DNA from: Anabaena subtropica FACHB-260
GTDB lineage: Bacteria > Cyanobacteriota > Cyanobacteriia > Cyanobacteriales > Nostocaceae
Assembly (NCBI RefSeq): GCF_014697105.1
Contig: NZ_JACJRF010000050.1
Coordinates: 1 to 39,128 of the forward strand
DNA: 39,128 bases
Direction: 5' to 3'
Position numbers and translations under genes: made by a program. Positions within the stretch are counted from its first letter, which is position 1. Every line of letters starts with the position of its first letter. The notes beneath the pieces are model-generated. The model was not told the DNA's origin, searched no databases, and was given only the letters and a program-made list of their open reading frames with translations. Of the stretch, positions 1-39,128 are shown one piece after another.

Positions 1-100
1 GTTGCTCAACTTCTGGCTAAACTGACTCCTGAAATTGCTGCTTCTTTGACTGGTTATGACTTCATCCTTAATGCCCTATCTGTCGCAAACATTTTTTGAA
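1..100 (+). CDS. 3' end of an unrecognised gene (partial)
   Basis: The first 32 codons, open from base 1, end at TGA (98-100) and read ...KLTPEIAASLTGYDFILNAL... before the stop. I do not recognise the protein. The peptide is probably coding: a minus-strand reading frame at the right edge of the window (39032-39128) ends with a similar 31-residue tail, 13 identities without a gap and the same distance to the stop. The two share the pattern L-T-x-E, then S, then Y-x-F-I-L-x-A-L. The PEP-CTERM fragment that follows overlaps this stop in another frame, so an alternative is that both pieces belong to one frameshifted gene. Confidence 0.5.
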
Positions 101-290
101 TTGGTATTACTTTGCTTACGATTTTGGTTCTTCTAGTGTGGGATTTGGCGATTTAGCATACACCCTAAAAACCACCCCAAACCCAGTACCTGAACCGACC
201 ACTGCGATGAGCTTAGTCACTCTGGGAGCTTGGGGTGTTACTTCTAGATTAAAACGCAGAGTTAAAGCAATAGACAATTTAAGTACATAA
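96..290 (+). pseudogene. PEP-CTERM protein, C-terminal fragment
   Basis: The 64 residues carry a typical PEP-CTERM sorting tail: V-P-E-P-T-T, a hydrophobic stretch (AMSLVTLGAWGV) and a basic cluster (RLKRR). Before it lies an aromatic and glycine-rich segment (FAYDFGSSSVGFGDLAYTL) of the kind found just upstream of such tails. PEP-CTERM proteins are exported and recognised by an exosortase. This frame has a stop (TAA, 69-71) shortly upstream and only a TTG start at 96, so the exported part is missing here. One extra T in the six-T run at 92-97 would join it to the preceding frame, so this is either a frameshifted gene or a relic fused by rearrangement. Confidence 0.6.
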
Positions 291-350
291 GTGCATTACT
301 CAAAAAATTACACTTTAGGGACTGACACCTTTTAGGGTTTGATTAACGAA

Positions 351-435
351 CGGAGAGGGGGGGATTCGAACCCCCGTTGGGTTGCCCCAAAACGCATTTC
401 GAGTGCGTCACCATCAACCACTCGGACACCTCTCC
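351..435 (-). tRNA. tRNA-Ser, anticodon CGA
   Basis: Read on the minus strand, the 85 bases fold as a class II tRNA. The acceptor stem is GGAGAGG with CCTCTCC and discriminator G, the T arm contains GGTTCGAATCC, and there is a long variable arm as expected for serine. The anticodon loop is CTCGAAA, giving anticodon CGA, which reads the serine codon UCG. CCA is not encoded. No other tRNA was found in the window. Confidence 0.95.
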
Positions 436-563
436 ATATAATTTATTTAGGAAACTTCTAAGACATAGTTTCCTTTAGCCATGATAGCATCCCGTTAAGT
501 GATGCGATCGCTCAAATAGAATTGTGAAAACTCAAGCATTTCCTCAAGCGATCGCTTTCTTTA

Positions 564-594
564 TTTACACACAAATTTCATGGGATTGTAATAT
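564..594 (+). promoter_or_regulatory. possible sigma-70 type promoter
   Basis: TTTACA/TTACAC at 564-570 and TAATAT at 589-594, 18 to 19 bases apart, resemble -35 and -10 boxes. Transcription would begin near 601 and run to the terminator at 735-760. This is a match by eye to a loose consensus in AT-rich DNA, and no protein gene follows, so support is modest. Confidence 0.3.
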
Positions 595-599
595 GTCCG

Positions 600-760
600 C
601 CAAATGCCCGTGTAATATTAGACCCAGGCTAAAAGATAAGCTCTGTATAAAGGTGGGGTTTCCTACCTTTTACCTATCTATAAAGGTGCTAGTTAATGCT
701 TTCTTGTGGTAAATAATGTAGCTAAAGTGTTGTCAACCCCGTTAGGTATCGGGGTTTTTA
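600..760 (+). ncRNA. candidate small RNA in the tRNA-Ser/proB gap
   Basis: The 325-base gap between tRNA-Ser and proB holds no convincing protein gene, but it does hold a promoter-like pair at 564-594 and a clear plus-strand terminator at 735-760. Neither neighbour is on the plus strand, so the terminator must serve something else. The roughly 160-base transcript would contain an internal hairpin (AAAGGT 649-654 with ACCTTT 665-670). A 62-codon GTG-started frame (524-712) crosses the region, but its composition is unlike a protein and it begins before the proposed start. I do not match it to a known cyanobacterial RNA family. Confidence 0.3.
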
Positions 761-766
761 TTTTTT
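735..766 (+). terminator. Rho-independent terminator, plus strand
   Basis: The stem AACCCCG (735-741) pairs with CGGGGTT (750-756), with an 8-base loop and a following run TTTTTATTTTTT. The T run lies only on the plus-strand side, so this ends a rightward transcript and not proB, which converges from the right and stops at 765. Confidence 0.65.
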
Positions 767-1874
767 AAGTCAGCACTAAGTTATCTCGGTGGATCACAGT
801 TTCTGCACCTATGTAACCCAAAATTGTGGGAATCTCTTTAGAATGACAGCCGCAAATTTTTTCTAAGTCATTGCTGCTATAGTTGACCAGTCCTCTGGCA
901 ATTTCGTTACCTTGAGTATCCAATAACTGCACAGCATCTTGAGGCTCAAATTCACCTCCAACTGTTTTGATTCCTGCGGCTAATAAAGATTTACCTGCTT
1001 GGACAATTGCGGCGATCGCTCCCGAATCGAGATATAATTTACCCGATGGGACTAAACCATAGGCAATCCAACGTTTACGCGCAGAAGTAGGCTCTGGTTG
1101 GGGTTGGAAATGAGTGCCAATCAGTTCACCTTGGATAATTTTTGTAATATTGCTGGGAAATCGTCCTTGAGTAATCACAGTCCGCACTCCCGCCGCGATC
1201 GCAATTCTGGCCGCCGAGATTTTTGTCACCATCCCCCCAGTACCCCATTGGGAACCTTGAGTTCCTGTTTGCACTTGCAAGTCTGCCAATTCTTTGATGC
1301 TTGTCACCAAAGATATCGGTCGAGCATCGGGGACAGAACGGGGATCGGCTGAGTATAATCTGTCTACATCGGTGAGTAAAAATAGCCAGTCTGCCTCTAC
1401 AAGGCTAGCAACCAAAGCCGAAAGGGTATCATTATCTCCAAATTTCAATTCATCGACTGCAACTGTATCATTTTCATTGACTACAGGAATTACCCCTAGT
1501 GCTAGTAATTCCCGAAAGGTGTTGTACACATTCAGATAACGGCTGCGCTGTACCAAATCACTACGAGTTAACAAAACTTGGGCGATTGGTTGTTGCAAGG
1601 TAGTAAATAAATCATCATATACGCGCATTAATCGACCTTGACCAACTGCGGCTACTGCTTGTTTGAGAGCGATCGCTTTCGGACGTTCGGTTAAACCCAA
1701 ACGCGCACAACCCACTCCCACCGCACCAGAAGAAACTAAAATTACTCGATTGCCTTGCTGTCTTAAATGAGAAAGTGTTTCTGCTAAGGTGGCAATAGTT
1801 GAAAGTGCAAGTTGTCCGGTTTCCGGTTGGGTGAGGCTAGAAGTGCCAATTTTAACAACAATTGTTTTGGTCAT
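765..1874 (-). CDS. proB: glutamate 5-kinase
   Basis: The product (369 aa) phosphorylates L-glutamate with ATP, the first step of proline synthesis in the cytoplasm. The amino-acid kinase domain fills about residues 1-255. It opens with VVKIGTSSL, followed by the glycine/serine loop VSSGAVGVG, the [11 protein letters not shown] substrate segment and the GTGGMVTK loop. A PUA domain takes up about residues 275-360, as in full-length bacterial ProB. The ATG at 1874 lies inside a heptamer repeat (tgaccaATGACCAA), with no Shine-Dalgarno sequence in front. No proA is adjacent, so the gene seems to be transcribed alone. Confidence 0.95.
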
Positions 1875-1919
1875 TGGTCAGTAGTCAATGGTCAACAGTC
1901 AACAATCAATAGTCAATAG
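1869..1919 (-). repeat. STRR heptamer array covering the proB start
   Basis: Imperfect copies of a 7-base unit (TGACCAA / TGACTAT / TGACTGT on the minus strand) run from about 1919 into the first codons of proB, and the ATG is part of the last unit. This is the class of short tandemly repeated sequences known from Anabaena and Calothrix. The same heptamers occur before ruvX, the recombinase-like gene, the Rrf2 gene and cbiB. Confidence 0.8.
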
Positions 1920-1954
1920 TTTTTACTCTGAACTCTGGACTAATCACTAAATTG

Positions 1955-1994
1955 TAAAGCGCCAGTCCTTCTATAGGTGAAGGCTGACGCTTTA
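1955..1994. repeat. inverted repeat between yqeG-type gene and proB
   Basis: TAAAGCG-CCAG-CCTTC at 1955-1971 pairs with GAAGG-CTG-ACGCTTTA at 1979-1994, giving a long hairpin with a small internal mismatch. There is no strong T run on either side, so it may be an mRNA-end hairpin or a palindromic repeat rather than a classical terminator. Confidence 0.5.
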
Positions 1995-2129
1995 ACAGTT
2001 TATATTTATTTGTTATGCTCTAGGGTCTTTTATTGCTGACCCCATGTTATTGATAACTATGATCCCCGATTTTTTGGTGTTCATGGATTTTTTTAATTAT
2101 TTCTTTAGATTTTGTTTTTTTACTTTTTG

Positions 2130-2669
2130 TCAATCTTTGTAACTTTTTGTATGCTCAGGATTAATTGAGGCTCCTAAAATCTCTGAGAACCAAACTTCAA
2201 AATTGCGGATGGGATGAGAGCGCAGAGCAGCATCAGGATGGACAATTGGCTCTACCAAAATAGTAAACATACCCAAGCGATTACCTGCTAAGACATCGGT
2301 GAATAAGCGATCGCCTACCATCCCCACCTGCTCCACTGGTAAATTCATTTCTTGGAGTGCAGTTCTAATTTTGCGGCGCGAGGGCTTGGCTGCACCCAAG
2401 TAGTAAGGTAAGTTCAAAGAACGGGCAATACCACCAATGCGTGCTTCACTCATGTTATTACTTACCAACCACAGCACTGTATCGTTGCGGATCTGCTCTA
2501 CCCAATCTCTAAGTTCTGGCGAAGCTGCTCCTACTGTAATTGGTACTAAGGTTTCATCTACATCCAACACCAATCCCTTGAGCTTGTAATGTTGAATAAT
2601 ATCTGGTGTGAGGTTCAATACTGAACCTGCCAAAATCAAATCAGGCTGTAAAAACTTGTTCCAAGTCAT
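2130..2669 (-). CDS. YqeG-type HAD phosphatase
   Basis: The 179-residue protein belongs to the YqeG family of HAD-superfamily phosphatases (class IIIA), soluble enzymes conserved in cyanobacteria and Firmicutes with a poorly known substrate. Motif I is VLDVDETLV, with two catalytic aspartates, near residues 35-41. Motif II is WLVSNN, and a lysine and arginines follow in AKPSRRKI. Motif III/IV is MVGDRLFTDVLAGN. The ATG at 2669 was chosen over the TTG two codons upstream. It is a single gene with wide gaps on both sides. Confidence 0.88.
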   Translation of the reverse strand: MTWNKFLQPDLILAGSVLNLTPDIIQHYKLKGLVLDVDETLVPITVGAASPELRDWVEQIRNDTVLWLVSNNMSEARIGGIARSLNLPYYLGAAKPSRRKIRTALQEMNLPVEQVGMVGDRLFTDVLAGNRLGMFTILVEPIVHPDAALRSHPIRNFEVWFSEILGASINPEHTKSYKD

Positions 2670-2892
2670 ACTCAATTCACGTGCTTATTCAAAATTCCAA
2701 ATTGCCAAAAGCAATACCACACCTACAAAATTTAAAATGCCAAAACCCACATATCTTGAGATTTTGACATTCTGGTAGATGTATATTGATTACCGCATAG
2801 CAAAGTTAGCCAACCAATAGTTAGTAAAACTGCTTGACCCTTGGCATCAAATTTTCCTATGGTGCAACTAACTATAATTCGGAATTCTCAAA

Positions 2893-2926
2893 TTAAAAAT
2901 TAAAAATGTAATTTTTTAATTTTTAA
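2893..2926 (-). terminator. AT-only hairpin after the DUF3727 gene
   Basis: A perfect 14-base inverted repeat (TTAAAAATTAAAAA at 2893-2906, its complement at 2913-2926) lies 17 bases past the stop of the minus-strand gene at 2943. It contains only A and T in the stem, so it would be a weak terminator. Confidence 0.4.
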
Positions 2927-2942
2927 CTGAAAACTTTTGGTG

Positions 2943-3518
2943 TTATTCAACTTCATTGAAAAGTTGTTCTTCTAACAGGGGTTGCACTTTGCGGAACTCT
3001 TCTGGAGAAAGTAATACAGGTTGTCCAGTTTTTGTGATTTTGGCGAAAAATAGCAGGGGATCAAGAGGCGTATAAATTGCGTACTCCTGTTCATCGTGAT
3101 AGAAGTTGGCAAGTAGCTGGAGTTGCTCAGGCTCTAAATCTGCTTCTTCGTCTTCAATTTCTAGAGTAAATAACTCTGATTCTTCCACTGGCGGTAAATC
3201 ACCAGCCACTGTCAAAGCATACGCAGTTTGTTTGAGTACCAAGTTCTGCTCTGCCAAGACAGCCTGAGCAGTACCAAAAATTTCGTCGATAATGGCATCA
3301 TCAAATTCTACGAGGATTGCTTCTTCGTCTTCGTCTTCACCTTCCCAAGCAAAAATTTCTATGGGTGAATCTACAGGAAGTAGCAAAACATATTCTTGTT
3401 CATCCACCGAAAGCGAATGTTCTACATAACATTCAAGCGATCGCCCTCTTTCATCGGTTAAGGTGATGGAACCGGTAGGAGCATTGTCGTTATCTTCAGA
3501 AAATGGAGAGGAAAACAT
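2943..3518 (-). CDS. DUF3727 family acidic protein
   Basis: A soluble, very acidic protein (191 aa from the ATG at 3518) of the cyanobacterial DUF3727/DUF1292-like family; its function is unknown. It starts MFSSPFSEDND and has two related halves. Each contains a strand pattern ending in a tyrosine/leucine-rich line (EYVLLLPVDSPIEIFAW and EYAIYTPLDPLLFFAK), suggesting an internal duplication. Runs of Glu and Asp (EGEDEDEEA, EIEDEEADLEPE) stand between them. A longer frame from 3593 would add 25 residues that look non-coding, so the shorter start is preferred. The gene follows ruvX on the same strand, with 141 bases between the ruvX stop and its ATG. Confidence 0.75.
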   Translation of the reverse strand: MFSSPFSEDNDNAPTGSITLTDERGRSLECYVEHSLSVDEQEYVLLLPVDSPIEIFAWEGEDEDEEAILVEFDDAIIDEIFGTAQAVLAEQNLVLKQTAYALTVAGDLPPVEESELFTLEIEDEEADLEPEQLQLLANFYHDEQEYAIYTPLDPLLFFAKITKTGQPVLLSPEEFRKVQPLLEEQLFNEVE

Positions 3519-3659
3519 AGCCAAGGTATGAGACTTTATAAGTACTAGCAGGTGTGGAAAGAGCTTCAGGTGGTGAATGACAAACAATGTCAAACAGATA
3601 GCTTTAGTCTTAGATACAACTGCTATGTAACAGCTTTCAGAATATCATGTTCAAAGGTA

Positions 3660-4118
3660 TCAATACTCTACTGCTACAACCGAACTCTGAGCATTAGTAC
3701 GCCTAATATCCAGCCACTGCTGCAAAATCAAAGCTGCTGCCTTACGATCAATTAAACCTTTATTCCGTGATGGGGAAACATTTTCGGCAATTAGCATCTG
3801 CTCTGCTTGAAAAGAAGTCAGTCGCTCATCAACGTATTCCACTGGTAATTGCAAAGCCTTAGCCAGTCTTGTGGAAAATTTCTGTACTTGACGAGCCTGA
3901 AACCCTACAGAACCATCCATTGAATAAGGTAAACCGACAACCAAGACTTGCACTTGCCTTTCATGAACTATATTTTGTATTTGCTGGACATCGCGTTCAA
4001 AAGATGTGCGCTCAACAGTGGTAATCCCTGTAGCGATCAATCCAGTGCGATCGCATCCAGCTACACCAACTCGCTTACGCCCTACATCTAATCCCAACGC
4101 GGAAATATATTTACTCAT
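3660..4118 (-). CDS. ruvX: Holliday junction resolvase-like RuvX (YqgF)
   Basis: The 152-residue protein has the RNase H-like fold of the YqgF/RuvX family, linked to Holliday-junction resolution or pre-16S rRNA processing. Conserved features are ALGLDVGRKRVGVA at the N-terminus (Asp11 a metal ligand), VVGLPYSMDGSVG in the middle, VEYVDERLTSFQAE (second acidic residue) and DRKAAALILQQWL near the end. The length is normal. The ATG at 4118 follows an eight-copy heptamer array with no visible ribosome-binding site. Confidence 0.95.
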   Translation of the reverse strand: MSKYISALGLDVGRKRVGVAGCDRTGLIATGITTVERTSFERDVQQIQNIVHERQVQVLVVGLPYSMDGSVGFQARQVQKFSTRLAKALQLPVEYVDERLTSFQAEQMLIAENVSPSRNKGLIDRKAAALILQQWLDIRRTNAQSSVVAVEY

Positions 4119-4246
4119 TAGTCAGTTGTCAGTTGTCAGTTGTCAGTTGTCAGTTGTCAGTTGTCAGTTGTCAGTTGTCATTAGTCCATAGTTATTCTTT
4201 GCTTCCCCTGCTTCCCCTGCTCCCCCTGCTCCCCTGCTTCTTCTGT
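4119..4246 (-). repeat. composite tandem array before ruvX
   Basis: Two arrays lie head to tail. At 4122-4180 there are eight perfect copies of TCAGTTG (CAACTGA on the minus strand) plus a partial copy. At about 4199-4246 there is a degenerate 9-10-base unit (GGGGAAGCAG on the minus strand). Read toward ruvX the order is GGGGAAGCAG array, spacer, CAACTGA array, ATG. The same order and orientation occurs before the recombinase-like gene at 18997. Confidence 0.9.
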
Positions 4247-4249
4247 TCC

Positions 4250-5494
4250 CTACTCCTCAACTTCTACATCTGTTGACTCTTGGTGAACAGATGCTTCTTT
4301 GCTTCCGAAAGCTAGAGGTTCTGATTTACTAGGTACGGGAATATCTGGGGATGATTGCTGTCTGGTGTGTACCCATGACATACCCCCAGGTATGGGTTTA
4401 CGTGCTGGCTGTAATCCTTGGAGGACATCAGTCCATTGGATTCCTTCTAAGGAGACAAATTTTGACTCCCTGAGTTTGTGCCAGACTGAGCGAGACATGA
4501 TCAGTGTGTGTTCTATGCGTTTTGCGCCAATGCGCTCTAAATATTCTTCTCGCTCTGGTTGATAGTCAGATGAGGCTAGTTGTAAGCCTTGTTGAGGAAA
4601 ATCCTGAGCAATTCTGGCTAATTGGGAAAGTAATTCTGGGTATAGCCAAGTATAGGCGGGGTGGACTGTCAACGTGGCAACGTGGGGAGTTTCACCTTTG
4701 CGATCAAGTTGTAATTGGAAATAACCGATCGCCGCTTTGCGTTGCGGTTCAAATACATAACCGCTTACTACTTCAATTTTTGTTACCCATTGTTTGACAG
4801 CATCTCTCAAAGCACCAAACAAACTAGTTTTAAAATCGCGGGTATTGCGATCAAACACTTGACGCACCAACGGCGGCATTGATGCTGTATCTAATTGATA
4901 CAACAACTGGGCATCGGCGTTACTTACTGGTAGGAGATTGGGTAAGTCTGGCTCGGCTTGGGCTAATTCGCTTAATAATTCGGGATCAATTTCCCAATAG
5001 GTAATTTCTGCCAGACGCTGAAATCCATTTTGTCGATAAAGTGCCAGCGCCTCTATATCATTAATATTAACTTCTAATAACCAAGTACGCGCTTCTAAAA
5101 TCGATTCAAAACAATGGCGTAGCAGCTGTGAGCCAATTCCTTGCTTATCCACAGCCCGATCCAACACTACCCGATCAACTCGCCAAGTACTGCGTGTCCG
5201 GTTAAATGGGGAAACTTGAATCATTCCTAACAGCATCCGCCCCTGTTCAGCTACGTAGGCACAAAAACGATACTGTAGGGGGTTAGGGAACCAACTCAAA
5301 AACTTGAGTAACCCATACCAGCGACGCAGCCATTGCATCTTGTTAGCAATAGAACTAGCGCCTTCGGGGGTAAGGGCTGCGAATGATTCTTGAGACATCT
5401 GCTCAATTCCGTCCAGATCCCGGTAATAGACTGGCCGGATGACAACGCTAAGATTGCGAGGAAGTAATGAAGTCATTTTGATGTGAGCTGCCAT
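4250..5494 (-). CDS. GNAT-family N-acetyltransferase with duplicated domain
   Basis: A 414-residue soluble protein. Residues about 17-165 form a clear GNAT domain: VIRPVYYRDLDGIEQM at the start, the acetyl-CoA binding segment VLDRAVDKQGIGSQLL (Q-x-x-G-I/x-G), and EVNINDIEALALYRQNGF at the end. Residues about 180-350 look like a second, diverged GNAT domain (AAIGYFQLQLDR..., HVATLTVHPAYTWL) without a clear CoA loop. The last 60 residues are low-complexity and acidic. The substrate is unknown. A second ATG six codons in (5476) is equally possible as start. Confidence 0.8.
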   Translation of the reverse strand: MAAHIKMTSLLPRNLSVVIRPVYYRDLDGIEQMSQESFAALTPEGASSIANKMQWLRRWYGLLKFLSWFPNPLQYRFCAYVAEQGRMLLGMIQVSPFNRTRSTWRVDRVVLDRAVDKQGIGSQLLRHCFESILEARTWLLEVNINDIEALALYRQNGFQRLAEITYWEIDPELLSELAQAEPDLPNLLPVSNADAQLLYQLDTASMPPLVRQVFDRNTRDFKTSLFGALRDAVKQWVTKIEVVSGYVFEPQRKAAIGYFQLQLDRKGETPHVATLTVHPAYTWLYPELLSQLARIAQDFPQQGLQLASSDYQPEREEYLERIGAKRIEHTLIMSRSVWHKLRESKFVSLEGIQWTDVLQGLQPARKPIPGGMSWVHTRQQSSPDIPVPSKSEPLAFGSKEASVHQESTDVEVEE

Positions 5495-5605
5495 TTAGCC
5501 TTAACGGATTGGATCAGAAGAACTGCTGCAATAATTTTAACGGCTTTCCACTCTTTGCTATTGCTCCCAAAGGGTGATTTTGGTAACGGAAGACTGAAAA
5601 AAATT

Positions 5606-5661
5606 AAAAAAGCAGACTTGAAGGTAACACTTTCGGCGTGAAACCTACAATATCTGCTTTT
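5606..5661 (-). terminator. terminator after the small hypothetical gene
   Basis: AAAAGCAGA (5608-5616) pairs with TCTGCTTTT (5653-5661), and an inner stem AGGT/ACCT strengthens the fold. On the minus strand the hairpin is followed by a long T-rich run (TTTTTTAATTTTTTT), so it fits the end of the gene that stops at 5699. Confidence 0.6.
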
Positions 5662-5698
5662 ATTTTATGTGCTTTTTTGTTAATTATTTCTTTTTATA

Positions 5699-5905
5699 TT
5701 ATAATCCCTGTCGAGAAACCAGCTTCTCAACATTAGCCTGGGTCTGATGTAGCAATTGTTGTCTACTATCTTCTATAGTCTGTCTCAATGGTGGAACCAG
5801 ATTGCGCGCTTGCAAGGTCATGTGTAGCTGGAGGTGGGCAACATATTCACTAATGTCTTCTTTTGGTAGAACTGTGCCGTTTAATAAGTTTGATTCAATT
5901 GCCAC
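5699..5905 (-). CDS. small hypothetical protein
   Basis: 68 residues from a GTG start; I do not recognise the family. The start is supported by a good ribosome-binding site (AAGGAG) seven bases upstream, and a convincing terminator follows the stop, so the gene is probably real. The sequence is soluble and largely helical, with heptad-like spacing of leucine and valine in its second half (LVPPLRQTIEDSRQQLL...). It contains no cysteine. Neighbours do not suggest a role. Confidence 0.65.
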   Translation of the reverse strand: MAIESNLLNGTVLPKEDISEYVAHLQLHMTLQARNLVPPLRQTIEDSRQQLLHQTQANVEKLVSRQGL

Positions 5906-6047
5906 CGTATTCTCCTTATCCTCTTGTGCGATTGCTTCACATCATCAAAACTTATCATGTTGTTTCACTTTGCTTCTTACTTTGCAATGAAGTTTAACGG
6001 TTTGTAATCGGGAAGTGTGAGTAGAAGCAAGGGAGCAGGGAGAAAAA

Positions 6048-7775
6048 CTATTGACTCATCTTGTCTCTGATACTGCGGTATCTATTGGTGCGGATATTGG
6101 AGATGACTGAGTGAATCTGATCTTGTGGTTCTCCCAAGGTGGCTAGTAGATGAGCGCTTAATTCTAGAGCTGCTTCAAATTCTGGTTGTACTACTTCCTT
6201 GGCACCCATTTGAGTCAGGAGGTCAATTTCACTGTTGAGGTGGGAGCGAGCAATGACATCTAATGCTGGGGCGATCGCTAAAGCTCGTTGCAGGAGTAAT
6301 CTAGAACTAGCAGGATCGGGGAGAGCGATCGCTAGGGCTTTGGCTGTTTCTAAATGGGTTTTCTCTAACACTAGTTCGGAATCAGCATCACCAAAAATAT
6401 AGGGAATGTGCTGCATTCTCAATCTTTGAATGGCGGCTTCGCTATTCTCTATTACTATGACTGCATAGCCTTGATTTTGTAAAATTTTGACAATAACTTG
6501 CCCGACTCTGCCATAACCTGCAACCACTACATGATCGCTAATGGTTTCAGGAATAGATAGCATTTTTGGTTCGGCAAATTGCCGGAAATAATTGGCAAGA
6601 AAAGGCATTTGAACTAAGTGAGATGCCACACTAGGAGAGATTTTCAGCCATACAGGTGTGAGAATGAGTGTAATTGCCGTTGTGCCTAATAGTAAGAGAT
6701 ATTTTTGTTCTGTAATTAACTGAAGTTGCAAACCTGCTAAAGCTAAGACAAAAGAAAACTCTCCAATTTGATTAATCCCAAAACTGGTAATAATAGCGGT
6801 TTTGAGAGAGTAACCAAATCTCAAAATGATGGGTAAAATAATAGCTGCTTTCCCCAGCATAACTAGAGTTACTAATTCTAAAATTATCCCTAAGTTTTGG
6901 ATTAAAACACCAGGATCAATTAGCATCCCAATTGAAGCGAAGAACAGACAAGCAAAGGTATCTCTTAAAGGTAGGACTTTTGCTAGGGCATGATCTGCAT
7001 AGTCAATCTCGGAAACCATTAAACCAGCCACAAAAGCGCCCATTTCAATGGAAAGACCAAGTTTAGCTGTAACTAAAGCTACTCCTAAACACAAAGCAAT
7101 CACAGTCAGAATAAATAATTCTGTACTCTCAGTAGCTGCAACCTTGCTAATTAAAGTCGGTATGATCCATCGTCCAGTTGCAAATGCTACAGCTAAAAAT
7201 ACCAACACCTTTAATAAAGCACTACCTAAAGTTAAACCAATACTTTCCGGTTGGTTGAGGGCTGGTAAAATCGCTAACATTAAGCCTAATACCAAATCCT
7301 GGGCAATTAAAATTGCCAGCATCACTTGACCGTGGATTGTATTCGTTTCGCCTCTTTCTGCTAATGTTTTCAGCACCACAGCCGTGGAAGAAAGGGAAAG
7401 AACTGCTCCTAAAAAGATACCTTGAGTCCATCCCTCAACCCAACCCAGCCACATAGTTAAGGCGGCGACAAAAGCTGTAGTCAACCCAATTTGCAGTAAA
7501 CTTCCCTTAATAGCGATATCCTTGACTCGTTTCAATTCTGTCAAAGAAAACTCAACACCAAGAGCAAACAACAGAAAAGCAACGCCAATAGATGCTAAAG
7601 ATTGAATGCGCGGCACATCACTTAACAGCTTGAAGCCATAAGGCCCTACTAGCAATCCAGTGGCTAAATAGCCAAGCAGAACAGGTTGTCGTAATCGGTT
7701 GGCGAGATATCCTCCCAGTGCTGAAGCTCCTAAAACGGTTGTCAGATCAAGAATCAAGCTCTGCTCGGCTGCCAT
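6048..7775 (-). CDS. CPA2-family cation:proton antiporter with TrkA-N domain
   Basis: A 575-residue inner-membrane protein of the KefB/KefC-like CPA2 family, exchanging Na+ or K+ for H+. Roughly residues 1-390 hold about 12 membrane segments. The family lines LASIGVAFLLFALGVEFSL and LSLSSTAVVLKTLAERG are present, together with the paired-acidic region ending in AFVAGLMVSE. Residues about 410-550 form an RCK/TrkA-N domain with the nucleotide-binding loop VVVAGYGRVGQVI and an acidic residue after the next strand (VIVIENSE). The domain probably senses NAD(H) or a related ligand. No accessory subunit gene is next to it. Confidence 0.92.
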   Translation of the reverse strand: MAAEQSLILDLTTVLGASALGGYLANRLRQPVLLGYLATGLLVGPYGFKLLSDVPRIQSLASIGVAFLLFALGVEFSLTELKRVKDIAIKGSLLQIGLTTAFVAALTMWLGWVEGWTQGIFLGAVLSLSSTAVVLKTLAERGETNTIHGQVMLAILIAQDLVLGLMLAILPALNQPESIGLTLGSALLKVLVFLAVAFATGRWIIPTLISKVAATESTELFILTVIALCLGVALVTAKLGLSIEMGAFVAGLMVSEIDYADHALAKVLPLRDTFACLFFASIGMLIDPGVLIQNLGIILELVTLVMLGKAAIILPIILRFGYSLKTAIITSFGINQIGEFSFVLALAGLQLQLITEQKYLLLLGTTAITLILTPVWLKISPSVASHLVQMPFLANYFRQFAEPKMLSIPETISDHVVVAGYGRVGQVIVKILQNQGYAVIVIENSEAAIQRLRMQHIPYIFGDADSELVLEKTHLETAKALAIALPDPASSRLLLQRALAIAPALDVIARSHLNSEIDLLTQMGAKEVVQPEFEAALELSAHLLATLGEPQDQIHSVISNIRTNRYRSIRDKMSQ

Positions 7776-7805
7776 AATTTTGTCCAGCTTTTTCAGGGAA
7801 GTAGA

Positions 7806-9017
7806 TCACGCTTTTACTGCTATCCATTGTGTTACGGGCGCCATTGCTCGCCAGCCTAAAAATTTACCAATCGGTTCGGCTCGTTGAATAGCAATACGGG
7901 TAAAATTGCCACCTACTTTTTCATACCATTGAAATAAAGTTTGCTCACCTTCCATTGTGACGACATTAGCAACTAACCGTCCGCCTGGCGGTAGTGCTTG
8001 CCAACAAATATCAAACAACCCATCTGCTGTGACTCCGCCACCTATGAAAATGGCATCGGGTGTGGGTAAGTCTCGGAGAACTGACGGTGCTTTACCCGCA
8101 ATAATTTTCAGGTTGGGAGTACCCAAAGCTGCGGCATTATCTGCAATATATTGCAGCCTAGAAGAGTTTTGTTCAATAGCGATCGCCCCACATCTTGGAT
8201 GAGTCCGCATCCATTCTATAGATATGGAACCACAACCCGCGCCTATATCCCAAAGTAACTGTCCTGGTGTGGGTGCTAAAGTTGACAAAGTGACGGCTCT
8301 GACTTCTCGTTTAGTAAGTTGTCCATCGTGGTGATAAGCATTATCTGGCAATCCTGGTAATCTAGGTAAGGTAACAATGCCAGCATCAGCAACACAATAT
8401 ACGGCGATCGCATTTAAATCTGCTACTTCTGTCGTATTCCATTCTGCGGCTGTGCTAGTTAATCTCCTTTCATGAATACCACCCATCCGTTCCAAGACTG
8501 TTATCTGGCTATTCCCAAAACCTCGCTGTGTGAGAATTTCCGCAACTATATTGGGTGTATTTTTCCCCTCACTCAAAATTAATAACCGCGCACCAGGATA
8601 TATATAAGATTGCAGCAAAGCCGGGGGACGACCGCATAAACTTAGGGTTTCTACTTCAGTTAAAGACCATCCTAATCTGGCGCAGGCAAGGCTGAAAGAT
8701 GAAGGTGCAGGGATAATTGTCATTTCCGATATGGGAATGCGTCGCGTCAAGGTGACACCAATGCCGTAACATAAAGGATCACCACTAGCCAACACACAGA
8801 TAGATTTACCACGACGATTGATAATTTCTTCTACAGAATTACTAATAGGAGAAGTCCAGAGGATTTTTTCTCGGTGGTCATCTGGAGGTAACATAGCTAA
8901 ATGGCGATCGCCTCCCACAATGATTTGTGCATGATCGAGTAAAGAACGAGCGATCGTGCTTAATCCTTGCAACCCATCTTCACCAATACCAATAATAGAT
9001 AACCATTTCTGTGTCAT
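7806..9017 (-). CDS. cobL: bifunctional precorrin-6Y methyltransferase/decarboxylase (CbiE-CbiT)
   Basis: This fused enzyme (403 aa) methylates precorrin-6Y at C5 and C15 and removes a carboxyl group during cobalamin ring synthesis. Residues about 1-200 are the CbiE tetrapyrrole methylase domain (WLSIIGIGEDGLQGL at the start, VLASGDPLCYGIG as the SAM loop). Residues about 210-400 are CbiT, with class I methyltransferase motif LLWDIGAGCGSISIEW. The ATG at 9017 is preferred to a TTG three codons upstream. The gene lies 30 bases upstream of the antiporter on the same strand. No cobalamin riboswitch was seen before it. Confidence 0.93.
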   Translation of the reverse strand: MTQKWLSIIGIGEDGLQGLSTIARSLLDHAQIIVGGDRHLAMLPPDDHREKILWTSPISNSVEEIINRRGKSICVLASGDPLCYGIGVTLTRRIPISEMTIIPAPSSFSLACARLGWSLTEVETLSLCGRPPALLQSYIYPGARLLILSEGKNTPNIVAEILTQRGFGNSQITVLERMGGIHERRLTSTAAEWNTTEVADLNAIAVYCVADAGIVTLPRLPGLPDNAYHHDGQLTKREVRAVTLSTLAPTPGQLLWDIGAGCGSISIEWMRTHPRCGAIAIEQNSSRLQYIADNAAALGTPNLKIIAGKAPSVLRDLPTPDAIFIGGGVTADGLFDICWQALPPGGRLVANVVTMEGEQTLFQWYEKVGGNFTRIAIQRAEPIGKFLGWRAMAPVTQWIAVKA

Positions 9018-9086
9018 AAAACTCAAGGCATATCTCCATGATCATATCAAGGTTATCGCTAGATGAAATTGCCTCCAAACCAAGAA

Positions 9087-9115
9087 ATTAAAAATGGGGA
9101 AAGACTTCTTTCCCC
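9087..9115 (-). terminator. terminator after the GH13 gene
   Basis: A perfect stem GGGGAAAG/CTTTCCCC (9096-9103 with 9108-9115) has a 4-base loop. On the minus strand it is followed by ATTTTTAATTTC. It lies 58 bases past the stop of the gene ending at 9173 and would stop transcription before cobL. Confidence 0.65.
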
Positions 9116-9172
9116 TGGGATTAAATATTCGGATGTTGTGTCAATGCAAGTTGGAAGAAGGTAGATAATTTA

Positions 9173-10831
9173 TTAGTGCCAAACAAATACCTTAGCTTCA
9201 TAAGGCCCCATATCAGTGATAATGCCATCATCACCAGCTTCAACATCATAGTCTCCAGTCCACTCATGCCATGTACCACCAGAGGGGAAATTGGGGACAT
9301 GATAACCAGCTAAGAAGTCTGCGGAAAAATTCGCCACCACCACTACACGGGAACCTTCATCATTCCAACGACTGTAGGCTAGAACTTTAGCTTCTGAATT
9401 TTCATGGATAAAATCAATATTTGCTGTGTACAAAGCGTGAGTATTTTTCCGTAAATTAATTAACCCTTTGTAGTAATCAAATAAACCACGATTGAGGTCA
9501 TTGCCTAAAAGTGTCCAATCAATTTTAGATTGGTCTTGTTGTTTGGGTTTATATTCACCAAATTCTTCTCCCATCCAAACTAAAGGCACACCTACAGATG
9601 TCATTAATATAGCAGCCCCTAATTTTGCCCTTCTAAAAGCTTCTTCGTCAAAAATTTCTCGATTACCAAGCTCAACGATAATATGATCATGGTCATGGTT
9701 CGTGAGGTAATTCACAACATTAGTTGCACCCAAAAAACCTTGACGTTTAGAATCAATCACATCTTTAAGATTTTCTAAATCAAAGGTATCACCGCAGATA
9801 TGAGCTTTAATAGTATGATAAAAACTATCATGCCAGCATCCATCCATCGGCCCATCGACATTAGTAATACTAGCCGTTTCTGGGATATGTTCAGCAATAT
9901 TATAAAATGGTTTTGCACCAGCAGCTTTTTTCGCTTCTTGAGTAATCCAGTGCATGAAATCATAGTTTGCTATTTGCCGTGCAGCATCATAGCGAATACC
10001 ATCTAGATGATATTCCTCAACCCAAAATCTGACTGTATCACCAATAAATTTTCTTGCTGGGTAAGTCTCTAAATTTTCATCATAGAGTTCGTAATTAAAT
10101 TCAGGACCCCAGTTATTATCAGGGTCACGGGGTTCATGATGATACCAATAATCATGGTCAATTTGCGTCAATGGACTGGATGATTCTGAGTGGTTATAAA
10201 TACCATCCATAATGATACGAATACCCCGTTGATGACATTCATCAACCAACTTTTTCAAATCAGCAGTAGAACCATAGCTAGATTCAGTGGCGAAGAAATA
10301 GCGAGGATTATAACCCCAACTATAATCACCAGGATATTCTTTTACAGGTAACAACTCAATTGCATTGATACCCAATTCACACAGATAATCTAACTTTTCA
10401 ATGACGTGTTTATATTTACCGCGTGCATAAGGATCATCTTCTCCGCCGGAAAAATCACCAACGTGTAATTCATAAATAACTAATTCATGGTCAGAAGGTA
10501 GAGGTTTATCATCATGCTGCCAAACGTAAGTATCAACAATTCTTTCACCATCTTTGATTCTGACTATACCATTATCTTTACCACTTAATTCGTCAATATC
10601 TGTGGCATAAGGATCTGTCACATCTACCCATTGGTCTTCTTCAAAAAACCATGATTTTGTCTGCACACGAAATTTATATTGATAAGTACCATCTTCTAAT
10701 TCAACAGTTGCGCGGAAATAACCATCATCACCTTTTTTCATGGGAATTTCTTCCCAATCAGAAAAAGAAGCAATTAACGCCGCGCCTTTGTTATAGGGTG
10801 CAAATAAATTAAATTCAATGGGCTTTGCCAT
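9173..10831 (-). CDS. GH13 alpha-glucan-active enzyme with N-terminal CBM48-like domain
   Basis: 552 residues. Residues 1-95 are an immunoglobulin-like CBM48/isoamylase N domain (FNLFAPYNKGAALIASFSDW...). The catalytic barrel has GH13 region I (IMDGIYNH, 207-214), region II (GIRYDAARQ, nucleophile Asp282), region III (NIAEH, acid/base Glu314) and region IV (YLTNHDHDH, Asp380). A beta-sandwich closes the protein. All three catalytic acids are present. The domain order is like glycogen-branching and trehalohydrolase-type enzymes, but the protein is shorter than a classical GlgB. It has no signal peptide, so it probably acts on cytoplasmic glycogen or maltooligosaccharides. Confidence 0.88.
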   Translation of the reverse strand: MAKPIEFNLFAPYNKGAALIASFSDWEEIPMKKGDDGYFRATVELEDGTYQYKFRVQTKSWFFEEDQWVDVTDPYATDIDELSGKDNGIVRIKDGERIVDTYVWQHDDKPLPSDHELVIYELHVGDFSGGEDDPYARGKYKHVIEKLDYLCELGINAIELLPVKEYPGDYSWGYNPRYFFATESSYGSTADLKKLVDECHQRGIRIIMDGIYNHSESSSPLTQIDHDYWYHHEPRDPDNNWGPEFNYELYDENLETYPARKFIGDTVRFWVEEYHLDGIRYDAARQIANYDFMHWITQEAKKAAGAKPFYNIAEHIPETASITNVDGPMDGCWHDSFYHTIKAHICGDTFDLENLKDVIDSKRQGFLGATNVVNYLTNHDHDHIIVELGNREIFDEEAFRRAKLGAAILMTSVGVPLVWMGEEFGEYKPKQQDQSKIDWTLLGNDLNRGLFDYYKGLINLRKNTHALYTANIDFIHENSEAKVLAYSRWNDEGSRVVVVANFSADFLAGYHVPNFPSGGTWHEWTGDYDVEAGDDGIITDMGPYEAKVFVWH

Positions 10832-11124
10832 AAAAACTAGTAAAATATAAAATGCTGATATTAAGCATTCTCTAAATTATTAATCAATTTGCAAATCGGT
10901 CGGAGGAAGTAATTAGTTTTATCTTTCCTCTATCAGTAGATGGATGGTATGCTATACGAATAGATTATTTATTTATAATAAAAATATATAAGCGTTGGTA
11001 TTTAGACAAAAATACTTTGTCTACTGCCATAAGATATAGATTTTAAAATTAAGTTTATTTTTTGTTTAAAAGCAAATATTCAGAATAAAATTAATATTAT
11101 TAACTGAATATTTGCCAAAATAAA

Positions 11125-11502
11125 TTATTCGCCTTGAGCAATTTTCTGCTGTAAATAACTTAGTAACCAGTTAGCAGCAGTAGCTCTCCGAGTTTCCCGT
11201 GGTGTAAAAGTCCCAATTTTGTAACCTTTAAAACCCAATTTTTCTTTTGTGATTTGTTTGTATTGTGTAGGAATAGAACGGGTCAATTTCATCGTTACGG
11301 GGCGACTTTCTAAAAAATTTGGCGGTTCTGGATACTCGTCACGCCATTCTGATGCAACGGCGTTATTGTCCCATTTCTCTGTTGTTGAGTCATAGCGATA
11401 GCCTAAGTAATACCAAACTAATTGCATGACTGTAGCATCATCAATTTGATCGTTGAGAATACCCCAGATAGTATCTGTATTCAATGGTGGCAGTTCAGAC
11501 AT
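11125..11502 (-). CDS. DUF1823 family protein
   Basis: A 125-residue soluble protein of the DUF1823 family, found in cyanobacteria and plastids and without assigned function. Typical lines are LNTDTIWGILNDQIDDATVMQLVWYYLGY and a basic C-terminal part (KIGTFTPRETRRATAANWLLSYL). It is divergent from acyP with a 105-base shared upstream gap. The 293 bases between this gene and the GH13 gene are AT-rich, and I see nothing definite in them. Confidence 0.8.
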   Translation of the reverse strand: MSELPPLNTDTIWGILNDQIDDATVMQLVWYYLGYRYDSTTEKWDNNAVASEWRDEYPEPPNFLESRPVTMKLTRSIPTQYKQITKEKLGFKGYKIGTFTPRETRRATAANWLLSYLQQKIAQGE

Positions 11503-11607
11503 AAGTAATGCAGAATTCAGAATTTTAAGTTAGCAGGTTTCGATATAAAAATCCGTTCTGGATTCATAAACAATGTAGACTGGTAATCGTAAAGAATAGA
11601 TGGGTCA

Positions 11608-11913
11608 ATGCCAAATTCTACACCACAGTCACAGCTACTTCGCGCCCATGTCTTCATTGCTGGTAGAGTACAGGGGGTAGGGTTCCGTTACTCTACTGTC
11701 GATACAGCTAGTCAATTGGGGTTAACTGGTTGGGTAGGCAACCTTCCTGATGGTCGTGTAGAAGCAGTATTTGAAGGAGTACGGGAAATTGTGGAAGAAA
11801 TGGTGCGCTGGTGTCATGTAGGCCCGCCGGCTGCTGTGGTTCAAGATGTTGCAGTTGAATATGAAGAACCAGAAGGTTTACGAGGATTTGAAGTGAGGCG
11901 GTTGGTGAAGTAA
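11608..11913 (+). CDS. acyP: acylphosphatase
   Basis: A 101-residue soluble enzyme that hydrolyses acyl-phosphates. The signature VFIAGRVQGVGFRYSTVDTA includes the phosphate-cradle arginine (Arg in GFRYS). The second motif, GWVGNLPDGRVEAVFEG, contains the catalytic Asn. Length and order are standard. It is preceded by the divergent DUF1823 gene and followed by the convergent moaE. Confidence 0.95.
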   Translation: MPNSTPQSQLLRAHVFIAGRVQGVGFRYSTVDTASQLGLTGWVGNLPDGRVEAVFEGVREIVEEMVRWCHVGPPAAVVQDVAVEYEEPEGLRGFEVRRLVK

Positions 11914-12025
11914 GTATGACCTGCCATCGTCAAGCATATCTGTTAGTACGACAGCCATCACTCATTGTTCATCATATCCTATTACGGTAGGAAAGAACGG
12001 ATTCATGGCGATCGCCTCTGGAATT

Positions 12026-12523
12026 TTAACAACTTTCCCCTGACTGTTCACAAGCACCAATACTTACCCAGGTGCTAGAACCATCTTGCCAATGTTCCTT
12101 TTTCCAAACGGGGGCGTTATGTTTCAGGGTATCAATTGCGTAGCGACAAGCTTCAAAAGCTTCGCCTCGATGGGGACAACCAATTGCTACTAAAACACTG
12201 ATGTCTCCAACCGACAAACGTCCAATGCGATGATGAATTACTACTCGATTAACCCCAGGCCACAAAGAGCGAATATCATCAGCAATTTGATAAAATACAC
12301 GCAATGCCATCGGTTCATAAGCTTGATATTCTAAGGCAACTACGGGTTTTCCGTCAGTTTGATTCCGAACCATGCCACTCATCACTACTACTGCACCATT
12401 AGCCGAGTCATCGGCTTTAGCATAAATTTCTGCAAGCGATAAGGGTGCAAAAGTGATAGCAAAACTATCTTCGCTTCTTGGTTTAATCACAGCAATAGGA
12501 GTAGATGGCAGCACTGATTTCAT
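12026..12523 (-). CDS. moaE: molybdopterin synthase catalytic subunit
   Basis: 165 residues. MoaE joins with thiocarboxylated MoaD to turn cyclic pyranopterin monophosphate into molybdopterin. Conserved lines are GAVVVMSGMVRNQTDGKPV, LEYQAYEPMAL, VVIHHRIGRLSVGDISVLVAIGCPHRGEAF and LKHNAPVWKKEHW with the active-site lysines. An N-terminal extension of about 15 residues precedes the usual start, and a later internal start cannot be excluded. No other moa gene lies nearby. Confidence 0.94.
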   Translation of the reverse strand: MKSVLPSTPIAVIKPRSEDSFAITFAPLSLAEIYAKADDSANGAVVVMSGMVRNQTDGKPVVALEYQAYEPMALRVFYQIADDIRSLWPGVNRVVIHHRIGRLSVGDISVLVAIGCPHRGEAFEACRYAIDTLKHNAPVWKKEHWQDGSSTWVSIGACEQSGESC

Positions 12524-12612
12524 AATTACTCGGTATTAATATTTATACACATTCTGATTTAATTTTTGATATGTTCAAAAATTAAACAGTATTTAAATGG
12601 TTATTTTAAGTA

Positions 12613-14505
12613 TTAAATTGTATATTTAACTGTACTAATTGTTTTTAATAATTGGTTGGCTGTGTATGGCTTGGGTAAAAATGCTTGGATACCCATATTA
12701 TAAGCTGCGTTCACTTTATCGTGTGCCGCCAATCCACTGGTAGCAATAATTTTGACATTGGGATTAATTTTTTGCAATGTCCGGATAGTAGTTAATCCAT
12801 CCATACATGGCATTACCATATCTGTCAACACTAGAGATATTTTATCTCTGTGTTCTGCGTATATAGCGATCGCTTCAATTCCATCACTGGCTGTAATTGC
12901 TTGATAATTATGAGTCTCTAGAGATGTTTTGGTAATGTCTCTAATTGCAACTTCATCATCCACAACTAAAATCAACTCTCCATTGCCCGGAGCTAATTCT
13001 AATTCTGCTTCTTCTAAAGATTCTTTGGTATCTTGAGCAGGTAAATATACTTTAAACTGACTGCCTTTGCCTTCCTCAGTGTATACGTTAATAAAACCTC
13101 CGTGACTTTTAATAATGCCCAGTACGGTTGAAAGCCCTAGTCCTGTGCCTTTACTTAGTTCTTTAGTAGTAAAAAATGGCTCAAATATTCGATCTAATAT
13201 GTCGGAGCGAATACCAATTCCTGTGTCAGTGACTTTAACTACTACATAAGAACCGACTTTGGCATCCAGATTCATTTTGGTATAGTTTTCGTCAATCAAA
13301 AGATTTTCGGCAGATATGTTCAAAATGCCGCCTTTAGGCATGGCATCACGAGCATTGACACACAAATTCATGAGGACTTGATGCAATTGGGTAGCATCGC
13401 CAGAAACAGTCCAAAGATTCTGGGAAATTTGCGCGACAATTTCGATTGATTTAGGAAATGTTTCTTTAATAACTTCCTGAATTTCTCTAATCAAATGCTT
13501 CAATTGCAATATAGTACGTTCACCCTCAAGACCACGAGTAAAGGACAAGACTTGCTTGACTAAGTTTGCCCCACGTTTAGCGTTGGTAATCAATATGGGT
13601 AGCAGTCGCCGAGAACGTTCATCTTTGATTTGCGACTCTAGCAGTTGTGCTGTCATCAAAATAGGTGCCAGAACATTGTTGAGGTCATGGGCAATACCAC
13701 TCGCTAGCGTGCCAATACTCTCTAATCTTTGAGCGCGGAGAAATTGAGCTTCCAGGTGCTTTTTTTGGGTGATTTCAGTGTTGACGATGAGGATACATTG
13801 GGTATTATTACCAAACTCAGGTACTAATGTCCAGCGACTTTCGAGGATAATTTCTTTGCCAGATTTTGTTGTTTGATATAATTCTCCTTTCCAAGAGCCA
13901 TGTTGCTGTAAAGTTGTGAGTGCTTTTTGTAACAATGGTAAGTTTTTTTCTTCCCAGAGTTTTTGTGTCTTTTTGCCAATAGCTTCTGCTTTTTTCCAAC
14001 CGTACAGCCTTTCTGCGGATTCGTTCCAAAATAAAATTTGCCCGTCTAAATCCTGTACAAAAATGGCATCGTTAGCAATATCAAGGAGAGCCGCTTGTTC
14101 GCGGATTTTTTTCTCTGTTTGTTTACGCTCAATAGCATAACGGATAGAACGTTCTAGCAGGGGTGCATTCAGTTGGTTTTTTTCTAAATAATCTGCTGCT
14201 CCGGCTTTCATGGCTTCTAGGTCTATTTCCCAATCGCCTTGACCTGTGAGCAAAATTATGGGTGATGTACAGCCATGAGCAATTGCTTCACGTAACAGTT
14301 CTAGTCCACTGTGGGGGACTAAACGATAGTCTACTAGATATACATTATGCTGATCTTGAGCGATCGCTGCTTTTGCCGCCTCATAATTATCTACCCATTC
14401 CAATTCGCAGCTAGCTACCCGAAATTGAGTGAACCAGTTAAGAATTAAAATATAGTCGCTTTCGCTATCATCAACTAAAAGCACCCTGACTGGACTTTGG
14501 TCCAT
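12613..14505 (-). CDS. hybrid sensor histidine kinase (REC-PAS-HisKA-HATPase-REC)
   Basis: 630 residues, cytoplasmic, no membrane segment. An N-terminal receiver domain (1-125, phospho-acceptor Asp59 in YLVDYRL) leads to a PAS domain (about 138-250). A HisKA dimerisation helix follows with His273 in GIAHDLNNVLAP, then an ATPase domain (NLCVNARDAMPKGG, VTDTGIGI, KGTGLGLSTVLGI). A C-terminal receiver (510-625, Asp in LVLTDMVMP) ends the chain. It is probably a middle step of a phosphorelay, receiving from and passing on to unlinked partners. A strong AGGAGG ribosome-binding site lies five bases before ATG 14505. A receiver-domain relic sits just upstream. Confidence 0.93.
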   Translation of the reverse strand: MDQSPVRVLLVDDSESDYILILNWFTQFRVASCELEWVDNYEAAKAAIAQDQHNVYLVDYRLVPHSGLELLREAIAHGCTSPIILLTGQGDWEIDLEAMKAGAADYLEKNQLNAPLLERSIRYAIERKQTEKKIREQAALLDIANDAIFVQDLDGQILFWNESAERLYGWKKAEAIGKKTQKLWEEKNLPLLQKALTTLQQHGSWKGELYQTTKSGKEIILESRWTLVPEFGNNTQCILIVNTEITQKKHLEAQFLRAQRLESIGTLASGIAHDLNNVLAPILMTAQLLESQIKDERSRRLLPILITNAKRGANLVKQVLSFTRGLEGERTILQLKHLIREIQEVIKETFPKSIEIVAQISQNLWTVSGDATQLHQVLMNLCVNARDAMPKGGILNISAENLLIDENYTKMNLDAKVGSYVVVKVTDTGIGIRSDILDRIFEPFFTTKELSKGTGLGLSTVLGIIKSHGGFINVYTEEGKGSQFKVYLPAQDTKESLEEAELELAPGNGELILVVDDEVAIRDITKTSLETHNYQAITASDGIEAIAIYAEHRDKISLVLTDMVMPCMDGLTTIRTLQKINPNVKIIATSGLAAHDKVNAAYNMGIQAFLPKPYTANQLLKTISTVKYTI

Positions 14506-14598
14506 TGCGGCCTCCTGCGGCTTCTAGTGGCAGTTACACAACTTCAACCCACATTTATTTTCCCATTATCTTCATGGCTTCAACCAAGAAGCCAAAAG

Positions 14599-14720
14599 TT
14601 ACTGGCTAGGATGAAGAAATCTACACCCCAATCGATAGATATGATCAATATCTTCCTCTATTTTTGGTGCGGTCAGGAAAATCATTGGCATTTGTTGCAC
14701 ATATCCATCAGATATTCTGT
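14599..14720 (-). pseudogene. relic of a response-regulator receiver domain
   Basis: Within the 340-base gap between the hybrid kinase and the split-photolyase genes, the minus strand reads MPMIFLTAPKIEEDIDHIYR followed by LGCRFLHPSQ and a stop. This matches the alpha4-beta5 part of a receiver domain (the usual P-V-I-F-L-T-A, then G and K-P). Upstream, only a few codons resembling D-G-Y remain in frame and the phospho-acceptor half is missing. It may have encoded a partner of the neighbouring kinase. The rest of the gap shows nothing clear. Confidence 0.45.
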
Positions 14721-14845
14721 TATCTGTATAGCGTTTCTTATCTTAACGTGAGTTCGATGACGTCTCCCTACGGATTTAGAAGCTTGGTTAAATCAATCTT
14801 AATTTCGTTTCTACGCCTCTGTGTGAAATTCATCAACAAAGCCAA

Positions 14846-15262
14846 CTATTCAAATACGTACTTTTCTGCCACTTTCCAATAACGAGAGAAGCGCTTTAGG
14901 TCAATGTAACCGTCGTAATCAAAAAACGGTTCTACTTCCAACACTTCTACTTTTAAAGAACGTTCAATTTCATCACATATATCATCAAATCTGGGACTGG
15001 GACTATCTGCTGTCACTACTAAATCAGCGTTGTTTTCTTTTGCAAAAATGATAATTTCTTGTGCTACATTACCACGGCGAATTTCTACTGGTAACTCTAG
15101 CAAACATTCATAAATAAAGGTGATGCGTTTAAGGCTTAATTGCCACTCTTCTATTAAAGCGTCGTCCCAAACCCAAATAGCAGGAGTATTCGGGTATTCT
15201 TGTAAGGCTGGGTTGTGGGGACTGAGACAATCGCCATGCACCCACACAATTGGTTTATTCAT
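14846..15262 (-). CDS. photolyase-like alpha/beta (antenna-domain) protein
   Basis: 138 residues resembling only the N-terminal Rossmann-like domain of the photolyase/cryptochrome family. The lines are IVWVHGDCLSPHNPAL (compare the usual L-R-D-N-P-A-L), AIWVWDDAL, SLKRITFIYECLLELPVEIRRGN (compare K-R-x-x-F-L-x-E-S-L) and AKENNADLVVTADSPSPRFD. The FAD-binding half is absent, but it is encoded by the gene just upstream on the same strand. The two genes probably work together as a two-chain photolyase-like protein, with this chain possibly binding an antenna pigment. Lesion type and activity are unknown. Confidence 0.65.
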   Translation of the reverse strand: MNKPIVWVHGDCLSPHNPALQEYPNTPAIWVWDDALIEEWQLSLKRITFIYECLLELPVEIRRGNVAQEIIIFAKENNADLVVTADSPSPRFDDICDEIERSLKVEVLEVEPFFDYDGYIDLKRFSRYWKVAEKYVFE

Positions 15263-15305
15263 GAGATTTTACTAGTTATTAGAAGTTGGTTTTGAGAGTT
15301 TGTAT

Positions 15306-15346
15306 TCAGGACTTTAGTCCTGAGAAAAATTAGGACTAAAGTCCTG
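15306..15346. repeat. dispersed palindrome (GGACTTTAGTCC type)
   Basis: Two near-palindromes stand back to back: TCAGGACT-TT-AGTCCTGA (15306-15323) and AGGACT-AA-AGTCCT (15332-15345). The whole also forms one larger inverted repeat. It lies between the two split-photolyase genes. The same core occurs as one 26-base palindrome at 18413-18438, so this is a dispersed repeat, probably MITE- or REP-like. Confidence 0.75.
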
Positions 15347-15363
15347 ACTACGAACCTATGCGC

Positions 15364-16203
15364 TTATTTTTTCTTTCCGCGTTGCCAACTTTGGCTGTTG
15401 GGTTTTTTGGTAAATTCACCTTTGGGAAAAAGGCGCGGTTCTAATTCTTCATAACTACCCTCAAAATCGCAATGACCGTAGAGTGGGCATTTTTGACAAT
15501 ATACGCTTTTGGTGTAGCGTTCTAGATTTTCGCGGTTGAAAAAATATGGTTTATGGCTAAAGGTGCTGGCTACCCATTGCCATGACATATTATTACTGGC
15601 AGGATCACCATCTAAGAGGTGTTCTAAAAACCATTTGGCTCCCGCTTGCCAGCGAATGCGCCGCCAATGCACAATGTATGCAGCTAACCACATTCTTATA
15701 TGGTTGTGTAGGTAGCCAGTTTCCTGTAATTCCCGGCTAAAGCTGTCGATACAAACTAATCCTGTGCTACCTTCTTTGATATCTGCGGCTAAATCTGGTG
15801 CGTATTCTGTGGGGGTGTAACCTGTTTTATATTCTTCTTGGTCTTGCCAAATACCATCACCAAGTTTGAGATATAATCTCTGCCAATAATCCCGCCAGCC
15901 TAATTCATTAATTAATTTTGTGGCTTCATCTGGATGCTTGACGTTATCAAGTACGTAATCCCGTATTTCTCGTAGGCTTAAGACTCCGTGGCGGATGTAT
16001 GGTGAAAGTCTGGTTACGTCGCCTGTGAGAAAGTTACGTGTTTTGGTGTAGGATGCAGGGTTAACTTTTTGTAGAGCTTTTTGGGCTGCTTTCCTTCCCC
16101 CGACTATATTAGTGGCGCTGCGATCGCTTCTTTGGGCTGCTTGGGGAAATTGTTCTCGCAGGTAAGCTATTAATTCTTCTCGACTAGCAAATTCATTTAA
16201 CAT
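15364..16203 (-). CDS. photolyase-like FAD-binding domain protein
   Basis: 279 residues covering only the helical FAD-binding domain of the photolyase/cryptochrome family. Family lines are RLSPYIRHGVLSLREI, NELGWRDYWQRLY, CIDSFSRELQETGYLHNHIR, and HLLDGDPASNNMSWQWVAST. Near the end is a cysteine cluster, C-x2-C-x5-C at 236, 239 and 245 (YCQKCPLYGHC), and one further cysteine at 151. Iron-sulphur photolyases also use four cysteines, so a [4Fe-4S] site is conceivable but unproven. The ATG at 16203 is preferred to an upstream TTG. The matching N-terminal domain is the next gene downstream, 101 bases on. Confidence 0.75.
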   Translation of the reverse strand: MLNEFASREELIAYLREQFPQAAQRSDRSATNIVGGRKAAQKALQKVNPASYTKTRNFLTGDVTRLSPYIRHGVLSLREIRDYVLDNVKHPDEATKLINELGWRDYWQRLYLKLGDGIWQDQEEYKTGYTPTEYAPDLAADIKEGSTGLVCIDSFSRELQETGYLHNHIRMWLAAYIVHWRRIRWQAGAKWFLEHLLDGDPASNNMSWQWVASTFSHKPYFFNRENLERYTKSVYCQKCPLYGHCDFEGSYEELEPRLFPKGEFTKKPNSQSWQRGKKK

Positions 16204-16420
16204 AAGCAAATTAAATATAAATTAAGTACAGCTGACACTATATATAGCTAACGAGTTAAATAGCTAATACTATCAACGTAAGTTACTCGTTATCAAATTT
16301 AGGACTGGTAAGGGATAAGAATTTTTGGTCAATTACCAGTTATCTATTGTCAATCCTTAAAAGCAACTTACTTTATTTTCCAACTTCTATCCCCACTCTT
16401 GCAAACAGGAACAAACTATT

Positions 16421-18328
16421 GTGTCTCAAATAATTAACACTGAGCAACAAGGTCATTATCGCTACAATCCTATTGGGTTAAATCAAAAGGGAGCGGCTCG
16501 GATATTTCCTTATACAGGGGAAGATGGGGCGTTGCTTTATGTTTTGACAAAATTACGGGAAGATGCGCTAAAACAGGGAAAATTATCTGAGCCTTGGAGT
16601 TTGTTGCTGAAGCAGTTCGATCAGGCGATCGCCTCTATAGATAAAACTTGGCTAGACTTATCTACACTTTTAGTAGATTGGGAAGTCTTTCAATCGGGTT
16701 GGTTTAATCTCTATTTACCGCCAAACGAACAATTCAATCCTAGTTATGTGCGGGAACGCCGGGAAATGGGACAGAGGCTTTCAGCCGCAAAGAAAGCAGC
16801 AGAATCAACAACAGGAATTGAACAGCAAAGGGCGTTATTTTATCAATCCCTGGAAAGCAGTGCTAAAGCCAATAAATATCAATTTCCTTATATTCCCACC
16901 CGTCCAGTAGCTAGTGTAATTCATAAACGGGATGGAGGTTTAAGCGATCGCGAGTTTGTCCGGCAAAGATTGGCGGGACAAAACCCAATGGTATTACGGC
17001 GAGTGCAGCCAACAGACCAAGCATTACTACAATCTTGGACAATTCACTCTAGTACTGTAAATTTAATCCAATCAGCAGGCGAAAATCGCTTATTTGTCGC
17101 TGATTACCCTTTATTCAAAGATTTAAAAGTTACAGAATTACAATCTGGTAAATACTTAGGTAATCCCGTCGCAGTATTTCATCGTTCTGAAGGCGGGTTA
17201 GAACCGATACTGATTGAATTAGAGAAAGGTCGAGTAGTCACTCCTACACAGATTGGAGGTGGTGCAGATGATTGGACAAGGGCAAAACTCTATGTACAAT
17301 CGGCGGATGCAACCCATCATGAGTTGTTTTCTCACCTCAGCTATACCCATTTAGCAATGGAAGTATTGGCGATCGCTACTCCTAGACAGTTACCCAGTAA
17401 TCATCCTTTCTATCAATTACTCAGCCCTCATTTGCAATTTTTACTGGCAATTAATCAACGCGGTAATCAAATCCTACTACAAGAAGGTTCCGCTATTAGT
17501 TCATTAATGGCTCCTGTGCGGGAGGTATCTTTGGGATTGATGAACAAAGCTTATCGGGAAAGGATTTTTTGGGATTACGCCTTACCCAACGACATTGAAC
17601 GGCGAGGAATCGAAACTAAGTTTCTTCCTGAATATCCTTATCGAGATGATGCGTTACTTTTGTGGGAAGCGATCGCCAAATATACTAGCAGTTATTTACA
17701 ACGCCATTATCTAGATGATAAGGCAGTATTGAAAGACCCCTATTTGCAAGCTTGGGCGAATGAACTCAGCACACCTTTAAACACTCGTCCCAAATCAGAG
17801 TTTCCCCAATTACCAACTTGGTGTCCACCAGAATGGGCGATCACTTCTGGACTACAACCCCAAGAATTACCACCCCATCCCCGCATACCTGGATTCACTA
17901 AAATTACTAGTCTGCAACAACTCATCGATATTGCCACAATCATTATTTTCACCTGTGGCCCCCAACACGCAGCCGTTAATTTTAGTCAGTTTGATTATTT
18001 CGGTTACGTACCCAATGCACCGTTTGCACTCTACAGTCGTCCCGATACACCAGTCAGTCTGCCAGAATTACTACCACCTGCCGAGAAAGAACTCAAACAA
18101 ATGGAGTTAACTTTTGCTTTGAGTGGAATTTCTTGGGGAAAACTTGGTAGTTCTGAGTTGATTCAGTTTGCTAATCGAGGCGATCGGCAAATCCTCTCTC
18201 AATTCCAAAGCGAGTTAGTAGAAATCGAAACCAAAATCAAAATTCGTAACCAGAAACGTTTAGTAAACACTGGCGTTGACTATCCTTACCTTTTACCTTC
18301 CCGCATTCCTAACAGTATTAATATTTGA
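16421..18328 (+). CDS. lipoxygenase
   Basis: A 635-residue non-haem iron lipoxygenase, which adds oxygen to polyunsaturated fatty acids such as linoleate. All iron ligands are visible: His300 and His305 in HHELFSHLSYTH, His516 and Asn520 in GPQHAAVNF, and the C-terminal Ile635 (RIPNSINI). The line WTRAKLYVQSADATHHELF is typical of the family. There is no obvious PLAT/beta-barrel domain in front, only a helical N-terminal region, as in compact cyanobacterial forms. Translation starts at GTG 16421, with AGGAA about ten bases upstream. It is divergent from the photolyase-like gene and has no signal peptide. Confidence 0.92.
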   Translation: MSQIINTEQQGHYRYNPIGLNQKGAARIFPYTGEDGALLYVLTKLREDALKQGKLSEPWSLLLKQFDQAIASIDKTWLDLSTLLVDWEVFQSGWFNLYLPPNEQFNPSYVRERREMGQRLSAAKKAAESTTGIEQQRALFYQSLESSAKANKYQFPYIPTRPVASVIHKRDGGLSDREFVRQRLAGQNPMVLRRVQPTDQALLQSWTIHSSTVNLIQSAGENRLFVADYPLFKDLKVTELQSGKYLGNPVAVFHRSEGGLEPILIELEKGRVVTPTQIGGGADDWTRAKLYVQSADATHHELFSHLSYTHLAMEVLAIATPRQLPSNHPFYQLLSPHLQFLLAINQRGNQILLQEGSAISSLMAPVREVSLGLMNKAYRERIFWDYALPNDIERRGIETKFLPEYPYRDDALLLWEAIAKYTSSYLQRHYLDDKAVLKDPYLQAWANELSTPLNTRPKSEFPQLPTWCPPEWAITSGLQPQELPPHPRIPGFTKITSLQQLIDIATIIIFTCGPQHAAVNFSQFDYFGYVPNAPFALYSRPDTPVSLPELLPPAEKELKQMELTFALSGISWGKLGSSELIQFANRGDRQILSQFQSELVEIETKIKIRNQKRLVNTGVDYPYLLPSRIPNSINI

Positions 18329-18412
18329 TATCTGTCCGGCTTAATCAGGAATTTTAGCGGCTGTATAAGTTTTTCTGGGGATGGTGGTCTATCAAGTTAG
18401 TTTTGACTGTTC

Positions 18413-18438
18413 GTAGTAAGGACTTTAGTCCTTACTAC
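18413..18438. repeat. dispersed palindrome (GGACTTTAGTCC type)
   Basis: A 26-base palindrome with 12-base arms (GTAGTAAGGACT and AGTCCTTACTAC) around TT. It lies 85 bases past the lipoxygenase stop and could act as an mRNA-end hairpin. Its core is shared with the element at 15306-15346. Confidence 0.75.
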
Positions 18439-18547
18439 AAGCTTGTTTATCCCTCAATTCAAATTTGATGACCTACTAGAGTTCCATCGAGAAAAAACTG
18501 GTAAGTAGGTAAACTGAATAAGGAAAAGCGATCGCCCCTTACCAACA

Positions 18548-18907
18548 ATGCAAATTACCCAGAGTCTCCATACAGCCATTATCGTCTCTAATCTAGAACG
18601 GTCAGAACACTTTTACAGTCAAGTGTTGGGATTATCCAAAATTGACCGTACTTTAAAATATCCTGGTGCATGGTATCAAGTCGGTAATTATCAAATTCAT
18701 CTAATAGTTGCGTCAGATGTCCCTACCCAGAATCAAAACGAAAAATGGGGACGCAATCCCCATATTGCTTTTTCTGTCGCTGACTTAGAAGTAGCCAAGC
18801 AAGAGTTACTCAATCAAAATTATCCCATTCAACCAAGCGCCTCCGGTCGTCCCGCCCTCTTCACTCAAGACCCTGATGGGAATATTATCGAGTTGAGTCA
18901 GATGTGA
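18548..18907 (+). CDS. VOC (glyoxalase-fold) family protein
   Basis: A 119-residue single VOC domain protein. The two beta-alpha-beta-beta-beta halves start at SLHTAIIVSNLERSEHFY and HIAFSVADLEVAKQEL. Candidate metal ligands are the His near residue 7, His in YQIHLIV, His in NPHIAF and the Glu in NIIELSQM at the end. This pattern fits glyoxalase I, fosfomycin-resistance or dioxygenase-like enzymes, and the sequence alone does not choose among them. It follows the lipoxygenase on the same strand, but 219 bases and a palindrome separate them. Confidence 0.85.
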   Translation: MQITQSLHTAIIVSNLERSEHFYSQVLGLSKIDRTLKYPGAWYQVGNYQIHLIVASDVPTQNQNEKWGRNPHIAFSVADLEVAKQELLNQNYPIQPSASGRPALFTQDPDGNIIELSQM

Positions 18908-18994
18908 GGGAAGCAGGGGAAGTAGGGGAAGCAGGGGAAGCAGGGGGAGTAGGGGGAGCAACTGACAACTAACAACTGACAACTGACAACTGAC
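18907..18994 (+). repeat. composite tandem array before the recombinase-like gene
   Basis: A degenerate GGGGAAGCA/GGGGGAGTA array (about 18907-18960) passes directly into a CAACTGA/CAACTAA heptamer array (about 18958-18993), which ends two bases before ATG 18997. It fills the whole gap after the VOC gene. Order and orientation relative to the start codon match the array before ruvX. Confidence 0.9.
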
Positions 18995-18996
18995 GA

Positions 18997-20289
18997 ATGA
19001 AAATTATTGCCTACACTTACACTGATCCATTACTAGAAACTTCTCCTGTGCAGATTGACTGGGGGTGGGAGGTGGAACGGGTGTATGCAGATTTGGGACA
19101 GCGTTCACAATTACAACAATTATTTACTGACTGTCAAGCTGAATCTTGTGATTATCTCATTGTTCGGCGTTTGGAAGAATTAGGGGATAATTTACAACAG
19201 GTAAGCGATCGCCTCAATCAGTTGGAAGCCATGAGTATAGGAATCATCGCTACGGAACAAGCCTACAACTCAGCAACTTCTCATCTCCGGGCTGATTTGC
19301 TAAAATTATTACAACAAATTCAACTCCAACAACGTAGTCGCCGTATTCGTCAAGGACACGCTCGTAATCGTCTTGAAGCTGCGCCTCCTCCTGGTAAAGC
19401 CCCTTATGGCTATCGCAGAGGTAAAGATAAATATATCCTAGATCGCAGTACGGCTCCAGTAGTTAAGGATTTTTTTGACAATTTTTTACTCTATGGTTCT
19501 CTGCGTGGTGCAGTCCGTTACTTAGCCAAAAAATATGGTAAGAAAATCTCTGTCACCACTGGTAAGCGTTGGTTAGCTAATCCTGTTTATCGTGGTGATA
19601 CTGCATATCAAAATCAGGAAATTATCTCTGATACCCATATTCCCATTATTTCCAGAGAAGAAGCTGCCCAAGTTGATCGACTTTTACGCCGTAATAGCCG
19701 TTTACCTTCTCGTAGCGCCAGCGCCCCCCGTTCTCTGGCTGGGTTGGTTGTTTGTCATCAGTGTCAGTCGCACATGACAGTTACCCGTGTTACTCAACGG
19801 CATCAAGATAAGGAGTATCTTTATTTACGTCCGATTAACTGCCCCCAAAGTCCTAAGTGTCGAGCTATTCCTTACCAAGAAATTTTAGAACATACAATTA
19901 CCAAGGTTTGTAGCGAATTACCTTTGGCGGTAGCAGGGATAAATTTTCCTCAATTAGATACAGTTAAAAATAGCTTAAAAGCAGCGATCGCCCATCAAGA
20001 AGAAATACTTCAACAGTTACCTAATTTAGTCGCAACTGGTATTTTAGATGCGGAAACATCTAAGTTAAGAACTTACAAACTCCGGACAGAAATTTCTACT
20101 CTACAAGCAAAATTAGCAACTCTTCCTCCAGTAAATTTACTCTCTGTTGCTCAAGCAGTTTCTATTCCCCAATTTTGGTTAGATTTATCAGAATCCGAAC
20201 GGAGGTTTTACTTTCGAGAATTTATCCGGCAAATTGAAATTATTCGTCAAAATCAAACCTGGGATTTACAAGTGATTTTTATTTTTTAG
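18997..20289 (+). CDS. XisF-like large serine recombinase relative without catalytic residues
   Basis: 430 residues with the layout of a large serine recombinase. There is a resolvase-like N-domain (1-120), a recombinase domain (about 130-240, PPPGKAPYGYRR..., then KRWLANPVYRGDTAYQN), a zinc ribbon (Cys253, 256, 282, 288) and a coiled coil (about 315-370). The catalytic motif is lost. The usual Y-x-R-V-S is YTYTD at 6-10, so Arg and Ser are replaced by Tyr8 and Asp10. The usual L-D-R-L-G-R is LEELGD at 59-64. The frame is intact and uses host-like sequence including HIP1 sites. It probably binds DNA without cutting it, so a structural or regulatory role is likely. No excision element or xisH/xisI gene is adjacent. 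Confidence 0.8.
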   Translation: MKIIAYTYTDPLLETSPVQIDWGWEVERVYADLGQRSQLQQLFTDCQAESCDYLIVRRLEELGDNLQQVSDRLNQLEAMSIGIIATEQAYNSATSHLRADLLKLLQQIQLQQRSRRIRQGHARNRLEAAPPPGKAPYGYRRGKDKYILDRSTAPVVKDFFDNFLLYGSLRGAVRYLAKKYGKKISVTTGKRWLANPVYRGDTAYQNQEIISDTHIPIISREEAAQVDRLLRRNSRLPSRSASAPRSLAGLVVCHQCQSHMTVTRVTQRHQDKEYLYLRPINCPQSPKCRAIPYQEILEHTITKVCSELPLAVAGINFPQLDTVKNSLKAAIAHQEEILQQLPNLVATGILDAETSKLRTYKLRTEISTLQAKLATLPPVNLLSVAQAVSIPQFWLDLSESERRFYFREFIRQIEIIRQNQTWDLQVIFIF

Positions 20290-20552
20290 ACATTAATTTT
20301 CTTCTCTCTCCAATCTCTAGTTTCTACTTTTACCAAAAGTTTGTATCATTTTTACATAGCTACAAGTATTAAAAAAATTGAGGCAAATTTTCGGCAAATT
20401 TCTCAAAAATAATATCGCTGCTCAGAGAAAATTGAGCTAACCTTGGAATTTAGTATTTATTCAGTAAACAGGTTGTTACTGGGTGGCAACATTAGAGATT
20501 CACTTTGATCTCTATGTAATCAAACCAGCAAGTAAAATGATTAGCATAGAAT

Positions 20553-22172
20553 ATGCAAGAAGGAAGCTTTATTTGGGGTCATCTAGAAAGACAACACCGC
20601 ACGGTTGACAGGTGGATTGATCGCCTATGGCTAGTAGTATTGTTAATTGCCGCATTACTACTGTTCAGCGTTAACCTCGGAGGATTACCCCTACAAGATT
20701 GGGATGAAGGAGTTTTAGCCCAAGTTGCCAGGGAAATAGTGCGAGAATCTGGTGATTCCCTGCGTTGGCTTTATCCCACCCTAAGTGGGCAAGCATACCA
20801 TGACAAACCGCCTCTGATACACATCCTGATTGCAGGGGTTTACTCTGTAGGAGGCGTAAATGAATGGACAACACGTTTACCAGGAGCAATTTTAACAGCC
20901 CTTTCTGTACCATTACTGTATTGTCTTGGGAGAGAGATATTTCGTCAACGTTGGGCAGCAATTTATAGTGCCTTAGTATACTTGACAATGCTACCTGTTG
21001 TCCGTTACGGACGATTGGCAATGTCAGATGGGGTAGTGGTAAGTTTCTTGTTGGTGATGATGCTGTGTGTATTGCGATCGCGTCGAGATTTACGCTACTG
21101 TCTGGGTATTGGTCTAAGTTTAGGCTTGATTTGCCTAACTCAAGGACTATCAGGTTTGTTGTTAGGTGCAGTTGTCCTCGTCTTTTTGTTTTGGGATACA
21201 CCAAGACTACTTAATAGTTATTATCTATGGATAGCGATCGCTCTTGGACTTTTGCCTGTAGCGGGTTGGTATGGCGCTCAACTTCTCAAATATGGTAATG
21301 ATTTTGCCCACAACGGCTTAATCATTCCATTCCTCAAACAAATTGGTGCAATTAGTAGCAAAAACACTCAACCACCTTGGTTTTACATTATCGAACTCCT
21401 CAAATGGACTTGGCCTTGGTTAATTTTTTTACCACAAACTGCACAGTTACTATGGGAAAATCGCAATCTTAGCTGGGCAAGACTCATACTTGTATGGAGC
21501 ATAGTTTATTTACTACTCATGTCTCTCATGAGTGCCAAACTCGCTTGGTACATATTGCCAATTTACCCCAGCTTAGCTTTAGCTTTCGGCGCTCAGTTAG
21601 CAGAAATAGAAAACCTGCCTTTAATGTCATCTTATCCCCGTGCTTGGGTGGCTGGTTTATCAATATTAGCCGTGGTGGCTTCAGCCGGGAGCATTCATTT
21701 TAGCTGGGGTATAACAGCAAAAACTGACTTACAGTTGATTTTTGCCGCCGTAGCTTTAACAATGATTTTGGGGGCAATTTTAGCAGAACGAGGTGACGGA
21801 CAATTTCTCAAGATTTTGTTTTGGGGTAGTTATATTTCCCTACTATTGTTGATGAAATCTAACTACTGGGTTTGGGAATTATGGCAAGCTTATCCTGTAA
21901 AACCTGTAGCAGCCATGATAGAGAAAGCAAATCCAGCAGCAAAGAAGATTTATACATCTTTTCCCTATCATCGTCCCTCATTGGATTTTTATAGCGATCG
22001 TCATATTATCCCAGCTTCTGTTGAAGAGTTGGAACATCGTTGGCACTACGAAACACAACCATATTTACTCATAAACATATCCGACTCTAAACGCCTACAC
22101 TTAGACTCCATCAAGCTACTCGATAAAGTCGAAGGCTGGCAATTAGTCACCAAAGAAACTAATCGATTGTAA
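20553..22172 (+). CDS. GT39/ArnT-type membrane glycosyltransferase
   Basis: 539 residues with about 11 membrane segments. It belongs to the dolichyl-phosphate-mannose/undecaprenyl-linked glycosyltransferase group (GT39, PMT_2). The catalytic acidic motif stands in the first periplasmic loop (PLQDWDEGVLAQVARE), and the second loop has the YHDKPPL motif. LPGAILTALSVPLLYCLGRE is also typical. It would transfer a sugar from a lipid carrier to a protein or lipid on the outer face of the plasma membrane; donor and acceptor are unknown. The last 100 residues are soluble. The gene stands alone, with a 263-base gap before it. Confidence 0.87.
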   Translation: MQEGSFIWGHLERQHRTVDRWIDRLWLVVLLIAALLLFSVNLGGLPLQDWDEGVLAQVAREIVRESGDSLRWLYPTLSGQAYHDKPPLIHILIAGVYSVGGVNEWTTRLPGAILTALSVPLLYCLGREIFRQRWAAIYSALVYLTMLPVVRYGRLAMSDGVVVSFLLVMMLCVLRSRRDLRYCLGIGLSLGLICLTQGLSGLLLGAVVLVFLFWDTPRLLNSYYLWIAIALGLLPVAGWYGAQLLKYGNDFAHNGLIIPFLKQIGAISSKNTQPPWFYIIELLKWTWPWLIFLPQTAQLLWENRNLSWARLILVWSIVYLLLMSLMSAKLAWYILPIYPSLALAFGAQLAEIENLPLMSSYPRAWVAGLSILAVVASAGSIHFSWGITAKTDLQLIFAAVALTMILGAILAERGDGQFLKILFWGSYISLLLLMKSNYWVWELWQAYPVKPVAAMIEKANPAAKKIYTSFPYHRPSLDFYSDRHIIPASVEELEHRWHYETQPYLLINISDSKRLHLDSIKLLDKVEGWQLVTKETNRL

Positions 22173-22253
22173 AGGGATTCGGGAGTGGTGAGTAAGAATT
22201 TTCTCTTCTCCCCCCCTGTCCCTTACCCCCTAACTCTTTCGACTCTCCACTCC

Positions 22254-22619
22254 CTACTTAACTTCCTCAGTCCCTGGTGGTAATTGCTGGTTCAAACTTG
22301 TTCCTTGTTGAGTAACAGTCATCATTCCCAAAAAAATGGCACTTCCTACAGCTAAAGCTACTAAAGGACGCTTAAAAAGGATAAAATCTCTGATAATTCT
22401 GGCTATGGGACTGCTTTGACGACGTAGCGCTGAACAGATCATGATCTGGTTGAGCGTAAAAGGGTCACGGACGTAATGCCCGCTTTGACAGACCACTACT
22501 CGTTCTTGACAATACGGACAAGTAAATAAACCTATATAACTTTTAATAGGTTTTGCCCTAGCATATCTTTGGCAAATGGGGCAAGTAACATAATGATTAT
22601 CAAAAGTGTGTATATTCAT
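22254..22619 (-). CDS. zinc-ribbon membrane-anchored protein
   Basis: 121 residues, function unknown. Two CxxC pairs (Cys13/16 and Cys34/37) form a zinc ribbon, and Cys44 and His48 may add to it. One membrane segment follows at about 85-105 (LVALAVGSAIFLGMM), with a short polar tail. The predicted protein therefore exposes a small zinc domain at a membrane. The gene converges on the GT39 gene across an 81-base C/T-rich spacer. Confidence 0.65.
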   Translation of the reverse strand: MNIHTFDNHYVTCPICQRYARAKPIKSYIGLFTCPYCQERVVVCQSGHYVRDPFTLNQIMICSALRRQSSPIARIIRDFILFKRPLVALAVGSAIFLGMMTVTQQGTSLNQQLPPGTEEVK

Positions 22620-23095
22620 CTACCTCGTCCGCTAGTCCATTTACTCGCTCTATTTAAGAATACCCATATTAAATTACCCATTAATACTTAGTAGACACTC
22701 CACTGTAGTATAAAAGTAGCCTTTAATCACACACACAGTTGTATTTCTACTAAGGATGACTTAATGGTTGCAACACGAGTATAGCTAGATTTAAGCAAAG
22801 ATGTCTCTTGTTTTGAGCTGATTTGTGGCATATCCACTCAGTGCGTAGCTACTAAACTCTTGCTTTTTAGAGAAGAGAATACTATTTACACTTTGCTATA
22901 GAGTATTGTCCATTGATTATCAACTTTCTCTCATTTAACCATTATCTCTAGAAAAATTTGCTATGGCAAAATTTTTTTACTACAGATTGTAAATTTGGTT
23001 TACCAAATTTACTTGTCTGGTGGATAAATAATGGCTCACAATGAGAAGTAACAAATAAAAATTTACATTTTTTCTGACATTTACCCCGCCTTTCA
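22620..23095. other. 476-base gap, no gene seen
   Basis: This AT-rich gap separates the divergent zinc-ribbon gene and the ClC gene and should hold both promoters. I see no RNA gene or repeat array. A short inverted repeat (AAATTTGG/CCAAATTT, about 22990-23010) is present, but its role is unclear. Confidence 0.5.
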
Positions 23096-24973
23096 ATGAC
23101 TCTACTGCCTCCCACTGAGATGAGGAAGGTGAAAGAACCATCTGCTTTTCCTACATCTTCCGCTCGAATAACACATCTCATTAACCGTTTTCAACTTTCC
23201 CCAGAAACTATTGTGTTGTTTTTAGCCGTACTCATTGGCGGTGGCACTGGTATGGGGGTAGTGACTTTTCACTATTTGATTGAGCTGATTCACCATCTAA
23301 TGCTAGAAAATTTGATGGGTGCGATTGGTGGTTGGGGTGCCTGGACGTTAGCTTTTGTCCCCATTTTAGGCGGATTAATAGTTGGATTAATGCGTTGGCG
23401 CACCCAGGACTTTGGCCCTGGACTATCCTCTCTCATTGCTGCTTCTGAAGGTGGAGAAATTAAGGGGCAATTGCGACCTGTAACTAAAATGTTAGCGGCT
23501 TCTGTTTCTTTGGGCAGTGGTGCTTCTTTGGGGCCAGAGGGGCCAAGCGTGGAAATTGGCGCTAATTTTGGGATGCTTTTGTCTTTAATACTACAAGTTT
23601 CACAAGAACGACAGCGCTTACTTTTGGGTGCGGGCGCGGCGGCGGGCTTGGCGGCTGGATTTAATGCACCCATCGCTGGCGTATTTTTTGCTTTAGAAGT
23701 AGTAATGGGGGCAACTTCTTTTGCGACTTCGGCTGTGAGTGTGGTGCTATTAGCAGCAGTGGTAGCGGCTTTAATTGCTCAAATTGGTTTAGGGGCGCAG
23801 CCTGCTTTTGCTTTACCTGTATATCAAGTCCGTAGTCCTTTAGAATTACCTCTTTACCTGGGGTTGGGTTTGGGGGCTAGTTTGGTTTCTGTGGCTTATA
23901 AACAATCAATTAATTGGGCAAAAGCTTGTTTTGCCGGCTCAATTCCTGGGTTTAAATTTTTAGGTAAAATTCCTCAGCCAATTCACCCCATTATTGGTGG
24001 TGTGATTGTGGGCATAGCGGCTGTAAATTTCCCACAAATTTTAGGTATCGGTTATGGCACAGTGCAAGCGATGCTGCAAGATGTCAAATTTTCTCTGGAT
24101 TTGTTGGCGATATTGCTAGTACTAAAACTGTTGATAACGGCAATTAGTGCAGGTAGCGGTTTTGTCGGCGGTTTGTTTGCCCCAGCCATGTTTTTGGGTG
24201 CTTCTTTAGGTTCGGCTTATGGGAAAATCCTCCCCCTCATAGTCCCAGGAATGAGCGAATATATAGCAGCACCTCCAGCTTACGCAATGGTGGGTATGGC
24301 TGCCGTATTAGCTGGGAGTGTGCGAGCGCCTTTAACCTCAATTTTAATGTTGTTTGAACTCACCCGCGACTACCGAATTGTTTTACCTCTGATGGCAGCT
24401 GTGGGTTTAAGTGTGTGGGTAGTAGAAATGATTAAACCCAGCACTAACTCTAATGCCAACCTACAACAAATTGGTCTTTCTATTCCGAAAGACCAAAAGA
24501 TAGAAATTTTACGACAAGTTTTAGTAGAAGATGCGATGCTTGACTGCCCAAAAAAGTTACCTGCTACTATGGATATTTTGGAAGCTGCTAGGGAAATGAT
24601 CCGCGATCGCACACGCAGCGCCTTAGTTATTGATGAAGCAGAACAATTAGTTGGTATTATTTCCCTAGAAGACCTCAATCGTACTCTTTCTCTATGGCAA
24701 AATTACCCGAATTCCTCAAATGAAATCCAGCGTAATTTAACCAATCAAACGATCATCGATATCTGTACAAAAGAAATCCTCTATGCTTGGCGGGATGAAC
24801 CTTTGTCTGAGGCTTTAGACCGCATGGACGTTAGAGGCTTGCATCAGTTACCAGTGGTCGCACGAGACAACTATGATCATATTCTCGGTTTACTAGATAG
24901 GGAACAAATTGCATTAACGTGCAACTTGGCTGTCACACGTCAGACAATTTACCAGTTAGTCATTGGTCATTAG
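23096..24973 (+). CDS. ClC-family chloride channel/antiporter with CBS domains
   Basis: 625 residues. About residues 35-450 form the ClC membrane core, with selectivity-filter segments GSGASLGPEGPSVEIG (gating Glu148) and GSGFVGGLFAPAMFLGASLG, and GSVRAPLTSILMLFELT later. Two CBS domains follow (about 490-545 and 560-618, with VIDEAEQLVGIISLEDL and LPVVARDNYDHILGLLDREQI). They probably bind an adenine nucleotide and gate transport. The ATG at 23096 gives a normal cytoplasmic N-terminus. Whether it is a channel or a Cl-/H+ exchanger cannot be decided here. Confidence 0.93.
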   Translation: MTLLPPTEMRKVKEPSAFPTSSARITHLINRFQLSPETIVLFLAVLIGGGTGMGVVTFHYLIELIHHLMLENLMGAIGGWGAWTLAFVPILGGLIVGLMRWRTQDFGPGLSSLIAASEGGEIKGQLRPVTKMLAASVSLGSGASLGPEGPSVEIGANFGMLLSLILQVSQERQRLLLGAGAAAGLAAGFNAPIAGVFFALEVVMGATSFATSAVSVVLLAAVVAALIAQIGLGAQPAFALPVYQVRSPLELPLYLGLGLGASLVSVAYKQSINWAKACFAGSIPGFKFLGKIPQPIHPIIGGVIVGIAAVNFPQILGIGYGTVQAMLQDVKFSLDLLAILLVLKLLITAISAGSGFVGGLFAPAMFLGASLGSAYGKILPLIVPGMSEYIAAPPAYAMVGMAAVLAGSVRAPLTSILMLFELTRDYRIVLPLMAAVGLSVWVVEMIKPSTNSNANLQQIGLSIPKDQKIEILRQVLVEDAMLDCPKKLPATMDILEAAREMIRDRTRSALVIDEAEQLVGIISLEDLNRTLSLWQNYPNSSNEIQRNLTNQTIIDICTKEILYAWRDEPLSEALDRMDVRGLHQLPVVARDNYDHILGLLDREQIALTCNLAVTRQTIYQLVIGH

Positions 24974-25046
24974 TCATTAGTCATTTAGTCAAGAATTATG
25001 GATTTGAACTCTTGACTATCGACTGTTGACTATTGACTATCGACTA
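24955..25046. repeat. STRR heptamers between clc and calA
   Basis: TTAGTCA/TTGGTCA copies begin within the last codons of the ClC gene (about 24955-24990), and TTGACTA/TCGACTA copies follow (about 25012-25046). They fill the convergent gap between the two genes, so tandem repeats also mark gene ends and not only starts. Confidence 0.75.
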
Positions 25047-25050
25047 TTAA

Positions 25051-25464
25051 TTATGCTGTAGCTTCTGCGATTTCGAGAATTTCTCTTTCTTCGCCATCTA
25101 CTTGTCTGAGACGAATGTGCTTTTTCCCTAAAGTGATGACAAACTCATCTCCTGGTTTGAGGTTCATCTGTTTTGTATAAGCCGAACCAATCAACAAGTT
25201 ACCATTCGATTGCACGCTAATTCTATAGCTAGCACTCCGTCCACCACGGCCGTTGGCATTGGGAGCGCTGTCTAATTGAATGCCTTCTGCATCAATTAGA
25301 GCGTTTAAGAATTTCATCATATTGACACGTTCTATACCATTTTTGGTAACGGTATAGTAGCCACACTGTTTAGCTTTTTCTTCTTTGCTAAGGTTCTCTA
25401 GCTCTTTGACTTTTTTGAGCAGTTCTTCACCGACTAGGGGTTCTATTTTTTTCTGTTTAGGCAT
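25051..25464 (-). CDS. calA: cyAbrB-type transcription regulator (CalA/cyAbrB1 group)
   Basis: 137 residues. This cyanobacterial AbrB-like DNA-binding protein has its AbrB domain at the C-terminus (GNLLIGSAYTKQMNLKPGDEF...), the reverse of Bacillus AbrB. The N-terminal lines KVKELENLSKEEKAKQCGYY and MMKFLNALIDAEGIQLDS fit the cyAbrB1 group, called CalA in Anabaena. Known CalA proteins regulate hydrogenase, iron superoxide dismutase and cell-differentiation genes and may be essential. The ATG at 25464 was chosen; the preceding TTG is less likely. A 375-base upstream gap leaves ample room for control. Confidence 0.85.
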   Translation of the reverse strand: MPKQKKIEPLVGEELLKKVKELENLSKEEKAKQCGYYTVTKNGIERVNMMKFLNALIDAEGIQLDSAPNANGRGGRSASYRISVQSNGNLLIGSAYTKQMNLKPGDEFVITLGKKHIRLRQVDGEEREILEIAEATA

Positions 25465-25839
25465 CAACTTAGGTCAGAAATCAATGGTTTAAGTAGTTGA
25501 ATCGATTTTATTTTAGCTGACGTTGAGCTAATAGGAACAATATCCTTTAGTTTTTATCTCAGCCTAGCCAAGTATATTACATTGATCTGCAAAATTGTTG
25601 CACAATTAGCAATATTTGCTAGACAATTTAATTTTGATAATCGTGATAACTATATATAGTTAATGAATCACTGCTAAACTATATTTATTTAAGTTTTCTA
25701 AACTAGAGTAAAAATTTGCCTCCTTAGTTGGCTTGATTGTTGAGGAGAAAAATGATAAGTAAGGCTGATCCTTAGTCATTAGTCATTAGTCATTGGTGAA
25801 GAGAAAACAACTGACAACTGACAACTGACAACTAACAAA
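25465..25839. other. calA / rrf2 divergent gap with STRR arrays
   Basis: The 375-base gap between two divergent regulator genes holds both promoters. The right end carries TTAGTCA copies (about 25772-25795) and then CAACTGA/CAACTAA copies (25807-25836) that end three bases before the Rrf2 ATG. No further gene was seen. Confidence 0.6.
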
Positions 25840-26283
25840 ATGAAACTAACAACTAGAGGACATTATAGTGTGAAGGCATTGCTGGACTTGAGTTTACAAC
25901 CAAGTTATGGGCCAGCATCTGTGAAAGCGATCGCTAAACGCCAAGATATCCCAGCGCCATACTTGGAAAAATTACTAATAGAAATGCGTCGTGCTGGATT
26001 AGTAAAATCAATTCGGGGTAGTGTTGGTGGCTATCAACTAGCACGAGAACCAGTAAAAATATCCATAGGACAAATTTTAGAGGCAGTTGGTGAAACCATC
26101 ACGAATTTACCCCACCATACCCCAACCCCAGCACAAACAGAAGATTGGGTAACATTTAGCCTCTGGCAAAGACTCAACCAGAAACTAAAAGAGGCTTTAT
26201 ACAGTATTACTCTGGCAGATTTGTATTACGATGCTCGTAGCTGGCAAGCCTCCCTCGGAGAAGAAGCAAATTTTGTAGTTTAG
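25840..26283 (+). CDS. Rrf2-family transcription regulator without cysteines
   Basis: 147 residues. The winged-helix N-domain is clear: MKLTTRGHYSVKALLDLS, then VKAIAKRQDIPAPYLEKLL and KSIRGSVGGYQLAREP, as in IscR/NsrR/CymR. Many members bind [2Fe-2S] through three cysteines in the following loop. Here there is no cysteine at all, so the protein must sense something else, or act as CymR-like members do through a partner. The gene lies downstream of an STRR array and 79 bases ahead of cbiB. Confidence 0.88.
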   Translation: MKLTTRGHYSVKALLDLSLQPSYGPASVKAIAKRQDIPAPYLEKLLIEMRRAGLVKSIRGSVGGYQLAREPVKISIGQILEAVGETITNLPHHTPTPAQTEDWVTFSLWQRLNQKLKEALYSITLADLYYDARSWQASLGEEANFVV

Positions 26284-26284
26284 T

Positions 26285-26374
26285 CGATAGTCCATAATCC
26301 ATAGTCAATAATCCAAGTTGATTCCTTTAGACTATTGACCAATGACCAATGACCAATGACCAATGACCAATGAC
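26285..26374 (+). repeat. STRR array running into the cbiB start
   Basis: Imperfect TAGTCCA/TAGTCAA heptamers (26282-26312) are followed by five perfect TGACCAA units (26336-26370) and a partial one. The cbiB ATG (26363) is made by the join of two units. Upstream in-frame ATGs in the array soon meet TGA, so 26363 is the only usable start within it. Confidence 0.85.
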
Positions 26375-27325
26375 ATCCACGTTTTTATCATTGCGGCAAT
26401 TTTAGATTATTTAATAGGTGATCCTTGGGGGTGGCCTCATCCAGTACAAATTATGGGGTTGGTGATTTCTCGATTGAGCAAAATTTTTCTGCAACTGTGT
26501 CAAAAATCTCTAACACAACGCATAGCTGGAATTGTTCTAGCGATGATTTTGATTATTGGTAGCGGCGGGGTTGGTTGGCTAATAATTCAAATGGCGAGAT
26601 GGCTAAATCCGGTGTTGGCTATTGCTGTAGAAAGTATTATGCTAGCTAGCTGTTTTGCTTTAAGAAGTTTACGCAAAGCGGCTATTGATGTTTTACAGCC
26701 TTTAATAATAGGAGATTTAGCAGCATCTAGGCAAACTTTGAGTAATTATGTTGGTAGAGATACAGACAACCTACCAGAATCAGAAATCCTGCGAGCCGTG
26801 TTAGAAACAGTGACAGAGAATGCCACAGATGGGGTAATGGCTCCATTATTTTATGCTGTTGTGGGTATCTGCATTCCTATTGTGGGGCCAGTTCCTCTAG
26901 CTTTAGCATATAAGGCCAGCAGTACCCTCGATTCGATGGTGGGTTACAAAGAAGCACCCTATAAATATTTGGGATGGTTTAGTGCGCGGCTAGAAGATTA
27001 TTTGACTTGGTTCCCTTGTCGCCTGACAGTGGTAACTTTAGGATTATTATCAGGTAAACCGTTAGATGTGTGGCGAATTTGTCGCCGCGATGCCATTACT
27101 GACCCCAGTCCCAACTCTGGTTGGAGTGAGTGCGCCTATGCTGCGATTTTGGGTGTGCAGATGGGGGGGACAAATTGGTATCGTGGAATAGCCAAGCAAA
27201 AACCACTCTTAGGAGATCCCATTTCTCCCATCACTCCAAGGCACATTCAAACAGCCTTGCAACTTACTAGATATTGCTTTTTGCTCTGGCTAGGTGTAGC
27301 GATCGCTATACTCCTGATACTCTAA
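26363..27325 (+). CDS. cbiB: adenosylcobinamide-phosphate synthase
   Basis: A 320-residue integral membrane protein (CbiB/CobD) that attaches aminopropanol or its phosphate to adenosylcobyric acid late in B12 synthesis. Conserved lines are AAILDYLIGDPWGWPHPVQIMG at the N-terminus, SNYVGRDTDNLPESEILRAV, ETVTENATDGVMAPLFYA and ASSTLDSMVGYKEAPYKYLGW, and DPSPNSGWSECAYAAILGV. It has four to five membrane segments. The start codon lies inside a heptamer array. cobL, of the same pathway, is 17 kb away on the other strand. Confidence 0.94.
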   Translation: MTNDIHVFIIAAILDYLIGDPWGWPHPVQIMGLVISRLSKIFLQLCQKSLTQRIAGIVLAMILIIGSGGVGWLIIQMARWLNPVLAIAVESIMLASCFALRSLRKAAIDVLQPLIIGDLAASRQTLSNYVGRDTDNLPESEILRAVLETVTENATDGVMAPLFYAVVGICIPIVGPVPLALAYKASSTLDSMVGYKEAPYKYLGWFSARLEDYLTWFPCRLTVVTLGLLSGKPLDVWRICRRDAITDPSPNSGWSECAYAAILGVQMGGTNWYRGIAKQKPLLGDPISPITPRHIQTALQLTRYCFLLWLGVAIAILLIL

Positions 27326-27361
27326 GATTCAGTGTTGTTTATTACTCACGGGTATCGTCCT

Positions 27362-27904
27362 ATGGCTACGCCTGCTAAAGTGGTGGAAATCCTCTCCGCA
27401 GAAGACCTCCGTCGTACCTTAACACGATTGGCATCTCAAATTGTTGAAAGAACACGTGATTTGTCTCAATTAGTACTTTTAGGTATTTATACTAGAGGAG
27501 TTCCACTAGCTGAACTGTTAGCACGTCAGATCGAGACTCTTGAAGGTATTAATGTAGCGGTAGGAGCCTTAGATATTACCTTCTATCGGGATGACCTCGA
27601 CCAAATAAGTTTACGAACTCCGGCTAAAACCAATATTGCCTTTGACTTGACAGGAAAAACTGTCGTGTTGGTAGATGATGTCATTTTTAAAGGGCGAACG
27701 ATTCGTGCAGCGTTGAATGCGGTAAACGAGTATGGTAGACCAGAATTAATTCGTCTGGCTGTGTTGGTGGACAGGGGTCATCGGGAAGTCCCCATTCATC
27801 CAGACTTTGTTGGCAAGCAGTTGCCCACAGCTAAAGAAGAAGTAGTCAAAGTTTACTTACAAGATTGGGATGGCAGAGATGCCGTGGAGTTAGTTGGTTA
27901 CTAA
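27362..27904 (+). CDS. pyrR: PyrR bifunctional pyrimidine regulator / uracil phosphoribosyltransferase
   Basis: 180 residues. PyrR proteins bind pyr mRNA in many bacteria and have weak uracil phosphoribosyltransferase activity. Evidence includes [47 protein letters not shown] and the PRPP loop [18 protein letters not shown]. The ATG at 27362 was chosen over a GTG ten codons upstream because the family begins here. No pyrimidine gene or obvious anti-antiterminator hairpin is adjacent, so its regulatory targets must be elsewhere. It follows cbiB by 36 bases and is probably cotranscribed with it. Confidence 0.92.
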
Positions 27905-27971
27905 ATAGTACGTAAATTAAAAACGGGTAATCTAAAATTAAAATCATCTCTCCCCTCGCCCCAATCAAGCC

Positions 27972-28682
27972 ATGTCAGTTGCTCAGGACTTGGAACCAGT
28001 AAAAGATATAATATTTCCGCCAGGAGATATCGAAAGTGACGAACCACCCTTGGAAAGCGATTTACATCTACGCCAGATTATTCTGTTATGGCAATGTCTA
28101 GAATTGTGGTGGCAAAACCGCAATGATTTTTATGCTGCGGGTAATTTGACGATTTACTACAGCCAACGTCAACTGAAATCAGAAGAATTTCGCGGGCCAG
28201 ACTTTTTTGTGGTGATAGGATGCGATCGCCAACCGCGCAAAAGTTGGGTAGTCTGGCAAGAAGACGGTAAATATCCCAATATAATTGTCGAGTTGCTTTC
28301 GCCTTCCACCAAAGCCACGGACAAAGGCTTGAAAAAGCAAATTTATCAAGATATCTTTCGCACACCTGAATATTTTTGGTTTGACCCCAATACTTTAGAA
28401 TTTGCTGGGTTTCATTTAGTAGATGCGAATTACCAACCAATAGAACCAAACCCCCAAGGTTGGTTATGGAGTCGGCAGTTAGATTTATACTTGGGTGTAC
28501 AAGAAAATCAGTTACGCTATTTCACAGCAGAAGGACAGTTAGTACCAACTCCTGAAGAACTGGCACAACAAGAAAAGCAACGTGCTGAACAGGAAACACT
28601 GCGCGCAGAACAGGAAAAGCAACGTGCTGAACGCCTAGCCGCTAAGTTGCGAGAACTGAATATTAACCCTGATGATTTATAA
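27972..28682 (+). CDS. Uma2 family endonuclease-like protein (DUF820)
   Basis: 236 residues of the very large cyanobacterial Uma2/DUF820 family, with a PD-(D/E)xK nuclease-like fold. Core lines are GPDFFVVIGCDRQPRKSWVVW, NIIVELLSPSTKATDKGLKKQIYQ (Glu and Lys in the active-site positions) and EYFWFDPNTLEFAGF. The C-terminal 45 residues are a charged coiled coil of repeated AEQEKQRAEQ-like units, common in this family. The physiological role is unknown, and many copies occur per genome. Confidence 0.85.
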   Translation: MSVAQDLEPVKDIIFPPGDIESDEPPLESDLHLRQIILLWQCLELWWQNRNDFYAAGNLTIYYSQRQLKSEEFRGPDFFVVIGCDRQPRKSWVVWQEDGKYPNIIVELLSPSTKATDKGLKKQIYQDIFRTPEYFWFDPNTLEFAGFHLVDANYQPIEPNPQGWLWSRQLDLYLGVQENQLRYFTAEGQLVPTPEELAQQEKQRAEQETLRAEQEKQRAERLAAKLRELNINPDDL

Positions 28683-28828
28683 AAATAGTCAATAGTCAAC
28701 AGTCCATAGTCATTATTTCTTTCTCCTACGCCCCTATTCCCTTATCCCCCTAATTCTTAAAACCAGTAGCAAAGATTACCAGAAAAATTGCAGAATAGAT
28801 ACAGTCCGTCGTGGTGACTACCTAAGAA

Positions 28829-30226
28829 ATGCCGACTATAATAGCTGACGCACAAAATTTACTTTCTGACCTCATTACTCGCTACTCATCGCGTGTAGAT
28901 TATTTAATGATTCGCTTAGAGGAAGCAGAAGGGACTGATATCTTGTTGCGTGGCGACAAGGTGGAAACCCTAAGCGAAGGAATTTCAATTGGTGGACAAG
29001 TCCGTGCCTGTTATAAGGGTGGCTGGGGTTTGAGTTGCTTTAACCAACTAGCGACGATTCAAGACCGGATTGAAGAAGCGATCGCCGCAGCCCGGATGGT
29101 GGGAGATGAAGAAACTATACTCGCACCTATTGACCCAGTGCAAGCAATATGCAGACTACCCTTAACTGGTACAGATCCGCGCCAAGTTTCCTTAGCGCAG
29201 AAAAAACAATTGTGCGATCGCTACACTGAATTACTCAAAAATGTTGACCATCGGGTGACTACAACTTCAGTTCGTTATGGTGACAGCGCCCAAAAAATCA
29301 TCCTCGCCACTTCAGAAGGGACTCTGATTCAACAGTCTTGGGTGGATATGGAAATGCGCTTTGCTGCGACTGCGAGAAATGGTGAAACTGTGCAAACTGG
29401 TAGGGAAACTACAGGTTCTCGCAAAGCCTACGAAGATTTAACTAATTTAGATGCCCAAGTGGAAAAAGCGGCTCAAAGAGCTGTTGCAGCGTTGTCTCTA
29501 CCATCAGTTAAAGGTAACACTTACACTGTTGTTATTGACCCAATTCTGACTGGTTTATTTGTTCATGAGGCTTTCGGTCATCTTTCCGAGGCTGATATGG
29601 CTTACGAAAACCCAGATTTACTAGAAGTCATGACTATTGGAAGACGGTTTGGGCCTGAGGAACTGCAAATTTTTGATGGTGCAGCCCCAGAAGGACATCG
29701 TGGTAGTTACTTTTATGATGATGAAGGGACACCCGCTACTACTACCCAATTAATTCAAGATGGTGTTTTAGTGGGACGGTTGCATTCACGGGAAACCGCA
29801 GGTAAGTTAGAAGAAACGCCTACAGGTAACGCCCGTTGTCTTAATTACCACTTTAATCCTATTGTGCGGATGACTAATACTTGGATTGAACGGGGTAAAA
29901 CACCAGTTGCAGATTTATTTACTGGGATTAAAGAAGGGGTTTATGCTCGTAATTGGTTAGGTGGGATGACCAATGGCGAAATGTTCACCTTCAGCGCCGG
30001 GGAAGCTTGGATGATTAGAAATGGTGAAATTGCTGAACCTGTCAAAGATGTGACGCTTTCAGGTAATGTTTTTCAAACTTTGGCAGATATTGAAGCGATC
30101 GGTGATGATTTTTATTGGGATGAGTCTGGTGGTTGTGGTAAAGGTGGGCAAAATGGTTTACCTGTAGGCTGTGGTGGGCCTAGTTTACGGATTCGAGATG
30201 TGGTAGTTGGGGGAGAGACGTATTGA
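28829..30226 (+). CDS. tldD: TldD-family metalloprotease
   Basis: 465 residues. TldD with TldE/PmbA forms a zinc protease that degrades unfolded peptides and matures modified peptides. The metal site HEAFGHLSEAD lies at residues 246-256, and the C-terminal cysteine-rich line GGCGKGGQNGLPVGCGGPS holds the expected third ligand. The N-domain (1-220) is typical. The stop codon TGA at 30224 is immediately followed by an IS200/IS605-like right end, and the TCAA of that end (minus strand) overlaps the stop, so the last codons may have been altered by an insertion. No tldE is adjacent. Confidence 0.93.
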   Translation: MPTIIADAQNLLSDLITRYSSRVDYLMIRLEEAEGTDILLRGDKVETLSEGISIGGQVRACYKGGWGLSCFNQLATIQDRIEEAIAAARMVGDEETILAPIDPVQAICRLPLTGTDPRQVSLAQKKQLCDRYTELLKNVDHRVTTTSVRYGDSAQKIILATSEGTLIQQSWVDMEMRFAATARNGETVQTGRETTGSRKAYEDLTNLDAQVEKAAQRAVAALSLPSVKGNTYTVVIDPILTGLFVHEAFGHLSEADMAYENPDLLEVMTIGRRFGPEELQIFDGAAPEGHRGSYFYDDEGTPATTTQLIQDGVLVGRLHSRETAGKLEETPTGNARCLNYHFNPIVRMTNTWIERGKTPVADLFTGIKEGVYARNWLGGMTNGEMFTFSAGEAWMIRNGEIAEPVKDVTLSGNVFQTLADIEAIGDDFYWDESGGCGKGGQNGLPVGCGGPSLRIRDVVVGGETY

Positions 30227-30420
30227 CACTCCCACGGCTAAAAGCCGATGGGATTCTTGTTTCATTCAGTCCACTTACCATAATTAGTCGCCCAATTATG
30301 CCAGAGGTGGGTCTGTCCGCAAGCTTTTTGCTCCATTACAGAAGCCAGATCCGGTATGCCCTACCGTACTGTTTCGACCAAAACCTTGGTTTTCTGGTAC
30401 TTGGTGTGTAATCGGGGGAC
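30227..30420 (-). mobile_element. IS200/IS605-type right-end remnant with guide-RNA-like hairpin
   Basis: On the minus strand, a short tnpB-like tail (ending ...HNWATNYGKWTE, stop) is followed by GAATCCCATCGGCTTTTAGCC and a matching GTGGGAGTGTCAA. The hairpin ATCGGC-tttta-GCCGTGGG next to a terminal TCAA is characteristic of the right end of IS200/IS605-family elements, where the 3' end of tnpB and the omega RNA scaffold overlap. Most of tnpB and the left end are missing. The family call is from memory of such ends, so it is tentative. Confidence 0.45.
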
Positions 30421-30486
30421 ATCAAATTCGCTGACATCTGCAACGACTGCGATCGCTTCCCCGCCCAACTGTTTGATCTCTTTTAC
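30421..30486 (-). pseudogene. short-chain dehydrogenase fragment
   Basis: Twenty-two minus-strand codons read ...QLGGEAIAVVADVSEF..., the characteristic beta3-alphaC-beta4 line of short-chain dehydrogenases (G-G-E-A-I-A-V-x-A-D-V-S). No other part of such a gene is present: the IS-like remnant cuts it on one side and a palindrome on the other. It contains a HIP1 site, as host genes do. Confidence 0.55.
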
Positions 30487-30491
30487 GCCTA

Positions 30492-30532
30492 GCGGCGCAA
30501 GCCCATGCGTGAACGCATGGGGCTTGCGCCGC
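30492..30532. repeat. 41-base palindrome with 4-base loop
   Basis: GCGGCGCAAGCC-CATGCG (30492-30509) pairs over its full length with CGCATG-G-GGCTTGCGCCGC (30514-30532), with loop TGAA and a single bulge. It is GC-rich in an AT-rich setting. It lies two bases past the stop of gene A1 (minus strand) but has no T run. It could be the end of a lost mobile element or a REP-like sequence. Confidence 0.8.
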
Positions 30533-30533
30533 A

Positions 30534-31076
30534 TTAATTATCGGTCAAACTAATTTTATTAGTATCATTTGATTGGGAGTCAGTAGTTGCACCAACCGCC
30601 ATGACTGGAGACCCTTCACTGACGCGGTTGTCATCTAAGACGGCTCGCACTCGATAAGCAAGCTGAGTTTTATGTACTAATAAGATTAAATCTCGGTTGA
30701 GTAAGCCTTGTGATTTGAGGTTTTCGTTTGATGCAGCTTGGAGATGAAAACAGCGATCGCTTTGACGTTTCAACTTTGGAGATTTCCCTTCCACAAGCAC
30801 GGTTTGTAGTTCGTATTCTTTAGCTTCGGGATATGGTTCCCAACAAAGTTGCCAGTAAGTTGACCAGCGAATTAAGTCTGATGGTAATTCCTCGACTTCA
30901 TCCGACAATGTAGAGACAAGTCCGGTAACTGGAGGTTGTACAACTTGAAGCTGATTAGAGGATATATCAGCAGCTAAAGTTGAACCGCCATCAATTAATA
31001 CCAGTCCGAATATCAAAGTGAACAACACAATCAATCGTAAGCATTGTAGTTGCACCGACAAGATTTTCTGATTCAT
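30534..31076 (-). CDS. exported fibronectin-III-like protein, copy A1
   Basis: 180 residues. A signal peptide (about 1-35, hydrophobic LIVLFTLIFGLVLI, cleavage near LAA) precedes a short linker and one domain. The domain pattern (LCWEPYPEAKEYELQ... ending YRVRAVLDDNRVSE) fits a fibronectin type III-like sandwich, with two cysteines (LCWE, RCFHLQ) that may form a disulphide. It is a paralogue of A2 (34254-34835), and a 104-base block is identical between the two. The function is not known; it should be periplasmic or extracellular. It follows the damaged gene B1 on the same strand. Confidence 0.7.
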   Translation of the reverse strand: MNQKILSVQLQCLRLIVLFTLIFGLVLIDGGSTLAADISSNQLQVVQPPVTGLVSTLSDEVEELPSDLIRWSTYWQLCWEPYPEAKEYELQTVLVEGKSPKLKRQSDRCFHLQAASNENLKSQGLLNRDLILLVHKTQLAYRVRAVLDDNRVSEGSPVMAVGATTDSQSNDTNKISLTDN

Positions 31077-31195
31077 AAATTATGCAAAAGTCAGTTGCTT
31101 ACACCTGGGATAAGCACAATTTTTTCAGAGTTCTAGAACTGTTTGATGGTAGGATTTTGAATCCAAAATTTCAAATCCAAAATCCAAAATTAGTA

Positions 31196-32007
31196 TTACC
31201 ACTCCACAGGTGCAATCAGGCTGCCGTTGTCGGCATAGATTGTTTCAGAAAGGACATGAGTTCTGGGGGCTAATGTAGAGTTGAAGACTGCGCTTCTTCG
31301 CCCAATTGCTGATCTGTTACCAATGCTGGCACGGAATATAACAGAGTTTGGCCCTAGACCGACGGCATCACCTATGCTGGTTTCCGGGCCATTAGCAACA
31401 CCATCAATGCAACGTCTGCTTGTGTCAAGTTTGCAACTTTCCCTAAGAGGCCGCTATTAGCTTGTAGGTTATTCGTGACGTTTTTACCAGGTAGAACAAC
31501 TTTACCAGCAGGTAAGGTAACACCAGGGCCAACTCGCGCGAGAAAGTTTACTACTGTGTTTCTTTCTATAGTTGCGCCATCTATTTCACAGTTGAAGGCG
31601 AGAAATGTCTCTGGAACAGTGTTGCTGAACTGAGCATTGGTAACTGGATCGGTGAAAGGACCAGTAGAGCCTTGAGTCCCGATTCTAGCTCCACCCTTAA
31701 CAACGGCCATGTGTGCCATAATCACACGCTCGCCAATTTGTACTCCGGTTCCCGAAGCTATGATTTTTACCTGGTCTTGGGCATTAGAATCTGCTGCGAT
31801 GCTAATAGGGGCATTAGTAGCATTTAACTCAGCAAATGGGGCAACATAGACTTTTTCGCCCAAGGTTATATTTGTGGGATTGGTGATTATTGCAGTTGGG
31901 TCAACGAAACTAGCTGACTCAGAAGGTGCAGTACTTGGGCATATAGGTAGGTTTCCCGAAGTTGGATTACAAGTCCCTCCAACCGCTACTGCGGGTTGTA
32001 TATCTAT
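31196..32007 (-). pseudogene. broken gamma-carbonic-anhydrase-like gene, copy B1
   Basis: This is a paralogue of B2 (35072-36355) with three lesions. The 5' end with the signal peptide is replaced by the insertion element ending at 32008 (first surviving codons IDIQPA against VDAQPA in B2). About 130 codons are missing in the middle: after ...TQADVALM the DNA continues at the position matching NGVDSGPET of B2. The join also shifts the frame, so a 163-codon frame (31372-31863) ends early in MVLLMARKPA. The rest of the C-terminus survives in another frame (SAIGRRSAVFNSTL..., ending PVEW) down to the TAA at 31196. Confidence 0.85.
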
Positions 32008-33420
32008 CCTAGTGTGGCAAAACTTACTAGAGAAGACGACTCTCTAGATTAGCTAAGTAAGCCTTGGGGTCTCGGCGAAATCGATACTGTTCAATTCTGG
32101 CCTTGTGGTGTTTTTGCAATTGAGAGCGTAATTCGAGCCAAGTAACGATATCAACTTGTGCTAAATCAGATGCGGTAAAAGAATGAAGTTTAGTAGCGAT
32201 GGCACAGGCAAGTTTGACAGAGCCACGAATAACGAGGGATGAGGGGGCAACCTTACGACCAGTACAACGACGTTGATGATGACGTAACATACCAAAAGCA
32301 TGTTCTAAGTCATTATTAGTTCTAGGAAAATCTTCAATTTCATAACAATGAAAAAGTCCAGACCAGTAGTTGTGGGTAGTTTTTATGAAGTTATCGATTG
32401 CAGTGTTCAGTGTACCAGCTTTGTGCTTTTGTTGGGACATTTCTGTCAACAGTTGCTGATAACTTTGTTTGACCCTAGCAGCATCAAGACCTATTTTATT
32501 ATTGAGAATATTACTAGCTTTATCAACCCACTGATATGCAACCCTCACAGGTAAAAATAAAGATGCAGTCGCAGATAATCCCTTAGCTATCAGGTGTTTT
32601 AGGTTGACTAAAGGTGGTGGTAAAGCACTTCTTTTTTCCATCCGTTCTAAGCTTTGTTCTATCAAAGTCAAATTTTCTTGTAGCTTTAATCCAGATGGCT
32701 AAGCGCGGTGGATGACCATCATTGGTTATAGAACTACGCACTGCCGAGCAATAATCTTCAATAATAGTCACCATTTCTTGATGATAATAAGGTTTTAGCA
32801 AGTAAGATTTCTCCTGATAAACAATCTCGAATTACCCATAATACCTCATGTCCAATTTCTGGCTGCATCCCATCGATCGCTAGTATTATCCGTCCTTGAT
32901 TAGCCATTATGGCTTTTAACCTTTTATGATCTTTTAGCCATAAAGAAAGTAACTCGTCATATCTGTCAATTAGGTGCGTGACCGTTCGTTGACTTATACA
33001 TATACCCTTTAATTCAAGGTGAGTGTGTATTTGAGGAACACTTCTATGTTCCTGGTAACGTAATGCGCCTATATAAGCAATCACATCCAAACCAAATTCG
33101 TTCTGTGGTAGAGCGAGTGATCCTTCTTGCTCTGGTCGGTATGCTTTTTTATACCGCAGACATGACTTATTTTGACATCGCCGAATTTTTAGCTGTAGTT
33201 CTACTACCCCATTTAACGTTCTTATATGTCGAGGATTATTGTATTCATTCCACATTGCTTGACCACACGAAAGGCATTTTTTTTGAACACAATCGAGTAC
33301 TTCAAACGATGTTGCCTCTGGTTTTAAACTTTTTCTTACCAAGTTTTTGCACCATTATTTCGCTACAAGCTCAAGATTACAGGATTTCTGCTCCTCTCTA
33401 GTAAGTTTTGCCACACTAGG
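32008..33420 (-). mobile_element. 1413-bp insertion sequence with perfect 25-bp inverted ends
   Basis: The ends at 32008-32032 (CCTAGTGTGGCAAAACTTAC...) and 33396-33420 are exact reverse complements over 25 bases. The element carries one transposase region on the minus strand, now in three frames. There is no target duplication: the left flank is gene B1 and the right flank is the inside of an IS5 transposase gene. A loss of DNA beside the element is the simplest explanation. I cannot name the IS family; the zinc-finger N-terminus recalls ISL3-like or unclassified elements. Confidence 0.88.
32027..33342 (-). pseudogene. transposase of the 1.4-kb element, two frameshifts
   Basis: The three pieces read in order 33342-32758, 32801-32583 and 32671-32027, each in a different frame. 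Piece one has a CxxC zinc motif (KKCLSCGQAMWNEY, then CQNKSCLRYKK), an HTH-like region (ISQRTVTHLIDRYDELL) and an acidic site (IILAIDGMQPE). Piece two is short (...SITNDGHPPR...). Piece three contains the likely catalytic Glu in NNDLEHAFGMLRHHQRR. The frames change near 32770 and near 32695. Together they would give about 430 residues. Two shifts make programmed frameshifting unlikely, so the gene is probably dead. Confidence 0.8.
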
Positions 33421-34065
33421 AATTATCGCTTTTGCCCCGCGTTGTGAAATGGTGTCGTAACAACCTTTTGTGTCATAGCCACCATCTCCAGACACTTGCT
33501 CTATGGGCTGATCAATCTGCTCCAATATGTCAGGCAATACCTCGCAATCAGCCAGATCATTAGTAGTCACCACCGCACCCAGAATTTCTCCACTTTCTGA
33601 GTCAACGCCTAAATGCAACTTACGCCATGTACGTCGTTTACCTACCCCATGTGTGCGGACTTTCCATTCACCTTCTCCATACACTTTTAATCCGGTCGAA
33701 TCCACCACTACATGAACAGCCTGATCTTTTGGCACAACAGGCAATTTCACCGATAATTTGCTTAAACGCCTCGATAGGGTAGAGTGATCCGGCACTGCTA
33801 GCTCAATCCCCATGAGCATGAACAGCGACTCCAAAAACCCCTCTGCTTGCCGCCCTGCTAGATGAAACACTGCTTGAATTGTACCCATCGTAGCGATTGC
33901 CGTATCTGAGTAATAATTCGATGCTCCTTTTTTCCCCGTTTTTTGATGGTTGCGCCACTGCTCGATTACTTCTTCGTTCACCCAGAAGGTTATACTGCCT
34001 CGTTGCTTGAGTGCCGCATCATAAGCGTTCCAATTTTTTACTTTGTATTGGGCTTTCGTCTTCAT
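33421..34065 (-). pseudogene. IS5-family transposase, truncated by the 1.4-kb element
   Basis: The N-terminal 215 codons of a DDE transposase of the IS5 group remain, with the helical N-domain (NWNAYDAALKQRGSITFWVN) and the first two catalytic aspartates, Asp122 in HVVVDSTGLK and Asp194 in SGDGGYDTKGCYD. The 25-bp end of the neighbouring element begins at codon 216, so the frame runs 20 codons into it before stopping. The third catalytic residue (Glu) and the element's 3' end are missing. The protein cannot be active. Confidence 0.9.
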
Positions 34066-34253
34066 CTTTGAGCTAGGTGGCGAGCGAACATAGGCAATAA
34101 GTAAAATTTACCATTTTGCCTATTCACGCAACAACGCCTTCATGAAAACTAAAAATCAAGAGATTGGACAAGGGTATAGGAGTATAGAAGTGTAAGGATT
34201 TAGAACACCATTTCTCCTATACCCTTACTCCCAAACCTGTGCCTAAGTCCTGA
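34066..34253. other. IS5 left flank and A2 downstream gap
   Basis: The 188 bases between the IS5 remnant and gene A2 contain a small inverted repeat (ATAGGCAA 34090-34097 with TTGCCTAT 34116-34123), possibly near the IS5 terminus. A purine-rich tract follows. The outer IS5 boundary could not be fixed because its other end is lost. Confidence 0.4.
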
Positions 34254-34835
34254 CTATGAAGGATTTACACTGATGGAAGTAGCATTCGATTCAGGTTCAG
34301 TAGTTGCACCAACTGCCATGACTGTAGACCATTCACTGACGCGGTTATCATCTAGAACGGCTCGGACTCGATAAGCAAGCTGAGTTTTATGTACTAATAA
34401 GATTAAATCTCGGTTGAGTAAGCCTTGTGATTTGAGGTTTTCGTTTGATGCAGCTTGGAGATGAAAACATCGATCGCTTTGACGTTGTAAATCTGGAGAC
34501 TCACCATCCACCAGCACCTTTTGCAGTTCGTACTCTTTAGCCCCTGGATAAGCTTCCCAGCAAAGATTCCAGTAGGTTGACCAGTTAATCAAATTTGTTG
34601 TTGATTCCTTAACCTCATCCGACAAGGTAGAAACGAGTCCGGTAACTGGAGGTTGTACGACTTGCGGCGACTGGGAATTAACAGATTCTATATATCCAGG
34701 TTGCTCAACCTGTTGTGCAGCTATAGATGAACCGACATCAAGACCTAGCATCAGTCCGAATATCAAAGTGAGTAGCACAACCAATCGTAGGCATCGTGAA
34801 GGCACTAGGGGGAGGATTTTAAAATTCATAGTCAT
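34254..34835 (-). CDS. exported fibronectin-III-like protein, copy A2
   Basis: 193 residues and a paralogue of A1. The signal peptide spans about residues 1-40 (LVVLLTLIFGLMLGL, cleavage near IAA). A variable linker follows, then VVQPPVTGLVSTLSDEV, shared with A1, and a fibronectin-III-like domain (LCWEAYPGAKEYELQ ... AYRVRAVLDDNRVSEWSTVMAVG) with two conserved cysteines. The gene lies 236 bases after B2 on the same strand, and the pairing B then A is repeated in the B1-A1 copy. The two proteins probably act in the same extracytoplasmic structure or process. Confidence 0.72.
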   Translation of the reverse strand: MTMNFKILPLVPSRCLRLVVLLTLIFGLMLGLDVGSSIAAQQVEQPGYIESVNSQSPQVVQPPVTGLVSTLSDEVKESTTNLINWSTYWNLCWEAYPGAKEYELQKVLVDGESPDLQRQSDRCFHLQAASNENLKSQGLLNRDLILLVHKTQLAYRVRAVLDDNRVSEWSTVMAVGATTEPESNATSISVNPS

Positions 34836-35071
34836 GCAAAACTTAAATGCTTAACCCGATTCTTCAAAATTAGGCATCAGATGCAGCAAAAGACAATCCT
34901 GCTACATCTAAGCCTCATTAAATTACAAATTACGTTTAATGTGAATTAGTCTTGAAACCCTTGTAATTCTGTACGTATTCACAAAACTGTGATTTTGAGT
35001 GAGTCTTGAAACTCTTGTGGGATAAGAGGCGTTGCTAATTCACATCAGGCGTAAATTACGAATTGGTATGA

Positions 35072-36355
35072 TTACCACTCTACCTTTGAAATTAGGTTGC
35101 CGTTATCGGCATAGATAGTTCTTGAACGGATATGCGTTCTAGAAGGTAGTGTGGAATTGAAGACACCGCTTTTTCTTCCCACGGCTGATTTGTTACCAAT
35201 TTCTGCACGGAATATAACAACGTCAGGTGCTAACCCTACGTCATCACCTAGCTTAGTTTCCGGGCCACTATCAACACCATTGACAACCTGCCTACCACCA
35301 TGAACTAGAACACGAGGCCCATAACCATTTCCATTACCAATAGTCAGATTAGTTGTCGCTAAACCATGAAAGACAACATCGTTTGCTACACCGGCAAGTA
35401 TCCCAATGTTAAAAGGTTGACCCTCATCAGCACGGATGGAAATTCTATTACCTAATTTCTGGTTTAAGGCTGCGAGAGAATCTTGCAGAATCACATTGCC
35501 GATGATGCGGTTAGGGTAGTTGGGATCTTGAGTAGTAACCCCACCTATGGTTGGCAAACTTGGTGTTGGGTTATTAGGGGTGGATGGACTGAAATTTATC
35601 CCTGTGACATTTGACGGATTGGCTACGGCTAATTGTGTATAACCTTGGGCCAATGACTGATTAACTGCAATTACACCCTGCATCAATGCAACATCGGCTT
35701 GTGTCAGGTTAGACACCTTCCCCAAACTGCCACTAGTAGCTTCTATGTTACTAGTAACATTTTTACCTGGGAGGACAACTTTACCAGAGGGTAAGGTAAC
35801 ACCAGGGCCGACCCGCGAGAGAAAATTGACTACGGTGTTGAACTCTATAGTTGCACCGTCTACTTCAGCGTTGAAGGCGATGAATGTCTCTGGCTGAGTG
35901 TTGCTAAACTGAACACCGCTCACGGGGTCAGTAAAAGGCCCAGTTGAGCCAGTAAGACCGATTTTGGCTGTACCTTTGACAGTGACCAAGTGTGCCAGGA
36001 TGACTCGCTCACCAATAGTTGCCCCCGCTACTGAAGGTGTAATGCTCACTTGGTCTTGGACGTTGGATCCTTCACTGATAATGATGGGGCCATTAGTAGC
36101 ATTTAACCGAGCAAATGGTGCAACGTAGACTTTTCCCCCCAAGGTAATATTTGCGGGATTGGTAATTATCGCAGCTGGGTCAATAAAATTAGCTGATGCT
36201 GGGGCTGCTGTACTGGGACATATAGGTCGGTTAACTGCCGTTGGACTACACGAAGCAAGGCTTGCAAGGGCTGGTTGTGCATCTACCTGTATAACTAGGA
36301 CAAACGCAAGGATAATTGCAGTAAAGGCACTAAAAATTGTGCGAGGTTTGAACAT
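35072..36355 (-). CDS. exported gamma-carbonic-anhydrase-like beta-helix protein, B2
   Basis: 427 residues from ATG 36355, which has AGGAG ten bases upstream (an in-frame GTG lies six codons before). A signal peptide (about 1-33, ending VDAQPALA) is followed by hexapeptide repeats of a left-handed beta-helix like gamma carbonic anhydrases and the CcmM N-domain (KVYVAPFARLNATNGPIIIS..., NVQDQV, ATIGERVILAHLVTVKG, LPSGKVVLPGKNV). A Pro/Asn-rich linker (about 255-280) joins a second helix-like segment to the C-terminus. Of the zinc histidines of true enzymes, only the one in ILAH is obvious; equivalents of the others read as Asn, so activity is doubtful. Confidence 0.75.
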   Translation of the reverse strand: MFKPRTIFSAFTAIILAFVLVIQVDAQPALASLASCSPTAVNRPICPSTAAPASANFIDPAAIITNPANITLGGKVYVAPFARLNATNGPIIISEGSNVQDQVSITPSVAGATIGERVILAHLVTVKGTAKIGLTGSTGPFTDPVSGVQFSNTQPETFIAFNAEVDGATIEFNTVVNFLSRVGPGVTLPSGKVVLPGKNVTSNIEATSGSLGKVSNLTQADVALMQGVIAVNQSLAQGYTQLAVANPSNVTGINFSPSTPNNPTPSLPTIGGVTTQDPNYPNRIIGNVILQDSLAALNQKLGNRISIRADEGQPFNIGILAGVANDVVFHGLATTNLTIGNGNGYGPRVLVHGGRQVVNGVDSGPETKLGDDVGLAPDVVIFRAEIGNKSAVGRKSGVFNSTLPSRTHIRSRTIYADNGNLISKVEW

Positions 36356-36542
36356 TAAAAGAAGGCTCCTCACGAGCTATGGAGTATTTATTTGCGGAAT
36401 AATTTGTGTTAACGAGGAAAAGATACAATTCAGCGTCGCCTATAGTCAGCGAAACTCTAGGCCAATCTGAGGAATTAGCAAAAAATCATATTGCCATAAT
36501 TCCCCTTTTCAACTCTTTCTTACTTGCTTATAAGATAGAGAA

Positions 36543-36791
36543 TTAACCAGCCCAAAATCCGCTCAACAAGTTATAAACGTTGAGAAATGTTACCAAGTCA
36601 TCTATCAGACCAGTAATAATACCAAGAAGTGAGCTTTGTGGAATTGTCGTCGTTGCGTGGGCAACTGCATTATTGTATACAGTCTCCCAAGCGTTCGGCC
36701 CGGTAGCCGTTGTACCATAAACCTGTGTACTCACAGCCAAAATAAAGCCAAGCGCAGCTAGACTGGCTAGTATTGTGCGACGTTTTAACAT
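36543..36791 (-). CDS. small exported hypothetical protein, C
   Basis: 82 residues from ATG 36791; a longer frame to 36896 lacks signal-peptide logic. The signal peptide is clear (MLKRRTILASLAALGFILAV, cleavage near VYG). The mature part is about 56 residues, rich in Thr/Ala and ending in a hydrophobic helix (LLGIITGLIDDLVTFLNVYNLL). I do not recognise it. It precedes B2 on the same strand by 187 bases and may be part of the same exported module. Confidence 0.6.
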   Translation of the reverse strand: MLKRRTILASLAALGFILAVSTQVYGTTATGPNAWETVYNNAVAHATTTIPQSSLLGIITGLIDDLVTFLNVYNLLSGFWAG

Positions 36792-36896
36792 TATTATTTG
36801 ATACCTGATAGTTTGCCAAGTTTGTTTGACAGGGTAAACCGAAAAGGTAAGGGAAAAGCGGTAACTTTTCAATTTACCTGAGCTAATGACGTACAA

Positions 36897-37739
36897 TTGT
36901 TACAAGCAGCAATTAGCAGCTTACTTTTATATTATCTTAATATTATTTAGTAATTTAAGCTAGATATTTTGATATTAATAAAATTTATATTTCTAATAAA
37001 AATGTAGTGCATCATAGAGTTTAAAACTTTGTAAGTTCCATTGAGTATCAGCGACAAAATATATCTACCTTGAGACATATTTTTAAATTAATTTGATCCC
37101 AAATATCTTTTTGTAGAAGATGCAAGGTATTGGTAAGGCAAGAGAAAGCGATAAAAAATTCGCTTGTAAGCATCTTCCTGTAATGCTTTTATAAATGTCT
37201 ATGCTCTAAGTTATATGGCAAATACCATAGCTGATGTTGTTATATTTGGCAAGTATATATTGCATAAATAGATGGTAGATTAAACTTGCATACCATACTA
37301 TTTATGACAAATTGAGGAACAATTTAAGGATGTTTGTTTGTCTATAAACTATTAATTTATCAAAGCAGTAATTGATAATATTTCACACCATACCTGATAT
37401 ATACATCAGTAGAAGCCCACAGCTGTAGGGCGCTATAAAAAGTTCAGTAGACCGAAAAGTTTGGCGATCGCAGCTTACAAGACGTAACCATCGCTGTCAA
37501 CCAGGACTTACGCGAAGAGTGAGAAACTGAAATGTTTGGTTTTTCGTTACCCTACTTTACCGGGAGATCGTTTCGTTAAGCCCAGTTGCACTTGCGACAC
37601 GCTACGCGAACGCTAAGGCATTGCAAATTCTCAAATACTCTCCAGAGTTAAGTTCTGCGCTGTGGCCACTTTATGCTTTAAAAACGGCCACATTATCCTT
37701 TAAGTGACAGTGCGGTCAAGCAATGTGGAATGAATACAA
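36897..37739. other. 843-base gene-free stretch with element scraps
   Basis: Very AT-rich to about 37380, where I see no gene. From 37407, GAAGCCCACAGCTGTAGGGC can form a hairpin that recalls an IS200/IS605 right end, but only weakly. At 37592-37615 is a sequence of the GCGACACGCTACGCGAACGC type that I recall as common in Nostoc genomes. GTGGCC (37662-37667) and GGCCAC (37685-37690) form an inverted repeat. At 37711-37740 a 30-base piece is nearly identical to the 1.4-kb element. Confidence 0.5.
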
Positions 37740-37742
37740 TAG
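37711..37742 (+). mobile_element. scrap of the 1.4-kb insertion element
   Basis: The plus strand reads TGCGGTCAAGCAATGTGGAA and on to TGAATACAAT, encoding CGQAMWNEYN, the same codons as the zinc-finger part of the transposase at 33240-33270 (minus strand). Upstream the match fades quickly. Downstream it is cut by the inverted repeat of the IS5-group element at 37740. A second, mostly lost copy of the element once lay here. Confidence 0.7.
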
Positions 37743-38893
37743 ACCTGTCCATAAAAGGTAAAAAGCTTACTGTGAAGGGATTACAGGAGATATGACTGAG
37801 ATAAAATAGTTATCATTGCTGAACGTAAAAATCAGGGTTTGGGGATGAAAATCGGAAAATTATCAAAAGTTTCTCAAAACAGAGCTTTCTAAAAAAGTAA
37901 ATGTTCAAGCGGATAATTCAAATATTATGACTTAGTATAAATGAAGCATTGAGATGTAACCGAACTAATCCACATACCGTCTTTATCACCTGATTATAAC
38001 GATGTCGAGCTAGACGAAATCTGTCACTGGCTACTCGAAAAATTTTCACCCTACATATCAGATGTTCAAAAAAAATCCTTCTAGAAGATAATTCCTTATT
38101 CTCTGATTTTTGAGTTTCTGAAAGTTCGGCTTTTTTGGGCTTCTTGTAAGGTGTGGTAATAAGTTCTTCTCCCATATAAGCCTTATCTCCTAGAAATCTT
38201 TGTTTGGTATCCAGAGTTTTTCGATTATTTCTAAATAAGGTAATATCGCTTGTCTTGCCAAATTGTCCAATACAAATATCAACTATATCTCGACCTTCTG
38301 GTAATACGATAAATTGATTTTTTATTGTGTGCATTTTCTTCTTGCCAGAATAATATTTTTTCTGCTCTTCATAGTCTCCAGGTCTTTCTATAGCTTGCTC
38401 TGCGCTATCTACTATTAATTCATATTCACATAATTTTTCACATAGCTCTTGATATCTTTTATCATCATTTTTTACTTCTTCTATTTGAGATGCAGGTAAA
38501 ATTTCTCTGAGAATTTCCACCCAATAATTAAATGTATTATTTGCTTTTGTTCTCGACACATCAAACAATAATCCCAAAATTTCAAATGTTGGCTTCTGTC
38601 TGAGGTATACTAAACATAAACATACCCCTTCTTTTGGTGTCATTTCTGCTTTACGTCCTCCTCCAGATGCTATTAACCTAACTTTTCTTTTTTCAATTTC
38701 TGCTTGTTTTTCTTTATGCCTTTTTTCTGCTAATGCTACTAATGTAATAAAATCTTCATATTTAATCCCAATTAATCGCTTTGATTCCTCTGGGTATGAT
38801 TCTATTCTTTTTAAGGGACTTGTCATTATTAATACTCGCTTTTTTATCTCCTCTGTTTATTTTCTTATAAAATTTATTTTAAAGATAGGTCTA
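37740..38893 (-). mobile_element. IS5-group element, about 1154 bp, apparently complete
   Basis: Imperfect inverted ends flank the transposase gene: TAGACCTGTCCATAAAA at 37740-37756 and TTTTAAAGATAGGTCTA at 38877-38893 (14 of 17 matching as reverse complements). If the outer TA is the duplicated target, the element proper is 37742-38891. The single gene inside is intact. The left end interrupts a scrap of the 1.4-kb element. Confidence 0.75.
37918..38826 (-). CDS. DDE transposase (IS5 group, DDE_Tnp_4-like)
   Basis: 302 residues. The N-terminal helical part has an HTH-like segment (EMTPKEGVCLCLVYLRQKPT, FDVSRTKANNTFNYW). The catalytic acids appear complete: Asp140 (ELIVDSAEQAIERP), Asp214 (RFLGDKAYMGEE) and Glu254 (IFFEHLICRVK). 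The motif R-P-x-D-Y-E-E-Q-K-x-Y-Y-S-G-K-K after the first Asp is typical of this group. Length and ends are consistent with an active element. Base composition is more AT-rich than that of the core genes in the window. Confidence 0.9.
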   Translation of the reverse strand: MTSPLKRIESYPEESKRLIGIKYEDFITLVALAEKRHKEKQAEIEKRKVRLIASGGGRKAEMTPKEGVCLCLVYLRQKPTFEILGLLFDVSRTKANNTFNYWVEILREILPASQIEEVKNDDKRYQELCEKLCEYELIVDSAEQAIERPGDYEEQKKYYSGKKKMHTIKNQFIVLPEGRDIVDICIGQFGKTSDITLFRNNRKTLDTKQRFLGDKAYMGEELITTPYKKPKKAELSETQKSENKELSSRRIFFEHLICRVKIFRVASDRFRLARHRYNQVIKTVCGLVRLHLNASFILSHNI

Positions 38894-39031
38894 ATAAAAG
38901 AGGTTCAAAAACTGAAATTATCAAGAATGTACGTCCACCCGAATAATGACCATTGACGACTTTACCAAAACAGCTTGCATTCTCTCTCTTGGAAAAAACT
39001 TTGCGATTTACTGAATCTATCTAATACCAAT

Positions 39032-39128
39032 TTAATATGAAGCTGCATAGAAAAGAGCTTCTAAAATAAAGTTATAAGAGGAGATAGACATTACCTGCTC
39101 AAATGTTAATTGCTCGAATAGTTGTTGT
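39032..39128 (-). CDS. 3' end of an unrecognised gene (partial)
   Basis: A minus-strand frame open from the window edge ends at TAA (39032-39034) after 31 codons reading ...QLTFEQVMSISSYNFILEAL.... It resembles the C-terminal peptide at 1-100 (13 of 31 identical, no gaps), which supports coding. The family is unknown to me. The 138 bases between it and the IS5-group element hold nothing I can identify. Confidence 0.5.
   Translation of the reverse strand, partial: QQLFEQLTFEQVMSISSYNFILEALFYAASY

What the first reader, a model, noticed from the sequence alone, without database searches (positions are those of the whole stretch)
18997..20289. Large serine recombinase relative with every catalytic residue replaced but an intact frame
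The protein keeps the recombinase domain, four-cysteine zinc ribbon and coiled coil of XisF-like enzymes. Serine recombinases need Ser and Arg in Y-x-R-V-S and two Arg in L-D-R-L-x-R. Here these read YTYTD and LEELGD. Loss of all four residues without any stop or frameshift in 430 codons suggests selection for a non-cutting DNA-binding role, for example as a regulator or a partner of an active recombinase.
Basis: partly seen in the sequence, partly recalled or inferred. Interest (0 to 1): 0.7.

Follow-up and report, generated by a model that had tools for sequence, protein, structure and literature searches.

The report
Recombinase relative without its cutting residues
A gene that looks like a DNA cut-and-paste enzyme has lost most of its cutting residues but is kept, usually as a single copy, across many cyanobacteria, which suggests it was turned long ago into a DNA-binding protein that no longer cuts.

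Summary
The 430-codon gene at 18997-20289 (+) is real and intact: resolvase-like domain, recombinase domain, zinc ribbon, coiled coil. Four of the five canonical catalytic residues are replaced (Ser10>Asp, Arg8>Tyr, Arg68>Glu, Arg71>Asp). The Arg45 counterpart is kept, so 'every' is too strong. One decaying copy is ruled out: orthologues occur in 177 of 195 genomes of the order and 241 of 388 of the class, and none of 122 distinct proteins has the catalytic set. The replacement residues are conserved; dN/dS is about 0.12. A tree built without the resolvase columns puts 71 of these proteins on one side of a branch from 23 recombinases. Four genomes, in two places on the tree, lack the resolvase domain but keep the rest. 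This genome shows no other serine-recombinase domain, so an obligate recombinase partner is unlikely. Best reading: a domesticated large serine recombinase that binds, perhaps bridges, chromosomal sites without cutting. DNA binding and target are inferred; no structure could be predicted. Ten literature searches listed no paper on this family.

The parts
18997..20289 (+). Large-serine-recombinase-like gene without the catalytic set, 430 aa
   Evidence: ORF list; Pfam/NCBIfam; orthologues
18997..19374 (+). Resolvase-like N-terminal domain, residues 1-126; acidic (median net charge of residues 1-100 is -9 in 67 family members, +1 in 23 recombinases that keep the motifs)
19012..19026 (+). Y6-T-Y8-T-D10 in place of Y-x-R-V-S (nucleophile Ser > Asp, Arg8 > Tyr)
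   Evidence: alignment; conservation
19102..19104 (+). R36, counterpart of catalytic Arg45 of gamma-delta resolvase (numbering recalled), kept in 118 of 119
19171..19188 (+). L59-E-E61-L-G-D64 in place of L-D-R-L-x-R (Arg68 > Glu, Arg71 > Asp)
19405..19716 (+). Recombinase (DNA-binding) domain, residues 137-240, the most constrained part (median dN/dS 0.077)
19735..19896 (+). Zinc ribbon, residues 247-300: C253, C256, C282 (122 of 122), C288 (118 of 118 with a residue); Y274 and Y276 (122 of 122) match the base-contacting Tyr295/Tyr297 of A118 (LI) integrase
19897..20286 (+). Coiled coil and C-terminal part of the zinc domain, residues 301-430, with a conserved G-I-L-D stretch at 348-351
18548..18907 (+). 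Small VOC/glyoxalase-like gene directly upstream, same strand; the most recurrent neighbour, but not obligatory
18908..18994 (+). Short tandem repeats (9-base and 7-base units) filling the gap between the VOC gene and the start codon

Best explanation
It is a domesticated large serine recombinase. An early ancestor within Cyanobacteriia lost strand-cutting chemistry while keeping the recombinase-domain and zinc-ribbon DNA-binding half and the coiled coil that active enzymes use to bring two DNA-bound dimers together. Hosts kept the protein, mostly as a single chromosomal copy, as a site-specific DNA-binding protein that works as a regulator or architectural (bridging/looping) factor without cutting. 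Shown here: conservation of the changed motif across the class, purifying selection, one clade against the comparison recombinases, retention of DNA-contact and zinc residues, loss of only the resolvase domain in four genomes in two places on the tree, and no other serine-recombinase domain in the window's genome. Inferred: that it binds DNA, that it does not cut, that it bridges sites through the coiled coil, and that this regulates or organises something. The target is unknown.
For: Breadth: 177 of 195 genomes of the order and 241 of 388 of the class at E <= 1e-20; one match in 169 of the 177 (my reading of the table). Motif: of 122 distinct proteins none has Arg at position 8 (116 with a residue), one has Ser at 10 (115 with a residue), and the four rows flagged for any catalytic-type residue have only one each. 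Selection: NG86 dN/dS over 30 independent pairs, median 0.125 whole, 0.148 resolvase part, 0.077 recombinase domain. Repurposing: columns 8, 10, 61, 64 are more conserved than random sets of four resolvase columns (110 of 20,000 draws as high); acidic residues in 99 of 115, 109 of 118 and 107 of 118 at 10, 61, 64; residues 1-100 have median charge -9 (67 proteins) versus +1 (23 comparison recombinases), recombinase domain +12 (71) versus +6 (23). DNA contacts: Tyr295/Tyr297 of A118 (LI) integrase (passages of PMC3783163) align with Y274/Y276, invariant in 122 of 122. Resolvase domain not detected in any frame near four copies that have the full C-terminal part, in two places on the tree. 71 of 71 family members on one side of a branch, SH-aLRT 96. 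No match in 72,556 plasmid or 50,697 phage records at E <= 1e-5; none confirmed among 4 pattern matches in viral contigs.
Against: No conserved motif was seen upstream of the VOC gene in the 18 of 63 loci aligned, except the common GCGATCGC word in many of them. Of the predicted DNA-contact positions some vary: the counterpart of Asn208 is T, S or A and that of the linker Asn259 is P, S, R and others. The gene is not indispensable: 11 of 181 good genomes of the order and 126 of 334 good genomes of the class lack a match at E <= 1e-20, and a few copies are broken (L119/L164 and L116; G063). Long branches join in the tree and the search was the quick one. The phage, plasmid and viral-contig searches used one protein and would miss distant relatives. 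Purifying selection does not by itself show DNA binding. The comparison set is called active from its motifs only.
Confidence: 0.62

Rival explanations
1. It is a subunit or modulator of an active serine recombinase, or of an XisF-XisH-XisI-type excision complex.
For: Same domain architecture and XisF similarity (146 bits); XisF-like enzymes occur in some relatives (7 of 120 genomes over the XisF cut-off); 9 of 40 sampled genomes with the gene have further PF07508 matches (my tally), so a local role there is possible.
Against: The window's genome shows no other serine-recombinase domain; in 31 of 40 genomes with the gene it is the only PF07508 match; XisI is present in 20 of 40 genomes with the gene and 6 of 19 without (my tallies), so it is not a requirement. 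XisH was not searched.
Confidence: 0.06
2. The acidic pocket (D10, D32, E61, D64 with R36 and Y6) is a new active or ligand-binding site, for example a metal site, and the domain has new chemistry or senses a small molecule.
For: The replaced positions are conserved and acidic; R36, Y6 and D32 are kept.
Against: Position 10 is Asn in 9 of 115 and something else again in a few; the domain is not found in four genomes that keep the rest; it is the least conserved of the four parts by mean relative entropy. No structure to judge geometry.
Confidence: 0.14
3. Decaying remnant or annotation artefact.
For: A few copies are broken: L119/L164 and L116, G063 in pieces with one stop.
Against: Open frames without internal stops in nearly all matches listed, dN/dS about 0.12, conservation across the class.
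Confidence: 0.02
4. It acts with the upstream VOC/glyoxalase-like protein as one operon, the VOC protein being the sensor.
For: VOC gene upstream on the same strand in 63 of 144 loci (duplicates and near relatives included) and in 11 of 40 wide, more diverse loci, often a few bases away.
Against: Of 40 chosen genomes with the gene 33 have the VOC orthologue but only 11 have it within 1 kb; 6 of 10 chosen genomes without the gene have it too (my tallies).
Confidence: 0.12

Closest known systems
XisF (fdxN-element excision recombinase, NCBIfam NF041201)
   Same: Same domain order; 146-bit match over residues 35-415
   Different: Below the 375-bit cut-off; lacks the catalytic Ser and three of the Arg; no element seen around it; much wider spread than XisF matches over the cut-off (7 of 120 genomes)
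Large serine integrases, e.g. A118 (LI) integrase, PDB 4KIS
   Same: Recombinase domain, four-Cys zinc ribbon, paired Tyr on the DNA-contacting strand, coiled coil
   Different: Catalytic residues replaced, N-terminal domain acidic, no phage or plasmid match found
MrpR (YopR), repressor of prophage SP-beta (PMC10516654: outline with abstract and the section on recombination activity seen)
   Same: Recombinase fold that lost recombination activity; there shown to be a DNA-binding repressor
   Different: Tyrosine-recombinase fold and a prophage gene; the present protein is a serine-recombinase relative in host chromosomes, and its binding is only inferred

Membership tests
Large serine recombinase (as an architecture) | Resolvase + Recombinase + zinc-ribbon domains in this order | tested here: met
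   all three over curated cut-offs
Large serine recombinase (as an enzyme) | Catalytic Ser10 with Arg8, Arg45, Arg68, Arg71 (list recalled) | tested here: not met
   only the Arg45 counterpart is kept
Large serine recombinase (as an enzyme) | Strand cleavage and exchange at att sites | not testable with these tools
   needs biochemistry
XisF (NF041201) | Score over the curated cut-off of 375 bits | tested here: not met
   146 bits
XisF (NF041201) | Located in an excised element interrupting another gene | tested here: inconclusive
   close neighbours are lipoxygenase-, VOC- and mannosyltransferase-like genes and vary between lineages; flanking repeats and excision were not tested
Repurposed recombinase acting as DNA-binding regulator (MrpR-like in role) | Loss of catalytic residues with purifying selection | tested here: met
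Repurposed recombinase acting as DNA-binding regulator (MrpR-like in role) | Sequence-specific DNA binding and regulation | not testable with these tools
   only retention of contact and zinc residues shown

The most novel reading that the evidence does not exclude
A widespread cyanobacterial chromosome-architecture or regulatory protein made from a phage-type serine integrase: it holds two distant, conserved sites together through its coiled coils without cutting, and its former active site, now charge-inverted, has become a constrained regulatory pocket that controls DNA engagement.
Probability: 0.22. Interest if true: 0.86.

Novelty: new variant of a known kind. Interest (0 to 1): 0.68.

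Why it matters
By its domains this gene would be called a recombinase, yet it lacks the residues for the known chemistry and is a widespread chromosomal gene in a major group of photosynthetic bacteria. If it binds DNA it would be a serine-recombinase counterpart of MrpR-type repurposing, kept by hosts rather than carried by a prophage, and would add a widely shared DNA-binding protein of unknown regulon in cyanobacteria. It also offers a natural large serine recombinase that should not cut, useful for separating site recognition and synapsis from catalysis.

Tried and rejected
Decay: rejected by dN/dS and breadth. Shifted catalytic Ser: position 9 is T/S/C/I in 74 proteins and more mixed in 16 distant ones, and the Arg residues are missing. 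Partner of an active recombinase: not possible in this genome as sampled and not the rule elsewhere. XisI complex: co-occurrence is loose; XisH was not searched. Mobile context: no plasmid or phage match and no confirmed viral-contig match, with a single-protein query that reaches mainly close relatives. Autoregulatory site: upstream regions of the VOC gene were taken from 63 loci, 18 of them aligned; no conserved motif except the common GCGATCGC word in many. Promoter-like (8 found, 5.8 expected) and terminator-like (3 found, 1.9 expected) sites in 18200-20700 were near the shuffled expectation. VOC partnership: kept as a weak lead. Literature: ten searches were answered and none of the listings showed a paper on this family. 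Papers opened: PMC5862535 (passages; one reference-list mention), PMC10516654 (outline with abstract; one section), PMC3783163 (outline with abstract; passages), PMC8987985 (passages), PMC4874684 (passages). A weakness: in the larger alignment used for the tree the column of position 10 is misaligned between the two groups, so the Ser>Asp statement rests on the smaller alignment; positions 8 and 61 are Arg in 23 of 23 and position 64 in 22 of 23 comparison recombinases in the larger one.

Full report
What is there. The ORF at 18997-20289 (+) has an ATG start and 430 codons. Pfam Resolvase, Recombinase and Zn_ribbon_recom pass their cut-offs, but the Resolvase match starts only at residue 28. 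The best NCBIfam match is XisF at 146 bits against a cut-off of 375. The four solved-structure matches are two entries of the DNA-binding half of A118 integrase and two of the SP-beta recombinase YokA.

Catalytic residues. In an alignment with ten recombinases that keep the motifs (column counts, which leaves out L165), Y-A-R-V-S stands over Y-T-Y-T-D and L-D-R-L-T-R over L-E-E-L-G-D. In these columns the ten have Arg (10 of 10), Ser (10 of 10), Arg (10 of 10) and Arg (9 of 10). The Arg45 counterpart, R36, is kept. Residue numbers of gamma-delta resolvase are recalled. The comparison proteins are called active only from their motifs.

Breadth. Orthologues at E <= 1e-20 occur in 177 of 195 genomes of the order (170 of 181 good ones) and 241 of 388 of the class (208 of 334 good ones). 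At phylum level 117 of 292 genomes match at E <= 1e-10, but the hits outside the class are weak, 24-29% identical; the five of these that I fetched and read keep the catalytic motifs. Named members include Nostoc, Anabaena, Trichormus, Cylindrospermum, Sphaerospermopsis, Rhizonema and a Chroococcidiopsidaceae genome (26 loci). In my reading, 169 of 177 genomes have one match; some of the others are one copy in pieces.

The changed motif belongs to the family, not to one copy. Of 144 loci, 122 distinct proteins were aligned. Position 6 is Tyr in 116 of 116, position 8 Tyr in 113 of 116 and never Arg, position 10 Asp in 95 and Ser in one of 115, position 36 Arg in 118 of 119. Four rows were flagged: L108 has Ser at 10 but Cys at 8 and no Arg at 61 or 64; L122 has Arg at 61; L105 has Arg and L111 Lys at 64. 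A tree on columns 127-430 only, so without the resolvase domain, puts 71 of these proteins on one side of a branch from 23 recombinases (SH-aLRT 96, quick search). Several branches are long and the program warns of joins between them, so depth and sister group are unsure.

Selection. NG86 estimates over 30 independent pairs of 80-98.5% identity give median dN/dS 0.125 (maximum 0.26); by part, resolvase 0.148, recombinase domain 0.077, zinc ribbon 0.131 (29 pairs), C-terminal part 0.119. Two single-part values exceed 1: the zinc ribbon of L063/L064, where dS is 0.03, and the C-terminal part of L105/L119, where L119 is broken into frames.

The pocket looks inverted rather than eroded. Columns 8, 10, 61 and 64 are more conserved than random sets of four from the resolvase part (110 of 20,000 as high). 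Acidic residues stand at 10, 61 and 64 in 99 of 115, 109 of 118 and 107 of 118 proteins. Residues 1-100 have a median net charge of -9 (67 proteins) against +1 (23), while the recombinase domain is +12 (71) against +6 (23). I read this as a catalytic domain that no longer docks on DNA beside a DNA-binding domain that still does; the domain is nonetheless the least conserved part by mean relative entropy.

The DNA-binding half is kept. The zinc cysteines are invariant: three in 122 of 122 and the fourth in 118 of 118 with a residue. In the A118 (LI) integrase structure Tyr295 and Tyr297 contact DNA bases and Cys274, 277, 302 and 314 hold the zinc (PMC3783163, passages). Counting along the alignment, the two Tyr match Y274 and Y276, invariant in 122 of 122; T188, near the base-reading helix, is also invariant, while the counterpart of Asn208 (T187) is T, S or A, and that of the linker Asn259 (S238) varies.

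Loss of only the resolvase domain. In four genomes, all of family code f55 (G277, G286, G397, G443), the C-terminal 300 residues are complete but a profile of residues 1-113 finds nothing in any frame of 19 kb (two loci) or 5 kb (two loci) around. They fall in two places on the tree. In the two pairs dN/dS is about 0.18 (L123/L124) and 0.13 (L104/L113, dS near saturation). So the changed domain can be dispensed with while the rest is kept.

Context. The most recurrent neighbour is a 119-aa VOC/glyoxalase-like gene upstream (Pfam), in 31 of 66 loci by clustering and 63 of 144 by profile, 11 of 40 among the wide, more diverse loci; the 144 include duplicates, near relatives and loci with only short flanks. 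A mannosyltransferase-like gene lies downstream in 20 of 66, mostly close relatives. Of 40 chosen genomes with the gene 33 have the VOC orthologue and 11 have it within 1 kb; 6 of 10 chosen genomes without the gene have it as well. The link is old but loose. No match was found in plasmid or phage records, and none confirmed in viral contigs.

No general partner. In a draw of 59 genomes of the class, 43 have a PF07508 match; 40 of these carry this gene, and in 31 of the 40 it is the only one (my tally; for six of the 31 the place of the gene was not printed or 20 and I take the single match to be it). In the window's genome (99% complete draft) this is the only PF07508 and the only PF00239 match. 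XisI occurs in 20 of the 40 and in 6 of the other 19.

How it most likely works. Shown: conservation, selection, loss of catalytic residues, retention of most DNA-contact residues tested. Inferred: a dimer binds a conserved site through the recombinase domain and zinc ribbon; the coiled coil, whose G-I-L-D stretch (348-351) is strongly conserved, may link two bound dimers as in integrase synapsis, giving bridging without cutting. Whether this regulates transcription or organises the chromosome is open.

Known or new. MrpR of SP-beta is a tyrosine-recombinase fold that lost recombination and represses (PMC10516654, abstract and one section). I found no paper on a serine-recombinase family like this one in the ten searches named in Tried and rejected. 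I class it as a new variant of a known kind.

Noticed in passing
window 18908-18994: The gap between the VOC gene and the start codon is made of 9-base (GGGAAGCAG) and 7-base (CAACTGA) tandem repeats; other 7-base arrays occur in the window (for example 4121-4180, 25807-25854, 26336-26374).
   Followed up: no
L119/L164 (G323), L116 (G298), G063 contig 21, G038 contig 1, G154 contig 1 at 3060018-3060275: A few copies are in separate frames or pieces, and G154 has a second, partial copy with a stop, so the gene can be damaged or lost in single genomes, unless these are sequencing errors.
   Followed up: partly
G207, G226, G239 (family code f46, about 4.7-5.1 Mb, 1-3 contigs): These genomes have no PF07508 match but do have the VOC orthologue; by size they might be Gloeobacter (a guess from recall), which would place the gene's origin after that split.
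   Followed up: no
window 16421-18328: A lipoxygenase-like gene (Pfam 192.6 bits) lies upstream on the same strand.
   Followed up: no
G111, G090, G102 and other genomes of the order: Many relatives hold XisF-type N-terminal matches in open frames of about 190-200 aa, some in several copies; probably small serine recombinases, not looked at.
   Followed up: no
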